Assembly (NCBI GenBank): GCA_001896545.1
Contig: MPOT01000027.1
Coordinates: 1 to 64,000, forward strand
Direction of reading: 5' to 3'
DNA length: 64,000 nt
Origin: Tepidanaerobacter sp. EBM-38
GTDB lineage: Bacteria > Bacillota > Thermosediminibacteria > Thermosediminibacterales > Tepidanaerobacteraceae
In this document: positions 1 through 64,000 of the stretch, in pieces
Layout: the number at the start of each line of letters is the position of its first letter
How positions within the stretch are numbered: the stretch's first letter is position 1
The notes under the pieces: model-generated
Databases searched by the model: none
Told to the model about the DNA's origin: nothing
What the model saw: only the letters and a program-made list of their open reading frames with translations
Translations under genes and position numbers: made by a program

Positions 1-1
1 A

Positions 2-433
2 ATAAAAAGAGATCTTGGCAAGGATATAAAAGACTTGCCGGGAGCAGGAGCTGCAGGGGGCTTGGGAGCAGCTTTGATGGCGTTTTTAGATGCACAACTG
101 AGACCGGGGATAGAAATTGTAATGGAGCTTTCAAATTTTAAGGAAAAAGTAAAAGATGCAGATATTATTTTTACAGGTGAAGGTTCTACCGACTATCAAA
201 CAAAATTTGGCAAAGTTCCCTTTGGGGTAGGTCAGGTCGCAAGAAAATATAATAAGCCTGTTGTATGTGTTTCAGGTTCGCTCCTCGAAGGGCATGAGCA
301 ATTATACGAATATGGAATTTCAGCAATGTTCAGCATATTAAATAAACCAATGGACCTTAAGGAAGCAATGGAAAGGGGGGAAGAATTACTATATAAGACA
401 TCAGAGAATTTATTTCGGTTGTTATTATTATAA
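2..433 (+). CDS. Glycerate kinase, C-terminal part (cut by window edge)
   Basis: The reading frame is open from base 2, so only the last ~144 residues are visible. The motif PGAGAAGGLGA near the start and the block FTGEGSTDYQTKFGK are typical of the GK-I glycerate kinase family (GarK/GlxK type), which phosphorylates glycerate with ATP. Product and substrate are family knowledge, not shown directly. The last residues (NLFRLLLL) are where this family normally ends, so the C-terminus looks intact. The next gene downstream is a GntP-family permease, and a CdaR-type regulator lies at 6.35 kb; this trio is a usual arrangement for glycerate or sugar-acid use. The start lies outside the window. Confidence 0.88.
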   Translation: MKRDLGKDIKDLPGAGAAGGLGAALMAFLDAQLRPGIEIVMELSNFKEKVKDADIIFTGEGSTDYQTKFGKVPFGVGQVARKYNKPVVCVSGSLLEGHEQLYEYGISAMFSILNKPMDLKEAMERGEELLYKTSENLFRLLLL

Positions 434-895
434 GTAATTTAAAAATGAGTAATTTCGGAGGCAGTTAATAATTCCCTGTAAAAAACTAACAAACCCAACA
501 AAAAGATAATAAACCATAACCTTTTTAACTTATTGGATTCTAAATTCTAAGCTGCTAAAGCTTTTCCCAAAACCTCAGCCCAGATATCAAAACCATCATC
601 CTTTCCTTGTTAATATTATCATATATGCCCTTAAAATTTCTGTCTAGTTAATTGTAGCCGATCCAATACCATCTACTTCAATTGTGGTGGCGCTCTGAAA
701 AAGTCAAGTATGATTACAAGCAGTTATTTGCAACAATATATAAATACTCTTAATGTCTCAATATATCTTTGATATCAGCTTTTTTTGAGGAAGGTAAAAA
801 TGGAGGTAAAAAAATAATAGTCCTCTTGAGAGGGCTTGATAATAAAGGAAACTGAGTTTCCGAAAATCTACAAATAATGTTAGGGGGTAAGTTTA
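434..895. other. Intergenic region, no gene recognised
   Basis: No open frame of convincing length is present on either strand. On the minus strand around 540-610 there is a short reading that ends in a stop after roughly 20 residues; it may be a relic but I could not assign it. The end of the region (about 884-891, ttagggggt) provides the ribosome binding site for the permease at 896. Base composition is very AT-rich. Confidence 0.5.
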
Positions 896-2221
896 ATGTA
901 TACAGCGTATATACTTACTGCATTTGCAGCATCAATTGTTTTGATGATAGTTTTGATTTCTAAATTCAAAGTTCATCCTGCGATGGGTATTTTGCTTTCT
1001 GTCATAATACTTGGTATTGTAATTGGCACACCTCTTGAAGAGATTGCGGGAACAATCAATAAAGGTTTTGCAAATACAATAGAGAGTATAGCTATTATAA
1101 TTTTTCTGGGTTGCATTCTAGGTAAAGTATTGGAGCAAACAAATGCTGCAGTGAGCATAACAAAGTCTACTGTTAGAATGTTTGGTACAAAAAATGTTAT
1201 TTGGGCTATAGCAGTAAGTTCAGCTATATTAGGAATTCCTGTATTTGCTGACTCAGTTGTTATACTACTTATACCAATTGTATCAGTACTTGCGGTAGAA
1301 ACAGGCAAATCTATGATTTCCTATGGTGGTGCATTGTATCTGGGGGCGTTAGTAACTCATTCCCTTGTTCCACCTACACCTGGTCCGGTCGCAGCAGCGG
1401 CATTACTTGGCTTACCAATTAGTGATGCAATTATATGGGGTATTATTGTTTCAGTTCCATCTATTATTGCTGGTGTTTTATATCTAGAAAGGCTAAAAAT
1501 ACCAGTTCAGCCCAAAGAAGAGTATCTTATAGCTGCAAAAAACGCTGATAATGCTGTACTTCCGTCTACAACAAAATCGCTAATACCAATTATTGTTCCA
1601 ATTGTCTTAATAATGCTTAACACTTTTTTCAATACGTATTTTGAAAAATCTATAGTTGCTAATATATTTTCGTTTATTGGTGATCCACTTACAGCGTTGC
1701 TTATTGCTTGTTTTACATCTACAATTCTCATAGGACCAGAATGGAAAACAAAAAAAGTTCTTAATGATTGGGTAGAAGAATCAATTAGAACTGCAGCGAT
1801 GCCGATAATTGTTACTGGCCTTGGTGGATCGCTTGCTATATTTATAAAAAACGCTAAGGTAGCAGAACAAATTGCGGAGGCAATTGCAAATACAGCTATA
1901 CCTGGCATTCTTATACCTATTTTAATGGCAGCTATCATACATGTTATAACTGGTTCCAATACTCTCGGTGTCATGACAACTGCAGCCCTCGTTCAACCTA
2001 TGTTAGAAATTTTGGATATTTCACCACTTGCAGCTTTTCTTGCCAGTGGAACAGGCGCACTGATGTTTAAACATTCCAATAGTTCTGGTTTTTGGGTAAC
2101 AACTTCAATGTCAAATATGACACTAACTCAAGGCATTATTTCTATTGGTGGATTTTCGACAGTTGCGGGTTTTGTTGGAGCTCTAGTAACTATCATACTT
2201 CAATTAATAGGTTTAATTTAA
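896..2221 (+). CDS. GntP-family permease (gluconate/glycerate-type H+ symporter)
   Basis: A 441-residue, strongly hydrophobic protein with about 12 predicted membrane segments. The segments HSLVPPTPGPVAAA (about residues 155-168) and GIPVFADSVVILLIPI (about residues 112-127) are hallmarks of the GntP family (gluconate, glycerate and related hydroxy-acid uptake). It follows a glycerate kinase gene, so glycerate or a related sugar acid is the likely substrate, but this is inference from context. The start ATG at 896 is preceded by a good Shine-Dalgarno site (AGGGGGT). Length matches the family (about 430-450 residues), and the C-terminus is complete. Confidence 0.85.
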   Translation: MYTAYILTAFAASIVLMIVLISKFKVHPAMGILLSVIILGIVIGTPLEEIAGTINKGFANTIESIAIIIFLGCILGKVLEQTNAAVSITKSTVRMFGTKNVIWAIAVSSAILGIPVFADSVVILLIPIVSVLAVETGKSMISYGGALYLGALVTHSLVPPTPGPVAAAALLGLPISDAIIWGIIVSVPSIIAGVLYLERLKIPVQPKEEYLIAAKNADNAVLPSTTKSLIPIIVPIVLIMLNTFFNTYFEKSIVANIFSFIGDPLTALLIACFTSTILIGPEWKTKKVLNDWVEESIRTAAMPIIVTGLGGSLAIFIKNAKVAEQIAEAIANTAIPGILIPILMAAIIHVITGSNTLGVMTTAALVQPMLEILDISPLAAFLASGTGALMFKHSNSSGFWVTTSMSNMTLTQGIISIGGFSTVAGFVGALVTIILQLIGLI

Positions 2222-2384
2222 TAATTTCAAAAAGGACTTTGAAATATATTCTATAAAAAATATAAGTCCATACTACACTACTTATGTTGGTGAGAACAAT
2301 CTAAAGAGTAGATTGCAAAAATGTAACCTTTGATTTTATATTTTAATAAATTGGTTTTATGTAATCAAAAAACAATTATAATTA

Positions 2385-2402
2385 GCTACTCAACTTTTCC
2401 AC
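2385..2402 (+). repeat. Left terminal inverted repeat of decayed IS
   Basis: Reads gctactcaacttttccac and pairs with 3401-3418 at 16 of 18 positions. Confidence 0.7.
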
Positions 2403-2723
2403 ACATGAAATAGGCTTTAACTTTTGAAAATTCATGTAAAAATATACATTAAAACAACAGGAAACCTTCCCCATGTAATGGTAAATTGAAGTGACTAAAA
2501 TCCAATAATACCAGGCACTAAGTAAATTCCCTATGACTAGTATATCAAATTTACAAAATAATGGCTAAGTTACTTGAGCCTCGAATTGATTATTTTCTTA
2601 AAAGATTGGACTTGTCAAAAATCATGATAAAATGCAATTTTTAGAAAATATCTTGAGTGACATACGTTGCATCTCAAAAACATGTTTTCTCTCGTTTTTA
2701 AAAGCAGAAATCTTTATTGAAAC

Positions 2724-3340
2724 TTGTCCATGAAGATCGAATACTTGGTTTTTAATAAAAGTAATGCTTATTATTTCCTTAATGATAGTTGCTTTAAAAG
2801 GGAAGAATTGCTTAAGTTGATAATGACGTATCTAATTTTATCCATTGATAGGCTGACCAGAGAAAATCGTGATGTTAAAGGAACCATTATCAATCCCAAA
2901 GAAAATGCAAAAATGTCAAGAGCATCTATCAAAAGAGTAAAAAGTCCTCCGATATGAAAGACATTCTCGGGTTAGTATGTGTCAAACTTAGGAGGATAAG
3001 GCCTCCACTACTGATAAATTTATCGATGCCACCAAAATTGTTTTTATGAAAGACCGTAGTTCGGATATTGGCCTCTTCTTCTCTAGCTGATATTTCCGTG
3101 AGTGATGAAGAAGTCGTTCGTATCTATGGGAGCAAGAAATGCAACAGATGATAGAACTACAAGTGCTCTCTTTTTCTATCTTAAAAAAGAATTAGCAGAC
3201 ATAAAGTTTTCTCAGTTGTTGATGATTTTGGTTGATGTGTTTCACTAAGTTCTTAATAAGAAGTTGCATTTGCTTAACTAGGAAATGGCTAAGATGATTA
3301 TGGATATATTTTCGAATGCTGTACAACATCCTTTGACGCA
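2724..3340 (+). pseudogene. IS4-like transposase remnant
   Basis: The longest surviving open piece is 2724-2957 (77 codons), whose YFLNDSCFKREELLKLI portion resembles the N-terminal segment of IS4-type transposases. Further on, in shifting frames, I read KIVFMKDRSS, then SVSDEEVVRIYG (about 3095-3130), a match to the conserved region around the catalytic glutamate context of this family, and then ALFFYLKKELADIKFSQLL (about 3166-3222), which resembles the C-terminal part. Multiple stops and frameshifts separate these pieces. Assignment rests on recalled family patterns; a translated search would confirm it. Confidence 0.6.
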
Positions 3341-3400
3341 AAAATTGTTATTGTATACATTAACATATAGATTTTCCAAGGTTCTAGCTACAATCAGCGG

Positions 3401-3418
3401 GTGGGAAAGTTGAGTAAC
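3401..3418 (-). repeat. Right terminal inverted repeat of decayed IS
   Basis: Reads gtgggaaagttgagtaac on the plus strand; its reverse complement matches 2385-2402 at 16 of 18 positions. Confidence 0.7.
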
Positions 3419-3491
3419 TTTGTATATATAATTAAAAAGGATTATAGGTTGCCTTTATTAACCTAAATATACATACGAGGAAGAATACAAT

Positions 3492-4478
3492 ATGAGTATT
3501 ATAACAAAAGCTGCCCTGTTAAAAGGACCTTATGATATTGAACTAGTTGAAAAAGAATTAGTTTGCGGAGAAGATGAAGTCATAGTAAAAAATCATTTAA
3601 TCGGCATATGTGGTTCGGACAAAAATATGTATAGAGGCTTAATGCCACCCAAAACTTCTGAGTTTAGACAAGATCCGAAATATCCATTTGAGCTGGGTCA
3701 TGAAAGTGGTGGTGTAATAGTTGAGGTTGGGAGCAAGGTTTCAAATTACAAAGCTGGAGATAAAGTTATGGCGTTTGGTTGGAATAATAATTATGCTGAA
3801 TATTTTAAATCAAAGACATGGCAACTTCAGCCTGTCCCAGATGGACTAGATTTAGACATTGCAAGCCTTGGTGAACCAGTAGCTTGTGCAATGCATTCGG
3901 GGCTTAATAGTGGTGCTCAGCTAGGTGATACTGTAGTAATAATGGGTGGAGGGTTTGCTGGTCAGATTATTGCTCAGTGCGTAAAGAAAAAAGGTGCCTT
4001 TAGAGTTGTTGTTGTAGATGTTCTGGATGGTAAGCTTCAGCTAGCTAAAAAACTTGGAGCTGATATTATATTAAACTCAGAAAGAGAAAACGTTAGAGAC
4101 ATTATATACGAAATTACAAAGGGCGTAGGTGCGGATGTAGTTATAGAAGCTGCAGGAACTCAAGAATCCCTCAATATGGCAAGCAATATAATTAAACACA
4201 ATGGCAAATTTGTATTCTACAGTTGGGTTACACAGCCTGTAACTTTAAATATAAGTAGGTGGCATGATGATGGAATAGAGTTTATTAATACATGCCTCGT
4301 GCATCACACGTGGCATCATAGATATGTTTGGACATTTGATGCCTTAAAACCCGTGCAACTTGGGCTTATAGATATTAAATCTCTTATTACTCACCAATTT
4401 AAGCTTGATGATATTAAAGCTGGATTTGAACTAGCAGATAAAGATGATGCAGCAATAAAAGTAATATTCCGCCCATAA
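3492..4478 (+). CDS. Zinc-type medium-chain alcohol/polyol dehydrogenase
   Basis: A 328-residue member of the medium-chain dehydrogenase/reductase superfamily. Visible features are the catalytic-zinc ligands in ICGSD (about residue 39) and GHESGG (about residue 75), the GEPVACAMHS region, and a Rossmann nucleotide-binding turn (IMGGGFAGQ, about residues 151-159). The four-cysteine structural-zinc lobe normally found between about residues 90 and 115 is missing, so it belongs to one of the shorter subfamilies. The C-terminal half contains a His/Trp-rich stretch (LVHHTWHHRYVW) that I do not recognise as standard. Substrate unknown; a sugar alcohol or hydroxy acid would fit the neighbouring permease. 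Start ATG is preceded by GAGGAAG. It stands alone between two dead IS elements, so it may be recently acquired. Confidence 0.8.
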   Translation: MSIITKAALLKGPYDIELVEKELVCGEDEVIVKNHLIGICGSDKNMYRGLMPPKTSEFRQDPKYPFELGHESGGVIVEVGSKVSNYKAGDKVMAFGWNNNYAEYFKSKTWQLQPVPDGLDLDIASLGEPVACAMHSGLNSGAQLGDTVVIMGGGFAGQIIAQCVKKKGAFRVVVVDVLDGKLQLAKKLGADIILNSERENVRDIIYEITKGVGADVVIEAAGTQESLNMASNIIKHNGKFVFYSWVTQPVTLNISRWHDDGIEFINTCLVHHTWHHRYVWTFDALKPVQLGLIDIKSLITHQFKLDDIKAGFELADKDDAAIKVIFRP

Positions 4479-4665
4479 CTCATTTAAGTAAATTCGTTTT
4501 GCGGCGACAATTGCTTTCTGAGACAGAAAAAGTTTAATTTTGTTTTTATTTAAGAACAACTATTTAAAGTGGTTATTAAAGTTTTGATGTTTATTTAGGA
4601 ATGTAGTTCGAAAGTCAATTAGCATATGTTAAATAATCATAGAAACGTCGCAAAAAAAGTAATAA

Positions 4666-4703
4666 CAAGTAAGCCATCTGCAATTATGCAGATGGCTTAC
4701 TTG
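4666..4703. terminator. Perfect 16-bp hairpin, possible terminator
   Basis: Bases 4666-4681 (caagtaagccatctgc) are the exact reverse complement of 4688-4703, with a 6-base loop. On the plus strand no T-run follows; on the minus strand the hairpin is followed after about 9 bases by a run of seven T. It lies 188 bp after the dehydrogenase stop and beyond the end of the minus-strand IS relic, so it could end transcription from either side. Confidence 0.5.
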
Positions 4704-4837
4704 CCACAACCGGTCTTGTCCCTTATCTCCGGAGAATATCTTTGTATTTCTTATAAAATCATACTCTTGCATTAATTTTAGTAATTAGCTCAAAGTTAAA
4801 GATCATGCTGTAAAAGGTTTGACCTGATTAACTCTAT

Positions 4838-5222
4838 CATCTATAAAAGCCTTATAAAACTCATGTGGTAACATGAATTTTACCTCCTGCGCTCATTATA
4901 GTATTTTATGTATCCCGTTACTATGAAATAGATATTCATAAAACTTTGAAACTCGTTTTGACTGCAACACTCACCCTCTAGAATTGAATGAAAATTTTCT
5001 ATTAGCATTCATAGTTTAAGTTTTTACGGGAATTCTCTCATATATGACGCCTAATTCCTTTACTGTTTTTTCAAAAAAGATTAAAAGTAAATTGCGGACC
5101 GTTATCCGTCCTTATTTGAGTAAGTATCATAACCTTTTGCGAATCTTTTTTGCTAGCAAATTTTAAGTAATCTTATTGCATCTTTTGATAGAAAAGATAG
5201 CCCCAATGGTAATCAATTATTA
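4838..5222 (-). pseudogene. IS3-like integrase-core transposase remnant
   Basis: Read on the minus strand in broken frames, this stretch gives LPLGLSFLSKDAIRLLKI, KFASKKDSQKVMI, then RTDNGPQF (about 5088-5118), which is the conserved second-Asp region of the rve integrase core, followed by VKELGVIYERIPVKT and FMNIYFIVTGYIKYYNERR near 4920-4975. That order matches the C-terminal half of IS3-type OrfB proteins. Stops and frameshifts interrupt it throughout, so it is not functional. The N-terminal half and any terminal repeats were not identified. Confidence 0.6.
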
Positions 5223-5438
5223 AGGCTGACATTCTTTAATTATTTGCCTTTTAAATTCTTATGTATATTGTTTTCTTGCCATTTAAGCCAGCCTGTGTTT
5301 TTATACTATCATATACAAAGATTTTCTCAAAGCTGGTTGGGGGTTATAAAGACACAATTATAATGCTTGTTTTAAATCTAAAACAATTTAAGATATTTAA
5401 AAAACCGATATTATAAGTGTATGCGAGGTGAAGAAGTA

Positions 5439-6290
5439 ATGGAGGACCGATTTAAAATTTCGACAGAACTTGCAAACAGGATAGTAGATATCATATCTTC
5501 TCTTACTGGGAATAATGTTAATGTAATGGATGATAAAGGAATCATAATTGCTACTAGGCAAAAACATCGACTAGGTACTGTGCATGAAGGTGCAAGAAAA
5601 ATAATGAATATGGAGGCGGATTTTGTATCTATTACAGAAGAAGATGCTGAGAAAATGGAAGGTGTTATGCCGGGTTATAACGGCCCAATTGAACTTGATG
5701 GAAGAAGAATAGGATGTATAGGTATAACCGGAGATCCGGAGAGAGTCGAGGCCCTTCAAAAAATGGCGGCAATTATTGTTGCGGATGAAGTAAGAAAAAA
5801 CATTGAAATTGCTCATGAGAGAGAAATAATAAATAACATGGCAGAAAAAATAAAAAATGCGTATGAGGCAGTAAGCCAAGTTTCGCTTGAAGCTGATAAA
5901 ATAGCAGAAACCGGTAAAAACATGGAGGAGCTTTCAAAAGAAGTGGAACTGAAAGTTGATAATATAAATGAGGTTTTAGCACTAATTAAGCACATAGTAG
6001 ATCAAACTAATTTATTAGGGATTAATGCGGCTATAGAAGCTGCAAGGGCAGGCGAATACGGACGTGGCTTTTCTATAGTGGCTCAAGAAGTAAGAAAATT
6101 GTCATTTGATTCGGCGGATTCTCTAAAAGATATAAATACCGTATTAGATGAGATAAAAATAACCATACAAAACATAGCCAGTGGTGTTTATCAAAATGCT
6201 CAAAGCACATCAGCCCAGGCAGAGGCGCTTAAGAAGATTGAGCATAGCATATCAGAAATACAAAAAGAAATGGAAAGGTTTGATATGTAG
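5439..6290 (+). CDS. Soluble sugar-diacid sensor fused to chemoreceptor signalling domain
   Basis: About 283 residues. Residues 1-125 form a putative sugar-diacid recognition domain (Diacid_rec, as in CdaR): LANRIVDIISSLTGNNVNVMD, the HEGARKI motif and the IGCIGITGDPE segment are the same landmarks seen in the CdaR regulator next door. Residues 140-280 are a short methyl-accepting chemotaxis signalling coiled coil with the conserved hairpin tip ([19 protein letters not shown]) and RGFSIVAQEVRKLS. There is no membrane segment, so it should be cytoplasmic. I chose ATG 5439 over ATG 5421 because GAGGTGAA lies about 7 bases upstream of 5439. It could signal to CheA or act in another two-component style pathway; the ligand is inferred to be a hydroxy or sugar acid. 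Confidence 0.8.
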   Translation: MEDRFKISTELANRIVDIISSLTGNNVNVMDDKGIIIATRQKHRLGTVHEGARKIMNMEADFVSITEEDAEKMEGVMPGYNGPIELDGRRIGCIGITGDPERVEALQKMAAIIVADEVRKNIEIAHEREIINNMAEKIKNAYEAVSQVSLEADKIAETGKNMEELSKEVELKVDNINEVLALIKHIVDQTNLLGINAAIEAARAGEYGRGFSIVAQEVRKLSFDSADSLKDINTVLDEIKITIQNIASGVYQNAQSTSAQAEALKKIEHSISEIQKEMERFDM

Positions 6291-6352
6291 AAAAAGGATT
6301 ATAATGCCCAGATATCGAATAGATAAAGTAGTAATGGCAGGGGGAATACACG

Positions 6353-7579
6353 GTGGAAATAACCCATGAATACGCTCAGAGTATAGTTGAAAAAACCAAA
6401 GATCTCCTTGGTAAAAACATTAATATTATGAACAGTTTGGGCATAATTGTGGGAAGCAGCGATAAATCCCGCATAGATACATTTCATGAAGGTGCGGCAG
6501 AAGTTATAAAAACGGGAAAAGGGATGGAGATAACCTCCGAACAAGCTGAAAAGCTGGAAGGGGCAAAACCGGGAGTTAATCTCCCCATATATTTGAATGA
6601 TAAAATAGCAGGTGTTGTCGGAATTACTGGAGAACCGGATGAAGTAAGGCCGTTTGGCCAGCTGCTGAAAATTTCTGTTGAAACCATGCTAAAACAGTTT
6701 TTCCTATCAGAGCAGCTGCGTATGGAACAGAATGCAAAAGAACTTTACATCCATGATATCATAAACGGCAACATCCAAGATGACAACATGTTTTTTGCAA
6801 AGGGCGAAGTGCTGGGATATGATATGTCTCTTCCTAGAATAGCTCTTGTGGTAAAAATATATGATTTTGATGACAATAAAAACAAAGAAGATCTTCTCAA
6901 GAAAACACATTTAAAAAACGTAAAGCACAGTTTGGATTTGATTGTACAAGAAAGACAGGAGAAAATACTTGATTGCATAAAGAGCGTCTATAACGATCCA
7001 CAGCACATGATAAGTCATAACGGCAGCGATAACTATATCATACTTTTTGCACCTAAGAAGATTAATATTGATACTATAAAAAATCAATTAAGGGAAATCG
7101 CAGAAGTTTTTCAGGAAAGACTTAAAAAATACTCAGTCAATTTTTGCATCGGAGTGGGCTCTTATTATCCGGAACTTACCGGGCTGCGAAAGTCTTATAA
7201 AGAGGCTGTAAAGGCCATACAAATTCAAGATAAAGCATCTGCAAACAATAAATTGCCAGAATTTGTTTTTGCCTTTGATATGGCGCTTGAGATGATGCTG
7301 GCAAATATATCAGAAGAAACCATTCAAACATATAAAAGCCAGGTATTATCAAAACATGGTGCAGCAGATTTCTTGGATGATATAAGGCTGGTTAAAACAT
7401 TAAGGGTATATTTTGCATCCGATTTAAATATCTCCAAGACTGCTGAAGAATTGAAAGTTACCAGGAATACTGTTAGTAGCAGGCTTGATGAAATAAAGAG
7501 GCTGACCGGACTCAAACCGAGCAATTTTAATGATGCGGTAAAGCTGAAAGTTTTGCTGACAACTATTGATCTAAAATAA
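6353..7579 (+). CDS. CdaR-family transcriptional regulator of sugar-diacid/glycerate use
   Basis: A 408-residue protein with the CdaR layout: N-terminal Diacid_rec domain (residues 1-130, with HEGAAEVIK and VVGITGEPDEV), a middle GGDEF-like CdaR domain (about 140-310) and a C-terminal PucR-type helix-turn-helix (about 340-400, NISKTAEELKVTRNTVSSRL). Such proteins activate genes for glycerate, glucarate or galactarate use when bound to substrate; here the glycerate kinase and GntP permease genes at the left edge are the obvious targets. It starts with GTG at 6353, 62 bp after the chemoreceptor-like gene, behind CAGGGGGA, and likely shares its transcript. Confidence 0.85.
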   Translation: MEITHEYAQSIVEKTKDLLGKNINIMNSLGIIVGSSDKSRIDTFHEGAAEVIKTGKGMEITSEQAEKLEGAKPGVNLPIYLNDKIAGVVGITGEPDEVRPFGQLLKISVETMLKQFFLSEQLRMEQNAKELYIHDIINGNIQDDNMFFAKGEVLGYDMSLPRIALVVKIYDFDDNKNKEDLLKKTHLKNVKHSLDLIVQERQEKILDCIKSVYNDPQHMISHNGSDNYIILFAPKKINIDTIKNQLREIAEVFQERLKKYSVNFCIGVGSYYPELTGLRKSYKEAVKAIQIQDKASANNKLPEFVFAFDMALEMMLANISEETIQTYKSQVLSKHGAADFLDDIRLVKTLRVYFASDLNISKTAEELKVTRNTVSSRLDEIKRLTGLKPSNFNDAVKLKVLLTTIDLK

Positions 7580-7997
7580 CAAATATATATTAATTCCCTT
7601 GAGCGACTTCTTTTCTAAATCCATAGTCAACTACAGTGTGACTTGTTCAGGAATAGTGTTTTATTTAAAAGCTTATTTTTATAAATAATGGCGGATATAT
7701 TTGACTTAAGTAATATATCTGCTATTTTTTGTAGATTTAGCAAAAAAACTTCTCCCCTAGGGGAGAAGAACATAGACTGATGTAGAAGAGTTTATAAAGT
7801 ATGAAAGCAATACATATTAACAGACTAACAGAGATAAAAGTGTTTCATTTTAACTTGCATTTAGCGTTCATTTTAATTGCCAAAACAAACACTTGCTTGG
7901 CTAAAGGCATTATGATAAAATTAACTTTAATTAACTTAAGGCATTTTTGTTGAAGTTTTTGCAGTAATGTAAATCATATATAGACAGGAGGATAATA
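7580..7997. other. Intergenic region with a 20-bp palindrome
   Basis: No coding potential seen. It contains the perfect palindrome at 7749-7768 and, at its end, the AGGAGG site for hpt. A divergent or bidirectional terminator function for the palindrome is possible. Confidence 0.5.
7749..7768. terminator. Perfect 20-bp palindrome, possible terminator
   Basis: cttctcccctaggggagaag is fully self-complementary. It is preceded on the plus strand by seven A, so on the minus strand it reads as a GC-rich hairpin followed by a T-run. No minus-strand gene is nearby, so its role for the upstream CdaR gene, 170 bp away, is uncertain. Confidence 0.4.
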
Positions 7998-8543
7998 TTG
8001 TTAAATAATGACATAGAGAGGGTTTTAATAACTGAAAAACAGCTTAGAGAGAAAGTAGAGCAGTTAGGAAAAAAAATTAGCAGCGACTATAAAAACAGTG
8101 ATAATTTCCTTATGGTAGGCGTGCTTAAAGGTGCTGTGGTATTTATGTCTGATTTGATTCGATGTGTCAATCTTCCACTGCAGATTGATTTCATGGCCGT
8201 ATCAAGTTATGGCACTTCTACGGAGTCATCGGGCGTTGTAAGAATTTTAAAGGATCTTGATGAATCTGTGGAAGGTAAGGATGTTTTAATAATTGAGGAT
8301 ATAATCGATTCCGGTTTGACTCTCAGTTATATGTATAACATATTAAAATCTCGCAAGCCTGCCAGTATTAAAATTTGTGCATTACTTGATAAGCCAAGCC
8401 GCAGAAAAGTAGAGTTAGATGTAGATTATCTGGGATTTGAAATTCCCGATTATTTTGTTGTTGGATATGGCCTTGATTATGCTGGGAAATACCGAAATTT
8501 GTGCGATGTTTGCGTATTAAAACCGGAGATTTATCAGGATTAA
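7998..8543 (+). CDS. hpt: Hypoxanthine phosphoribosyltransferase
   Basis: A 181-residue purine salvage enzyme that makes IMP/GMP from hypoxanthine or guanine and PRPP in the cytoplasm. The PRPP-binding loop VLIIEDIIDSGLTL (about residues 94-107) and the flexible-loop SYGTSTESSG region are diagnostic, and the C-terminal VVGYGLDYAGKYRNL is the usual family ending. It starts with TTG at 7998 directly behind AGGAGG. hpt followed by ftsH is a very common Firmicute pairing. Length is as expected. Confidence 0.95.
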   Translation: MLNNDIERVLITEKQLREKVEQLGKKISSDYKNSDNFLMVGVLKGAVVFMSDLIRCVNLPLQIDFMAVSSYGTSTESSGVVRILKDLDESVEGKDVLIIEDIIDSGLTLSYMYNILKSRKPASIKICALLDKPSRRKVELDVDYLGFEIPDYFVVGYGLDYAGKYRNLCDVCVLKPEIYQD

Positions 8544-8579
8544 CAATAAATCGAGAGGTGTATATAAGATTTTGTTTAA

Positions 8580-8608
8580 TTGTAAAAATGTTTTGTGTGT
8601 GGTAAAAT
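8580..8608 (+). promoter_or_regulatory. Predicted sigma-A promoter for ftsH
   Basis: TTGTAA (8580-8585), a 17-base spacer, then TAAAAT (8603-8608), placed 38 bp before the ftsH start. So ftsH can be transcribed independently of hpt. Confidence 0.6.
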
Positions 8609-8645
8609 ATCGTGGGATAACTAAATCCGGGAAGGAGGAGAATTA

Positions 8646-10445
8646 TTGAACAACTTTTTCAAGAGCATAAGCTTTTACTTGCTAATTATTATTCTGGTCT
8701 TGTCAGTGGTACAATGGTATTCTAACCAGGAAGCAGCTCAGATTAGACTGGGATATTCAGAATTACTTCAGCGAATTGACAATAAAGAGGTTGAAAAAAT
8801 TGTTATAGTTGAAAACAACATTAAAGGCACTTTAAAAGATGGTCAAAATTTTGTAAGCTATGTCCCGGATCTGACTACTTTTATGGCTAAAATAGATCAA
8901 CCTGCAAGAAAAGGTGAATTAGTAGTTGATTCAGAACCTAAACCTACCACTCCTTGGTGGACACAGATTTTATCGCCGATTTTACTGATGGTATTTATAG
9001 TAGGTGCATGGTATTTCTTAATGCAGCAGAGCCAAGGCGGAGGCGGCCGAGTGATGTCTTTCGGTAAGAGCAAGGCTAAACTTCATACTGATGATAAAAG
9101 AAGAGTAACCTTTAAAGATGTTGCAGGGGTTGATGAGGCAAAAGAAGAACTAGAAGAGGTAGTGGAATTTTTAAAGCATCCGAAGAAGTTTATAGAAATC
9201 GGAGCACGTATTCCCAAGGGGGTTTTGCTGGTAGGGCCTCCGGGAACAGGAAAAACGCTTTTAGCAAGGGCAGTTGCTGGAGAAGCAGGTGTTCCATTCT
9301 TTAGCATAAGCGGTTCAGATTTTGTAGAAATGTTTGTAGGTGTAGGAGCTGCAAGAGTTAGGGATTTGTTCGAACAGGCTAAAAAAAATTCACCATGTAT
9401 TGTGTTTATCGATGAGATAGATGCCGTTGGCCGCCACAGGGGTGCAGGGCTTGGTGGAGGACATGATGAAAGAGAACAAACATTAAATCAATTATTGGTT
9501 GAGATGGATGGTTTTGGTATAAATGAAGGTATAATTATTTTAGCAGCAACTAACAGGCCTGATATCTTAGATCCGGCACTGCTTAGGCCTGGCAGATTCG
9601 ATAGAGAAGTAGTAGTGGATCGTCCTGATGTAAAGGGCAGAGAAGAAATACTGAAAGTGCATTCAAGGAACAAGCCGTTGGCAGAAGATGTAGATCTGTC
9701 GGTACTTGCCCGAAGGACACCAGGGTTTACCGGGGCCGATTTAGAAAACTTGGTCAACGAGGCGGCACTTCTTTCAGCACGGCGAAATAAGAAAAAGATA
9801 GAAATGCCGGAGCTGGAAGAGGCAATTACCAGAGTTATTGCCGGCCCTGAAAAGAAGAGCCGTGTCATGACTGAACGTGAGCGCAGGCTGGTAGCTTACC
9901 ATGAAGCAGGGCATGCCGTAGTGGCACATTTGTTGCCAACAGTTGATCCAGTCCATGAGGTGTCTATTGTACCCCGCGGCAGGGCTGGCGGATATACTAT
10001 GATTTTACCAAAAGAGGATCGCTTCTTTATGGGTAAAAGTGAATTGATGGATCAGATAACGCATTTGCTTGGCGGCAGGGTTTCCGAAGAATTAGTGCTC
10101 AACGAAATAAGTACCGGTGCACAGAATGATTTGGAGCGAGCAACTCAGATTGCCAGAAAGATGGTAATGGAATTTGGTATGAGCGAGAATATTGGGCCTA
10201 TGACTTTGGGCCATAAGCAAGAAGAAGTTTTCCTGGGAAGGGATTTAGCTCAAGGCCGAAATTACAGTGAGGAAGTCGCAGCTTCCATAGATAAGGAAGT
10301 TAAGAACATTATTGTAAGCTGTTATGATAGTGCAAGAATGATTTTATCTGAAAATATCAATAAACTTCATAAGGTTGCTCAAGCCTTACTTGAAAATGAA
10401 AAGCTCAAAGAAGAAGAATTCTTGGAAGTATTTGCAAGTGTATAA
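8646..10445 (+). CDS. ftsH: ATP-dependent zinc metalloprotease FtsH
   Basis: A 599-residue membrane-anchored AAA+ protease that degrades misfolded membrane proteins and selected regulators. Two N-terminal membrane segments (about residues 7-24 and 106-126) bracket an extracytoplasmic domain of about 80 residues. The Walker A motif GPPGTGKT is at about 197-204, Walker B IVFIDEID follows, the second region of homology has [19 protein letters not shown], and the zinc site HEAGH is at 419-423. All key residues are intact. It starts at TTG 8646 behind GGAGGAG and ends 21 bp before a strong terminator, so it is the last gene of its unit. Confidence 0.97.
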
Positions 10446-10465
10446 TCTAAAATCGCAAATGTTAA

Positions 10466-10495
10466 GAAGCTATGGCATAGCCATAGCTTCTTTTT
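10466..10495 (+). terminator. Rho-independent terminator after ftsH
   Basis: Perfect 11-bp stem gaagctatggc / gccatagcttc with a 3-base loop, followed by five T. Confidence 0.9.
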
Positions 10496-10576
10496 GCTGT
10501 ACACGGTCATTTAAGATTTTTAGTTTAAAGTATAATTTTAAATGTGATGTGGGAGCATAAATCAGGGGTGATGCTA

Positions 10577-11026
10577 TTGTACATAGATGCAGGAGATATA
10601 TTATTTCTTATTGCGGCATTTTTGGCAGGTGTTGCCATGGCCGGCCAAGGCAGTATGAACTCAGCGGTAAGTAAAGTGATCGGTTTATCTGAGTCTACCT
10701 TCATAGTTCACCTGAGTGCCACACTGGTTATGTTCATTATATTACTATTAGGTTTGGGAAACGGAAATTGGGCTAATTATACAAAAGTTCCATGGTACTA
10801 CTATGCCGGAGGCCTTATAGGTGTCATGATTACTTACGGCGTAGTTATAAGCATTGCTAAATTGGGTGCGGCTGTAGCCACCACATCTATTATCGTAGGT
10901 CAAGTGCTTGCTGCATGCCTCTTGGACCACTTCGGTTTATTCGGTCTGGAAAAGGTGCCGATGACTTGGTTAAAGCTTTTAGGTGTTGGTTTTTTGGCAT
11001 TGGGAGCAAAGCTGCTTTTAGGATAA
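10577..11026 (+). CDS. Small DMT-type membrane protein (DUF606/YdcZ family)
   Basis: About 149 residues with five hydrophobic segments. The pattern AGVAMAGQGSMNSAVSK near the N-terminus, WYYYAGGLIGV in the middle and GVGFLALGAKLLL at the C-terminus match the YdcZ/DUF606 branch of the drug/metabolite transporter superfamily, whose substrates are mostly unknown. I place the start at TTG 10577, six bases after AGGGGTG; the ATG at 10571 touches that site and the one at 10544 has none. It stands alone after the ftsH terminator. Confidence 0.75.
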   Translation: MYIDAGDILFLIAAFLAGVAMAGQGSMNSAVSKVIGLSESTFIVHLSATLVMFIILLLGLGNGNWANYTKVPWYYYAGGLIGVMITYGVVISIAKLGAAVATTSIIVGQVLAACLLDHFGLFGLEKVPMTWLKLLGVGFLALGAKLLLG

Positions 11027-11039
11027 TTGGGTAATTTCA

Positions 11040-11120
11040 TAAAGCAATGTGAATTAGTCAGGAAACATTGACTATATGTTGGAACTTGAAATTGATAATA
11101 CTCAGTATTGCTTTTTATTT
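11040..11120 (+). terminator. Possible terminator with long loop
   Basis: aaagcaat near 11040 can pair with attgcttt near 11112, which is followed by a T-rich run; the loop contains further weak pairing. Position fits the end of the DMT gene. Weak call. Confidence 0.3.
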
Positions 11121-11158
11121 AATGTATTGGTAAAATAAAAATGAACGAAACATAAAAA

Positions 11159-11188
11159 CGTCCGGCATCCTATATAGGAGCTGGAACG
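11159..11188 (+). promoter_or_regulatory. Hairpin immediately before the ECF S-component ribosome binding site
   Basis: Bases 11159-11188 fold into a stem of about 12 pairs with two single-base bulges and an ATAT loop; the GGAGGTG site begins right at its foot. This placement suggests control of translation or a processing site, but no known riboswitch was recognised. Confidence 0.4.
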
Positions 11189-11199
11189 GAGGTGAAAAA

Positions 11200-11718
11200 A
11201 TGAAGACAGAGTTAACGGTCAATCGTCGGTACACGCGAACTCTGACGGTATCAGGACTTTTGGGAGCCTTATCCATTGTGCTTGGAATGACTCCGCTGGG
11301 CTTTATCCCAGTTCCAACCGCAGCAGGTCATGCTACCATTATGCACGTGCCGGCAATTCTAGGTGCCATCTTGGAAGGACCAATGGTAGGAACCCTTACG
11401 GGTTTAATTTTTGGCCTTTACAGTCTTTTGAGAGCAGGCAGTGCTCTTTTTGCTGACCCGCTTATAGCAATCGGCCCTAGGATACTTATTGGCATAGTGA
11501 CTTATGGCGTATACCGTCTAACACGTAGTGAGGCGTTGGCAGCAGCGTGTGGTACTTTGACTAATACGGCGGGTGTTATGAGTCTTGCTGTTCTGCGAGG
11601 ATATATGCCGGCAGCAGCAGCATGGATGGTAGTATTCACACATGGTATACCCGAGATGATAATCGCTGTTGCTATCACCGTTACTATTTCCAGAGCTTTG
11701 CGAAAAAGCAGAAGGTGA
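11200..11718 (+). CDS. ECF transporter substrate-binding (S) component, probably pantothenate
   Basis: A 172-residue integral membrane protein with about five to six hydrophobic segments, starting with a positively charged NRRYTRTLTVSGLLGAL stretch; the alanine-rich first helix, the LEGPMVGTLTGLIFGL segment and FADPLIAIGPRILIG are characteristic of ECF S components of the COG4684 kind. Such proteins bind a vitamin and pair with a shared energising module (EcfA/EcfA'/EcfT) encoded elsewhere. The next gene, five bases downstream, is coaX (pantothenate kinase), so pantothenate is the likely substrate; this is inference from context. The start ATG has GGAGGTG at good spacing. Confidence 0.78.
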   Translation: MKTELTVNRRYTRTLTVSGLLGALSIVLGMTPLGFIPVPTAAGHATIMHVPAILGAILEGPMVGTLTGLIFGLYSLLRAGSALFADPLIAIGPRILIGIVTYGVYRLTRSEALAAACGTLTNTAGVMSLAVLRGYMPAAAAWMVVFTHGIPEMIIAVAITVTISRALRKSRR

Positions 11719-11722
11719 ATTC

Positions 11723-12493
11723 ATGATACTTGCAATTGATGTAGGAAATACAAATATGGTTTTTGGCATTTACGAGAATGAAAATTTAAAAGCATCATAT
11801 AGAATAGCAACACATCACGAATATACTGAGGATGAATACAGTCTTGTATTTAATTCACTACTGGGTTTTAGAGACATAAATCCTGCAAGCATTGAGGGAG
11901 GAATTATTTCCTCAGTTGTTCCGTCCTTGACAATAGTTTTAGAAAAAATGTGTAAAAAGTATTTTTATTTTACACCGATAGTAGTCGGACCTGGCATTAA
12001 AAGTGGAATAAACATAAAATATGAAAATCCTAAAGAAGTCGGAGCTGATCGTATAGTCAATGCAGCGGCTGCTTTTCACAAATACGGCGGTCCTGTTATA
12101 ATCGTAGATTTTGGCACTGCTACTACCTTTGATGCATTGACAGCTGAGTGCGACTATTTAGGTGGTGCTATTGCTCCGGGAATTGGGATATCTTCCGAGG
12201 CACTGTTTAAGACTGCCGCTAAATTATACAGAGTAGAAATTGCAAAACCGGAAAAAGTGATAGGTAAAAATACAGCAACTAGCATACAATCCGGTATCTA
12301 TAATGGATATGTAGGATTGGTAGAAAATATTGTTGAGAAGATGAAGGAAGAAATGGGCGACGGTCATGTATTTACAGTGGCTACCGGGGGTCTGGCACCT
12401 CTTATATGCAGCACAACCAAAAATATAGATACAGTAGATATGATGCTTACACTGGATGGCTTGAAGCTGATTTATGAAAAAAATGTTAGCTAG
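11723..12493 (+). CDS. coaX: Type III pantothenate kinase
   Basis: About 256 residues; phosphorylates pantothenate in the first step of coenzyme A synthesis. The phosphate-binding MILAIDVGNTNMVFG at the N-terminus, GADRIVNAAAA and the VDFGTATTFDA motif are all diagnostic of CoaX (acetate/sugar kinase fold, not the CoaA fold). I place the start at ATG 11723, just after the S-component stop, using AAGGTGA; a longer reading from 11669 would add 18 residues that are not part of the family. It is translationally close-coupled to the ECF S component and ends at a strong terminator. Confidence 0.95.
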   Translation: MILAIDVGNTNMVFGIYENENLKASYRIATHHEYTEDEYSLVFNSLLGFRDINPASIEGGIISSVVPSLTIVLEKMCKKYFYFTPIVVGPGIKSGINIKYENPKEVGADRIVNAAAAFHKYGGPVIIVDFGTATTFDALTAECDYLGGAIAPGIGISSEALFKTAAKLYRVEIAKPEKVIGKNTATSIQSGIYNGYVGLVENIVEKMKEEMGDGHVFTVATGGLAPLICSTTKNIDTVDMMLTLDGLKLIYEKNVS

Positions 12494-12494
12494 A

Positions 12495-12530
12495 AGTTAA
12501 GGGAAAACTTTGGTTTTCCCTTAACTTTTA
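12495..12530 (+). terminator. Rho-independent terminator after coaX
   Basis: Perfect 14-bp stem agttaagggaaaac / gttttcccttaact, loop tttg, then a short T-rich tail. Confidence 0.85.
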
Positions 12531-12550
12531 TAACACCGGAGGTTTATATA

Positions 12551-13522
12551 TTGCAAAAACCCTTTCAAGAAATTCCATTATATCTTGCACCTATGGCCGG
12601 TATTACGGATATGCCTTTTAGGACTATATGCAAGCAAATGGGCGCTGATGTATTAATGACAGAAATGATAAGCACGCGAGGACTTGTATATAATGATAAT
12701 AAAACTGCAAAATTGCTGCAGGTAAATCCCGATGAAAATCCTATAGGAGTTCAACTGTTTGGCAATGCTCCGAAGGATTTTGAAGAATCGGTAAAAAAGA
12801 TTGATGACCTGCCGTTTGATTTTATAAACATAAATATGGGCTGTCCCACTCCTAAAATAGTCAAAAATGGTGACGGATGTGCTTTAATGAAGGATGTAAA
12901 GCTGGCATCAAGCATAATAAAAGTGACTGCCAGAGCTTCTCGAAAGCCGGTATCTGTAAAAATTAGGAAGGGCTGGGATAAGGACAGTATTAATGCTGTT
13001 GAGTTTTCATCTGCGGCTGAAGACAGCGGGGCATCTATGATTATAATTCACGGCAGAACCAGGGAGATGTTTTATTCCGGAAAAGCTGATTGGGATATAA
13101 TAAAAAGTGTTAAAGATGCGGTAGATATCGCGGTAGTAGGTAATGGGGATGTTTTTACTTCCGAAGATGCGGTTGAAATGCTTAAAAAAACAGGTTGTGA
13201 TGGTATAATGATAGGCCGAGGTGCACTAGGTAATCCTTGGATTTTTAGAGAAGTAAAGTATTTTTTAAAAACAGGGAAAAAAGCTGCAGCTCCTACTTTG
13301 AAAGAAAGGCTTGAAATAATGTTACTTCATTTAGATAAGGCTATATCCTATCACGGAGAGCATTTGGGGATATTGGAAATGCGTAAACATTTGGCATGGT
13401 ATATAAAAGGATTACCACATTCTGCTCCTGTTAAAAATGCTTTGCAGCAGTGCAAGGATGTTGGCAGTATCGAGGAAATACTGAATAATTATTTTTATAG
13501 ACTGAAGCAGACTGGTTATTAG
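12551..13522 (+). CDS. dusB: tRNA-dihydrouridine synthase (DusB type)
   Basis: A 323-residue FMN-dependent TIM-barrel enzyme that reduces uridines in tRNA D-loops. Visible marks are YLAPMAGITDMPFR at the N-terminus, the NMGCPTPKIVKNGDGCALM segment with the catalytic cysteine in GDGCALM, KIRKGWD, HGRTREMFYSGKADW and IMIGRGALGNPW. It starts at TTG 12551 behind GGAGGTTTAT. The coaX-dusB order is common in Clostridia, often followed by greA and lysS, but here an uncharacterised gene follows instead. Confidence 0.93.
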   Translation: MQKPFQEIPLYLAPMAGITDMPFRTICKQMGADVLMTEMISTRGLVYNDNKTAKLLQVNPDENPIGVQLFGNAPKDFEESVKKIDDLPFDFININMGCPTPKIVKNGDGCALMKDVKLASSIIKVTARASRKPVSVKIRKGWDKDSINAVEFSSAAEDSGASMIIIHGRTREMFYSGKADWDIIKSVKDAVDIAVVGNGDVFTSEDAVEMLKKTGCDGIMIGRGALGNPWIFREVKYFLKTGKKAAAPTLKERLEIMLLHLDKAISYHGEHLGILEMRKHLAWYIKGLPHSAPVKNALQQCKDVGSIEEILNNYFYRLKQTGY

Positions 13523-13560
13523 AACATGTTAGGAGGAACTTGCGAAAGGAGGTTTGCTTT

Positions 13561-14523
13561 ATGGACACTTATGCAATACCAATTGTAAACGGAGTACTGC
13601 CGCGCCCTGATGGAGGTGTACTTCAAGGAGTGTTTCTCGACTCATTTTTTGCCAATATGTTAGTAAAAACCGGTGTTGGAAATGACATTTTCTTATTTCC
13701 CCTTTCTTCCGATGACAAGAGCTTATATCCCGTAGGAGTTTTAGTTAGAATTGAAGATATGTGGGTGGATAAAGTTCCTCAGGGTAGTGACGCTACAGCT
13801 CTTTTTGCACGGGTAATCGGCCGAGAAAGATGTAAAGCAAGGAAATTTTCTCTTTCCAATGAAGGCCTTTTTGCCTTGGATATTGAGAAAATAGATATAT
13901 ATGAATTGCGATCTTTGGGTTATCCTATAATCTGCGGGGCCGGATGGCATCCTACGGGAGGATATACGACTTTTGGTTCAAATCGAAAGGATATTGAGAT
14001 TACAATATACGGTTTTGAATTGGAAACGGGTAAAGATGTGGCTATTGTGGGATATTTGGGTAGTGAGATAGAACCCGAAAAGGCACACACAGTAGAACAT
14101 GCCATAATCCGTTCACTTAAAAACTATGCCATGTGCACACCAAAAACCCTAAGGGAATGTATGGAGAAGGAAACGGAAGAGTTGAAGTGGTCTGTAGAAA
14201 TCGGAATTGCTAAAAAACTTCCTGAAGTTTTTGGTGTAACAAAAAGCGGATTTTGTGGAAATCCATTGACACAAATGGCTTCATACTATCTTTCCGAGGA
14301 GTTTCAAAACCAAATAGAAAGTGGCGAAGACATTTTAAATTCTCTATCCAAAGCTAGAAAAAAGACTGTTTCTAGGTTGACAAAGGATATGGATATAAGT
14401 TCGCGTAAGGGTTTAAGGCAACTTCAAGCCTTAAAGAAGGGTATGTTTCATGATGATACACCGGAGGAATTGAAGGTCTTAAAACGAGTGATAATGAAAT
14501 TTCCAGCGAATCCGTGGAATTAA
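13561..14523 (+). CDS. Uncharacterised conserved-looking protein with an HxxEH motif
   Basis: A 320-residue soluble protein I cannot assign to a named family. The first ~65 residues (IPIVNGVLPRPDGGVLQG, then IFLFPLSSD and LYPVGVLVRI) loosely recall the N-terminal beta-rich substrate domain of Lon-type proteins. Residues 176-180 are HTVEH, an HxxEH pattern like that of zinc enzymes such as LuxS or M16 peptidases, followed by conserved-looking Cys192 and the FCGNPLTQMASYYL segment (about 231-244). No membrane segment or signal peptide. The start is ATG 13561, behind AAAGGAGG; an earlier in-frame TTG at 13540 lacks support. It probably shares a transcript with dusB (38-bp gap). Confidence 0.7.
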   Translation: MDTYAIPIVNGVLPRPDGGVLQGVFLDSFFANMLVKTGVGNDIFLFPLSSDDKSLYPVGVLVRIEDMWVDKVPQGSDATALFARVIGRERCKARKFSLSNEGLFALDIEKIDIYELRSLGYPIICGAGWHPTGGYTTFGSNRKDIEITIYGFELETGKDVAIVGYLGSEIEPEKAHTVEHAIIRSLKNYAMCTPKTLRECMEKETEELKWSVEIGIAKKLPEVFGVTKSGFCGNPLTQMASYYLSEEFQNQIESGEDILNSLSKARKKTVSRLTKDMDISSRKGLRQLQALKKGMFHDDTPEELKVLKRVIMKFPANPWN

Positions 14524-14559
14524 TTTTTTTTAAATAATCTCAGAATATTATAGTCAAGG

Positions 14560-14636
14560 TTACTATTCAGAGGTTGAAAACGACTTGTCATCCTGAACGC
14601 AGTATATAACAAAATGACAGACCTCTGAATAGTTAC
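14560..14636. repeat. MITE-like palindromic repeat, copy 1 (short form)
   Basis: Begins gttactattcagaggtt and ends acctctgaatagttac, near-perfect inverted ends of about 15 bp, with an interior containing cgacttgtcatcctgaacgc. The same ends and interior words recur at 21395-21533 and 23901-23983. Here about 60 bp of the interior present in copy 2 is missing. Confidence 0.7.
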
Positions 14637-14637
14637 T

Positions 14638-14685
14638 AATCAAGAGTGCTTAACCTTTTTTAAGGTTAAGCACTCTTGATTTTTT
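14638..14685 (+). terminator. Strong rho-independent terminator
   Basis: Perfect 20-bp stem starting aatcaagagtgcttaacctt, loop TTTT, then a T-run. Ends the dusB/HxxEH transcript, directly beside the repeat copy. Confidence 0.92.
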
Positions 14686-14741
14686 GTATGACATGGTATA
14701 AAATAGTATGAGCACAAAAATGTGCACAAGGAGGTGCTGCT

Positions 14742-15272
14742 GTGGATCTCATAAGAATTGGAGATAAGCTTATCAGTGTATCGCGTATAGAGAATATTAT
14801 ACAAGAAATGCTGGATTTAAGGCAGCAAGGGGTTTCTCAAGCTGAGGTTGCCAAAAAGTTTAATACTGACAGGACCTTCCTATCCCGCTTGGAAAGCCTG
14901 GGTGAAATCAGAAAAGGTAAAACCATAGCAATAGTCGGGTTTCCTTTAAAAAATACTGAAGAACTTAAGCAGCTAGCATTTCAGGAAGGTGTAGACTTTT
15001 CACTGCTGATGACTGATAAAGAGCGCTGGGATTTTGTTTATGAAAAAAGCGGCATCGAACTTTTAAATGAGGTTATGGGCCTTATATATCAAGTAAGACA
15101 GTATGATGTGGTTATTCTGCTAGGTTCTGACCAAAGACTTAGACTATTCAAGGCACTTTTGGATAAGGAAGTGATTTCGGTAGACATTGGTAAATCACCG
15201 ATGACAGAAGATGTTTATGTAGACCCGCAAAATTTGAGGAAGATCATAAGAATGACAAAAAAGGAAGATTGA
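14742..15272 (+). CDS. HTH DNA-binding protein, first gene of acyl-reductase-like cluster
   Basis: A 176-residue protein. Residues 15-55 read as a helix-turn-helix (LDLRQQGVSQAEVAKKFNTDRTFLSRLESLG in two parts), the remainder as a small alpha/beta domain with TIAIVGFPLKN and YDVVILLGSD, which look like nucleotide-binding or Rossmann-like strands of unknown ligand. It starts with GTG 14742 behind AAGGAGGTG. It ends one base before the next gene, so the three genes 14742-17285 are very likely one operon and this protein is a candidate regulator of it. Not a recognised family beyond the HTH. Confidence 0.7.
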   Translation: MDLIRIGDKLISVSRIENIIQEMLDLRQQGVSQAEVAKKFNTDRTFLSRLESLGEIRKGKTIAIVGFPLKNTEELKQLAFQEGVDFSLLMTDKERWDFVYEKSGIELLNEVMGLIYQVRQYDVVILLGSDQRLRLFKALLDKEVISVDIGKSPMTEDVYVDPQNLRKIIRMTKKED

Positions 15273-15273
15273 A

Positions 15274-16179
15274 ATGAAACATGTTATGAGCGTGAGTATA
15301 GGTTCTTCCAAGAGAAATCACAAAGTCGAAACAAAAATTCTAGGAGAAGAATTCATAATTGAGCGAGTAGGAACTGATGGTGACATAAAAAAGGCCATAG
15401 AAATTATTCAGGAAAATGACGGCAAAGTTAGCGCCTTTGGCATGGGTGGCATCGATCTTTATGTGTGCATAGGCAATAAGCGCTTTACAATAAAAGATGC
15501 CGTACCCATAGCACAGGCAGCGAAAATATCGCCTATTGTTGATGGTTCGGGCCTTAAAAATACTTTAGAAAGAAAAGTCATATACTATCTAACAGAACAT
15601 GAAATTATAGATTTTAAAAACAAGAAAGTCCTTCTAGTGTGCGGTTTAGACAGATTTGGGATGGCGGAGGCATTAGAAAAAACCGGGTGTGATTTAGTGC
15701 TAGGAGATTTGATTTTTACAGTAGGCATACCGATTCCCATCAAATCACTTAATAGCCTAAATGTTTTGGCAAGTATTTTAGCTCCTATTATTTGCAAATT
15801 GCCGTTTAGCATGTTATATCCCACTGGAAAAAAACAGGAGAAAAAAGTCAGCTCGAAATTTGAGCGTTTCTATGATGAGGCTGATGTTATTGCTGGTGAT
15901 TTTCTTTTCATAAAACGCTATATGCCGGATAAAATCCCTGGCAAAATTATACTGACGAATACGGTTACTGCCGATGATGTAGAGATGCTTTCTAAAAGCG
16001 GTGCCAAAATGTTGATTACGACAACGCCCGAATTAAACGGCAGGTCCTTTGGAACTAATGTAATGGAAGCAGTACTTGTATCGCTTTCGGAAAAACCTTA
16101 TAAATCATTAACTCCCAAGGATTATGAAGAACTTTTAGATAAGCTTGGATTTGCTCCGAGGATAGAAATATTAAATTAG
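15274..16179 (+). CDS. Uncharacterised protein of the kind annotated quinate/shikimate dehydrogenase-like
   Basis: A 301-residue soluble protein. The N-terminal part has repeated beta-alpha units (FGMGGIDLYVCIGNKRFTI), and the central KKVLLVCGLDRFGMAEALEKTGCDLVLGD (about residues 113-141) looks like a Rossmann-type strand-turn-helix. I recall similar proteins in anaerobic Firmicutes carrying the label quinate 5-dehydrogenase, but the textbook GAGGA-type NAD site is absent, so the activity is unproven. It has no signal peptide; one hydrophobic stretch (about 160-180, LNSLNVLASILAPIICKLPF) could be buried. It is sandwiched, with gaps of 1 and 23 bp, between an HTH protein and an acyl-ACP-reductase-like enzyme, which implies a joint function. 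Confidence 0.6.
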   Translation: MKHVMSVSIGSSKRNHKVETKILGEEFIIERVGTDGDIKKAIEIIQENDGKVSAFGMGGIDLYVCIGNKRFTIKDAVPIAQAAKISPIVDGSGLKNTLERKVIYYLTEHEIIDFKNKKVLLVCGLDRFGMAEALEKTGCDLVLGDLIFTVGIPIPIKSLNSLNVLASILAPIICKLPFSMLYPTGKKQEKKVSSKFERFYDEADVIAGDFLFIKRYMPDKIPGKIILTNTVTADDVEMLSKSGAKMLITTTPELNGRSFGTNVMEAVLVSLSEKPYKSLTPKDYEELLDKLGFAPRIEILN

Positions 16180-16202
16180 AAAATAATTTATGAGGTGTAA
16201 TC

Positions 16203-17285
16203 ATGGAAAAGTTTGCATTTATAATACATCCTATTGAAATTTCTGATGTATACAGGAAATTAAAATTTATGCAGAAGCTGCCGGAAAGCATGGTAGAGAA
16301 AGCAATGAAGATAGTGCCGCCTTTTACAATTTCACATATAACAGGTGTGAAAAGTCAATACAATGAAGCAGAAGGTTGGTTTGTAACTTGCCCGCTTACA
16401 ACTAAACAAATGATAGAGCTGCCGGAAGAATATGTAATTAAAAAAATAATCAAAGCCGGAAAATTAGCTGAAAAGCTCGGTGCAAAGATAGTTGGCTTAG
16501 GAGCTTTCACTTCAGTTGTAGGAGATGCAGGCATCACCATTGCCAAAAATTTAAATATCCCCGTTACTACGGGCAACAGCTATACTGTAGCTACGGCAAT
16601 TGAAGGAACTAAAAAAGCCACGGAAATTATGGGTAAAAATATTAAAGATGCTCAAGTGTTGGTTATTGGGGCTGCCGGCTCTATAGGCAAGGTATGTGCA
16701 CAAATAATGGCTAAAGATTGCAAGTTTTTGACATTAGCCGGTAGGCATACGGAAAAGCTTGAAGAAGTGGCTGATAAGATACTGAAAGACACCGGCCTTT
16801 CTGTTAAAATCACTTCAAACGTCAGGGATGCTGTTAGAAATGCGGATGTAATCATAACCGTTACCAGCAGTCTTGATGCTATAATAGAGGCGGAAGACTT
16901 AAAACCGGGTGCGGTAGTGTGTGATGTTTCACGCCCGCGCGATGTATCCAAAGAAGTTGCTGAAAAGCGGGATGATGTTCTCATTATTGAAGGCGGAGTA
17001 GTTGAGGTTCCGGGTGATGTTAACTTCAATTTCAACTTTGGTTTTTCACCTAAAACTGCCTATGCCTGCATGGCAGAAACCATGATGCTAGCATTGGAAG
17101 GCCGTTATGAAAGCTTTTCTTTGGGCAGAGATCTTACCGTAAAGCAAGTTGAAGAAATAACGAAAATAGCCAATAAGCATGGCTTTAAATTGGCAGGATT
17201 CAGGAGCTTTGAAAGAGAAGTAACACAAGAACAGATAGAACGCATCATACGAAATGCAAAGAAGAAATCAGAACAGGCAAGCTGA
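16203..17285 (+). CDS. Long-chain acyl-ACP reductase-like dehydrogenase
   Basis: A 360-residue protein. Its pattern follows cyanobacterial long-chain acyl-[acyl-carrier-protein] reductase (AAR, about 340 residues): LGAFTSVVGDAG (99-110), TTGNSYTVATAIE (122-134), a Rossmann glycine loop VIGAAGSIGK (154-163), IIEGGVVEVPGDVNF (261-275) and AYACMAETMMLALEG (286-300) followed by SLGRDLTVKQVEEI. Cys289 aligns with the cysteine proposed to carry the acyl thioester in AAR. The reaction would be reduction of a fatty acyl thioester to an aldehyde with NAD(P)H, but the substrate here is unknown. No aldehyde deformylating oxygenase is nearby, as expected for an anaerobe. Start ATG behind GAGGTGTAATC. Confidence 0.72.
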   Translation: MEKFAFIIHPIEISDVYRKLKFMQKLPESMVEKAMKIVPPFTISHITGVKSQYNEAEGWFVTCPLTTKQMIELPEEYVIKKIIKAGKLAEKLGAKIVGLGAFTSVVGDAGITIAKNLNIPVTTGNSYTVATAIEGTKKATEIMGKNIKDAQVLVIGAAGSIGKVCAQIMAKDCKFLTLAGRHTEKLEEVADKILKDTGLSVKITSNVRDAVRNADVIITVTSSLDAIIEAEDLKPGAVVCDVSRPRDVSKEVAEKRDDVLIIEGGVVEVPGDVNFNFNFGFSPKTAYACMAETMMLALEGRYESFSLGRDLTVKQVEEITKIANKHGFKLAGFRSFEREVTQEQIERIIRNAKKKSEQAS

Positions 17286-17291
17286 CAGCTT

Positions 17292-17333
17292 AAAATCCCA
17301 TCTGCTCTTTTTGGAGTGGATGGGATTTTATTC
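17292..17333 (+). terminator. Rho-independent terminator after the acyl-reductase-like cluster
   Basis: Stem of 16 pairs between aaaatcccatctgctc and gagtggatgggatttt (one mismatch, one wobble), loop tttttg, then a T-rich tail. Confidence 0.85.
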
Positions 17334-17404
17334 TTACTTTTTACTCGGCATTATGTTAAAATAACAATTACAGGAAGAATGATGTTTAAGAGGGAGGGAT
17401 TAGT

Positions 17405-18556
17405 ATGGTGGAAAATGATGAAACGAAAAGTTTCATTATGGTCTTATTTGCAACGATTGCTTTTATTTCTACATACTACATAATGATGCCGGTTATTCCT
17501 AAGTATATGCTCAATATGGGCTTTGACAATTTAACCATAGGCACTACAATGGGTCTTTTTTCAGTGAGTTCTATGATTGCAAGGCCGGTAGGGGGTGTGT
17601 GGATAAACACATATAACAGCAAAAAAGTTATGCTGGCATCTATAGTAATATTTTTCTTAACTCCCTTTTTGATAAAAATGCCGTATACTTTAATAGGCTT
17701 AGCTTTAACCCTCCTGGTTTACGGATTTACTGTCGGCACTTTTACAGTAGCATCGGCAAATTTTACTGCCGAAATAGCTTCATCGGAAAATCTTGTAAAA
17801 TTTATGGGTTTTAATTCAATTTCGGTTATAATTGCAAAGGGCTTATCACCGGCAATTGGAATAAAACTTATAGATAATTATAATTTTAATATTGCTGTAT
17901 ATGCTACTGTGGGAGCTGCGGTTATAGCATTGATTTTAATACTTTGTATTTCTGATATTAAAAGTGATGCAAAAGCGGATGTTGATTCAAACTTTATTAA
18001 GGTGCTATTGCATCCAAGCGTATATTTACCAACCATTGTATTGTTTTGCGGCATGGTCACCTTTGGTGCGATTTCTGCAATGCTGCCGGTCTTTGCCGAT
18101 GCTAAAGGGATAACGGGAACAGAGTATTTTTTTGTTATAAATACTGCGGTTGTGGTAATAACTAGACTTGTCATAGGGCGATGGAGCAATCGCTATCTTG
18201 AACAATTAATAGCCTTTGCCTTAGTGGTTCTTACGGCTTCGTTTGTTTTAATGAGCTTTGTGGATAGCTTTGATAAACTTATTATAGTAGCAGTAATCTA
18301 TGGAGTGGGTTTTGCGTTATTATTTCCGCTAATGACATCTTTGCTAGTGCTTACTATCCAAGGAGTATCGAGAAGTATGGCGCTGGGGGTGTTTACCGCA
18401 GCTTTTGATTTAGGTGTAGCTGCTGGAGTTACGCTAGGCGGTTTTAGCAAATATATTGACTTTGAACGGCTTTATCTTTTCTTGGCAATACTGCCTTTTA
18501 TCGGTTTTTGCCTGTATCAGTATATCTATAGACCTTTTATAAGAGAAATTCGTTAA
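17405..18556 (+). CDS. MFS transporter
   Basis: A 383-residue protein with about 12 hydrophobic segments. The loop between segments 2 and 3 has SMIARPVGGVWINTYNSKK, a variant of the MFS signature GxxxDrxGrr, and the second half repeats it (VITRLVIGRWSNRYLEQL). It resembles the YfcJ/AraJ-like group of efflux permeases; substrate unknown. ATG 17405 is preceded by GAGGGAGG. Transcribed on its own after a terminator. Confidence 0.85.
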   Translation: MVENDETKSFIMVLFATIAFISTYYIMMPVIPKYMLNMGFDNLTIGTTMGLFSVSSMIARPVGGVWINTYNSKKVMLASIVIFFLTPFLIKMPYTLIGLALTLLVYGFTVGTFTVASANFTAEIASSENLVKFMGFNSISVIIAKGLSPAIGIKLIDNYNFNIAVYATVGAAVIALILILCISDIKSDAKADVDSNFIKVLLHPSVYLPTIVLFCGMVTFGAISAMLPVFADAKGITGTEYFFVINTAVVVITRLVIGRWSNRYLEQLIAFALVVLTASFVLMSFVDSFDKLIIVAVIYGVGFALLFPLMTSLLVLTIQGVSRSMALGVFTAAFDLGVAAGVTLGGFSKYIDFERLYLFLAILPFIGFCLYQYIYRPFIREIR

Positions 18557-18679
18557 AACTACAGATATTATCAATTTTAGGAATTATGGTTTTGCAGGAG
18601 GTCAAAGAATTATCCTTTGCTAATCATCTTGTAGCTTTATTTTAGCATTAGGATATTTCTTTTAAAATAAATAAAAATA

Positions 18680-18719
18680 ACTATGTTTGGACCACTTAAA
18701 ATGTGGGCCTAAACATAGT
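18680..18719 (+). promoter_or_regulatory. Hairpin just before the AmmeMemo gene
   Basis: actatgtttgg-accac pairs with gtggg-cctaaacatagt, giving about 15 base pairs with a short loop. No T-run follows; the GAGGAGGT ribosome site begins 5 bases later. Could be an operator, mRNA stabiliser or translational control element. Confidence 0.4.
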
Positions 18720-18737
18720 ATACGAGGAGGTCCGAAA

Positions 18738-20132
18738 ATGAGCAAGTTGTCAGGTTATCTGATGCCACATCCGCCGATTATGGTAGAGGAAGTTGGCAGA
18801 GGCGAAACTCAAAAGGTAATTTCATCTGTAAATGCTGCTAATGTGGTGGGCAAAGAAATTAAAGAATTATCTCCAGACACCGTAGTTATTATATCTCCCC
18901 ATGGCCCTATATTTTCCGACGCATTGTGCATTTATGATTTTCCGTTAAAGGGCAGTCTTGCAGCATTTGGGGCACCTGAAGTTAAGATGAGTTTTGAGCG
19001 TGATGATGATTTAGCAAATGAACTGCGCAAAAGGGCAAATCAGCACGGTATTCCTACAGTGACAACCAGTGAAGTAAGGGTGACAAGATATGGGTTTAAA
19101 GAAGAGCTGGACCATGGAGTAATAGTGCCGATGTATTTTATAACAAAGTATTATTCAAACTTTAAATTACTGCCTTTGGCCTTTGGCATGCTGCCGTATG
19201 AGCAGTTATATGCTTTTGGAAAACTTATACAAGAATCTGCAAAAGTGCTCAATAAAAACATAGCAGTGATAGCAAGTGGCGACCTTTCTCACAGGCTTAC
19301 CATAGATGCGCCGGCAGGGTATGACCCCTGTGGAAAATTATTTGATGAAAAACTGGTAAATGCCTTGAAGAAATTTGATTTGGAAGCCCTGCGGTCTATA
19401 GAACCTTCGATAATAGAAAGGGCTGGCGAATGCGGACTTAGGTCTATTTGGATTATGGCAGGTGCATTAGATGGCTATAAGGTAAGAGCAGAAGTGCTTT
19501 CTTATGAGGGGCCTTTTGGAGTCGGTTACTGTATAGCAAGGTTTAAGCCGGAAGATGAAAGTGAATCTGGCAAGTTCAGCAAGAATAGCGTGAAAACCAC
19601 TGATACTCAAGAGAAAACAGAAGATCCGTATGTAAAACTGGCTCGTTACACTCTGGAAACTTATGTTAAAGATGGAATAATACCTGATTTGCCTATTGAG
19701 GATTTACCTGAGGAAATGCTAACCAAAAGAGCGGGAGTTTTTGTTTCAATAAAAAAACATGGAGAGCTGCGTGGATGTATAGGGACTTTTTTACCAACTT
19801 GCAAGAATATTGCCGAAGAGATTCAAAGAAACGCTATCAGTGCCGGATGTGAAGACCCGAGATTTTATCCTGTTACAGCAGAAGAATTACCTGAACTCGA
19901 GTATTCCGTTGATGTACTGACAGAACCTAGGCCTGTTTACAGCTTAGATGAGCTTGATCCTAAAAAATACGGTATTCTTGTGCAAAAAGGTTTTAGATCC
20001 GGTCTTTTATTGCCCGATTTGGACGGTGTTGACACTGTAGAACAGCAGTTAAGTATAGCACTTGCAAAAGCCGGCATAAGTCCTGATGAGAAATATCAAA
20101 TAAAAAAATTTGAGGTGGTCAGGCATTCTTAA
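18738..20132 (+). CDS. AmmeMemoRadiSam system fusion protein (Memo-like plus AMMECR1 domains)
   Basis: About 464 residues with two fused domains. Residues 1-270 are a Memo/LigB-like domain ([49 protein letters not shown]), containing the His residues of this fold. Residues about 295-464 are an AMMECR1 domain with the invariant LRGCIGTF and [21 protein letters not shown]. Families of this kind co-occur with a radical SAM enzyme (here at 24152) and are named AmmeMemoRadiSam; their biochemical role is not established. I start at ATG 18738 behind GAGGAGGTCCG; the earlier ATG at 18687 lies inside the hairpin and lacks a site. The gene converges on the HD-GYP gene with 14 bp between the stops. Confidence 0.88.
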
Positions 20133-20146
20133 TCTCAATAGGGTAA

Positions 20147-21211
20147 TTATATCATTTCTTTAATGCAATATTTTTTATCTATATTCAAATCAATGTAGTT
20201 ATTGTCTATACGAACGACAGGCATAGACGGATTATGCGGTGGTAAATACACAACTTCTCCAATTTGGCCGGTATTCATCATAACTTTGGCACCAAGATAA
20301 TAATTAGCAATATTTGAGAGAAACGTTATCATTATCTTGGTGTCAAAATGTCCCAGACCAACACTCTGAAACTCTCTGAATGTATCAAAAGGTGTAATTT
20401 TTTTCTTATAAACTCTATCTGAAGTCATTGCATCATAAACATCGGAAATGGAAATGATTTTTGTATAAAGATGGATTTTATTTCCTTTTACTCCGAAAGG
20501 ATAGCCTTTTCCATCTTCACGTTCATGATGCATTAAAATAGCTTGTCGGATATCATGCCTTAATCCTGTAACATTTTTTGACATGTTATAACCGATGATA
20601 GTATGTTTTTTCATACAATTAAACTCATCTGGGAGCAATTTTCCTTTTTTATTTAGTATGTTGCTAGGTATTCGTGCTTTGCCTAAATCGTGAAGAATAC
20701 CGGCAGTAATAACGTGCTGAATCTGTTCAGCGGAAAGCCCAAGCCATTTAGCAGTCAGCATGCCATATATAGCAACATTAAAACTGTGTGTGTATGTGTA
20801 TTCATCGGCCTTTTTGAGTTCATTGATGCACTTTAGCACACCAAATGGACTTTCGCTTTTGGTAAGTATAAAATCAGAGGTTTGCGCAATCTCTTGATGA
20901 GATATTTTTTTACCGGAGGCGAGATTATGCAATATTGTTTTTACTGAATTTAACGACTTGTTATATGCCTCCATTAACTCCTGCGTGCTTATCCCACTAA
21001 CTTGTTTTTCGTCTTTAGAAAATACATATATCTGACTAATTCCATGGTTTATTAACTGGTTTATGATATAAGCGTTAAGCATAGTGTTTTGGGGTAGGAG
21101 AAAGACACCTCGGTTTGTGACGATATCTTCAGCGACTATTTGACCTTCGTGGCAATCCACGATCTTGACAAGTTTTTTTGTTGGCGGGATCATCAAAACG
21201 GATTTTTCCAC
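20147..21211 (-). CDS. HD-GYP domain protein (probable cyclic-di-GMP phosphodiesterase)
   Basis: A 354-residue soluble protein. Residues 15-75 form an N-terminal domain of unknown role (DUF3391-like position), and residues 130-300 the HD-GYP domain: H142, HDLGK (174-178), H203, HHERE (228-232), DGKGYP (233-238) and D257 are all present, so the metal site looks complete and the enzyme should hydrolyse cyclic di-GMP. The C-terminal ~50 residues (GAKVMMNTGQIGEVVYLPP) form a small extra domain common in clostridial members. ATG at 21211 follows AGGGAGGCC on the minus strand. It interrupts the AmmeMemo and proBA genes, which read the other way. Confidence 0.9.
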   Translation of the reverse strand: MEKSVLMIPPTKKLVKIVDCHEGQIVAEDIVTNRGVFLLPQNTMLNAYIINQLINHGISQIYVFSKDEKQVSGISTQELMEAYNKSLNSVKTILHNLASGKKISHQEIAQTSDFILTKSESPFGVLKCINELKKADEYTYTHSFNVAIYGMLTAKWLGLSAEQIQHVITAGILHDLGKARIPSNILNKKGKLLPDEFNCMKKHTIIGYNMSKNVTGLRHDIRQAILMHHEREDGKGYPFGVKGNKIHLYTKIISISDVYDAMTSDRVYKKKITPFDTFREFQSVGLGHFDTKIMITFLSNIANYYLGAKVMMNTGQIGEVVYLPPHNPSMPVVRIDNNYIDLNIDKKYCIKEMI

Positions 21212-21394
21212 ATTATAGGCCTCCCTTGATCATAAATGATATAATATGTTGAGAAATCGTCTTTTAAGTAGATATTTCTACATAAAATGATAAACACCTC
21301 CCAAATATATAGACAGATTTTGAAAACTCAGTTTCCTTTTACTCTTAAGCCTTCTTAAGAAAGTTATTGTTATTGTCTTTATTTACAATTGTTA

Positions 21395-21533
21395 CGTAAC
21401 TATTCAGAGGTCTGTCATTTTGCTATATACTGCTGTCATTCTGAGCGCAGCGAAGAATCTTATTTGATCCTTACAAAGATCCTTCACTGCGTTCAGGATG
21501 ACAAGTCGTTTTGAACCCCTGAACAGTAACGTT
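21395..21533. repeat. MITE-like palindromic repeat, copy 2 (full length)
   Basis: About 139 bp. The left end acgtaactattcagaggt is the near reverse complement of the right end acccctgaacagtaacgt. The interior folds on itself as well: gtcattctgagcgcagcgaagaatct pairs with agatccttcactgcgttcaggatgac around a short loop (mostly complementary). No open frame. This is the reference copy for the family in this window. Confidence 0.75.
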
Positions 21534-21564
21534 GTTGCAAAACTAAGTATTTTAGAATTTGTAA

Positions 21565-21593
21565 TTACACTGCCCTAAAAACATGATATAATA
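21565..21593 (+). promoter_or_regulatory. Candidate upstream promoter for proBA
   Basis: ATTACA (21565-21570), 17-base spacer, TATAAT (21588-21593). Weak -35, perfect -10. Confidence 0.45.
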
Positions 21594-21641
21594 AGGACTA
21601 TGGTCAATGATTCTGTTATCAAATAATACAGGAAAAAAGGA

Positions 21642-21669
21642 TTGCATTATTGCATATATGTGTTATAAT
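21642..21669 (+). promoter_or_regulatory. Candidate promoter for proBA with flanking inverted repeat
   Basis: TTGCAT (21642-21647), 16-base spacer, TATAAT (21664-21669). The words tgcattat (21643-21650) and ataatgca (21678-21685) form an inverted repeat around the -10, which could be a regulator site; no factor assigned. Confidence 0.5.
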
Positions 21670-21723
21670 TATACAATATAATGCATAATTATAAAAACTT
21701 TAAATATACTTGGGGTGAAAGCT

Positions 21724-22533
21724 TTGAAAGCAGACATATATAAAACCATAGTGGTCAAAGTCGGAACAACGACGCTTGTTCACGAAAATGGAAAGTTAAA
21801 TATAGCCGGAATGGAAAAATTAGTAAGGGTAATTTCCAACATCAAAAATGGCGGGAAAAATGTTGTTTTAGTTACATCAGGAGCTGTAGGAACAGGGGCA
21901 GGAAGGCTCGGGATAAAAGGGAAAAGCGATATTATAATAAAACAGGCTTTAGCAGCGGTGGGACAGGGCATATTGATGCAGTTTTATGAAAAATTATTTT
22001 TGGAGTATGGCATAAATGTAGCTCAGATATTGCTTACAAAGGATGATTTAGAAAATGGTGTCAGACGTCAAAATGCCTTTAATACTTTGACTACCCTTTT
22101 TGAGTTCGATGTTGTTCCTATAGTAAATGAAAATGATACAATTGCAGTAGAAGAAATCGTATATGGTGACAACGATACATTAGCAGCAGTTGTAGCTACG
22201 CTGATTGATGCAGACCTTTTAGTCCTTCTTTCAGATGTAGATGGCCTATATACCTTGCCGCCACATGAACCCGGAGCAGAAAAAATACCTTATGTTAAAG
22301 AGATTACACCTGAGATTGAGGCAATAGCAGAAGGCACTTATTCAAATTTAGGAACAGGCGGTATGCAAAGCAAGATAAAGGCAGCAAAAATTGCTACTGA
22401 AGCGGGTATTGCTATGGCTATTATCGATGGGGAAAATCCTACTGATATTTATAATATTTTAGATGGGACGAATTGTGGAACATTTTTTGAGCCAAAAAGC
22501 AAGGCATGTACATCAAAAAAAAACGTGATTTAA
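21724..22533 (+). CDS. proB: Glutamate 5-kinase (short form without PUA domain)
   Basis: About 269 residues; phosphorylates glutamate, first step of proline synthesis. The amino-acid kinase signatures VVKVGTTTLV at the N-terminus, VTSGAVGTGAGRLG, ENDTIAVEEIVYGDND and GTGGMQSKIKAAKIA are all present. The C-terminal PUA domain seen in E. coli ProB (367 residues) is absent, a variant known in the family, so this is not truncation damage. I prefer TTG 21724, five bases after GGGGTGA, over GTG 21715, which overlaps that site. The stop is 13 bp before proA. Confidence 0.93.
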   Translation: MKADIYKTIVVKVGTTTLVHENGKLNIAGMEKLVRVISNIKNGGKNVVLVTSGAVGTGAGRLGIKGKSDIIIKQALAAVGQGILMQFYEKLFLEYGINVAQILLTKDDLENGVRRQNAFNTLTTLFEFDVVPIVNENDTIAVEEIVYGDNDTLAAVVATLIDADLLVLLSDVDGLYTLPPHEPGAEKIPYVKEITPEIEAIAEGTYSNLGTGGMQSKIKAAKIATEAGIAMAIIDGENPTDIYNILDGTNCGTFFEPKSKACTSKKNVI

Positions 22534-22546
22534 TGGAGTGATTTTT

Positions 22547-23791
22547 TTGAGTATGGTTTTAGATATAGCTAAAAAAGCCAAGGAAGCATCTTGTAAAATA
22601 GCCGGTATTTCCACAGCAGTTAAAAATGATGCGCTTCGCATGATGGCAGAAGCACTTGAACAAATGAAAGATGAAATAATTGAGGCAAATGAAAAAGATG
22701 TTGCAAAAGCTCGTGAAATAGGTTTAAAGGAAGCATTAATAGAAAGACTTATGTTAAACAGTACTCGGGTTGATGGCATGATAAAAGAGCTTTTGGCTCT
22801 TATTGACCTTCCCGATCCTGTAGGAAATGGTACAGTGATTAAGCGGCCCAATGGTCTCACCTTATTAAAACAAAAGGTGCCGTTGGGTGTAGTCGGCATA
22901 ATATATGAATCTCGTCCTAACGTTACTTCGGATGCTGCAGGCCTTTGCATAAAAGCAGGAAACAGTGTCATCCTTAGAGGTGGGTCTGAGGCAATTAATT
23001 CTAATAAAGCTATAGTTAAGGCACTTTGCCAAGGGCTTGAAAAGGCAAATCTTCCCACATACTGCATACAACTAATAGAAGATACCAATCGAGAGAGGAT
23101 TCAAGAACTTTTCCAAATGAGGGATTATGTCGATGTATTGATTCCTCGCGGTGGCAGTGCTCTAATTAAAAATGTTGTGGAAAATTCCAGGATACCTGTG
23201 ATAGAAACCGGTGAAGGCAATTGCCACATATATGTTGATGAATTTGCCGATCTTAATATGGCAAAAAGTATCCTGATAAATGCAAAGACCAGCAGACCTT
23301 CTGTATGTAATGCAGCGGAGAAACTGCTTGTTCACGAGAAAATTGCTCATGCATTTTTACCGGAGGCTTTGCAAGAACTGCAAAACTGTGGAGTAGAGAT
23401 TCGCGGATGTGAAAGAACGAGGAAGATTTACCCAAATGTTGTGCCTATAAAAGCAGAAGATTGGTCTATTGAATATCTCGACATGGTTATCGGTGTTAAA
23501 GTGGTAGACAGTATCGATGAAGCCATGGAGCATATCAACCGTTTCGGGACAGGCCATTCTGAAGCCATTATTACTAAAGACTACGAAAGGGCAAATTTAT
23601 TCCTCTCAGGGGTGGATGCGGCTTGCGTATATGTGAATGCCTCCACACGGTTTACTGATGGAGGCGAATTTGGCATGGGGGCAGAAATAGGAATCAGCAC
23701 ACAAAAACTCCATGCTAGGGGGCCAATGGGACTTGACGAACTTACTACAACAAAATATTTGATTTTGGGTAATGGCCAGGTACGCAATTAA
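22547..23791 (+). CDS. proA: Gamma-glutamyl phosphate reductase
   Basis: About 414 residues of the aldehyde-dehydrogenase superfamily; reduces glutamyl phosphate to the semialdehyde with NADPH. Motifs seen: PLGVVGIIYESRPNV, AGNSVILRGGSEA, the catalytic-cysteine stretch SRPSVCNAAEKLL, and FTDGGEFGMGAEIGISTQ near the C-terminus. TTG 22547 follows TGGAGTGA at about 7 bases; ATG 22553 is also possible. Overlapping context with proB makes a two-gene operon, ending in a terminator. Confidence 0.94.
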   Translation: MSMVLDIAKKAKEASCKIAGISTAVKNDALRMMAEALEQMKDEIIEANEKDVAKAREIGLKEALIERLMLNSTRVDGMIKELLALIDLPDPVGNGTVIKRPNGLTLLKQKVPLGVVGIIYESRPNVTSDAAGLCIKAGNSVILRGGSEAINSNKAIVKALCQGLEKANLPTYCIQLIEDTNRERIQELFQMRDYVDVLIPRGGSALIKNVVENSRIPVIETGEGNCHIYVDEFADLNMAKSILINAKTSRPSVCNAAEKLLVHEKIAHAFLPEALQELQNCGVEIRGCERTRKIYPNVVPIKAEDWSIEYLDMVIGVKVVDSIDEAMEHINRFGTGHSEAIITKDYERANLFLSGVDAACVYVNASTRFTDGGEFGMGAEIGISTQKLHARGPMGLDELTTTKYLILGNGQVRN

Positions 23792-23843
23792 TGAATATGG
23801 TCGAAAGTTAAAGTATTTTTAATATAGATGAATTTTGATTATT

Positions 23844-23868
23844 AGAGCGTTTTAAGACGCTCTTTTTT
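23844..23868 (+). terminator. Rho-independent terminator after proA
   Basis: Seven-pair stem agagcgt / acgctct, loop tttaag, then six T. Confidence 0.85.
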
Positions 23869-23900
23869 CACATATGAAATGATTTTTCGAAAATATTTTT

Positions 23901-23983
23901 AGAGCGAAGAATCTTATTTAATCCTTACAAAGATCCTTTACTGCGTTCAAGATTACAAGTCGTTTTCAACCTCTGAATAGTAG
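23901..23983. repeat. MITE-like palindromic repeat, copy 3 (left end missing)
   Basis: Matches the right two-thirds of copy 2: agagcgaagaatcttattt, then aatccttacaaagatccttt, then acaagtcgttttcaacctct, then gaatag. The left inverted end is lost. Confidence 0.65.
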
Positions 23984-24151
23984 CCATCCTTGTATAAATA
24001 ATGTCTTATAGCGGGTAGAACCCTTGTAAAAACATTATATTTAAAGTTATAATGTAGTTGTGGAAAGGTCCGTATAAATGGGGAGTGTAGCGCGATAATA
24101 GATTTAAGGAGGTTAAAGGCGGTTTCTTTTAACAAAAACCACCAATCTGAT

Positions 24152-25150
24152 ATGAAAGAAGCTATGTATTACAAAAAAAACAATGATGGTACCATCGAAT
24201 GTGGTCTATGCCCTCATCATTGCAGGATTAGCCAAGGTCGAAGCGGTATTTGCAGGGTTAGGAAGAATATTGACGGTAAATTATATTCCATGAATTATGG
24301 CAGGGTTTCATCTTTGGCTATGGATCCTATAGAAAAAAAGCCTCTGTATCATTTTTACCCCGGCAGCATGATTTTTTCCGTCGGCGGTGCAGGATGCAAT
24401 TTTAGATGCAAATTCTGCCAGAATTGGCAAATTGCACAACTTACGGATATTCCAACTAGCAAAGTATCGGCAGAGGAATTGATAAATGCAGCCAAACAGC
24501 GGCAAGACAATATAGGGATAGCTTATACCTATAATGAGCCGACTATATGGTATGAATTTGTACTAGAATGTGCAAAACTAGCTAAGCGTGAAGGCTTAAA
24601 GAATGTGCTTATTACCAATGGCTTTATCGAGAAAGAACCGCTGCAAGAAATCCTCCCATTTATCGATGCTATGAATATTGATGTAAAGGCTTTTCACGAA
24701 GACTTTTATAAAGACATGGTTTCCGGACAACTTTTACCGGTAAAGGAAACCGTAGAAGAGGCACAGAGAAAATGCCATGTGGAAATAACTACACTTATCA
24801 TTCCGGGCATAAATGATAGCATGGAAGAGATAAAAGCTCTCGCACAGTGGCTTTCATCACTAAGAAAGGATATACCCTTGCATCTCACTCGTTATTTCCC
24901 TAATTATAGACTCGATATTTTGCCAACTCCTGTAGAAAAAATAAAAATGGCACGAGATACTGCAATGAAATACTTAGACTATGTATACACCGGTAATATG
25001 ATAGATGAAATCGGCGGCAATACTTACTGCCCCTCGTGTGGCAAACTCATTATTGAAAGGGCAGGCTATCGGGTACAAGTGAAAACGGAAGATAATAAAT
25101 GCCCAAAATGCGGGACACCAATTTTGCTGACTAAAGATAGTGCAAAATAG
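24152..25150 (+). CDS. amrS: AmmeMemoRadiSam system radical SAM enzyme
   Basis: A 332-residue radical SAM protein close to pyruvate formate-lyase activating enzymes. The N-terminus has a cysteine group (CGLCPHHC), the radical SAM cluster is GCNFRCKFCQNW (CxxxCxxC), and the C-terminus ends with a zinc-ribbon like pair (CPSCGKL and CPKCGTPI). The PLYHFYPGSMIFSVGGAGCNF segment is characteristic of AmmeMemoRadiSam enzymes rather than classical PflA. Its usual partners (Memo-like and AMMECR1) are fused at 18738, separated by the HD-GYP and proBA genes. ATG 24152 has no site at normal distance; the nearest good one (24106) could be brought close by a weak hairpin in between. Confidence 0.87.
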   Translation: MKEAMYYKKNNDGTIECGLCPHHCRISQGRSGICRVRKNIDGKLYSMNYGRVSSLAMDPIEKKPLYHFYPGSMIFSVGGAGCNFRCKFCQNWQIAQLTDIPTSKVSAEELINAAKQRQDNIGIAYTYNEPTIWYEFVLECAKLAKREGLKNVLITNGFIEKEPLQEILPFIDAMNIDVKAFHEDFYKDMVSGQLLPVKETVEEAQRKCHVEITTLIIPGINDSMEEIKALAQWLSSLRKDIPLHLTRYFPNYRLDILPTPVEKIKMARDTAMKYLDYVYTGNMIDEIGGNTYCPSCGKLIIERAGYRVQVKTEDNKCPKCGTPILLTKDSAK

Positions 25151-25248
25151 AAGGAATATGTCTATTTCCCAGGAAATATAACCTGTGACGTCGAAAATAT
25201 TACAAAATAGCGAAATTAAGACATAAAAAACAGAGAGGAGAAAATGAC

Positions 25249-26526
25249 ATAGACACTAAACCAGCAAATATTATTGAATCATTTAAAATACTTGATGGCA
25301 ATGCCAGGACTTGTGTAATATTTGAGCCTATGTGGGGCATACCTTATGTACTCTATAATTTTTATTTAAGTCTTTATATGAAAAGTCAGGGTATAACAGA
25401 TAAACAAATAGGTTTTCTGATATCTCTGGGTTTTATTTCAGCTATAATTTTTTCCATGCTTGCTGGGCCGATAACAGATACTTTAGGAAGAAGAAAAACG
25501 ACGCTGATTTTTGATATTATAGGTTGGCCATGCTCAATTCTAATATATGCACTTGCTCACAACTTTTGGATGTTTGCCCTTGGCATTATTGTCAATGGTG
25601 CTCACAGAGTTACTGCAGTTTCCTTCAATCTTATGGTCATAGAAGATTCTAGCAATGAACAACGCTTTGCGGCATTTAATCTAATCAACATAATAAATAT
25701 ATCAGCAGGCCTACTAACTCCTATTGCAGGAATAGCTGTAAAATTATATGGTATTGTTAAGGCTGAAAGGTTCTTTTTAATTTTTGCAGTAATAAGTATG
25801 ACTGTTATGATGATTTTGCGCTACCATTTTCATACCGAAACCTTAATAGGCCAAACAATATTGCAAGAACGGCTTGAGCATGATAAAAAGTCTGGTCTAA
25901 ATAAAGGCATATATAGAGAAGTAGCCGCAGATTTACGATTAGAACCTACGATTTTAATGATAATGAGTGTTGTCATACTATTTAACATGTACACTACAAT
26001 TGGGACACATTTGAGTCTATACTTTGCGCCATATATGTCAGAGGTGTTGGGAATTGAAAAATCTATGATTTCATTGCTGGGTGTTGCAAATTCTGCAACG
26101 ATGATTATCGTACTTGTATTTATAAATCCCATTTTAAGTAGAGGCGATATGGTCAATAATATGATAGTAGGTCTAATACTACAAGCTGCCGCACTTTTTT
26201 TACTTGTCACAATACCAGAAAATAATTTTTTAATTACTGCCTTTTCCCTTGTAATTTTTGCAGCCGGATTTGGAATATTTAAGCCTTGCGTAGATTCTAT
26301 GTTAGCAGAGCTTACAGAAGGCAAAACAAGAGCTACGATTTATTCTTTAGTGAATACAGGTATTTCAATTTTAAGCGCGGCAATGGGATTGATATCAGGG
26401 TATATCTATGATTTAAATCCTCGGCTGATATATATAATTTCAATTTTAATTTTAACTTTGTGCATAGCTATTTTAGCCATACTAAAAAGGTCATTACTTG
26501 CCGATTATACCGATGTTGCTTTATAA
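25249..26526 (+). CDS. MFS transporter apparently starting at an AUA codon
   Basis: The first ATG in frame is 25330, but the frame upstream is open and encodes residues that belong to the first membrane segment and its lead-in (KILDGNARTCVIFEP, directly before MWGIPYVLYNFYL). No ATG, GTG or TTG exists in that stretch. An ATA at 25249 lies 8 bases after AGAGGAG, the ideal place. From there the protein has about 425 residues and 12 hydrophobic segments, with GPITDTLGRRKTT after segment 2, the MFS signature. The alternative is ATG 25244, in another frame and stopped two codons later, which would imply a one-base deletion. So either a non-canonical start or a fresh frameshift. Substrate unknown. 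Confidence 0.65.
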   Translation: MDTKPANIIESFKILDGNARTCVIFEPMWGIPYVLYNFYLSLYMKSQGITDKQIGFLISLGFISAIIFSMLAGPITDTLGRRKTTLIFDIIGWPCSILIYALAHNFWMFALGIIVNGAHRVTAVSFNLMVIEDSSNEQRFAAFNLINIINISAGLLTPIAGIAVKLYGIVKAERFFLIFAVISMTVMMILRYHFHTETLIGQTILQERLEHDKKSGLNKGIYREVAADLRLEPTILMIMSVVILFNMYTTIGTHLSLYFAPYMSEVLGIEKSMISLLGVANSATMIIVLVFINPILSRGDMVNNMIVGLILQAAALFLLVTIPENNFLITAFSLVIFAAGFGIFKPCVDSMLAELTEGKTRATIYSLVNTGISILSAAMGLISGYIYDLNPRLIYIISILILTLCIAILAILKRSLLADYTDVAL

Positions 26527-26541
26527 AAACCCTTGTGCAAA
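26521..26541 (+). repeat. Direct repeat, left copy, flanking toxin-antitoxin pair
   Basis: ttataaaaacccttgtgcaa plus one further a, 21 bp, identical to 27579-27599. This copy includes the stop codon of the MFS gene. Confidence 0.85.
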
Positions 26542-26585
26542 CCACTTAGAAAAAGTTTGCTACACTCCATTTTATTTCAATGCCT

Positions 26586-27017
26586 TTAGACTAAAAGTTT
26601 ATTTACATGTTCTATATAAGAGTTAAAATCATCTAAATTGTTTTGCAAGATATTATAAACCTCTCCATCATCAACATCATCATAGAAATGGACAATCCTA
26701 TTTCTAAACTTAGCCATCAATTTATAAGATACTGCATCTTCCTTTGGTATGACTTTATATTTATGTAGAATCTCAAAAGTATCACTATAAGTTTTTGGAG
26801 TTCCAAGCCCTTTTCGTGATATTATATGGTTTCCAATATCAATCATAGCTTCTATGGCTATTTGAAGATTATATTTTGCAGAATCAAAATTTTTAAAGTC
26901 AGAAATAAACTCATCTATAGAAAGTTGGGATAGAACATCTAATTTAGATATGCAATCTTGAATGACTCTAATTTTATCCAAAATTCTTTTTTTATCAATT
27001 TGTGCCATATTTTTCAC
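26586..27017 (-). CDS. hepT: HepT-like HEPN toxin
   Basis: A 143-residue helical protein of the DUF86/HepT family (HEPN ribonuclease superfamily). The catalytic RX4HXY motif is complete: R105, H110, Y112 within KFRNRIVHFYDDVDD. In characterised HepT-MntA pairs the toxin is held inactive by AMPylation of that tyrosine by the partner; here this is by analogy. Start GTG 27017, with AGGAAGG about six bases upstream; it overlaps the end of the antitoxin gene by 23 bp, so the two are translated together. The pair lies between 21-bp direct repeats. Confidence 0.88.
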   Translation of the reverse strand: MKNMAQIDKKRILDKIRVIQDCISKLDVLSQLSIDEFISDFKNFDSAKYNLQIAIEAMIDIGNHIISRKGLGTPKTYSDTFEILHKYKVIPKEDAVSYKLMAKFRNRIVHFYDDVDDGEVYNILQNNLDDFNSYIEHVNKLLV

Positions 27018-27426
27018 TCAGTCCTTCCTGAAAATCATCATAAAACTTCTTGAGGACAATTCCGTAGTCGCCATAAATGTTAAGTACCTTTTCTTTGAAG
27101 TCGGCAAGCAATATTTCATCTCTGCAAAAAAGTAAATCACCGGTATACAATACCTGATGGCTGATATCAATAGGTGATTTGTTTAGATTTACAACATCTA
27201 TATCATCTCGCTCAAATATTTGGCAGATATCTGATTCAATCTCAAGTTCTTTAAATAGTGTTGGGCTGGTTTCAAACAATATGGCAAAATCCACATCACT
27301 GGTTGCATGTTGATACTCTGTACCATAAGAGCCAAAAATATACAATGCGATAATGTTTTCGTTTTGCTTAATATAAGCAATAAGTTCTTGTATTTTATCT
27401 TTTATGTTTTCTAAACTTCTTTTCAC
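26995..27426 (-). CDS. mntA: MntA-like nucleotidyltransferase antitoxin
   Basis: A 143-residue minimal nucleotidyltransferase. The signature GSX10DXD is exact: GSYGTEYQHATSDVD (residues 32-46), with the active aspartates D44 and D46, and a further carboxylate near DDIDVVNL. Such proteins neutralise HepT by adding AMP to its tyrosine. It is upstream of and overlaps hepT, the standard order. It starts at ATG 27426 on the minus strand; the upstream stretch to 27579 contains no other gene. Confidence 0.88.
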   Translation of the reverse strand: MKRSLENIKDKIQELIAYIKQNENIIALYIFGSYGTEYQHATSDVDFAILFETSPTLFKELEIESDICQIFERDDIDVVNLNKSPIDISHQVLYTGDLLFCRDEILLADFKEKVLNIYGDYGIVLKKFYDDFQEGLSEKYGTN

Positions 27427-27578
27427 TCAAATCACCCTTTGTTAACAACTTTAGAAACAAGACAACTCTTTTTTAATTATACCAGAATTTTGCCAAAGTT
27501 AAACGGCCTATATTTTATTTTTCCCTGACTAATGCTGATAAAGTTAGAGTAAATAAACTTATAGTATGCAAAGCAGCC

Positions 27579-27599
27579 TTATAAAAACCCTTGTGCAAA
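27579..27599 (+). repeat. Direct repeat, right copy, flanking toxin-antitoxin pair
   Basis: Identical over 21 bp to 26521-26541. This copy provides the -35 region (TTGTGC) of the rpmE promoter. Confidence 0.85.
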
Positions 27600-27619
27600 A
27601 TTATAGCGTGTGCTATAAT
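27591..27619 (+). promoter_or_regulatory. rpmE promoter with an inverted repeat over the -10
   Basis: TTGTGC (27591-27596), 17-base spacer, TATAAT (27614-27619). The perfect inverted repeat attatagc-gtgt-gctataat (27600-27619) covers the spacer end and the whole -10, as an operator would. Confidence 0.7.
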
Positions 27620-27688
27620 ACAAAAGGTATTTTATTTTTAACAGAAATTAATTTTATATGATAAGATTACAATAAAGAGGTGAAAGGA

Positions 27689-27898
27689 ATGAAGGAAGGA
27701 ATTCATCCTAAATACGTAAAAGCCACAGTAAGATGCGCTTGTGGAAATACTTTTGAAACAGGCTCAACAAAAGAAGACCTGCGTGTAGAAATATGTTCAA
27801 AGTGCCATCCTTTCTTTTCTGGTAAACAAAAACTGGTTGATACCGGTGGCCGTGTGGAAAGATTTAAGAAGAGATATGGCTTAAAAGATGATGAGTAG
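27689..27898 (+). CDS. rpmE: Ribosomal protein L31 (zinc-binding form)
   Basis: 69 residues. Begins [20 protein letters not shown] and has the cysteine set RCACGNTF and [11 protein letters not shown], the zinc-binding (C+) type of L31 of the large ribosomal subunit. ATG 27689 has AGGTGAAAGGA upstream; the GTG at 27680 overlaps that site. It is followed by its own terminator. Confidence 0.96.
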
Positions 27899-27904
27899 TC
27901 TTAG

Positions 27905-27933
27905 AAGGTTAGAGGTTGTCTCTGACCTTTTTT
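27905..27933 (+). terminator. Rho-independent terminator after rpmE
   Basis: Ten-pair stem aaggttagag / ctctgacctt (one wobble), short loop, then six T. Confidence 0.85.
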
Positions 27934-27976
27934 CTTAATCTTTTAACCTTTATTTATTAATTTGAGGAGGAAGAAA

Positions 27977-28834
27977 ATGCAGCCAGTCAAACCCAGTATT
28001 GGTGGGCAGGCCGTAATTGAGGGTGTTATGATGCGAGGACCTAAAACTACGGCCATTGCTGTTAGAAAAAATGGTGAGATTATTATAAAAACAGAAAAAA
28101 ACCATTCGATTTCAGATAAATACAAGTTCCTTAAACTGCCCATATTAAGAGGTATAGTGTCATTAATTGAAATGCTGATTTTAGGCATTCAAACTCTGTC
28201 GTATTCTGCAAGCATGGCAGGGTATGAGGATGAAGAAGAATTAACGAGTAAGGATATTGCCTTAGCATTAGTTTTTGCTCTGGGATTTGCTATTTTATTG
28301 TTTGCGGTTTTACCCACAGTTGCTGTCAAATTTATAAGTAGTAATTTAACAAATCCATTCTTGTTAAGTCTTGCGGAAGGCCTTTTACGAATAGCAATTT
28401 TTGTAATATATATCATAGCTATTTCCTCCATGAAGGATATAAGGAGGGTTTTTGAGTATCACGGGGCCGAACATAAGACAGTTCATTGCTATGAGCATGA
28501 TGAAAAATTAACTCCCGAAAATGCTGAAAAATACTCAACTGTTCATCCCAGGTGCGGAACCAGCTTTATGATGCTTGTAATGGTTGTAAGTATACTATTA
28601 TTTTCTGTAATTAGCTGGCAGGGGATAATTCAGCGGATATTATCAAGGATAGTTATGCTGCCGCTGGTCGCGGGAATTTCATATGAGCTTATCCAGCTTG
28701 CCGGTAAAAGCAATAGCCCACTTATAAAGGCACTGAATGCTCCGGGTATGTGGCTCCAAAGGCTGACTACGCGAGAACCTGACAGGTCTCAATTAGAGGT
28801 GGCTATAGCAGCGATAAAAGGCGTTTTAAATTGA
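27977..28834 (+). CDS. DUF1385 membrane protein (YqhQ-like)
   Basis: About 285 residues with around five hydrophobic segments. The opening SIGGQAVIEGVMMRGPKTTAIAVR and the conserved central YHGAEHKTVHCYE (histidine-rich, possibly metal binding), followed by HPRCGTSFM, define the DUF1385 family. Function not established. It sits between rpmE and prfA as in many Clostridia. ATG 27977 follows GAGGAGG. Confidence 0.9.
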   Translation: MQPVKPSIGGQAVIEGVMMRGPKTTAIAVRKNGEIIIKTEKNHSISDKYKFLKLPILRGIVSLIEMLILGIQTLSYSASMAGYEDEEELTSKDIALALVFALGFAILLFAVLPTVAVKFISSNLTNPFLLSLAEGLLRIAIFVIYIIAISSMKDIRRVFEYHGAEHKTVHCYEHDEKLTPENAEKYSTVHPRCGTSFMMLVMVVSILLFSVISWQGIIQRILSRIVMLPLVAGISYELIQLAGKSNSPLIKALNAPGMWLQRLTTREPDRSQLEVAIAAIKGVLN

Positions 28835-28864
28835 GTTTTGTGCGAACTACAGGAAGGTGATTAT

Positions 28865-29935
28865 ATGATAGAAAAATTGGAAATCATAGAAAAGAAATAT
28901 GATGAATTGACGAAAAAAATAGCAGATCCGGAAATTATAGCAAGGCAGGAAGAATGGATAGGTCTTACAAAAGAACATGCTTCTCTCGAAGAAATTGTGA
29001 CGAACTTTAGAGAATATAAAGAGGTTTTAAAGCAGTTGGAAGAAAATTCCGAGCTTTTAGAAGATGCTGCTGGTGATATTGAAATGGAACAGCTCATAAA
29101 AAGTGAGTTGGAGGCATTAGAAGAAAAAAAATCTAAGCTCCAGGAGCAATTGAGAATCCTACTGCTTCCCCAGGATCCTAATGATGACCGAAATGTAATA
29201 ATGGAGATAAGAGCAGGAACCGGCGGCGATGAAGCTGCTCTTTTTGCGGGGGATTTGTTCCGTATGTACAGCCGATATGCAGAGAAACAAGGTTGGAAAG
29301 TTGAGATTATAGATTCAAATCCTACTGAACTTGGAGGGTTTAAGGAAGTCATATTTGAAATTAATGGCAAGGGTGCTTACAGCCGTTTAAAGTATGAATC
29401 CGGCGTCCATAGGGTGCAGCGGGTTCCATCTACAGAGGCCGGTGGCAGGATTCATACTTCTGCAGCTACGGTTGCGGTTTTGCCTGAGGCCCATGAAGTT
29501 GATATTGAGATAAATCCGGATGACCTTAGAATAGATATATACAGAGCGTCAGGGCATGGAGGCCAGGGAGTTAACACCACCGACTCGGCGGTAAGAATAA
29601 CACACATTCCTACCGGTTTAGTGGTTACATGCCAAGACGAGCGCTCACAGCTCAAAAACAAGGATAAAGCCATGAAGGTTTTACGAGCACGACTTTTGGA
29701 AAAAGTTCAAGAAGAGCAGGAACGTGAGATAGCGCAAAACCGCAGAAGCCAGGTAGGCTCTGGTGACCGCAGCGAAAGGATACGCACGTACAACTTTCCG
29801 CAGGGGAGAATTACAGATCATCGTATTAATCTAACTACTCATCAACTTACAAATGTATTACAGGGAGAGCTTGATGAATTAATAGATGCATTAGTGGCAG
29901 AGGATCAAGCTAAAAAACTGGCTCAAGCAGAATAA
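28865..29935 (+). CDS. prfA: Peptide chain release factor 1
   Basis: 356 residues; reads UAA and UAG stop codons and triggers peptide release on the ribosome. The GGQ motif is at 232-234 ([16 protein letters not shown]), the codon-recognition tripeptide is PST in [14 protein letters not shown] (PxT type of RF1, not SPF of RF2). N-terminal coiled-coil helices occupy about residues 1-100. ATG 28865 follows GGAAGGTGA; the reading from 28838 adds nine unsupported residues. prmC, the methylase of this GGQ, follows 18 bp later. Confidence 0.97.
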
Positions 29936-29953
29936 AAAAAGGGAGTTTTATCG

Positions 29954-30811
29954 TTGAAGGTAAGGGAAGCCTTAATGATAGGGAGAAAAAGACTTTCCGA
30001 TGCGGGTGTAGCAAACCCTGCCCTGGATTCGGAACTGATATTGGGATATGTTTTGGGGAAGGACCGGCTTAAACTATTGGTCGATGATGAGATGAGCATT
30101 ACCAAGCAGCAGCTTGAATGTTTTAATGATTTACTGGCACTTCGATGCCAATCTACACCCATAGCATATATTATAGGCTGGAAGGAGTTTTACGGCCTTA
30201 ATTTTTATATAAAACCCGGGGTCTTGATTCCCAGACCTGAAACCGAGTTTTTAGTAGAAGAAACTTTAAATGTCATTTATTCTATTGAAAACCCATTGAT
30301 TGCCGATTTATGTTGCGGAAGTGGAGCTATCTCGGTGGCTGTGGCAGTAAATAATAACAGAGTAAAGGTATATGCTTCGGATATATCAGATGTGGCATGT
30401 GAAGTAGCAAGGACAAATATAAAATTACACGGGGTGCAAGACCGTGTTTTACTGATGCAGGGAGATTTATGGATGCCTTTTGAAGAAAGAAATATCAGGG
30501 GTTTTGATGTGGTCGTTTCAAATCCTCCATACATTTCTAAGGAAGAACTTTCTACCCTCCCTGATGATGTTAAAAACGAACCGCAAATTGCACTAAATGG
30601 TGGTACCGGTGGACTTGAGTTCTACCGAAGGATAGTTTCGAAAGCTCCGGAATTTTTAAAAATCGACGGCAGGATTATTTTTGAAATAGGTTGGAATCAA
30701 GCTCGCGATGTAGAAATTATGCTAAAAGAAACCGGATTTCAAGATATAAAAGTAATAAAAGATTATGCAGGCTTTGACAGAGTAATTTCAGGTGTTTTTT
30801 GCGGCCTATAA
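29954..30811 (+). CDS. prmC: Release factor glutamine methyltransferase
   Basis: 285 residues; methylates the glutamine of the GGQ motif in release factors using S-adenosylmethionine. It has the helical N-terminal domain (1-90), LIADLCCGSGAISVA (SAM-binding motif I) and the catalytic NPPYIS. TTG 29954 follows AGGGAGTTTT. Immediately after prfA, its substrate gene. Confidence 0.95.
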   Translation: MKVREALMIGRKRLSDAGVANPALDSELILGYVLGKDRLKLLVDDEMSITKQQLECFNDLLALRCQSTPIAYIIGWKEFYGLNFYIKPGVLIPRPETEFLVEETLNVIYSIENPLIADLCCGSGAISVAVAVNNNRVKVYASDISDVACEVARTNIKLHGVQDRVLLMQGDLWMPFEERNIRGFDVVVSNPPYISKEELSTLPDDVKNEPQIALNGGTGGLEFYRRIVSKAPEFLKIDGRIIFEIGWNQARDVEIMLKETGFQDIKVIKDYAGFDRVISGVFCGL

Positions 30812-30849
30812 CGGTGAGGCTAAAGCTATTTAAAAAGAAGGTTAAATTA

Positions 30850-31893
30850 ATGTTAAACACTCAAATAGTTTCCGTTGATAAAAACCGGCCGGAAGATTAT
30901 AAAATAAAAAAGGCGGCAGAAATAATAAAAACAGGAGGTCTGGTTGCTTTTCCCACTGAAACAGTTTACGGGCTGGGCGGCAATGCTTTAGATGAACATG
31001 TGGCAAAAAAGATATATGCTGCTAAAGGAAGGCCGCAAGACAATCCGCTAATTGTTCACATTCATTCTCTTTCCCAACTTGATGAACTTGTAAAAGAAAT
31101 CCCCACAAGGGCTGCTGTTTTGATGGACAAGTTTTGGCCGGGCCCCCTTACAATTATATTTCACAAAAGGGATATAATACCATATAGCACTACAGGAGGT
31201 CTTGATACGGTGGCTATTAGGATGCCGGCTCATCCTGTAGCCCTTGAACTGATTAAGGAGTCAGGAGTTCCTATAGCCGCACCCAGTGCTAATATCTCAG
31301 GAAGGCCTAGCCCTGCATGTGCTGAGGATGTTGCAGAAGATTTATTTGGAAAGATTGAAATGATTCTAGATGGAGGCCCAACATCGGTGGGTGTAGAGTC
31401 TACCGTTTTGGATCTTTCCGAAAAAGTGCCTATTATTCTAAGACCGGGCGGAGTTACTAAAGAGGATTTAGAAGATGTTCTGGGGTGTGTAAACTTGGAT
31501 CCGGGCCTTGCTCCGGGAGAAAAGCCCCGCTCACCGGGACAGAAATACCGGCATTATGCTCCAAAAGCCCAAATGACTGTTATAGAAGGTTGTGTGGAAA
31601 ACCAAGTTAAAACTATCCAAGAGTTAACAAAGCAGTTGGAAAGCGGTGGACTTAAAGTAGGCATAATGGCAACGGCGCAGACCCGGCACCTATACACAAG
31701 GGGTTATGTCATTTCCGTAGGTGATAGAACGGCACCGCTTACAATTTCATCAAACCTTTTCACCATTTTAAGGAAATTTGATCGTCTAGGAGTAGATAGG
31801 ATTCTGGCTGAGGGTATTTCTAAAGACGGTATTGGCCTTGCGGTGATGAACAGACTTTACAAAGCGGCGGGATATAAGATTTTGAAGGTGTAG
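30850..31893 (+). CDS. L-threonylcarbamoyladenylate synthase (Sua5 type)
   Basis: 347 residues. The YrdC domain (about 15-200) has KAAEIIKTGGLVAFPTETVYGLG and the PAPSAN-like IAAPSANISGRPSP; a C-terminal Sua5 domain (about 240-347) follows a linker containing SPGQKYRHYAPKA. The enzyme makes the TC-AMP intermediate for t6A37 of tRNAs. I start at ATG 30850 (site AGAAGG), so it begins 38 bp after the prmC stop; a reading from 30799 would overlap prmC. Confidence 0.93.
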   Translation: MLNTQIVSVDKNRPEDYKIKKAAEIIKTGGLVAFPTETVYGLGGNALDEHVAKKIYAAKGRPQDNPLIVHIHSLSQLDELVKEIPTRAAVLMDKFWPGPLTIIFHKRDIIPYSTTGGLDTVAIRMPAHPVALELIKESGVPIAAPSANISGRPSPACAEDVAEDLFGKIEMILDGGPTSVGVESTVLDLSEKVPIILRPGGVTKEDLEDVLGCVNLDPGLAPGEKPRSPGQKYRHYAPKAQMTVIEGCVENQVKTIQELTKQLESGGLKVGIMATAQTRHLYTRGYVISVGDRTAPLTISSNLFTILRKFDRLGVDRILAEGISKDGIGLAVMNRLYKAAGYKILKV

Positions 31894-31907
31894 GAGGTGC
31901 TTTGATA

Positions 31908-32360
31908 TTGAAAAAAGTAGTATTTGTCTGCACCGGCAATACATGCCGTAGCAGTATGGCAGAAGCCCTTTTCAAAAAAATGCTCAGCGACTTGGGAAAG
32001 CATAAAGAAATTGAGGTTTTTTCCTGCGGCATAGGTGCTATTGAAGGGCAACCGGCCTCTGAAAATGCAAAGAAGGTCATGGAAATGGAAGGAATAGATT
32101 TGGAGGCACACAGGGCAAAACCCTTTACTAGGGATATGTTAGAGGCAGATCTTATTCTTACGATGACTCAGAGCCATAAAGATTATATAATCAATAGATT
32201 TCCTGAGGCTAAAGGTAAAGTTTTTACATTAGGAGAATTTGCAGGCGATAATATGGAAATCAGTGATCCCTTTGGTCATGGTGTAGAAGTATATAAGATG
32301 GTAGCTGAGGAAATTAAACAAAAATTAAGAAAAGTAATTGAAAGGCTGGAAAACAACTAG
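31908..32360 (+). CDS. ywlE: Low-molecular-weight protein phosphatase (YwlE-like, probably arginine-specific)
   Basis: 150 residues with the P-loop VFVCTGNTCRSSMAEAL (CX5R) and the late aspartate pair in ISDPFGHG (DP motif). In Bacillus the orthologue at the same place dephosphorylates protein arginine. The CTGNTCRS loop carries Thr after Asn as in YwlE, which favours arginine specificity, but this is inference. TTG 31908 is eight bases behind AGGAGGTG; TTG 31902 is too near. Confidence 0.85.
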   Translation: MKKVVFVCTGNTCRSSMAEALFKKMLSDLGKHKEIEVFSCGIGAIEGQPASENAKKVMEMEGIDLEAHRAKPFTRDMLEADLILTMTQSHKDYIINRFPEAKGKVFTLGEFAGDNMEISDPFGHGVEVYKMVAEEIKQKLRKVIERLENN

Positions 32361-32387
32361 ACAACATTCGTAAATTAAGTATATAAT
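32358..32387 (+). promoter_or_regulatory. Possible internal promoter before rpiB
   Basis: TAGACA (32358-32363), 18-base spacer, TATAAT (32382-32387). Overlaps the end of the phosphatase gene. Moderate match only. Confidence 0.4.
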
Positions 32388-32424
32388 TAACGAAGATAAT
32401 TTTAAAATGCAAGGAGGGAAAGAG

Positions 32425-32868
32425 TTGACCATAGCGATAGCAAGCGACCACGGCGGTTATGAATTAAAAAAAGAGATAATGAAATATCTTGATAAAAGTA
32501 AGATAGATTACAAAGATATGGGAGTGTTTTCCACCGAATCCGTAGATTATCCGGATATAGCTATTCCTTGCGCAGAGGCTGTTGCCAGGGGAGAATTTGA
32601 AAAGGGCATAATAATTTGCGGCACAGGAATAGGCGTATGTATTGCCGCCAATAAGGTAAAAGGTATTCGGGCGGCACTGTGTCATGATACTTTTTCTGCT
32701 CGGATGTCAAGACAGCATAATAATGCTAACGTTTTGACTATGGGCGGTAGAGTTATTGGCCCGGGGCTTGCCATAGATATTGTAAAAGAATGGCTTGCTG
32801 GTGATTTTGAAGGAAATCGCCATGAGCGCAGAGTGGAAAAGATAAGCGAATATGAAAACAGCATATAA
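32425..32868 (+). CDS. rpiB: Ribose-5-phosphate isomerase B
   Basis: 147 residues. IAIASDHGGYELK at the N-terminus, GIIICGTGIGVCIAANKVKGIRAALCHD in the middle (active-site Cys in CGTG) and HNNANVLTMGGRVIG near the end are diagnostic. Interconverts ribose-5-phosphate and ribulose-5-phosphate. TTG 32425 is placed behind AAGGAGGG; an upstream ATG at 32407 overlaps that site. Confidence 0.95.
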   Translation: MTIAIASDHGGYELKKEIMKYLDKSKIDYKDMGVFSTESVDYPDIAIPCAEAVARGEFEKGIIICGTGIGVCIAANKVKGIRAALCHDTFSARMSRQHNNANVLTMGGRVIGPGLAIDIVKEWLAGDFEGNRHERRVEKISEYENSI

Positions 32869-32909
32869 ATAAGTTTAATTCCTAACAATTAAAAAAGAGG
32901 TGTTCAAAA

Positions 32910-34148
32910 TTGGATATACTTAAACTTGTAGACCCTGAAATAGCTGATGCTATTGAAAAAGAAACTTACCGTCAGCAGTACAAGCTGGAGATGATTGCTT
33001 CTGAAAACTTTACAAGTAAAGCAGTTATGGAAGCTCAAGGTTCGGTGCTTACTAATAAATACGCAGAGGGTTACCCCGGCAGGCGTTATTATGGCGGTTG
33101 TGAGTTTGTAGACATTGTAGAAAATATTGCCAGAGATCGAGCAAAGAAGTTATTTTCTGCAGAACATGTAAATGTTCAGCCGCACTCTGGTTCTCAAGCT
33201 AATATGGGAGTCTATTTTGCTTATCTTAATTACGGTGATAAAGTCTTAGGCATGAATCTTGCCCATGGCGGTCACCTTACACATGGAAGTCCGGTAAATA
33301 TCTCAGGAAAATACTTTGAGTTTATTCCATACGGTGTTTCCAAAGAAACCGGATATATCGACTATGATGAATTGGAAGCCTTGGCACAAGAACACAAGCC
33401 CAAAATGATAGTAGCGGGTGCCAGCGCATATCCCAGAATAATTGACTTTGAAAGGATTTCCCAAATTGCAAAACAAGTTGGAGCCTATGTTATGGTAGAT
33501 ATGGCTCATATAGCAGGTTTAGTAGCAGCCGGTTTGCATCCGAATCCCGTTCCTATCTGTGATTTCGTTACAACAACGACTCACAAAACTCTCAGAGGTC
33601 CGCGAGGTGGCGTGATATTTTGTAAACAGGAATATGCCAAAGCAATAGACAAGGCCATTTTCCCCGGAATTCAGGGCGGACCTTTGATGCATGTGATCGC
33701 TGCTAAAGCTGTTTGCTTAAAAGAGGCATCAACTGATGAATTTGTCGAATATCAGAATCAAGTGGTAAGAAATGCGAAAGCTTTGGCTAAAGCCCTTTTA
33801 GGCAAGGGATACAACCTAATTTCCGGAGGCACAGACAACCATTTGATATTAATTGATATGCGGTGCAAGAACCTAACAGGAAAAGAGGCAGAACACCTCT
33901 TGGAGGAAGTAGGAATTACAGTAAATAAAAATGCTATTCCATTTGATCCGGAAAGTCCTAATGTCACTAGCGGCATACGAGTAGGGACACCTGCTCTTAC
34001 TTCCAGAGGAATGAAAGAACAGGAGATGGAAAGGATTGCAGAGCTGATGGATGAAGCTCTTACCAAGGGCCAAGATGAACGTATAAAGGCGAAAATATCC
34101 AAAGCGGTTAAAGCCCTATGTGAGCAATTTCCACTCTATTCTAAGTAA
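32910..34148 (+). CDS. glyA: Serine hydroxymethyltransferase
   Basis: 412 residues; PLP enzyme that converts serine and tetrahydrofolate to glycine and methylene-THF. The PLP lysine is in [15 protein letters not shown], and [11 protein letters not shown] and [15 protein letters not shown] are family blocks. TTG 32910 follows AAAGAGGTG. No glycine or folate riboswitch was seen upstream. Conserved Firmicute order rpiB-glyA-upp. Confidence 0.97.
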
Positions 34149-34166
34149 AACAGGAGGTTGCCATCC

Positions 34167-34796
34167 ATGGAAAATGTATTTGTATTGGACCATCCTTTGA
34201 TTCAGCATAAACTGGCTTTGATTAGAGATGAAAACACTGGTTCAAAAGAATTTCGCGAGCTAGTGGAAGAAGTGGCTGTTCTTATGGCCTATGAAGCAAC
34301 GAGAAACATGCCATTAGAAGAAACGGAAGTAAAAACTCCGGTAGGTCCGGCGAAAGTTAAAGTGCTCTCAGGCAAAAAAATGGGCATAATTCCCATACTA
34401 CGAGCAGGTCTTGGTATGGTAAACGGCATGTTGAAACTAATTCCGGCAGCAAGGGTTGGCCATATCGGCCTATACCGGGATCCTGATACCCTTTTGCCGG
34501 TAGAGTATTACTGCAAATTACCATCTGATGTAAGCGAGCGAGAACTGATTATATTAGATCCAATGCTGGCTACGGGAGGATCTGCTGCCAAAGCGGTAGA
34601 GATTCTCAAAGAAAAGGGAGCAACCAATATAAAACTCATGTGCTTAATAGCTGCCCCCGAAGGGATAGAAGCTGTCCACGAAAAACATCCTGATGTAGAA
34701 ATATACACTGCTTCCATTGATGAAAAATTAAACTCCCACGGCTACATAGTTCCCGGCCTAGGCGATGCCGGCGACAGGCTGTATGGAACGAAATAA
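34167..34796 (+). CDS. upp: Uracil phosphoribosyltransferase
   Basis: 209 residues; converts uracil and PRPP to [21 protein letters not shown] at the N-terminus, [15 protein letters not shown], and the PRPP-binding [17 protein letters not shown] are diagnostic; the C-terminal [14 protein letters not shown] is the uracil site. ATG 34167 follows AGGAGG. Last gene of the conserved run before the sialic-acid cassette. Confidence 0.97.
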
Positions 34797-34806
34797 AGAT
34801 AAACGA

Positions 34807-34834
34807 GGCTGTCCTATTTAGGACGGCCTATTTT
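34807..34834 (+). terminator. Rho-independent terminator after upp
   Basis: Stem ggctgtcct / aggacggcc (one wobble), 4-base loop, then TATTTT. Confidence 0.82.
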
Positions 34835-35147
34835 ACACTAAGGAGGTACCTAACTGCTTTTTAAGCGGTGAAAGTATCTCCTCATTTGTTTTATATCATG
34901 ATTAACCCTAACTTCACGCTGAAAACTATTTCTATGAATTTCGAAAACCTTCCATTCTGGATTAATATAGCTCGTATATTTTATAAAGACTCTGGACAAT
35001 TTATCATTTCAACAGTTTTTTAATTTGCATTTTATAAATAAAAATTTTTTCCAGGATTTAAGATTATGAAAAAAACTATTTACATTCTCATTTTTTTATG
35101 ATATATTTTATTTAAACAATTTAAAAAACAGGCGGGAGATAAAAGTG
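34835..35147. other. Promoter region of the sialic-acid operon
   Basis: AT-rich, no gene. Contains an imperfect hairpin at 34842-34884 (ggaggtac pairing with gtatctcc, and an inner actgct/agcggt stem) and the sigma-A promoter at 35079-35107. No RpiR operator was identified with confidence. Confidence 0.5.
35079..35107 (+). promoter_or_regulatory. Sigma-A promoter of the sialic-acid operon
   Basis: TTTACA (35079-35084), exactly 17 bases, TATATT (35102-35107), about 40 bp before nanA. Confidence 0.7.
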
Positions 35148-36062
35148 ATGCTGGAAAAATTTAAAGGCGTTTTCCCTGCTTTATATGCTTGTTATGATGA
35201 GGCAGGGGAAATATCAAGAGAAAGAACAATGAGTTTATGCAATTACCTTTATGAAAAAGGCGTAAAAGGCCTTTACGTAGGTGGAAGTTCAGGTGAGTGT
35301 ATATATCAAAGCCTAGAAGAAAGAAAAGCTACGTTAAAGTATGCGTCTGAAGCGGCAAAAGGTAAGCTTACACTTATTGCACATGTAGGCGCACCTTCTA
35401 CAAGAGAAAGCAAGATACTTGCAGGATATGCTGCAGAATTAGGCTACGACGGATTATCGGCAATTTCACCAATATATTTTAAGTTGCCTGAAAGTTCTAT
35501 CTACAACTACTGGACTGAAATAATAGATTCAACAGACCTGCCATTTTTTATCTACAATATACCACAGACTACAGGATATAGTCTTTCCTTAGATTTGTTT
35601 AAAAAGATGCTTACGAATAAAAAGGTTAAAGGAGTAAAAAATTCTTCCATGCCGGTGCTTGACATTGAAAGGTTCAAAAGAGCCGGAGGCGATGACATCA
35701 TAGTATTTAACGGTCCTGACGAGCAGTATGTTGCAGGAAGATTAATGGGTGCCGATGGAGGAATAGGGGGTACCTATGGGGTAATGCCGGAACTATTCCT
35801 TGCGGCAGAAGAATTTGTAACATCCGGCAGCTTTAAAAATGCCAGGGCAATTCAAGGCGACATTAATGATATTATTATAGCATTAACTTCACTTAATGGG
35901 TCAATGTATTCTGCAATAAAGGAAATTTTAAAATTAAGAGGAGTAGATATCGGCAGTGTAAGGGCGCCGCTTGAACCTGTATCCGGAGCAGATTTAAACA
36001 AAATAAAGGAAATAAAGGAACTTATTGATACTACAATTCTGAAATGGAAGGAAATAAAATGA
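35148..36062 (+). CDS. nanA: N-acetylneuraminate lyase
   Basis: 304 residues, DapA-superfamily TIM barrel. The GGSSGE motif (45-50), Tyr136 in YNIPQTTGY and the Schiff-base Lys164 in KGVKNSS identify the NanA type, which splits sialic acid into N-acetylmannosamine and pyruvate. nanE and nanK downstream confirm the pathway. GTG 35145 or ATG 35148 could start it (site GGGAG); I give the ATG. The stop codon overlaps the next start (ATGA). Confidence 0.92.
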   Translation: MLEKFKGVFPALYACYDEAGEISRERTMSLCNYLYEKGVKGLYVGGSSGECIYQSLEERKATLKYASEAAKGKLTLIAHVGAPSTRESKILAGYAAELGYDGLSAISPIYFKLPESSIYNYWTEIIDSTDLPFFIYNIPQTTGYSLSLDLFKKMLTNKKVKGVKNSSMPVLDIERFKRAGGDDIIVFNGPDEQYVAGRLMGADGGIGGTYGVMPELFLAAEEFVTSGSFKNARAIQGDINDIIIALTSLNGSMYSAIKEILKLRGVDIGSVRAPLEPVSGADLNKIKEIKELIDTTILKWKEIK

Positions 36063-36694
36063 GAAGGATAGTATGCTTTGGAGATTCAAATACATGGGGC
36101 TATAATGCCGTTACCATGGAAAGATTTTCGGAAGACATCAGGTGGCCATGCCTTTTAGGGAAACTTCTTGGAGATGAATTTCAGGTAATTGAAGAAGGCC
36201 TTTGCGGGAGAACCAGTGTCGCAGATGACCCTTTATTTGAAGGCTTGAACGGTTATGAGTATATTTATCCTTGCTTGATGAGCCATGCACCGTCAGAACT
36301 TGTAATAATTATGCTCGGTACTAATGATGCTAAAGAAAGGTTTAATCTGACATCTTATAATATAGCACAGGGTATAACAAGACTTGCTCTTAAAGCTAGG
36401 AGCGTTCCAGCGGGCAAGGATGGCGGTTTTCCAAAGGTTTTAGTAGTTGCACCACCTCCAATAGGCAGCGAATATTTTAACACTGAAGTAGGAAAATCTA
36501 TGGGGGCAAACTGTGATATTAAATCTAGCGAACTTGCACATCACCTGGAAGAACTGCTGCAACTTGAGGAAATAGAGTTTCTAGACACAAAAGGAATAGT
36601 TTCTATGAACAAGGTGGACTATATGCACCTTGATGAAAAAGGTCATAAAACATTAGCAAATATAGTTTGTAAAAAGGTCAAGCCCTTACTTTAG
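36059..36694 (+). CDS. SGNH/GDSL hydrolase, possible sialate O-acetylesterase
   Basis: 211 residues, no signal peptide, so cytoplasmic. FGDSNTWGYN places the nucleophile at Ser10; block III reads MLGTNDAKERF; the catalytic dyad end is YMHLDEKGHKTLA. The start at 36059 overlaps the nanA stop by four bases (ATGA), which couples them. Being inside a sialic-acid operon, removal of O-acetyl groups from sialic acid is the likely job, but acetyl-mannosamine or other esters are possible. Confidence 0.82.
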   Translation: MRRIVCFGDSNTWGYNAVTMERFSEDIRWPCLLGKLLGDEFQVIEEGLCGRTSVADDPLFEGLNGYEYIYPCLMSHAPSELVIIMLGTNDAKERFNLTSYNIAQGITRLALKARSVPAGKDGGFPKVLVVAPPPIGSEYFNTEVGKSMGANCDIKSSELAHHLEELLQLEEIEFLDTKGIVSMNKVDYMHLDEKGHKTLANIVCKKVKPLL

Positions 36695-36869
36695 AGATGT
36701 TATAGGATTTTTGACAGGAGGTGGAGGAAAGCCTACGAAAAAAGTGAAACATTATTACAAATAACAAAAACCGTCACCCTGTTTATACTTAATATGTCAT
36801 ACTGAGCGATAGCAAAGGATCTATTAAAAGAATCTATTATAATTATTAATTTCAGGAGGGATTGTATTT
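36695..36869 (+). other. Gap with a stray ribosome site and a repeat-like word
   Basis: Contains acaggaggtggagg at about 36714-36727 that leads to no significant frame, and at 36797-36812 tgtcatactgagcgat, similar to the interior of the MITE-like repeats. A deletion scar is possible. Confidence 0.4.
36772..36815. repeat. Diverged fragment of the MITE-like repeat
   Basis: tgtcatactgagcgatagc and aaaggatct resemble the interior of copy 2 (tgtcattctgagcgcagc, agaatct). No inverted ends. Weak. Confidence 0.35.
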
Positions 36870-38276
36870 ATGTTAAGGAAGCGTTTAGTGGCTCTATTGA
36901 TGGTATCAATACTTATGCTTACATTAGTTGTAGGCTGTGGACAGAAAGCCGAAAACAAGCCTGATGCTGAAGGGGCAAAAGACACAGGCAAGGAGAAAGT
37001 AGAGATATCGCTTTGGCTTACACCGCAATGGAAAGGCGTCTTTGAGGCTAATGAAGAAGGTGCTGATTATGACAGCTTCTTCAAATATGCCGCAAAGAGA
37101 TTTTCCGAGGAATATGAGGATTATGATGTAACAGTAGATGTGCAAGTAATTGCAGGAGACCAGCGTGATGAACTGTTAAATGTTAACTTAAATGGCGGGA
37201 CACCACCGGATATTTTCTATGAAAGTGTATTCGCAATGGGAGATTATGCACATAGGGGTGCATTGGTTCCCTTAAATGATATCGTAGATGATACTGCTAA
37301 AAAAGATATAGCCCAAAACTTCTGGGATGTTGTGACATTTGGCGATGATATTTATTTCTATCCTTTTTCTCACATGCCGGGCACATTAGTTTATAATGCG
37401 GATATGTTCAGAGCTGCAGGCCTAGATGAATATATAGGCGGGGAAAATGAAATTAAAACATGGTCATTAGAGGAATTTGAAAAGATTCTAAATACCTTAA
37501 AAACAAAACTTCCGAAAGATAAATATACAAATGCTTATCCAATGGCTCTATTTGCTTTAAACAATCAAGGAGACACTTGGAATCTTGCTTACCTAAGGAT
37601 GTTTGGAAATAAGTTTTTTGATGAAGATGGAAATATAATTTTAAATGACGAAAAAGGTGTTAAAGCCGTAAAATGGCTTAAGAAGATATATGATGCAGGC
37701 TTGACAAACCCGGGAGCAGAATCAGTTTCTTCCAATGACTGCAACGCTATGTTCCAAAATCAGCAGCTTGCGATAAGTTTTACTAATTCAGTTTTGTTTA
37801 ATAATCTAAAGGCTGATATGGAAAGCGGCAAAGTAGCTAAATTTGATGCAAGACTTGCCAACATTCCTTCAGAGAGCGGAGAACCGCTGACCTTTACCTA
37901 CGTAACAGGCAGCTGTGTATTCAACACTAATGATGAAACTAGAATGAAAGTAAGCAAAGATTTTGTAAAGTTCTTCTCATCAGATCCGGAACTTGTAAAA
38001 GCCTCGAAAAATGGTGTTCCGGTAAGAACATCAGTAGCTGAGGAATTCAAGTCAGAAAAACCATTATTTGAAGCATATGATAAAAATTCCAAATACCTAT
38101 TTAACTTTACGGGAAATGTACCCGGCTATAGTGAGTTAAGACAAGTGCTGTATCCTGAACTACAAGCCTTGTATACCGGCGAAAAGACACCTGAACAGGT
38201 CGTTAAAGATTATCAAACAAAGGGTAATGAAGTAATACAGAATGCAAAAAAGAACTCTGTAATTTACAATAAATAG
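36870..38276 (+). CDS. ABC transporter substrate-binding lipoprotein (sialic acid, predicted)
   Basis: 468 residues. A lipoprotein signal peptide ends in LTLVVGCGQ, with Cys23 as the lipid anchor. The rest is a family 1 extracellular solute-binding protein (GGTPPDIFYESVFAMGDYA, then PGTLVYNADMFRAAGLDEY). Length and layout match carbohydrate importers (CUT1). Substrate inferred from the operon. ATG 36870 follows AGGAGGG. Confidence 0.88.
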   Translation: MLRKRLVALLMVSILMLTLVVGCGQKAENKPDAEGAKDTGKEKVEISLWLTPQWKGVFEANEEGADYDSFFKYAAKRFSEEYEDYDVTVDVQVIAGDQRDELLNVNLNGGTPPDIFYESVFAMGDYAHRGALVPLNDIVDDTAKKDIAQNFWDVVTFGDDIYFYPFSHMPGTLVYNADMFRAAGLDEYIGGENEIKTWSLEEFEKILNTLKTKLPKDKYTNAYPMALFALNNQGDTWNLAYLRMFGNKFFDEDGNIILNDEKGVKAVKWLKKIYDAGLTNPGAESVSSNDCNAMFQNQQLAISFTNSVLFNNLKADMESGKVAKFDARLANIPSESGEPLTFTYVTGSCVFNTNDETRMKVSKDFVKFFSSDPELVKASKNGVPVRTSVAEEFKSEKPLFEAYDKNSKYLFNFTGNVPGYSELRQVLYPELQALYTGEKTPEQVVKDYQTKGNEVIQNAKKNSVIYNK

Positions 38277-38296
38277 CATTTCGATAAAAAAGAAAG

Positions 38297-38328
38297 TTTG
38301 TCTTAAGCCCTTTTGGGCTTAAGACAAA
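38297..38328 (+). promoter_or_regulatory. Intercistronic hairpin between binding protein and permease genes
   Basis: Perfect 14-bp stem tttgtcttaagccc / gggcttaagacaaa, loop TTTT, no T-run. Typical of hairpins that stabilise the upstream mRNA so the binding protein exceeds the permeases. Confidence 0.6.
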
Positions 38329-38351
38329 TCATAGAGAGGTAAAAGATATTG

Positions 38352-39233
38352 ATGAAAATCAATAAAAAATCTTTAAAACAAAATCTTACAGGATATTTGT
38401 TCATAATGCCACAGCTTTTGCTTTTCTTAATATTTATGGTATATCCCATATTTGAAGGAATAAGACTCAGCTTGTATAAAATCGATTATAAAACTGAAAC
38501 CTTCGTGGGATTACAAAATTATATTACATTGTTTAAAGATCCTGTATTCACCCAAGCTACAATAAATACTATTATTTTTGTTGTATGTATAGTAGCCCTG
38601 ACAGTGGTTTTTGCACTATTTGTAGCATCTGCAGTTTTTGATAAAGATGCCAGATATGTATCTTTTATACGTGGATCTTACTATATTCCGGTTATGGTTT
38701 CGATGGTAGTTATGAGTATGATCTGGAGCTTTCTACTGAATCCGGCTAATGGACTTATACCTTACTTAGCAAGGCAAGCAGGATTACCGACAGTGAATTT
38801 TTTGGGTAACAGGAGTCTTGTAAAACCAGTTATAATATTTATAACCTTTACGACTAATGTGGGCCAGGCCATAATTTTGTATATAGCCGCCATGATTGGT
38901 GTGCCCAAAGAAATATTTGAAGCTGCGGAAGTTGATGGAGCAAATAGGCTTGAAGTTATATTCAAAATTCTTATTCCATTAGTAAGACCTACTACCATCT
39001 ATATAACAATAATCAATATTATTGCGGTTTTGAAGATATTTGTAGTTATTCAACTGCTAACCGGCGGTGGACCCAACAATGCTTCTACGACTTTAATGTA
39101 CTACTTATACAATAATGCCTTTAAATACAACCGCCTAGGAGTTGCTTCAGCAGTGGGCGTGATCATGTTTATAATCACACTGATTTTGTCGGTGCCGCAA
39201 TTAAGAGCCATGTTTAGGGGGCAGGAACAATGA
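38352..39233 (+). CDS. ABC transporter permease 1 (CUT1, MalF/UgpA-like)
   Basis: About 293 residues, six hydrophobic segments. The EAA loop EAAEVDGANRLEVIFKILIP is present at about residues 195-214. TTG 38349 or ATG 38352 (site GAGAGG). Its last bases overlap the next permease (ATGA). Confidence 0.88.
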   Translation: MKINKKSLKQNLTGYLFIMPQLLLFLIFMVYPIFEGIRLSLYKIDYKTETFVGLQNYITLFKDPVFTQATINTIIFVVCIVALTVVFALFVASAVFDKDARYVSFIRGSYYIPVMVSMVVMSMIWSFLLNPANGLIPYLARQAGLPTVNFLGNRSLVKPVIIFITFTTNVGQAIILYIAAMIGVPKEIFEAAEVDGANRLEVIFKILIPLVRPTTIYITIINIIAVLKIFVVIQLLTGGGPNNASTTLMYYLYNNAFKYNRLGVASAVGVIMFIITLILSVPQLRAMFRGQEQ

Positions 39234-40063
39234 AGAAGAAAATTAAAAGAGAAACCGTCGATATAGTAGCCAACATCATAGTAACTTTTTTTGCCATACT
39301 AAATCTATTTCCTCTCTACTGGCTTTTTACAAGCTCACTAAAGAATAGTGCAGATGTGGTAAAAATGCCACCTGACTGGATTCCGAAGTCGCCTACTTTT
39401 TCCAATTATGTAGATGTGTTTCAGAACCAGCCTGCTTTAAGATGGGCATTTAACAGCATAGTTGTTTCACTTGTTGCAACGATAGGCGTAATTATAGTAA
39501 GTTCATTGGCGGCTTACGCATTTTCAAAGCTTGAATTCAAAGGTAAAGATATAATCTTTTTGGTATTTATTTCAAGTTTGATGATACCTAAAGAAGTTAT
39601 GATAGTACCCCTTTATAGGATTATACAAAATTTTAATATGGCAAACAAACTCAGCGGTATGATATGGCCCAATGTTGCCACTGCCTTTGGAGTGTTTATG
39701 TTAAAGGGCTTTTTTGATACTATCCATGATTCATTAAGAGAAGCAGCCATAATTGACGGCGCTAGTGAATTTCAGATTTTTTACAAGATAATGCTGCCGG
39801 TTGTTAAACCTGGAATTGGAGCGCTATTTATCCTGAATTTTGTCCAGGTATGGAATGATTATCTATGGCAGTTAGTAGTTGGTCAGGAAAAAAGTGCAAA
39901 GACTTTGATGGTTGGCATAGCCACCCTTATGCAGGATTTAAATCCCAACTTTGCTTATAAGATGGCAGGAGCCACTGTAGCTGCAATTCCTATGCTGCTT
40001 ATATTTATCTTTTTCCAGCAGTATTTTACAAGGGGCATAACCATTGGTTCAGTAAAAGAATAA
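39230..40063 (+). CDS. ABC transporter permease 2 (CUT1, MalG/UgpE-like)
   Basis: 277 residues, six hydrophobic segments, EAA loop [20 protein letters not shown] at about 168-187, and the [17 protein letters not shown] ending usual for UgpE-like proteins. It overlaps permease 1 by four bases. No ATP-binding gene is in this operon; a shared MsmX-type ATPase elsewhere probably energises it. Confidence 0.88.
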
Positions 40064-40095
40064 TTTTAAATAATTTTATATATGGAGATATAAAG

Positions 40096-40818
40096 ATGAC
40101 AGACAATAAGGACAAGATATTTAATCAAATAAAAAACAAACTTATCGTATCTTGCCAGGCACTACCTGATGAGCCACTTCACAGTTCATTTATAATGGGT
40201 AAAATGGCCTATGCGGCATACTTAGGCGGAGCCGGTGGGATTAGAGCTAACAGCATTGAAGATATAAGAGAAATAAAAAAGAATGTAAAACTCCCTATAA
40301 TCGGTATAATAAAAAAAGTTTATGAAGGCTCAGAGGTCTTTATTACACCAACCGAAAATGAAGTCGAATCATTATACAATGAAGGTGTTGACATTATCGC
40401 AACAGATGCCACCAAGAGAATAAGGCCGGATGGCACCACAATCAGTGAAATATTTCCGAAACTTAGAGAAAAGTATCCTGACCAAATATTTATGGCAGAC
40501 TGTTCAACATATGAGGAGGCAAAAAAGGCTTATGAATTGGGATTTGACTGCCTTGGCACTACCTTATGCGGATATACGGAATATACGAAGGATAGAAAGC
40601 TGCCGGATTTGGAACTGATAGGAAGGCTTGTCAAAGATTTTGACGTTCCTGTGATAGCCGAAGGCGGTATATGGACTCCTGAAGATATTAAAAAAATATT
40701 TAGCTTAGGCGTCCATGCAGCCGTCGTTGGCAGTGCAATAACAAGGCCTATGGAGATAACTAAGAGATTTGTAAGTGCAATTGAGGAAGTAGTGGATTCT
40801 GGCATATGTGTTAAATAG
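40096..40818 (+). CDS. nanE: N-acylglucosamine-6-phosphate 2-epimerase
   Basis: 240 residues, TIM barrel. [31 protein letters not shown] with the catalytic lysine, [12 protein letters not shown] and [14 protein letters not shown] are NanE hallmarks. Converts N-acetylmannosamine-6-phosphate to GlcNAc-6-phosphate. ATG 40096, site GGAGAT. Confidence 0.92.
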
Positions 40819-40844
40819 ATGGATTTTATAAAGGATGATTATTA

Positions 40845-41750
40845 ATGAGGATACTGGCTGCGGATATTGGAGGAACGTCCATAAAACTTGGCATATCTGA
40901 TGAAAAAGGCAATCTTGAAGTTTTTAAGGAATACCCGTCGGAAGCTAAAAAAGGTGGAAAGTTTCTTGTAGAAAAGCTGATAGACATAATAAGCGGGTAT
41001 GAAGGGTTTGAAGCTATTGGTATCAGCACTGCAGGACAGGTGGATTGCGAAAAAGGCTCGATTATATATGCCAATGAAAACATACCAAATTACACAGGAA
41101 CAAAGCTGAAGGATATTTTAGAAAGCAGATTTTGCGTCCTGGTAAAAGTAGAAAATGATGTTAATGCAGCAGCTCTCGGTGAAAAGTATTTTGGAGCAGG
41201 CAGAGGGTTTAGCGATTTTCTTTGTCTAACATATGGCACTGGTATCGGCGGGGCAATTATCATAGACTCCAAGCTTTATAAAGGTCATAATGGGATTGCA
41301 GCTGAGTTTGGCCACATTGTAACACATCCCCTTGGAATAAAATGCAGCTGCGGCAATTTGGGCTGTTATGAGGCTTATGCGTCTACCAGAGCTCTGGTAG
41401 AAAAGGCCGAAAAACTGCTTAAAACCCCCTTGGACGGAAGAGAGATTTTTGATAGAATGAAACAAGGCGATACCCAAATGCAGAATATGGTAAATGAATG
41501 GACCTTTGAGATAGCACTAGGGCTTACGTCCCTAATTCACGTATTTAACCCGGCTGCCGTTATCCTGGGTGGAGGGGTCATGGAACAGGATGTGCTTGTA
41601 GGTATGATTTCTGATAAAGTACATGGGATGATTATGGAGAGCTTTAGAGATGTTAAAATTATCAAAGCATCCCTCGGAAATAGAGCCGGAGTTCTTGGAG
41701 CAGTATCCCTTCATTTGAAAGAGGCGGTAGAAAGAGGTGAGGCACTATAA
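40845..41750 (+). CDS. nanK: ROK-family N-acetylmannosamine kinase
   Basis: 301 residues. [15 protein letters not shown] (ATP site), [18 protein letters not shown], the zinc-type ROK motif ([14 protein letters not shown], about residues 166-179) and ILGGGVM are seen. Phosphorylates N-acetylmannosamine between NanA and NanE. Its stop codon TAA (41748-41750) overlaps the AUA that begins the next gene. Confidence 0.88.
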
Positions 41751-42601
41751 AATCAGATATATTTTCACAAATTCGCTCAAGGTATAACTTATTTACTAAT
41801 ACTGAAAAGAAAATTGCGGATTATATTCTCGAGCATACAAATGACGTAATTTATATGTCAATTACCGACCTGGCCGATGAGTGCGGTGTGGCAGACTCTA
41901 GCATATTTAGATTTTGCAAGACTTTAGATTTTAAAGGGTATCAAGAGTTTAAAATAGCACTTGCTCACAGTATTTCACCTGATGATGAAGGAACTTTTCA
42001 TCTGTCAAGTCAAATTACCATGGAAGATACCATAAAAGAGATATCTTCAAAGCTGCTTTCAACAAACATCAGCGCCTTAAATGAAACCTATAATCTGATA
42101 AAAGAAGAAGATATTGCAAGAGCTGTAGATTATTTTATAGAGGCAAAGAGGATTCACTTTTTTGGCGTTGGAGCCTCGCTCATTACAGCTTTGGAAGCTA
42201 AAAATAAGTTTATGAGAATAACAAATAAGACCGAATGTTCTTTAGATTCACATTTGCAAATCATGTCAGCGGCTTTGATGGATGAAAATGATGTAGCAGT
42301 TTTAGTTTCCTATTCAGGTTCGACTAAGGATATAATCGAGATTGCCAAAGCGGCAAAGGAAAGAGGCGCCAAAACTATTTGCATTACCAGATTTGCCAAA
42401 TCACCTCTTACTGCATATTCTGATGTTATTTTGCTGTGCGGTGTAAACGAAGGTCCCCTTCAAAGCGCCAGCTTGTCTGCAAAAATTTCACAGCTTTTCT
42501 TGCTCGATATCCTCTATGCCGAGTATTTTAAAAGGACTCGCAAAGAATCCATAGCAAATAAAGAAAATACATCTAAGGCAGTTGTCGAAAAACTGCTTTA
42601 A
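41747..42601 (+). CDS. RpiR/MurR-family regulator, apparently starting at an AUA codon
   Basis: 284 residues from 41747. The N-terminal HTH domain ([21 protein letters not shown], then [21 protein letters not shown]) is complete only if translation begins at or near ATA 41747; the first ATG (41855) would cut away a third of that domain. No ATG, GTG or TTG occurs between. AGGTGA (41735-41740) lies six bases before the ATA, and the ATA overlaps the nanK stop (ATAA), as in coupled genes. Residues about 120-245 form a SIS sugar-phosphate-binding domain ([16 protein letters not shown]). It likely senses a nan pathway sugar phosphate and controls this operon. Confidence 0.82.
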
Positions 42602-42619
42602 TAGATTTTTTGTTTAGCA

Positions 42620-42661
42620 GCCTTGCTACTTTTTCGTGCTTAAAAAGTAGCAAGGCTTTTT
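42620..42661 (+). terminator. Rho-independent terminator of the sialic-acid operon
   Basis: Perfect 15-bp stem gccttgctacttttt / aaaaagtagcaaggc, 7-base loop, then five T. Confidence 0.92.
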
Positions 42662-42775
42662 ATATTTAAAAATTAAACTTCTATTTTATAGCTGTATATG
42701 ATAAAATACTAAATATAATGATTATCATCACTATTTGTTTTGATATCAATTATTAATACATGAGGAGGGGAACAG

Positions 42776-44185
42776 ATGTTTTTTGAAAATACAAATAAAA
42801 TTTTAGATGCAATCATTAAAGAAAAGCCTATATCTACAAAAAATCCAAAAGCTATAAGCGTACTAGAAAAAATAAATAAGTTAGAGAATATAAGAGAAGA
42901 CACGAGAGAGATGCTGCTAAAAACCATATCTTTGAGCTCTTCACTAGGCAACTTAGAAGTGAATGTGGCATATTTAATAGATGAAATTGAAGCTATTATG
43001 AATAAACTGAGTCTTCAAACAGAAAATACCTTGGCTTTTGCAGAAGAAACTACAGCTTCTATGGGAGAAATTGATAAAGCCATAGAAGATAATGTAGAAA
43101 ATATAGATGCGATTCATAAAAATATCGAAGATATTGTAGTAAACAATAATAAGAATATAGAGAGCATCAAATTAATGGGTGAAGTGTGTGATAAAGTAAC
43201 AGAAAGCAATAATACTGTCAATATTACCCTAAACAAGCTTTTGGATAATTTAAAGGAAATCGGAAACATCGTTGAGGTAATAGAACAGATTGCAGATCAA
43301 ACAAATCTTTTAGCATTAAACGCAAGCATAGAAGCTGCACGGGCGGGAGAAGCCGGCAGAGGATTTGCTGTGGTTTCGGAAGAAATAAGGAAATTAGCAG
43401 ACAGCACTAAAGCAAGCTTAGACAAGTTCAAAAGCTTTACACAAGAAATCCATAAAGATTCTGCTAAGAGCTTAGAAAGCATGAAACAGACTAATGAAGT
43501 CATGAAACAAATTCCCTTGGTAACAAGGACTATCAAGGAGGCAGTTGAAAAAAATTTTAATGCCGTTAACCTAATCAAAGGCGATATAGAAGGTTTTGCC
43601 GCATCTTTTCAGCAAATAAGTACAGCGATAAATGAAATAACTTCTGCCATGCACAGTCTTTCTACTGAAACCGAAGAAATAGTTAGTATAGTCAATAGAC
43701 TTGACAGTGATATAAAGAAATTAGAGTCTATTAAGCATGAAATAAATGATATGGATACAGCTTTTATTGAGCAAAATAGAGAATATTATCAAAGATTTAT
43801 GGACAATGATTGCAAAGTTACAAAAGAAGAATTAGTAAATATTTTAAAAAATGCTAGTAAACAGCATAACTTATGGATGGATATCCTAGAAGAAGCTGTA
43901 AGGAATAGCAAGATTATTCCATTACAAGTTGATGCAGATAAATGTGGTTTTGGTCATTTCTACAATTCACTTATAATACAAGACGATGAAATTAAGAAAT
44001 TATGGGAAAGTATTGACAGATATCACAATGAATTACATGACGCTGGAGAACAAGCTTTACTAGCTATAAGGGATGGAGATATGGAAAAAGCGAATAATTA
44101 TTATCAGATAGCAAAACAAAGCTCGCAGATGGTATATAAAATCATAGATGAAATAATAAATGTTTTAAATAACCGTAATGCTTAA
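42776..44185 (+). CDS. Soluble chemoreceptor with C-terminal CZB zinc domain
   Basis: 469 residues, no signal peptide or membrane segment. Residues 80-320 form the chemoreceptor coiled coil with the tip [26 protein letters not shown] in two parts around residue 175-200. The C-terminal ~120 residues match the CZB domain: H-containing [26 protein letters not shown] with the cysteine ligand, and [17 protein letters not shown] domains bind zinc and in some bacteria sense hypochlorite through that cysteine. ATG 42776 follows GAGGAGGGG. It lies between the sialic-acid operon and dCMP deaminase and is on its own. Confidence 0.87.
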
Positions 44186-44256
44186 ATATTCTTGCTAATA
44201 ATTGATTTGCTGTGAAATCTTACACACATACTAACTGCCTGGAAGGAGCTTTTATT

Positions 44257-44682
44257 ATGAGGAAAGACTGGGATAAGTATTTTTTAGAAATAGCATTCAA
44301 GGTAAGGGAAAGGTCTACATGCCCAAGGCTTCAGGTGGGTGCTGTAGTGGTGAAGGATAACAGAATAAAAGGAACAGGATACAACGGCAGCCCTTCAGGT
44401 ATGGATCACTGTGATGATGTAGGGTGTATGATGCGAGGAAACCATTGTGTGCGGACTATTCATGCTGAGGTCAATGCCCTCTTAGAATGTTCTCCTGAAG
44501 AACGCAAAGGCGCTACCATATATGTCACCGCTCGCCCCTGTGCAGAGTGTTCTAAACTTATCATAAACTCAGGTATAAAGCGAGTGGTATATGCTATTGA
44601 GTACCCACCTGATTATGATTGGTTCAAAGATGCCCCTTGGATAGAAGTGGTTTGTATGCCTAGCAAAGATAACAACTACTAA
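44257..44682 (+). CDS. dCMP deaminase (ComEB-like)
   Basis: 141 residues. Zinc/catalytic motifs HAEVNALL and PCAECSKLI are intact, and the nucleotide-binding GYNGSPSGMDHC is typical of deoxycytidylate deaminase, which makes dUMP for thymidylate synthesis. ATG 44257 behind GGAAGGAG; a longer frame from 44212 is not supported. In many Clostridia this gene follows upp directly, so the sialic-acid cassette and chemoreceptor appear inserted between them. Confidence 0.92.
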   Translation: MRKDWDKYFLEIAFKVRERSTCPRLQVGAVVVKDNRIKGTGYNGSPSGMDHCDDVGCMMRGNHCVRTIHAEVNALLECSPEERKGATIYVTARPCAECSKLIINSGIKRVVYAIEYPPDYDWFKDAPWIEVVCMPSKDNNY

Positions 44683-44704
44683 AAAGCTTGGCATTTAGTT
44701 GAGA

Positions 44705-44733
44705 TTGACAAACCATCTTATTTGAAATAAAAT
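44705..44733 (+). promoter_or_regulatory. Near-consensus sigma-A promoter before the TagO/WecA gene
   Basis: TTGACA (44705-44710), 17-base spacer, TAAAAT (44728-44733). Because the -10 ends just before ATG 44735, transcription starts after it and the real start codon must be downstream (TTG 44774). Confidence 0.78.
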
Positions 44734-44773
44734 AATGAATGAAAGAGCATACACTACAAAGGGAGCGATTTCA

Positions 44774-45811
44774 TTGCAACATTACATATACGGTTTTTTG
44801 ATGTCAATGGTTTTGGCATACTTAGTGACACCGTTTGTAATGAAACTTTCTTGGAAAATTGGAGCTATTGATGTACCTACTGATACCCGAAGAGTTCATA
44901 AAAAACCAATGCCTAGGCTTGGCGGTCTTGCCATTTATATTTCTTTTGTGGTAGTAGGGTTAATAACTTTACCTTTAAATCTTCCTTATGTACAGGGGAT
45001 ATTTTTAGGTGCAACCATAATTGTAATAGTTGGAATTTTAGATGATATCTACGACCTTCCCGCTAAAGTAAAGCTGTTGGGGCAAATTGCAGCTGCAGTA
45101 GTGCTGCTGCTTTTTGGTATAAAAGTACAGTTGATTACAAATCCGCTCGGAGGCATGATTCTCCTTGGGAAATTAGCCATTCCCGCAACCTTATTTTGGG
45201 TAGTGGGGATTACCAATACACTAAATTTTATTGACGGACTTGACGGGTTGGCGGCCGGAATTGCCGCTATTGCCGCTTTTACTATGATGCTGGTAAATTT
45301 GAGTCTTGAACAGGCTAATGGAGCTCTTATAATGGCTCTTCTTGCCGGCGCTGCAATTGGATTTTTGCCGTATAATTTTAACCCAGCTAAGATTTTTATG
45401 GGTGATACAGGTGCTATGTTTTTAGGTTTCGTTCTAGCTGCCCAAGCTATTGAAGGGGCTGTTAAAAGCGCTACTGCCATAGCCTTGATTGTTCCCATAT
45501 TAGCCTTAGGTCTGCCTATTTTTGATACAGCTTATGCAATTTTACGCAGGTTTGTAAATGGCAAGCCATTGATGCAGGCAGATAAAGGTCATGTACATCA
45601 CAGACTAATGGCTATAGGGTTATCTCAGAAACAGGCTGTGTTGTATATGTATGTTATAAGTATTTCGCTGGGGATATGCTCTGTGGTTCTGGCCATGATA
45701 GGCATTAAGCAGGCAGCAGTAGTCTTCGCCTTAGTAATTTTTATGTTGTTAGTTTCGGTAAGGTATATAAATATAACTGTAGAAGCGAAAAAATCTACTC
45801 ATGGAATGTAA
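44774..45811 (+). CDS. Undecaprenyl-phosphate N-acetylhexosaminyl 1-phosphate transferase (TagO/WecA type)
   Basis: About 345 residues with ~11 hydrophobic segments. It has the prenyl-phosphate transferase markers DTRRVHKKPMPRLGG, NTLNFIDGLDGLAAG (the catalytic Asp pair) and FMGDTGAMFLG, then DKGHVHHRLMAIGLSQKQ. It starts lipid-linked synthesis of teichoic acid or other wall polymers using UDP-GlcNAc. TTG 44774 is nine bases behind GGGAG. The epimerase that supplies UDP-ManNAc follows. Confidence 0.9.
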   Translation: MQHYIYGFLMSMVLAYLVTPFVMKLSWKIGAIDVPTDTRRVHKKPMPRLGGLAIYISFVVVGLITLPLNLPYVQGIFLGATIIVIVGILDDIYDLPAKVKLLGQIAAAVVLLLFGIKVQLITNPLGGMILLGKLAIPATLFWVVGITNTLNFIDGLDGLAAGIAAIAAFTMMLVNLSLEQANGALIMALLAGAAIGFLPYNFNPAKIFMGDTGAMFLGFVLAAQAIEGAVKSATAIALIVPILALGLPIFDTAYAILRRFVNGKPLMQADKGHVHHRLMAIGLSQKQAVLYMYVISISLGICSVVLAMIGIKQAAVVFALVIFMLLVSVRYINITVEAKKSTHGM

Positions 45812-45824
45812 AGGGGAGTAGCCA

Positions 45825-46982
45825 TTGGACAAAATAAAAATTCTGGTGATTTTTGGTACAAGACCTGAAGCTATAAAAATGGCACCATTGGTGCAGGAAC
45901 TTAAAAAGAGAGATAATTTTCAGTGTGAAGTAGCAATTACAGCTCAACACCGGGAAATGTTGGATCAGGTGCTGAGCCTTTTTAACATAAAAGCTGACTA
46001 TGATTTAAATATAATGACTGAAAAGCAAACATTATTTGGCATTACAACAAACGCCCTCCTTGGTTTAGGGGAAGTTTTAGATAAAGTTAAGCCTGATATG
46101 GTAATAGTTCATGGCGATACCACCACTACATTTGCCGGTGCCTTGGCGGCTTTTTATCATCAAATTAAGGTGGGACATGTTGAAGCCGGCCTTAGAACTC
46201 ACGACAAATGGCTTCCATTTCCCGAGGAAATGAACAGAAAGCTCACAGGCTCTCTTGCTGACATACACTTTTCACCTACTGAAATTGCTCGAAAAAATCT
46301 CTTGGAAGAGGGAGTAAAACCGGAAAAAATATTGGTTACCGGTAATACGGTAATAGATGCATTAAAAACTACGGTAAAACAAGATTTTATTTTTTCTACT
46401 GATCTGCTAAATAATCTAGACTATAAAAGGCAGAAAGTTATTCTGGTTACAGCCCATCGTCGGGAGAATTTGGGCAAGCCTTTGGCTAATATTTGTCATG
46501 CCCTTCGAAAATTAGCGGATAACTTTCCCAAAGTCAAAATAATATATCCGGTGCACTTAAATCCGGCTGTAAGGGATACTGTTTTTGATATTCTTGGTGG
46601 GCATGAGCGCATACTACTCCTTGAACCTTTAGATACCGATGAAATGCACAACCTCATGGCTCATTGCTATATGGTAGTTACCGATTCGGGCGGCCTTCAG
46701 GAAGAGGCTCCATCTTTGGGCAAACCGGTGCTGGTCTTAAGAAATGAAACCGAAAGACCGGAAGCGGTTAAAGCCGGTACTGTTAAGGTAATTGGCACAG
46801 AAAGCGAAACCATTTATGAAGAAGCAAAGAAGCTTTTAACAGATAAAGGTGAATATGAACAAATGGCTAATGCTATTAATCCTTATGGTGATGGTCATGC
46901 CTCGGAAAGAATCGCAGATTTTTTACTATATTATTTCGGGATTAAAGAAGATAAACCGATAGAATTTAAAGCTCAATATTAA
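45825..46982 (+). CDS. wecB: UDP-N-acetylglucosamine 2-epimerase
   Basis: 385 residues (also called mnaA). FGTRPEAIKMAPLVQEL, HGDTTTTFAGALAAF, HVEAGLRTHDKWLPFPEEMNR (in part) and VTDSGGLQEEAPSLGKPVL define the enzyme that makes UDP-ManNAc for wall polymers. TTG 45825 follows GGGGAG. Not to be confused with NanE of the sialic-acid pathway. Confidence 0.95.
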   Translation: MDKIKILVIFGTRPEAIKMAPLVQELKKRDNFQCEVAITAQHREMLDQVLSLFNIKADYDLNIMTEKQTLFGITTNALLGLGEVLDKVKPDMVIVHGDTTTTFAGALAAFYHQIKVGHVEAGLRTHDKWLPFPEEMNRKLTGSLADIHFSPTEIARKNLLEEGVKPEKILVTGNTVIDALKTTVKQDFIFSTDLLNNLDYKRQKVILVTAHRRENLGKPLANICHALRKLADNFPKVKIIYPVHLNPAVRDTVFDILGGHERILLLEPLDTDEMHNLMAHCYMVVTDSGGLQEEAPSLGKPVLVLRNETERPEAVKAGTVKVIGTESETIYEEAKKLLTDKGEYEQMANAINPYGDGHASERIADFLLYYFGIKEDKPIEFKAQY

Positions 46983-47054
46983 AATAATGGTGCAGGTGAG
47001 CAGCAGGCCTAGTTATCTGTTTGCTACCTATCAAACTGGCAAATGTGGCAAAAT

Positions 47055-47079
47055 AGGGCCTTAAACAGGGCCTTTTTTT
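47055..47079 (+). terminator. Rho-independent terminator after wecB
   Basis: Eight-pair stem with two wobbles around agggcctt / agggcctt (GGCC is self-complementary), loop aaac, then seven T. Confidence 0.75.
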
Positions 47080-47175
47080 ATATATTTATTGCATGTATAT
47101 TATTATTCATTAAAGCTTGGGAACTTTTGAAATAAAAATTATATAAAATTTGCATCTAATATTTAGAATTAGTAC

Positions 47176-47204
47176 TTGCAAATGTGACAAGATTCACATA
47201 TAAT
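47176..47204 (+). promoter_or_regulatory. V-ATPase operon promoter with an operator-like palindrome in its spacer
   Basis: TTGCAA (47176-47181), 17-base spacer, TATAAT (47199-47204). The perfect palindrome atgtga-caagat-tcacat (47182-47199) fills the spacer. It contains TGTGA-N6-TCACA, the half-site layout of CRP/FNR-type regulators, and also matches most of a Rex box. A factor bound here would block RNA polymerase. Confidence 0.7.
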
Positions 47205-47313
47205 AATACAATATAATAGAAAGAAATCATAGATGCAAAATGTGCTAAAAACCCTCAACTGAGTTGTGAGATAAAGTTTGAATTTCTTATATCAATGTTA
47301 TATAATTTATACC

Positions 47314-47535
47314 ATGAAAGATTATAAAGGTCTACAATATATTGTATTTGCTACACAAATAGGAATAAATATTGCACTACCTATAGCAGGTGGTATGTAT
47401 ATTGGAGCTTATATGGACCAAAAGTTTTCCACTGGTAGCGCTTTTTTAATTTCCGGCACTTTGCTGGGCGTTTTCTCTGGTATTACAGGAGTCTACAGGT
47501 TGATATCCCATGAATTAAAGAAAAAGGGTAAATAA
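47314..47535 (+). CDS. atpZ: AtpZ/AtpI-family small membrane protein
   Basis: 73 residues, two hydrophobic segments (about 8-33 and 42-60) split by a short GAYMDQKF turn, ending in a charged HELKKKGK. The shape and GGMYIGAYMDQKFSTGS motif fit the AtpZ/AtpI proteins that normally open F-type ATPase operons and help Mg2+/assembly functions. Here it precedes a V-type operon. ATG 47314 has no clear site; a longer reading from TTG 47278 is possible. Confidence 0.78.
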   Translation: MKDYKGLQYIVFATQIGINIALPIAGGMYIGAYMDQKFSTGSAFLISGTLLGVFSGITGVYRLISHELKKKGK

Positions 47536-47583
47536 TAAAGATTAGAAAACCCGTTTTCAATTTTTAAAGGGAGGTGGTAGATA

Positions 47584-47907
47584 TTGAAAGAAGCATTAGA
47601 AGATGTAAAGGCTGCAGAACAAGAAGCGAAAAATATTTTAGATGAAGCTGAAAAAGAGGCAAAAGCTATTGTAGCAAATGCAGCCGAGGAAGGAGAATTA
47701 ATCCTTCAAGATGCAAAAAAGCAAGGTGAAGAGCAAAGACAAAAACTTATTCAGGAAGCAGAGGCTGAAGCATTGAAAATAGTTGAGAGCCTCAAGAAGG
47801 AGCATGAAGAACAGGTCAAACACTTAAAAGAGATTTCCGCCGGCAAAACCGAAGCGGCGGTGGACATGATCGTAGAGAGGATCGTGAAGTCCTATGGCGA
47901 TAGTTAA
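47584..47907 (+). CDS. ntpF: V-type ATPase small stalk subunit (G/H type)
   Basis: 107 residues, almost wholly alanine/glutamate/lysine-rich coiled coil (AAEQEAKNILDEAEKEAKAI). This matches the peripheral-stalk G/H subunit (NtpF of Enterococcus, AhaH of archaea). TTG 47584 behind GGGAGGTGG. It overlaps the start of the next gene by 14 bp. Confidence 0.82.
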   Translation: MKEALEDVKAAEQEAKNILDEAEKEAKAIVANAAEEGELILQDAKKQGEEQRQKLIQEAEAEALKIVESLKKEHEEQVKHLKEISAGKTEAAVDMIVERIVKSYGDS

Positions 47908-49834
47908 AATGGAAAAAATGCACCTTTTAGGCCTGAAAAAAGAGCAGAGTCAGATAATGAGTGCTTTGCAAAAAACCGGTATTGTTGAAGTAATTGACAT
48001 AGTAGAGGATAATGATGAAACGGCAAAAGAGGTGCAGCAAGACAGTAAGATTCGCAGTGAACTGACAAAAGATTTAATGGATTTGGAATCTAAACTTAAT
48101 AATCTGAAATTTGGCATTGATTTTTTAAAACCCTTTGCTAAATCTGTAAATCCGCTCATACAAGGGAAGCCAAATATTAAAAAAGATGAATTGGCGAAGG
48201 TTTTAAAAGATGAAGCACAGGTTTTAGAGGCATTACAAGCTGTTTTTGATTTGGACAAAAGACTTGCACAGTTAAAAGTGGAAGAATCAAAAATTCTAAA
48301 TCAAATTGAAATACTTTTACCGTGGCAATCTTTAGATATTCCATTTGAACAGCTTGGCGATACGCAAGAAACTGTCTTTATTACGGCGGTGATGCCCAGA
48401 AAGGCAAAGGATGAGCTTGAAAAGAGTCTTGAAGAAGATGAATTGCTAGCCTGCATAAAAGCTCTTGGTGAAAACCGTGATGATGTTTATACGCTGGTGA
48501 TATATCACAAAAATCACAAAGAAGCTATGCAGAGTCTGTTTAAGGAATTCTCGGTAACAGTTCAAGACTTTCCTGGTTTAACCGGCACTCCGGCTCAAAT
48601 TATAAAGCAGGATAAAAAGCGACTTGCCGATATAGAAAAGGAACGTGAAGATATCAAGCGTAAGTCACAGGAACTATCTAGTCAAAAACTGTATTTTGAA
48701 ATCCTATATGATTATTATTCTGTAGAAAGAGATAGAAAAAGCAATATTCTAAAGCTGCTTGATACTGATAAATCCTTCTATTTGCAGGCATGGCTTCCTG
48801 AAAAACATAAGGATTTTGTTAAGGATAGGATTTTAGGTGTTACTGAATCGGTTTATATTGAGTTTAAAGAACCGGATGAAGATGATGATATGCCGGTGCT
48901 GCTTTCAAATGCAAAATTGGTAGAACCTTTCGAAGTGATAACTGAACTTTACAGTTTGCCTGATCCAAGAGGAATTGATCCAAATCCATACATGGCACCA
49001 TTCTACTTTGTCTTTTTTGGAATGATGCTCAGTGATGCGGGCTATGGGATTGTAGTAAGCCTGCTTACGGCCTTAGCTCTGCTAAAATTTAAACTGGAGG
49101 GCTCTGGCAGGAAATTTGTATCAATGTTTTTCCTTTGTGGTATATCGACAGTTATTTGGGGAGCAATTTTTGGCGGCTGGTTCGGCGATCTCATCAAAGT
49201 CAAGCCGCTATGGATAAATCCCTTAGATAATCCCATGTCTGTTCTGATATTGTCGTTTATCATGGGGATAATACAGATATACACAGGAATTATCTTAAAT
49301 GCATATAAAAACATCAGAGAGGGTCACGTGGCTGATGCCTTGATGGATCAGGGGTTGTGGCTGGTGCTGCTGACAGGTTTGTTGATGTTTGCAGTTCCGC
49401 AGCTAGGAGCAGTAGCCAAATATGTAGCTATCTTTGGAGCAGTTGGATTGATTCTGACGCAAGGAAGGTCACAAAAGAACATTATAATGAAACTTGCTTC
49501 AGGAGTCCTCAGCTTGTATGATATTACAGGCTACCTTAGCGATGTGCTGTCATATTCCAGGCTGCTTGCTTTAGGCCTTACGACAGGCGTTATAGCGACT
49601 GTAATAAATACCATGGCCAAAACAGTAAGCGGAAGCATAGTTGGTTATGTAGTAATGGTACTCATTCTACTAGGAGGACATGTGTTTAACATATTAATCA
49701 ATATATTAGGTGCATATGTTCACAGTAGCCGTTTGCAGTATATTGAGTTTTTCAGCAAATTTTATGATAGTGGCGGTCGAGCTTTTGACCCGCTGAGAAT
49801 CAAAACAACTTATGTTGAATTGGAAGATTTATAA
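47894..49834 (+). CDS. ntpI: V-type ATPase subunit I (a-type)
   Basis: 646 residues: a soluble N-terminal half (1-345) with coiled coils and a C-terminal membrane half of about seven to eight segments. The key arginine of the ion path is R556 in DVLSYSRLLALGL. It forms the ion half-channels next to the K ring. ATG 47894 overlaps the preceding gene. Confidence 0.95.
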   Translation: MAIVKMEKMHLLGLKKEQSQIMSALQKTGIVEVIDIVEDNDETAKEVQQDSKIRSELTKDLMDLESKLNNLKFGIDFLKPFAKSVNPLIQGKPNIKKDELAKVLKDEAQVLEALQAVFDLDKRLAQLKVEESKILNQIEILLPWQSLDIPFEQLGDTQETVFITAVMPRKAKDELEKSLEEDELLACIKALGENRDDVYTLVIYHKNHKEAMQSLFKEFSVTVQDFPGLTGTPAQIIKQDKKRLADIEKEREDIKRKSQELSSQKLYFEILYDYYSVERDRKSNILKLLDTDKSFYLQAWLPEKHKDFVKDRILGVTESVYIEFKEPDEDDDMPVLLSNAKLVEPFEVITELYSLPDPRGIDPNPYMAPFYFVFFGMMLSDAGYGIVVSLLTALALLKFKLEGSGRKFVSMFFLCGISTVIWGAIFGGWFGDLIKVKPLWINPLDNPMSVLILSFIMGIIQIYTGIILNAYKNIREGHVADALMDQGLWLVLLTGLLMFAVPQLGAVAKYVAIFGAVGLILTQGRSQKNIIMKLASGVLSLYDITGYLSDVLSYSRLLALGLTTGVIATVINTMAKTVSGSIVGYVVMVLILLGGHVFNILINILGAYVHSSRLQYIEFFSKFYDSGGRAFDPLRIKTTYVELEDL

Positions 49835-49871
49835 ATATACATTTAGAATAATATTTGAGGAGGAGTTATAA

Positions 49872-50351
<480 letters not shown>

Positions 50352-50365
50352 GGGAGTGTCTTGCC

Positions 50366-50968
50366 ATGGAGGGTATTGCAAAGATAAAAGCGACGATATT
50401 GGAGGAAGCCCAGGAAGAAAAGCAAAAACTTCTTGAAAATGCTCGGGCTCAAGCTCGGGATATAAGGGCTAAGTATGAGAATAAAGCCGAGGAAATTTTA
50501 AACGACATTTTAGAAAAGGCGAACAGGGCGGCTGAGGAGAAAAAGCGCAGAATACTTTCTATGGCCCAGCTGGAAAATCGAAAAGCACTACTTCAAGCAA
50601 AACAACAAATAATTGATGAAGTTTTCGAAAAGGCAAAAGCTAAACTCAAGAATATGTCAGATGAAGATTACCGCAACCTGATCGCTGAAATGCTTTTAAA
50701 GAGTGTAATTACCGGAAATGAAGAAGTGGTAATTTCTGAAGATGACAAAAATAGGATTACACCGGATTTTATTAAAAAAATCAATGAAAAGCTAAAAAGC
50801 ATGGGAAAACAGGGAAATCTTAGAATTTCCGAAACTCCCGGCAAAATGATAGGTGGATTTATACTCAAATCCGAGGACATGGAGATTAATTGCACATTTG
50901 ATTCCCTTATCAACATGGAAAGGGAAGAATTGGAAACAGAAATAGCCAAAATACTTTTCGAGGAGTGA
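50366..50968 (+). CDS. ntpE: V-type ATPase subunit E
   Basis: 200 residues; peripheral-stalk subunit with an N-terminal coiled coil (1-100) and a C-terminal globular part. KIKATILEEAQEEKQKLLE opens it, as in E subunits. ATG 50366 after AGGGAGTG. Confidence 0.9.
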   Translation: MEGIAKIKATILEEAQEEKQKLLENARAQARDIRAKYENKAEEILNDILEKANRAAEEKKRRILSMAQLENRKALLQAKQQIIDEVFEKAKAKLKNMSDEDYRNLIAEMLLKSVITGNEEVVISEDDKNRITPDFIKKINEKLKSMGKQGNLRISETPGKMIGGFILKSEDMEINCTFDSLINMEREELETEIAKILFEE

Positions 50969-50972
50969 TTAA

Positions 50973-51977
50973 ATGGCGAAAGATACGGATTTTTTATATG
51001 TTTCGGCCCGAATAAAATTTTTGGAAACCAAACTCCTCGGGAAAAACGCTATTGATAGGCTGCTTGATGCTCCAGAAGCAGAGGATGTAATCAAAGCATT
51101 GAGTGATACTGAGTACGGCAGCGACATTGCCGATATGGAAAACATCTATGATTTCGAAAAAGTCTTAGAACAGAGCATGGGAAGAACTATCAAGACTTTA
51201 AAGGAATCATTTAAGAATCACGAGATTATAAGATTCTTTACTTTAAAAAATGATTATCATAATTTAAAGGTAATCGTAAAGGGGAATATACTTGGTGCGG
51301 AGTTTAAAGAATATTTCTCACAACTGGGTGAGGTTTCCCCTGAAGAAATGCAAAAATATGCACAAGGGGATACCGGAGCAATAATACCTGATAGCCTAAA
51401 AGAAGCTTATCATAGAGCTGTGGAAACATATGAAACAACAAAAAACCCACAAAAGGTAGATTTAGTGTTGGATCAGGCCCTTTTCGAAGAAATGACAAAG
51501 ATTGTTGAAAGCTCAAGTGATTCCTTTTTAAAGGAATACCTGGCTGCTTTGGCAGACCTTACAAACATAAAAACACTGGTGAGATTGCAAAAGATAGATG
51601 CAGATATACGAACTCTCGAAAGTGCATTAGTTGACGGCGGAAATTTAACAAAAGAATTTTTCAAAGAGATTTTTACCGGCACTACTCAAAATATAATCGA
51701 AGCTTTTAATTCAACGCCGTATCATGAGGTGGTTGAAGAAGGTCTTGCATCATGGGAGTCAACAGGTAGTCCTTTAGTTTTTGAAAAAATGATTGATAAT
51801 TATATGGTTGCTCTGGCAAGAAGAGGTCTTTATAAACCTTTTGGCCCGGAAACAGTTATAGGTTATATGGCCGCTAGGGAAAACGAGTTGAAGCTTCTGA
51901 GAATCATAATAGTTGGAAAGATTAACGGCATATCCGCGGATATGATAAGGGAGCGATTAAGAGATGTCTATGTATAA
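50973..51977 (+). CDS. ntpC: V-type ATPase subunit C (d-type)
   Basis: 334 residues, all-helical; YVSARIKFLETKLLG at the start and VIGYMAARENELKLLRIIIVGK at the end are typical. It connects the rotor ring to the central stalk. Overlaps the next gene by 14 bp. Confidence 0.92.
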   Translation: MAKDTDFLYVSARIKFLETKLLGKNAIDRLLDAPEAEDVIKALSDTEYGSDIADMENIYDFEKVLEQSMGRTIKTLKESFKNHEIIRFFTLKNDYHNLKVIVKGNILGAEFKEYFSQLGEVSPEEMQKYAQGDTGAIIPDSLKEAYHRAVETYETTKNPQKVDLVLDQALFEEMTKIVESSSDSFLKEYLAALADLTNIKTLVRLQKIDADIRTLESALVDGGNLTKEFFKEIFTGTTQNIIEAFNSTPYHEVVEEGLASWESTGSPLVFEKMIDNYMVALARRGLYKPFGPETVIGYMAARENELKLLRIIIVGKINGISADMIRERLRDVYV

Positions 51978-52299
51978 AATAGCGGTGGTAGGAGATAAGG
52001 ATACAGTACTTGCTTTTAAATCTCTGGGGGTCGACATCTTTCCCGTCTTAAGCGATAGGGAGGCAAGTTTTACAATAACTAGGCTTGCTAAGGAAAATTA
52101 TGCGGTTATTTTTATTACAGAACAGATTGCTAAAGAAATTCCGGAGAAAATAGACCAGTTCAGGAGTCAGATGCTTCCGGCCATAACACTGATTCCCGGC
52201 AACCAGGGCACTTTTGGAATCGGAATAGGTGAAGTGAAAAAGTCCGTGGAAAAAGCCATTGGAGTAGATATCATATTTGGAAAAGAGGGAGAGGAATGA
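51964..52299 (+). CDS. ntpG: V-type ATPase subunit F (NtpG)
   Basis: 111 residues; [20 protein letters not shown] and [11 protein letters not shown] mark the small Rossmann-like central stalk subunit. In Enterococcus the gene is called ntpG. Overlaps ntpC and ntpA. Confidence 0.92.
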
Positions 52300-54065
52300 C
52301 GAATGGTGTTGTAGTGAAAGTTTCCGGTCCCCTCGTAGTGGCAACGGGGTTACCCGAAGCCAAGATGTTCGACGTGGTCAAAGTAGGAGAGCAAGGCCTA
52401 ATTGGTGAGGTTATAGAGGTCCATGGAGAAAGACTTTCCATTCAAGTCTATGAGGAAACTTCAGGCTTGGGCCCCGGGGACCCGGTAATTTCTACAGGGC
52501 TTCCCCTCAGCGTTGAACTGGGACCGGGACTACTTGAGGGGATATTCGATGGAATCCAGCGACCCCTCGATGTTATAGAATCAACGATGGGAAGCTATAT
52601 AACAAGAGGCATTGATGTCCCGGCACTTAATAGAAAAAAGAAATGGGAGTTTAAACCCATTGCTAAAAAAGGACAGAAAGTATCAGGAGGAGATTTTCTC
52701 GGAAGTGTTCAAGAAACTGTAATAGTGGAGCATAAGATTATGGTGCCTCCGCATATTTCAGGTGAAGTTGTAGAAATCTATGAAGGAGAATTTACTGTTA
52801 CAGATGTAATTGCAAAGATAAAAACTGATAGCGGTGATATCGTCGATGTTACAATGATGCAGAAATGGCCTGTCAGAATGATACGGCCATATAAAGAAAA
52901 ACTTCCTCCTGAGGAACCTATGGCTACAGGACAGCGAGTAATTGACACGTTCTTTCCGGTAGCAAAGGGCGGCTCAGCTTGTATACCAGGACCTTTTGGC
53001 AGCGGGAAAACCGTTGTTCAGCACCAGCTGGCAAAGTGGGCGGATGCGGAAATCGTTGTTTACATCGGTTGCGGTGAACGTGGCAATGAGATGACTGATG
53101 TTTTGCTTGAGTTTCCGGAGCTTCTTGACCCCAAAACCGGTGAACCGCTAATGAAGAGAACTGTTCTGATTGCAAATACTTCAAACATGCCGGTGGCAGC
53201 TCGAGAAGCTTCTATATATACTGGTGTAACCATAGCCGAGTATTTTAGGGATATGGGTTACAGTGTAGCTTTAATGGCTGATTCAACATCGCGTTGGGCC
53301 GAGGCCTTAAGGGAAATGTCCGGACGTCTTGAGGAGATGCCCGGTGATGAAGGTTACCCGGCGTATTTATCTCGAAGGATTGCCGAGTTTTACGAAAGGG
53401 CCGGAAGAGTTGTTACCATCGGCAGTGATAATAGGGAAGGTGCCCTTACGGCAGTCGGAGCGGTTTCACCTCCCGGCGGCGACCTTTCGGAGCCGGTAAC
53501 TCAGGCTACACTCCGTGTTGTGAAAGTATTCTGGGCATTGGATGCATCGCTGGCTTATGCCAGACATTTTCCAGCTATAAATTGGCTAACCAGTTATTCC
53601 CTGTACTCTGATACGGTAGAAGATTACATGAATCAAAACATATCTGGTAATTGGAAAGAGTTAAGGGCAGAGGCTATGAGACTTTTACAGGAAGAGGCCA
53701 GCCTACAGGAAATTGTGCGATTGGTAGGTATTGACGCTCTTTCGATAAAGGATCGACTCATACTGGAAGTAGCCAGGTCAATAAGAGAAGACTTCCTCCA
53801 TCAGAATGCCTTTCATGAAGTGGATACTTATACTTCTTTGAATAAACAGTATAGAATGTTGAAACTTATTCTGATGTTCTATGAAGAATCCAAAAAGGCA
53901 ATCGACAGCGGAGTAGTATTTTCTGAAATAGAAAATTTGCCGGTTCGGGAGCGGATTGGCAGAGTTAAGTATGCCGATGAAAAAGACATGAAAATATTTG
54001 ATGAAATTGAATCCGAACTAAAACAGCAGCTTAAAGCCTTAATGGAAGGGGGAAAAGCTGAATGA
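52296..54065 (+). CDS. ntpA: V-type ATPase catalytic subunit A
   Basis: 589 residues. Walker A is GPFGSGKT (232-239), preceded by the long bulge domain specific to V/A-type A subunits (about 110-190), followed by [17 protein letters not shown], and [17 protein letters not shown]. All catalytic features present. Overlaps neighbours at both ends by four bases. Confidence 0.98.
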
Positions 54066-55444
54066 TTAAAGAGTATAGAACTGCTAGGGAAATTGCAGGC
54101 CCCTTAATGATGGTAGAGAATGTAGAAGGCGTAAAGTACAATGAGCTCGTTGAAATTGAAACGGCTTCAGGCGAAATACGACGCGGACAAGTACTTGAAA
54201 TCGACGGCGATAAAGCGTTAGTTCAGCTTTTCGAAGGCTCAACGGGACTTAATATAAATGACTGCAAAATAAGATTTTTGGGCAAGAGTATCCAATTGGG
54301 TGTTTCGATCGATATGTTAGGCAGAGTATTCGATGGTTCAGGAAGACCCAAGGATAATGGTCCCAAAATAATTCCCGAAAAGCGGCTTGACATAGACGGC
54401 AGCCCTATAAACCCGGCGGCACGTGACTACCCATCGGAGTTTATACAAACTGGAATTTCGGCTATTGACGGCTTAAATACACTGGTCAGAGGTCAGAAGC
54501 TGCCTATATTTTCAGGTTCAGGTTTGCCGCATGCCCAGCTTGCAGCTCAAATAGCACGGCAGGCAAAGGTTCTGGGAACAGAAAGCAAGTTTGCCGTTGT
54601 CTTTGCGGCGATGGGTATTACCTTCGAAGAAGCAGATTATTTTATTTCAGACTTTAGAAAAACCGGCGCTATAGACAGATCAGTGCTTTTTATGAATTTA
54701 GCCAACGATCCGGCTATTGAACGTATATCAACACCGCGTATGGCACTTACATGTGCTGAGTTTCTCGCATTTGAAAAGGATATGCACGTCCTAGTTATCT
54801 TAACTGATATGACCAACTACTGTGAAGCCCTTCGAGAAGTTTCAGCCGCAAGAAAAGAGGTTCCAGGCCGCAGAGGCTATCCTGGATACCTTTACACAGA
54901 CCTTTCCACCATATATGAAAGAGCAGGGCGTTTGCGGGGTAAAAAAGGCTCAATTACGCAGATACCGATTTTAACGATGCCTGAAGATGACAAGACACAT
55001 CCCATCCCGGACTTGACAGGATATATTACAGAAGGTCAGGTCATCCTTAGTCGTGAACTGTATACAAGAGGCATAATGCCGCCTATTGACGTGCTGCCTT
55101 CGCTTTCAAGGCTTAAGGATAAGGGTATCGGTGAAGGTAAAACCAGGGAAGATCATGCCGACACTATGAACCAGCTGTTTGCTGCTTATGCTCGCGGTAA
55201 AGAAGCGAAGGAATTAGCCGTAATTTTGGGTGAGGCTGCGCTTAGTGATGCAGATAAGCTCTTTGCCAAATTTGCCGATGAATTCGAAAAACGTTATGTT
55301 TCTCAAGGTGAAAATGAAGATAGAAGCATTGAGGAAACACTCAATTTAGGGTGGGAGCTATTGACCATTTTACCCAAAGCAGAGCTTAAGAGAGTTAGGG
55401 ATGAATATATTGACAAGTATTTACCTAAAAAAGGAGAAGACTGA
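54062..55444 (+). CDS. ntpB: V-type ATPase regulatory subunit B
   Basis: 460 residues. Ring subunit without its own P-loop (position occupied by [16 protein letters not shown]), with [16 protein letters not shown] and [22 protein letters not shown] (in part) as family blocks. Overlaps ntpA by four bases. Confidence 0.97.
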
Positions 55445-55446
55445 GA

Positions 55447-56067
55447 ATGAAAACTCGAGTAAATCCCACTCGAATGGAGCTTACCCGTTTAAAGAGGCAA
55501 ATAGTTGTTGCACGTCGTGGACACAAACTGCTTAAGGATAAGCAGGATGAGCTTATTAAAAAATTTATCGACTTAATTAAGGAAAATAAAAGGCTCAGAG
55601 AAGAAGTAGAACACGATTTGGAGATGGCCCTGAAAAGCTTTACCATGGCACGAAGTCAAATGCCTCAGGAAGTGCTTGAGGAAAGTCTCATGATTCCGGC
55701 AGCACAGGTAAATATAGATGTTGGGAAACAGAATATCATGAGTGTAAATGTACCGAAAATTGATATTCACTTGCAAGAAGGCAGCAATATCTACTCATAT
55801 GGTCTTGCGAATACATCTGCAGAATTGGACAATGCCATAAGCATACTTTCAGGTATGCTGCCTAAAATGCTAAAACTTTCGGAAATCGAAAAAACTTGTC
55901 AGTTAATGGCTGATGAAATCGAAAAAACTCGCCGCAGGGTCAATGCATTGGAATACGTCATGATTCCTTCAATGGAAGAAACTATAAAGTATATTACAAT
56001 GAAACTCGATGAGAATGAACGTTCAAATATCACAAGACTTATGAAAATCAAAGAAATGGTTATGTAA
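55447..56067 (+). CDS. ntpD: V-type ATPase subunit D (central stalk)
   Basis: 206 residues, long N- and C-terminal coiled coils; VNPTRMELTRLKRQIVVARRG opens it and RRVNALEYVMIPSMEETI is the diagnostic C-terminal block. Last gene of the operon; a strong terminator follows. Confidence 0.96.
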   Translation: MKTRVNPTRMELTRLKRQIVVARRGHKLLKDKQDELIKKFIDLIKENKRLREEVEHDLEMALKSFTMARSQMPQEVLEESLMIPAAQVNIDVGKQNIMSVNVPKIDIHLQEGSNIYSYGLANTSAELDNAISILSGMLPKMLKLSEIEKTCQLMADEIEKTRRRVNALEYVMIPSMEETIKYITMKLDENERSNITRLMKIKEMVM

Positions 56068-56080
56068 ACTTAAATGAATC

Positions 56081-56128
56081 AAAAGGAACCGTCCCTAAAA
56101 ATGCCATTTTTGGGGACGGTTCCTTTTA
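56081..56128 (+). terminator. Large hairpin terminator after the V-ATPase operon
   Basis: Left arm 56081-56103 and right arm 56105-56127 pair over 23 positions with one wobble (aaaaggaaccgtccc versus gggacggttcctttt at the base). Similar GGAACCGTCCCC palindromes are scattered through many clostridial genomes, so it may also be a dispersed repeat. Confidence 0.85.
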
Positions 56129-56262
56129 ATTCACGTTTGCAGCAGATATTGATATCCATTATGTTTATCTGCTTTTGGCAATAAGCAAAGGTTTTGCAAA
56201 GGAGGATATTATCAAAAACAGGCGAATTAAGACAATAGAGCATATAACATGAAGGGAATGAC

Positions 56263-56976
56263 TTGGTTATGAAACCTGTTACTGTTCTTATTCCGGCATA
56301 CAATGAGGCGCCTAGGATTGGAGCTGTTCTAGATGTAGTATGTAGCTATCCGCGAGAAAAGCGAATAATAGTAATCGATGATGGTTCTGTGGATGATACA
56401 TACAAAGCTGCCCAAAGAACCGGAGTAGAGGTAATAAGACATGAAAAAAATCTCGGAAAGGGAGCTGCACTGCAGACGGGGATAGATTATGTTGATGATT
56501 CACCTCTGTGGCTTTTTCTTGATGCAGACCTAATTAATTTAAAACACCAGCACATGGATGCCCTGCTTTTACCATTGGAAGAAAATCCGCAAGTAGGTAT
56601 GACGATAGGTATGTTTAAAAGCGGGGGCAAGAAGAATGTTGATTTGGCTCAACGATATTTTTCAATTTTAAATGGGCAAAGAGGGCTAGCAAACTTTTTT
56701 GTAAAGAGTCTTCCCTCACTTTCATGGGCCAGGTTCGGTGTTGAGGTATTTTTAAGCCGTTTAGCCGAAAAGAATAATATACCAGTAATTGAGCCGGCTT
56801 TAAAAGATATAACTCACTATACCAAAGAGGAAAAATACGGATTTAAACGTGGTTTCATGTACAGATTGCAAATGTATAAAGAATGCTTATATGCCCTTTT
56901 TAACTGGCAAAAGCATGTTCCAACACATGATAAATCAATTAAAAATTTATCTAAGGACATATCACATTATGAATAA
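56263..56976 (+). CDS. Family 2 glycosyltransferase
   Basis: About 237 residues. VTVLIPAYNEAPRIGAVLD, VIDDGSVDDTY, GKGAALQTGID and FLDADLINLK (DxD) define a GT2 enzyme of the GT-A fold. No membrane segments beyond one weak. Substrates unknown; polyprenyl-glucose/mannose type transferases have a similar layout. Start TTG 56263 or ATG 56269 (site AAGGGA). Confidence 0.82.
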   Translation: MVMKPVTVLIPAYNEAPRIGAVLDVVCSYPREKRIIVIDDGSVDDTYKAAQRTGVEVIRHEKNLGKGAALQTGIDYVDDSPLWLFLDADLINLKHQHMDALLLPLEENPQVGMTIGMFKSGGKKNVDLAQRYFSILNGQRGLANFFVKSLPSLSWARFGVEVFLSRLAEKNNIPVIEPALKDITHYTKEEKYGFKRGFMYRLQMYKECLYALFNWQKHVPTHDKSIKNLSKDISHYE

Positions 56977-56987
56977 TGAATCTTTAT

Positions 56988-57023
56988 AAAAAGCTGCTTC
57001 AAAAAATTTGGAGTAGCTTTTTT
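56988..57023 (+). terminator. Rho-independent terminator after the glycosyltransferase
   Basis: Stem aaaaagctgcttc / ggagtagcttttt (two wobbles), loop of nine A/T, ending in a T-run. Confidence 0.8.
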
Positions 57024-57524
57024 GTGTGATGCCGACAAGTATGCAAAACTTTACTGAGCAAAAATCAACCACAACCTGCCAATATTTGACCGGCACAGTC
57101 GCCTGCAAGGCTGCCGTTACTGTGCCTTTTAGCATTTTCAGGGTAATTAATTTATTGTAAATAAATGATTATTATAAAAGATGTTTATATATCAAATACT
57201 ATTGTTAAAAGCAGATATAAAATGATCTGCACAAAAAATGTTATAAAAACTAAAATATACCAAAACAAAGTCTTAAAACAATATGTCACTTTCAAACAAT
57301 AGACAAAAACTAGCAGGATTCACTGAAGGAGATGCTTGTACAATTCTCGAATCTTCTTTTTACATAATTTAAAAACATTAGAGCATAATTTTGGTAAGAA
57401 ACGGTAATAATTATACAAGAAACGTATTTATATAATTTTATTCAATCCTAAAGCGAGAAGCTCATAAAGGTTCACATTTGTAAAAGGCGTAAAAAAAAAG
57501 ATATTTTTTCAGGGGGATCGTCTT
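57024..57524. other. Long leader region before ywmB
   Basis: 500 bp without a gene. It holds a terminator-like hairpin at 57092-57130 and then about 350 bp of very AT-rich sequence, ending in the AGGGGGAT site for ywmB. No other signals recognised. Confidence 0.5.
57092..57130 (+). ncRNA. Structured element with terminator-like stem, unassigned
   Basis: ggcacagt (57092-57099) pairs exactly with actgtgcc (57119-57126), followed by TTTT; an inner gcctgcaaggc can form a second stem. No gene precedes it closely, so it may end a small RNA or leader; I could not match it to a known riboswitch. Confidence 0.4.
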
Positions 57525-58274
57525 ATGAAATTTTCAAAGACCTTAACTGTGGCAATAATACTTTTGGTTATCATTACACCTAAGGCAACCTGCAGCCAAG
57601 ATAGCGATAATTTGTTATCAGAAGCCCTTAGTGAAGTTGGCGCAAATCCAGAGATGCTGGATATTGTTGACTGGTCGGTTATTAATCGCGAGTTTATGGA
57701 TTTTACTCAAATGCAGCAATATCAAGATGAAATAATGAAAATCTTTAATGCTGAAAAGGAAAATTTTGATTCTACGAAGGAAAACAACGAAACATATCGA
57801 ATATTAAATACTGAGGGTAAATTAAATTCTGATACTTTTCTACAAATAATTATTCAGTCAGCAATTTTACCTGCAGAATATGAAAAAGATCCTCAAACGT
57901 ATTTAACAATAAGTGTTAGTAGTCGGAATCTGGAGAAATACAATGATTTTGCAAAAAAAGTCAGCAAAACCATTAATTCCTTAGGTGGTCAGTCAAAAAT
58001 TACCTCTTGTGTTACTGGAACGTTTAATGGTAAACTTGATGAGGCGCAACAGGATAAACTAGTAGAAACAATTACAAGTTATTTTGAAATTATCAATACA
58101 GAAAAAATTCAAGACAAATATAATTTTAGTATAATAGGATTTAGCCCACTATTATCCGAGGGTATACAGATATTAGGTAAAAATTATAATATCCATATTG
58201 CGATAAGATATAATTCAGATGAAGATACAACATATATATGGATTGGAACACCAGTCATTTCTCTTGAATACTGA
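57525..58274 (+). CDS. YwmB-like secreted protein (DUF1779)
   Basis: 249 residues. An N-terminal signal peptide (VAIILLVIITPKATCS) and a body with two similar halves (PQTYLTISVSSRNLEKYNDF; SIIGFSPLLSEG) as in YwmB, a TATA-box-binding-like fold. In Bacillus ywmB lies directly before murAA, exactly as here. Function unknown. Cys after the hydrophobic core (TCSQ) could make it a lipoprotein. Confidence 0.8.
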   Translation: MKFSKTLTVAIILLVIITPKATCSQDSDNLLSEALSEVGANPEMLDIVDWSVINREFMDFTQMQQYQDEIMKIFNAEKENFDSTKENNETYRILNTEGKLNSDTFLQIIIQSAILPAEYEKDPQTYLTISVSSRNLEKYNDFAKKVSKTINSLGGQSKITSCVTGTFNGKLDEAQQDKLVETITSYFEIINTEKIQDKYNFSIIGFSPLLSEGIQILGKNYNIHIAIRYNSDEDTTYIWIGTPVISLEY

Positions 58275-58348
58275 ATGAGTTTATAAGGGTATAATATGGA
58301 TATTTTAACCAAAATACCCGTTATACTAAACTATCGGAGGGAAAGTCG

Positions 58349-59599
58349 TTGTCAAGTATTGTTGTTGAGGGAGGAAGGCCGTTAGAGGGAACCGTTAGAA
58401 TAAGCAGTGCTAAAAATGCGGTATTACCTGTTATGGCTGCATCGCTGCTCACTGAAGCCGAGTGTATTATTGAAGATGCTCCTGAACTTGAAGATGTAAA
58501 AGTCATGAGAGAAGTTTTAAAATCTATGGGAGCTAAAGCTTTTCGTGATAAAGATTGTATAAAAATAAGTGCCGGGACGGTTAATTCTTTTGAGGCCCCT
58601 TATGATTTGGTCAGAAAAATGAGGGCTTCTTTTTTGGTGATGGGTCCAATGCTTGCAAGAAAGGGGCGAGCCCGTATATCAATGCCCGGCGGATGTGCTA
58701 TAGGTTCAAGGCCCATAGATTTGCATTTGAAGGGTTTTGCTTCATTGGGGGCTGATATCGAGCTTGGACATGGGTTTGTGGAGGCTAGATGTGATAAACT
58801 TGTAGGATCTGTTATATACTTAGATTTTCCAAGTGTTGGAGCAACGGAAAATATAATGATGGCTGCTGCCTTGGCTGAAGGGCAGACAACTATTGAAAAT
58901 GCCGCTAAAGAGCCGGAGATAATTGACCTAGCTAACTTTTTAAACAGCATGGGAGCAAAAATCCGTGGTGCAGGTACTGATGTGATAAAAATAGATGGCG
59001 TTAAGGAACTTTCAGGCATTTCATATACTGTGATTCCGGACAGGATTGAAACAGGTACTTTCTTAGTAGCCGGAGCCATAACCGGCGGTAATATACTGCT
59101 TGAAAATGTGGTCCCAGAGCATTTAAAGCCGGTAATAGCAAAACTGATAGAATGTGGTGCAAAAATTACAGAGGAACCGGAAGGCCTCCGAGTAATAGGC
59201 AATGGCAGGCCAATTGCATCTGATGTCAAAACTCTGCCTTACCCGGGATTTCCAACAGATATGCAGGCGCAAATGATGGCGTATTTAAGCATTGCAAGCG
59301 GAACCAGTATGGTTATAGAAACGGTTTTTGAAAATCGCTTTATGCATGTGGAAGAATTAAAGCGCATGGGCGCTAAGATAAAGATAGAAGGAAGAAGTGC
59401 TGTAATCGAAGGCGTTGAAAAGCTTTCGGGAGCACCGGTAAAGGCTACTGACCTTCGAGCAGGCGCTGCACTGATTCTAGCCGGCTTGACTGCAGAAGGA
59501 ACAACCCAAGTAATGAACACATACCATATTTACAGAGGATATGTAAATATTGTTGAGAAACTTCAAAGCCTAGGAGCTAAAATAAAAAAAGTCGATTAA
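58349..59599 (+). CDS. murA: UDP-N-acetylglucosamine 1-carboxyvinyltransferase
   Basis: 416 residues; first committed step of peptidoglycan synthesis. The catalytic Cys116 (in [11 protein letters not shown]) is present, which also predicts fosfomycin sensitivity. [20 protein letters not shown] opens it. TTG 58349 after GGAGGGAAAG. Confidence 0.96.
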
Positions 59600-59638
59600 G
59601 AGGATAAAGCTATCTTGTTTGTTGACTAACTTCACTGA

Positions 59639-59683
59639 TAAATAATAACCACCCGTTGTTTTGCAGGTGGTTATTATTTATTT
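59639..59683 (+). terminator. Rho-independent terminator after murA
   Basis: Perfect 15-bp stem taaataataaccacc / ggtggttattattta and a short T tail. Confidence 0.82.
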
Positions 59684-59858
59684 CCGGTATCCATGTATTA
59701 TTCTTTGTACTAGGGCTGTCTGCTGCCATATTTATGCAGGCTTTGAGGTTTAGTAAAGATAGATTTTGCTCTGAACTTTTAAACTCGAAATGATAACACA
59801 TATATCCAATGGGGTGCTAATAAAATATAATATTAGCTTAGTTATCTGGAGGGATTTG

Positions 59859-60860
59859 ATGAAAGGAGCAGGCTATTACATAATTTTCCTTATAATTTTT
59901 GTTGTTATTGTTGTTCCGGGTTTGATAGTGAAAAGCTGCAAACCAATACAGCTTGAAAGTCCCAGTGAGCAAAAGAGGATAAAAGAGGCAGCTGACGACA
60001 ATTTTATTACTGTCTATATAAATTCATCTAAAAAGATTGAAAAAATGTTATTGGAGGATTACGTAAAAGGTGTGGTAGCTGCCGAAATGCCGGCCAGTTT
60101 TAATATTGAAGCCTTAAAAGCTCAGTCAGTGGCAGCAAGGACATATGCATATAAGCGGTGGCGCGCGGTAGGAGGTAATGGATGTAGCCTGCACCCCGAA
60201 GCGGATGTATGCGATAATCCAAGCCATTGTCAGGCTTGGATCACAAAAAGCGAGATGCTGAAAAAGTGGGGAATATTTTCCTATTATCATTATTACAGCA
60301 AGATTAATCAAGCTGTAAACTCTACTGCAGGCATGATCATATTGTATCAGGATGAGCCCATAGATCCGTTGTTTTTCTCTACCAGCAACGGCAAAACCGA
60401 AAATTCCGAAGATGTTTGGGAAAAGCAAATTCCGTATCTTAGAAGTGTAGTAAGTCCAGATGAGGAAGCGTCACCGCGCTTTTTTGCCGTAAAGGAGTTT
60501 ACTGTTGAAGAAATTGTATCTAAACTACGGCAAAAATGGCCTGATATAGTTATTGACCATAAAAATCCGGAAGCTCAGTGGAAGGTGTTAGAAGTCAGCG
60601 AGGGAGGCCGTATCAAAAAAATGCAAGTTGGCAATAAGGTGATAAAAGGCACTGAGTTTCGTCAATTATTCGAGCTGAACTCAACAGATTTTAAATGGGA
60701 AAGATCCGGTAAAAATATTAAAATAATGACAACAGGCTACGGACATGGTGTGGGCATGAGCCAATATGGTGCTGATGCGATGGCTAAAAATGGCGCCGGT
60801 TATGTTGACATAATTAAACATTATTATAAGGGTGTAGAAATAATTAAAAAAATAGAATAG
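59859..60860 (+). CDS. spoIID: Stage II sporulation protein D
   Basis: 333 residues. One N-terminal membrane anchor (YYIIFLIIFVVIVVPGLIV), then the SpoIID/LytB lytic transglycosylase domain (AAEMPASFNIEALKAQSVAARTYAYKRW in part) and the C-terminal GYGHGVGMSQYGADAMAKNG with the conserved residues. It degrades peptidoglycan during engulfment in the mother cell. ATG 59859 after TGGAGGG. Confidence 0.94.
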   Translation: MKGAGYYIIFLIIFVVIVVPGLIVKSCKPIQLESPSEQKRIKEAADDNFITVYINSSKKIEKMLLEDYVKGVVAAEMPASFNIEALKAQSVAARTYAYKRWRAVGGNGCSLHPEADVCDNPSHCQAWITKSEMLKKWGIFSYYHYYSKINQAVNSTAGMIILYQDEPIDPLFFSTSNGKTENSEDVWEKQIPYLRSVVSPDEEASPRFFAVKEFTVEEIVSKLRQKWPDIVIDHKNPEAQWKVLEVSEGGRIKKMQVGNKVIKGTEFRQLFELNSTDFKWERSGKNIKIMTTGYGHGVGMSQYGADAMAKNGAGYVDIIKHYYKGVEIIKKIE

Positions 60861-60966
60861 CGGTGTTAGCAGAAGGTTATGATATAAGGGAAAAATCTGT
60901 CTCTTGCGGCAGTAAACAAATGCATAACAAGGAAAATACTGGTCATAATATAGATGAGGTGATTAT

Positions 60967-61890
60967 ATGAACCGATTCAAATGGCCAGTAAAACTTTCTT
61001 CAAGTTTTAAAAGATTTAAGGAGTCTGGTAATAAACTTATCAACCAAGTAATTCAACTGCCTAAAAAGACTTTATTTGCTGCATTTTTGATTTCACTTTT
61101 AATCATAGCCAACAGCTTTTTTTGGTGGTATAGGGCTACCCACAAAGGCTTTGAATTTAACGAAAGTGCTGATAAAGAACCTCTGTCTGAGTGGCAAATT
61201 GATATGAATGAACAGGTTTTAAATGAAGAAAATATAGAGAGGCAATACGGCTTGAATGATAATACTCAGAATGTGAGTAGTCCGCCTAAGGAGGGTCAAG
61301 GGAAAAAAGAAGAGCAACAAAACCTTGTAAAACCCAGTGAGGTATCTGGGAATTTGTATCAACAAGCAGATTTGGACACGGGAAAAGTTGAAAAAACAAG
61401 AGAGGATGAACACGACAATATAACAAAAGCAGCAGGAGAGAAATCAGAAGAAACTGCGGTGGTTTCAGCTATGGCAACCATGGCTATGCCGGCTATGGGA
61501 AGAGTAACAACAGCTTTTGCCATGGATACCCTGGTCTATTCCAAGACTTTGGAGCAATGGAACTGCCATAGTGGTATCGACATTGCTGCTGACATCGGCA
61601 CACCGGTAAAAGCTGTTTTAGACGGGACGATAGCTGTGGTAACAAATAATGATCCTAAGCTGGGGGTAGTTATAGTTATTGATCACGGTGGCGGTGTTAA
61701 AACTTTATATGGGAATCTTAATTCGGATAAGTTGGTTAAAGAAGGCAATCAGGTTAAGAAAGGTCAAGTGATTTCGGCTATAGGCAAGACTGCGCCCTAT
61801 GAAATAGAAGACCCTCCACATCTTCACTTTGAAGTTTTAAAGGACGGTAAAAATATAGATCCACAGCAGTATCTCCCTAAAATCAGATAG
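60967..61890 (+). CDS. spoIIQ: SpoIIQ-like M23 peptidase with intact LytM site
   Basis: 307 residues. Membrane anchor at about 35-53, a low-complexity charged linker (60-165), and an M23/LytM domain (180-305). Zinc ligands H201 and D205 (CHSGID) and HLH at 285-287 are all present, unlike Bacillus SpoIIQ, where the first His is missing. So it may be an active endopeptidase, as in several clostridia. It acts in the forespore membrane during engulfment with SpoIIIAH. Start ATG after GAGGTGATTAT. Confidence 0.9.
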   Translation: MNRFKWPVKLSSSFKRFKESGNKLINQVIQLPKKTLFAAFLISLLIIANSFFWWYRATHKGFEFNESADKEPLSEWQIDMNEQVLNEENIERQYGLNDNTQNVSSPPKEGQGKKEEQQNLVKPSEVSGNLYQQADLDTGKVEKTREDEHDNITKAAGEKSEETAVVSAMATMAMPAMGRVTTAFAMDTLVYSKTLEQWNCHSGIDIAADIGTPVKAVLDGTIAVVTNNDPKLGVVIVIDHGGGVKTLYGNLNSDKLVKEGNQVKKGQVISAIGKTAPYEIEDPPHLHFEVLKDGKNIDPQQYLPKIR

Positions 61891-62102
61891 ATGCCGGAAG
61901 GCATCGTAGCAACTCATAACTGAAATGCCTGCACTTAAGCAGCCGAAAGCGTGGCGAAAAAGCCCGCTTTATTTTTTTGAATATTTAATAATTGAAATGT
62001 CTGAAACTTAGATTTCAAAAAAGCATACTTTGCTTTTTTATCTTCTATAAAGCTACTTTGCATCATATATATTTACTAAACTCGCTTGAAGGGGGAACTG
62101 CC
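61889..62102 (+). other. Leader of spoIIID with two hairpins
   Basis: A small hairpin gatgccgg-aa-ggcatc at 61890-61905 follows the spoIIQ stop, and 61946-61978 is a GC-rich stem with a T-run. The stretch between has several CCGAAAG-like motifs that could be structured RNA, unassigned. Confidence 0.4.
61946..61978 (+). terminator. Rho-independent terminator between spoIIQ and spoIIID
   Basis: aaagcg-t-ggc pairs with gcccgcttt, loop gaaaaa, then seven T. Confidence 0.75.
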
Positions 62103-62351
62103 GTGAAAGATTATATGAGGGAGCGAATCCTGGAAATCGCAGATTATATTATTGATACTAAGGCTACCGTCAGACAAGCCGCCAAAGTTTTTGGTGTATC
62201 AAAAAGTACGGTGCACAAGGATATGACCGAAAGATTATTAGAAATAAATCCGCAAAAAGCAACTAAGGTAAGAGAAGTACTAGAATTTAATAAAGCCGAA
62301 CGACATATTAGAGGCGGAAAAGCCACAAGAGAAAAATACATACATCTTTAA
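62103..62351 (+). CDS. spoIIID: Sporulation transcription factor SpoIIID
   Basis: 82 residues, helix-turn-helix KATVRQAAKVFGVSKSTVHKD (in parts) plus the C-terminal basic tail KAERHIRGGKATREKY. Switches mother-cell transcription from sigma-E to sigma-K. GTG 62103 after AAGGGGGA. Conserved next to mbl. Confidence 0.95.
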   Translation: MKDYMRERILEIADYIIDTKATVRQAAKVFGVSKSTVHKDMTERLLEINPQKATKVREVLEFNKAERHIRGGKATREKYIHL

Positions 62352-62434
62352 ACAAGAATAAAAGAGGATTTTTGAAAAAAATGTAGAATTAATTCCTAAA
62401 TGTGTTAAATTTGACAGGAGGCAACGAAACTTTC

Positions 62435-63439
62435 ATGGATATAGGTATTGATTTAGGAACTGCTTCAATTTTGGTTTATGTTAAAGGAAAAGGAATTGTA
62501 CTTCAGGAACCTTCTGTAGTTGCTATGGATAGATCTACCGGCAAGATGTTGGCTGTAGGAGAGGAAGCCCGAAGAATGATAGGGCGTACTCCAGGTAATA
62601 TAGTGGCTATACGTCCGTTGAAAGAAGGCGTTATTGCGGATTATTCCACAACGGAAATTATGCTTAAGTATTTTTTGAACAAAATTGCACATAGCAGAAT
62701 TTTTCGACCGAGGATGATGATATGTGTTCCGGCAGTAATTACAACTGTTGAAAAAAGAGCGGTTATTGAGGCTGCCAGTGCGGCAGGAGCTAGGCAGACA
62801 TATTTAATAGAAGAACCTATAGCGGCTGCCATAGGTGCCGGCTTAGATATTTCAAAACCCTTTGGGAGCATGATTGTTGATATTGGAGGTGGCACCACGG
62901 ATATTGCAGTAATGTCCCTAGGAGGCATTGTCTGCGGTGAGTCTCTAAGGGTAGCCGGTGATAAATTCGATGATTCTATTGTGAGGTTTGTAAAGAAAGA
63001 ATTTAATCTTATGATTGGGGAAAGATCCGCTGAAGAGGTTAAGATTAATGTGGCTGATGTTTTTCCCGAAAGCGACGATGATAAGGCTGTTTCGATGGAA
63101 GTAAGAGGCCGCAGCTTAATTAGCGGACTTCCTCAAAACGTCACCATTACTGCAGGCCAGACCTGTGAAGCACTGCAGGAACCAGTAGAACAGATTGTCA
63201 ACACCATATATAGTGTTTTGGAGAAAACTCCGCCGGAACTTGCATCTGATATCAGTGAAAAGGGTATAGTAATGACCGGCGGCGGCTCACTGCTAAAAGG
63301 CATGGACAAGTTGATTTGCAGAAGAACCGGTATTCCGGTCATAATTGCAGAAGAGGCCATTTCTGCTGTGGCTATTGGAGCCGGTAAGGCATTAGAAAAT
63401 TTGGACATACTGGGTCCAAATGCTATTTTTACCAAATAA
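62435..63439 (+). CDS. mbl: Actin-like cell-shape protein (MreB/Mbl)
   Basis: 334 residues. DIGIDLGTASILVYVKGKG, VIDIGGGTTDIAVMSLG-like block (here IVDIGGGTTDIAVMSLGG) and EKGIVMTGGGSLLKGMD are MreB family phosphate and adenosine motifs. Between spoIIID and flagellar genes, the position of mbl in Bacillus. ATG 62435 with AGGAGG 13 bases away; no better start. Confidence 0.93.
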   Translation: MDIGIDLGTASILVYVKGKGIVLQEPSVVAMDRSTGKMLAVGEEARRMIGRTPGNIVAIRPLKEGVIADYSTTEIMLKYFLNKIAHSRIFRPRMMICVPAVITTVEKRAVIEAASAAGARQTYLIEEPIAAAIGAGLDISKPFGSMIVDIGGGTTDIAVMSLGGIVCGESLRVAGDKFDDSIVRFVKKEFNLMIGERSAEEVKINVADVFPESDDDKAVSMEVRGRSLISGLPQNVTITAGQTCEALQEPVEQIVNTIYSVLEKTPPELASDISEKGIVMTGGGSLLKGMDKLICRRTGIPVIIAEEAISAVAIGAGKALENLDILGPNAIFTK

Positions 63440-63475
63440 TTTATTTTTTTAATTCTTTAAGGAGGAGGTGATTAA

Positions 63476-64000
63476 TTGATAAGGGGTCTTTACACAGGAG
63501 CTTCAGGCATGCTATCTGAAATGAGTAGAACTGATGTCATTTCAAATAACCTTGCCAATGTAAATACTTCTGGGTTTAAGAAAGACAGGGCGATTTTCAG
63601 AGCTTTGCCAGAGATGAATATCCATCGGTTTGATGATCCGATAACTGTCGGCCTTGATCGGGTTATAGATCCGAGGCCTTTCATTGGCATGCTGGGCACT
63701 GGAGCAATGTTGGATGAAATAAATACGGATTTTTCCCAAGGAGCTATAAAGGTAACGTCTAATCCCTTGGATATTGCCTTGAGAGGGGAAGGCTTTTTTG
63801 AAGTTCAGACTCCCGAGGGCATACGGTATACAAGAGATGGCAGTTTCACCATGGACCGGGAGGGCTATATTGTTACAAGCGACGGCTATTATGTCTTAGG
63901 TGAGAATGGACCGGTGTTATTACCTCAGGAAGGTGATATTGTAATAAGTCAACAAGGAGAAGTGACTGTAAGCGGTCAGCTTGTGGGCAGGCTCAGAATA
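63476..64000 (+). CDS. Flagellar basal-body rod protein (FlhO/FlgG family), cut by window end
   Basis: 175 codons visible, open to the last base. LYTGASGMLSEM and DVISNNLANVNTSGFKKD are the flagellar rod N-terminal motif, followed by FSQGAIKVTSNPLDIALRGEGFFEVQTPEG in two parts, the FlgG/FlhO family block. TTG 63476 is seven bases after GGAGGAGGTG. mbl-flhO-flhP is the Bacillus order, so flhP may follow beyond the window. Confidence 0.92.
   Translation, partial: MIRGLYTGASGMLSEMSRTDVISNNLANVNTSGFKKDRAIFRALPEMNIHRFDDPITVGLDRVIDPRPFIGMLGTGAMLDEINTDFSQGAIKVTSNPLDIALRGEGFFEVQTPEGIRYTRDGSFTMDREGYIVTSDGYYVLGENGPVLLPQEGDIVISQQGEVTVSGQLVGRLRI

Follow-up and report, generated by a model that had tools for sequence, protein, structure and literature searches.

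Why would an anaerobe carry a reductase resembling cyanobacterial acyl-ACP reductase (AAR), and what do the two uncharacterised genes in front of it do? The question is raised by 64,000 nucleotides of Tepidanaerobacter sp. EBM-38 (contig MPOT01000027.1, positions 1 to 64,000; hereafter the window), in which an earlier note had described a three-gene cluster. Its three open reading frames (ORFs), all on the + strand, were recovered with identical coordinates and gaps of 1 and 23 bp. The first, g1 (14742–15272), starts with GTG and encodes 176 aa; the protein combines a helix-turn-helix with a small alpha/beta domain at its C terminus and is proposed here as an autoregulator. The second, g2 (15274–16179), encodes 301 aa of an unnamed family with a predicted AAR/thioester-reductase (TR) fold, and g3 (16203–17285) a 360-aa stand-alone TR of the PigE/TamH/AAR family. 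A putative promoter read by eye at 14676–14704 on the + strand (TTGATT at 14676–14681, a 17-bp spacer and TAAAAT at 14699–14704) is followed by the operator-like palindrome TGAGCACAAAAATGTGCACA (14709–14728, +), whose halves TGWRCACA and TGTGYWCA are separated by 4 bp. The order of -10 box, operator and ribosome-binding site is similar upstream of fabH in another locus (L212). An intrinsic-terminator-like hairpin, AAAATCCCATC...GATGGGATTTT (17291–17333, +; also read by eye), closes the unit.

Results

A thioester reductase and a second protein of the same predicted fold

Among solved proteins g3 came closest to PigE (TR domain, E 1.8e-34), with cyanobacterial AAR further off (5e-21), and PigE was the best match in both NCBIfam and the PDB. 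The earlier reading of gene 3 as an AAR-like protein with a catalytic Cys is borne out by alignment over most of its length: Cys289 sits on the Cys of both AAR (6jzq, Cys294) and PigE (4ppm), and the glycine loop G156-A-A-G159-S-I-G162 (GxxGxxG, 156–162) is present, with PigE carrying a Cys at the last Gly. Profile searches supported the family and rejected the equivalog: the long-chain AAR model TIGR04058 scored 112.3 bits, below its curated cut-off of 449.7, and the PigE TR domain is closer than AAR. The two-domain PigE equivalog NF053554 scored 231.9 bits over positions 1–362 of 837, below its cut-off of 850, and a PF01488 Rossmann domain was matched at residues 139–257 (61 bits). Identity as the AroE shikimate dehydrogenase was rejected (TIGR00507, 25.7 bits against a cut-off of 200.2). 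By sequence, then, g3 belongs to the Cys-dependent TR family of PigE, TamH and cyanobacterial AAR. PigE and TamH, as described in PMC8341465 and PMC9594044, reduce acyl thioesters to aldehydes, which a partner domain aminates. Our best reading is that g3 would likewise reduce a thioester to an aldehyde, the substrate presumably being a fatty acyl thioester. The catalytic Cys is kept in 80 of 101 rows of the alignment of slot-3 and TR proteins (72 of 93 unfused, 8 of 8 fused), a set that includes contigs present twice (e.g. L053/L092 and L077/L145), partial proteins (L144, L139) and non-TR rows (L109 and the second ORF of L134); in several lineages the slot-3 protein is Cys-less or very diverged. 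The absence of a deformylating oxygenase nearby, noted before, extends to all 149 related genomes, including the window's own: PF11266 was found in none of them, with the Synechococcus elongatus control positive.

The protein encoded by g2 had zero Pfam or NCBIfam matches, further members of its family gave scattered weak matches only, and its profile searched against the sequences of solved structures returned nothing below E 0.27. Since g2 matches no such model, the quinate-dehydrogenase-type label that it had been given is unsupported. Its AlphaFold2 (AF2) model (pLDDT 89.5) predicts instead an AAR/TR fold over the full length: in VIA-align the best nine entries were all AAR or carmabin TAD (Z 13.0–14.1, 243–257 residues, rmsd 4.2–4.6), and the next entry had Z 10.1. 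No signal of sequence homology between g2 and g3 was observed (hhalign E 0.28), and GxxGxxG is absent from g2. In this weak alignment, the invariant N262 of g2 falls opposite C289 of g3, and g2 probably has Asn262 where AAR has its catalytic Cys.

The three genes recur together

Among the 149 genomes, g2 was found in 120, g1 in 103 (all with g2) and a TR in 110. Any TR was present in 108 of the 120 genomes with g2 versus 2 of the 29 without it, a TR match at E 1e-20 being missing from 12 of the 120. The trio often lies between dusB and greA-lysS. At 80 named g2 loci, g1 directly precedes in 63, a TR-like gene directly follows in 58, and both hold in 49; many of these loci are short contigs, and g1, TR, dusB and greA/lysS all surround g2 in 17 of the 80. 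The suggestion that the genes form a unit is thus upheld, and the trio is more than a chance arrangement because its genes recur together across the phylum. Of the three, stand-alone g3 is lost or degraded most often; g2, with or without g1, is retained. Slot 3 was empty in 9 of 20 examined loci (dusB, then g1 and/or g2, then greA or lysS), six of them from TR-less genomes and three from genomes with a fusion only. On this pattern g2 would have a role without g3.

One operator-like palindrome links g1, reductase genes and fusions

HTH_3 matched g1 at 18.3 bits, below the cut-off of 23; a fold search of g1 against the PDB gave no match at E 0.001, with an AF2 model of pLDDT 88.3. The palindrome TGWRCACA-N3/4-TGTGYWCA was found within 150 bp upstream of g1 at 14/16 or better in 87 of 94 distinct loci, a score reached by only 0.07% of shuffles, and none of 285 control upstreams had a site of 13/16 or better. 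At up to two mismatches, 14709–14728 is the sole match in the window (0.19 expected by shuffling), and the whole genome holds exactly one exact site. Of 149 genomes 51, and of 398 genomes 105, carry a single exact site; the two sets overlap, and in neither did the reversed control pattern occur. At the 65 exact-site loci the palindrome precedes g1 in 41, a TR gene in 14 (13 fusions, 1 stand-alone), g2 in one and other genes in nine. The operator also precedes a DegV/FakB protein gene in one case. Sites were also noted before an alpha-oxoamine synthase gene (family f88) and near MarR/ABC genes in two genomes of one genus (L316/L317, family f41).

The fusions in question join an aminotransferase to a TR (TA-TR, the TamH architecture) and are unlinked to the trio. 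Five of the 14 standing away from g1 have no site, and the site of one (L087) is 13/16, a score reached by 2.5% of shuffles. As a control, 7 of 162 other ORFs in fusion loci had a site of 15–16 upstream, and these seven were g1 (3) or genes on the same intergenic stretch (4). Aldehyde:ferredoxin oxidoreductase (AOR) adjoins two fusion loci and occurs in 89 of the 149 genomes; as a partner in the window's own genome it was rejected, being absent there.

Autoregulation is commonly recognised by a site at the promoter of the regulator itself, and we infer that g1 binds DNA; on our best reading g1 is a transcription factor that controls its own gene and acyl-thioester metabolism. The palindrome could instead belong to another transcription factor with g1 merely one of its targets. 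One genome (G060) has an exact site at its fusion and no detected g1, and the f88 site, which lies outside the g1 search, would fit that reading as well. We nevertheless regard it as unlikely, given the own-promoter site, the 41 of 65 exact sites at g1, and the presence of g1 in 50 of 51 genomes with an exact site versus 53 of 98 without one.

Operator-like sites at some fab genes and their relation to FapR

Judged from site matches, the g1 operator, a feature absent from the earlier note, connects the trio with fab operons as well as with TA-TR fusions. In one genome (G125) the exact site lies upstream of fabH-fabK-fabD-fabG-acpP-fabF; in another (G043) the fab operon sits between dusB and g1, inside the trio array, with a 15/16 site before each of the fab operon and g1. 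A site of at least 13/16 within 400 bp upstream of fabH, a threshold chosen after seeing the data, was found in 6 of 14 FapR-less genomes with g1 versus 0 of 31 FapR-bearing genomes with g1 (p 3.7e-4). Without G125, to which the exact-site search had led in the first place, the figures are 5 of 13 versus 0 of 31 (p 1.2e-3). They become 6 of 14 versus 1 of 34 (p 1.4e-3) when counting G060, a FapR-bearing genome without g1 in which a 13/16 match lies 316 bp upstream of fabH and within the gene that precedes it. The comparison drew on the fabH regions of 40 genomes, 34 with FapR (G060, G141 and G148 of them without g1), and FapR-less genomes with g1 were added afterwards, to 14 in all including G125. 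G136, whose FapR match is slightly under the cut-off, was counted as FapR-bearing; G087, G102, G061, G010 and G019 were excluded, having no good fabH match, and G065 is without g1.

The fabH sites are weak (13–14 of 16) in G040, G085, G094 and G123, and shuffling predicts about 16 sites of 13 and 1 of 14 for the 253 kb of fab regions. The G040 site is 350 bp from fabH, and that in G123 is inside a 91-aa ORF antisense to fabH. An operator upstream of fabH as a general rule was not supported. No such site was found in 8 of the 14 FapR-less genomes with g1; in one of the eight (G114), ackA is preceded by two 13/16 matches instead. The window's own genome is FapR-bearing, with a FapR gene separate from g1 (G000:C66:43727–44275), and no 13/16 site was found near its fabH.

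It is improbable, in our assessment, that g3 reduces a special non-fatty thioester (e.g. amino-acyl or dicarboxylic) for a specialised metabolite, the fab link then being a side effect of a global regulator. There is precedent in PigE and the terminal reductases of natural-product synthases; the carmabin TAD has the same fold, and PigE, the closest solved relative, acts on a special thioester (PMC8341465). Against this stand the wide distribution and housekeeping-gene location of the trio, unlike a specialised pathway, and an operator common to fabHKDG-acpP-fabF (two genomes) and, once, a DegV/FakB protein.

Discussion

Taken together, we consider the trio to be probably an autoregulated acyl-thioester unit of anaerobic Bacillota, with g1 binding the operator, g3 forming an aldehyde and g2 acting in the same process. 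Here g1, probably acting as a repressor that responds to an acyl-thioester-related ligand, would bind the palindrome immediately ahead of its own operon and, in other genomes, before TA-TR fusions or the fab operon. An acyl group, with acyl-ACP or acyl-CoA the most likely donor, would be transferred to Cys289 of g3 and reduced with NAD(P)H to an aldehyde. In some lineages a fused class III aminotransferase-TR replaces g3 and would convert the aldehyde further into an amine. For g2, strongly conserved and probably Cys-less, we see two options: a sensor or partner role, or enzymatic activity with a different chemistry.

Plasmalogens are found in anaerobes, and alkyl or alkenyl chains could conceivably be made from a fatty aldehyde; the trio might feed fatty aldehyde into plasmalogens or ether lipids. 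We think this quite unlikely. DUF2229 is too broad a plasmalogen proxy (138 of 149 genomes), and by the rough proxy of long PlsA-like ORFs (DUF2229, 979 aa or more) these were rarer with g2 (at least 14 of 120 versus at least 15 of 29), a negative pattern that a replacement pathway would equally give. The vinyl ether is formed from diacyl lipids by the reductases known so far (abstract of PMC9702350), a route that would need no free aldehyde.

A very doubtful alternative is that g3 works oxidatively in fermentation (aldehyde and CoA to acyl-CoA) or balances short-chain acyl-CoA and aldehyde. The hosts are anaerobic, AOR stands beside two fusions, and ptb-buk-like genes (labelled by eye) follow g3 in L119; however, PigE and TamH were tested as reductases (PMC8341465 and PMC9594044), and a site common to fab genes makes acyl-ACP the likelier partner. 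We consider a role in sporulation or the cell wall highly improbable: the presence of g2 does correlate with that of SpoIVA (113 genomes with both, 7 with g2 only, 17 with SpoIVA only, 12 with neither; p 7e-6) and orphan g2 copies lie beside L,D-transpeptidase-, GerM- and amidase-like proteins (labelled by eye), yet 7 genomes have g2 without SpoIVA, 17 have SpoIVA without g2, and no spore gene is among the identifiable operator targets. The main text of PMC3533761 makes no mention of quinate, shikimate, COG5322, fatty acid or DUF.

Beyond the autoregulated acyl-thioester unit, we advance more tentatively, at somewhat less than even chances, that g1 governs an undescribed lipid regulon of anaerobic Bacillota over enzymes diverting acyl thioesters from membrane synthesis (TRs, TA-TR fusions, possibly alpha-oxoamine synthases and FakB-like proteins). 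It would have taken over fab control in some lineages that lost FapR, with Cys-less g2 a dedicated sensor or enzyme; the product, a long-chain amine lipid or a fatty aldehyde, would be new to these bacteria as far as searched. The cluster had been put forward as a candidate undescribed pathway; what stands is that the regulon is apparently undescribed, whereas the array is widespread rather than local and the kind of enzyme is known. Among open-licence PMC papers, no title or abstract opening concerned the trio, the operator or the regulon.

The system bears on the control of acyl-ACP pools in anaerobic Firmicutes other than by FapR and on why many of them carry an AAR-like reductase without an alkane pathway. 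One conserved operator links an uncharacterised putative regulator, a predicted aldehyde-forming enzyme, a Pfam-less family and, in some lineages, the fab operon, which makes the system directly testable in the cultured Thermoanaerobacter, Moorella and Syntrophomonas. It would further supply thermostable acyl-thioester reductases and TA-TR fusions, and for fatty-acid engineering a new transcription-factor sensor.

Comparison with known systems

The TR domains of PigE and TamH resemble g3 in catalytic Cys and Rossmann loop, but g3 is a single 360-aa domain, whereas PigE is TR-aminotransferase and TamH aminotransferase-TR, and unlike theirs, its host is an anaerobe and its locus lies among housekeeping genes. 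Cyanobacterial AAR (TIGR04058; 6jzq) has GxxGxxG and Cys294/Cys289 in common with g3 and differs in its profile score (112.3 bits against 449.7) and in the deformylating oxygenase partner, absent from the 149 genomes. Shikimate/quinate dehydrogenases share the PF01488 Rossmann domain with g3, with an aroE score far below cut-off, and have no match at all to g2. The FapR regulon of Bacillus and relatives is like the proposed g1 system in its autoregulation, its site in or just after the promoter and its control of fab genes (for FapR, PMC5052256). The FapR model (NF003359) is absent from the NCBIfam matches of g1 at E up to 1, and operator and C-terminal domain differ; FapR is retained in many g1 genomes, whereas g1-type fabH sites were seen only in FapR-less ones, except for the weak G060 match.

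The trio and the active site of gene 3

The three ORFs of the earlier note lie on the + strand at 14742-15272 (g1, an HTH protein), 15274-16179 (g2) and 16203-17285 (g3); the coordinates and gaps of 1 and 23 bp that it gave proved correct in the window sequence. A hairpin 5' of the putative trio promoter and a terminator-like hairpin 3' of g3 were read by eye. In NCBIfam, g3 scored highest against PigE, over its N-terminal half (231.9 bits; cut-off 850), and next against acyl-ACP reductase (AAR) TIGR04058 (112.3 bits; cut-off 449.7), and among solved structures PigE 4ppm came top (1.8e-34) and AAR 6jzq next (5e-21). The proposal that Cys289 falls on the AAR cysteine was borne out, as it aligned with the Cys of both AAR and PigE. 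The alignment likewise matched Glu292, Gly156 and Gly159 of the loop, and the GN at 124-125 to both. Numbering the printed AAR chain backwards from its last residue makes the Cys residue 294, which PMC9594044 gives as the AAR active residue. Across aligned g3-position (slot 3) and thioester reductase (TR) proteins, the catalytic Cys was kept in 80 of 101, comprising 72/93 not fused and 8/8 fused to a class III aminotransferase as in TamH. In a FastTree phylogeny, 18/19 fusion TR domains clustered together (0.995), and a second clade (0.933) held the stand-alone Bacillota TRs plus one fusion, both separate from AAR and PigE, which were the only outgroups. Gene 3 is a known kind of enzyme, in a setting that is unexpected, conserved and probably self-regulated.

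Gene 2 is predicted to share the reductase fold

g2 had no Pfam or NCBIfam match, and a scan of 69 members gave at most weak, scattered matches (best E 0.0075). The AF2 model (pLDDT 89.5) was closest by VIA-align to AAR and the carmabin TAD, which made up the best nine entries (Z 13.0-14.1 over 243-257 residues). The next entries, malic enzyme and glutamate dehydrogenase, scored Z 10.1 or lower. With Foldseek alone, sugar-binding proteins ranked equally high by E-value, with lower TM-scores. Profile comparison found no sequence signal between g2 and g3. A conserved DRFG motif stands where the glycine loop would be, and a weak profile alignment puts the invariant Asn262 opposite Cys289 of g3. 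The many invariant charged residues of g2 suggest that it binds a particular ligand or is catalytic, rather than serving as a mere scaffold.

By eye, second or orphan g2 copies adjoin L,D-transpeptidase-, GerM-, cell-wall amidase- or glutamate mutase subunit-like proteins (L079, L084, L090, L157). In L135 and L171, a g2 lacking both g1 and g3 lies upstream of two genes labelled by eye as M16-type peptidase-like, with an lgt-like gene also downstream in L135. Long PlsA-like (DUF2229) ORFs were rarer in genomes with g2 (at least 14/120, versus at least 15/29 without), with phylogeny handled by family counts only.

Distribution of the trio and instability of gene 3

Among 149 related genomes, g2 was matched in 120, a TR in 110 (96 stand-alone and 18 fusions, 4 genomes having both) and g1 in 103; g1 without g2 was not found in any of the 149. 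At 80 named g2 loci, many of them short contigs, g1 lay immediately 5' in 63, a TR-like gene immediately 3' in 58, and both in 49. With greA, lysS, coaX and dusB named by similarity and eye, the order was coaX-dusB-g1-g2-g3-greA-lysS in Moorella thermoacetica (L153) and g1-g2-g3-greA-lysS in Thermoanaerobacter wiegelii (L098). Instead of greA-lysS, members of the window's genus have an MFS gene and an AMMECR1/Memo fusion after the trio; the window encodes one fused LigB/Memo-like and AMMECR1 protein at 18687-20132. In L119, from a MAG named Clostridium thermobutyricum, g3 is followed by genes at 8060-10060 that by eye resemble phosphate butyryltransferase and butyrate kinase.

Stand-alone gene 3 is the trio member of lowest stability. 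In 9/20 loci surveyed (L173, L174, L177, L178, L182, L183, L184, L185, L187), slot 3 held no gene-3 match, and dusB, g1 and/or g2 were followed by greA or lysS. In the slot-3/TR alignment, some lineages carry a homologue with the Cys replaced by S, A or W. Syntrophomonad-like and Caloramator slot-3 proteins are strongly diverged, yet hhalign still links them to the profile of gene 3 (E 1.3e-5 and 4.9e-8). Very diverged Cys-less homologues (L116:4389-5519, L151:2321-3472, L074:7476-8510, L086:7439-8347; also L114, L115, L130) are possibly enzymes turning pseudoenzyme in place.

A conserved putative operator and its proposed regulon

A palindrome of 19-20 bp, TGWRCACA-N3/4-TGTGYWCA, recurs upstream of g1 (window copy 14709-14728). 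At least 14/16 positions matched in 87/94 distinct 150-bp g1 upstreams, all at loci collected before the motif had been recognised, a score reached by 0.07% of 9,400 shuffles; none of 285 control upstreams (dusB, coaX, greA, lysS) reached 13/16. The exact palindrome occurred in 51/149 and 105/398 genomes (overlapping sets), one site each, while the reversed control pattern had 0 matches in both searches. g1 was present in 50 of the 51.

Fusions away from g1 and g2 had a site of 13-16 in 9/14 cases (L075, L087, L193-L199), searching 250 bp upstream or the first 60 bp; the same search found none for L076, L192, L200, L201 and L203. The shuffling control (n=4,000) had a maximum of 14, with 13 reached by 93. 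Each locus in which the fusion comes after g1 or g2 (L070, L073, L077, L134, L202) holds a 15/16 site, which in L070 and L077 lies upstream of g1. From a second survey, 65 loci with an exact site were classified, and 12 of these belong to the first 149 genomes. The site stood before g1 in 41 loci, before a TR gene in 14 (one stand-alone and 13 fusions, of which one is truncated at a contig end), before g2 in 1 and before other genes in 9. Five of these nine, in family f88 (L357-L361), precede a BioF/Kbl-type alpha-oxoamine synthase, examined in L357, where the serine palmitoyltransferase model gave 392 bits and both models fell below cut-off. The rest were one before another class I/II PLP enzyme, one before a DegV/FakB protein and two near MarR/ABC genes. 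Three fusions also have a DegV-like protein nearby (one checked). What is new in the finding is the link between operator and proposed regulon; searches of open-licence PMC papers turned up none whose title or opening abstract lines treat the trio, operator or regulon.

Proposed mechanism and aldehyde fate

For the trio, family, fold, operator and shared sites were established computationally. g1 would repress its targets until released by an acyl-thioester signal, and g3 would take the acyl group onto Cys289 and then reduce it to an aldehyde. According to PMC9594044, TamH with NADH converted ACP-bound C12 to an amine and yielded no amine when given C12-CoA, so we lean towards acyl-ACP as the g3 substrate. 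The fused aminotransferases (Pfam Aminotran_3) may aminate the aldehyde; where an aldehyde:ferredoxin oxidoreductase (AOR) adjoins the fusion, as in L077 and L196, it may be exchanged with the acid. Searches of the window's genome found no fusion and no AOR, and alcohol or ether lipid are candidate fates there.

Fatty-acid synthesis and comparison with FapR

In genome G125, an exact site follows TATAAT and precedes the start of fabH, after which come fabK, fabD, fabG, acpP and fabF (named from models; acpP by eye). In G043, this same operon is flanked by dusB and g1, and fabH and g1 are each preceded by a 15/16 site (fabH, fabK, fabF and fabD by models; the other two by eye). In G040, G085, G094 and G123, the sites before fabH are weaker (13-14). 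FapR, the known fab regulator, was above cut-off in 114/149 genomes, and a profile search did not find it in any of the six with a fabH site. Among genomes with g1, the fabH site occurred in 6/14 lacking FapR versus 0/31 bearing it (p 3.7e-4), with the threshold chosen post hoc and the genomes related rather than independent (five families). The comparison was 5/13 (p 1.2e-3) with G125, found first, left out, and 6/14 versus 1/34 (p 1.4e-3) counting the three FapR-bearing genomes without g1, among them G060, whose 13/16 match is inside the gene preceding fabH. FapR sites are also described within or just after promoters (PMC5052256), and the putative g1 operator is alike in this placement.
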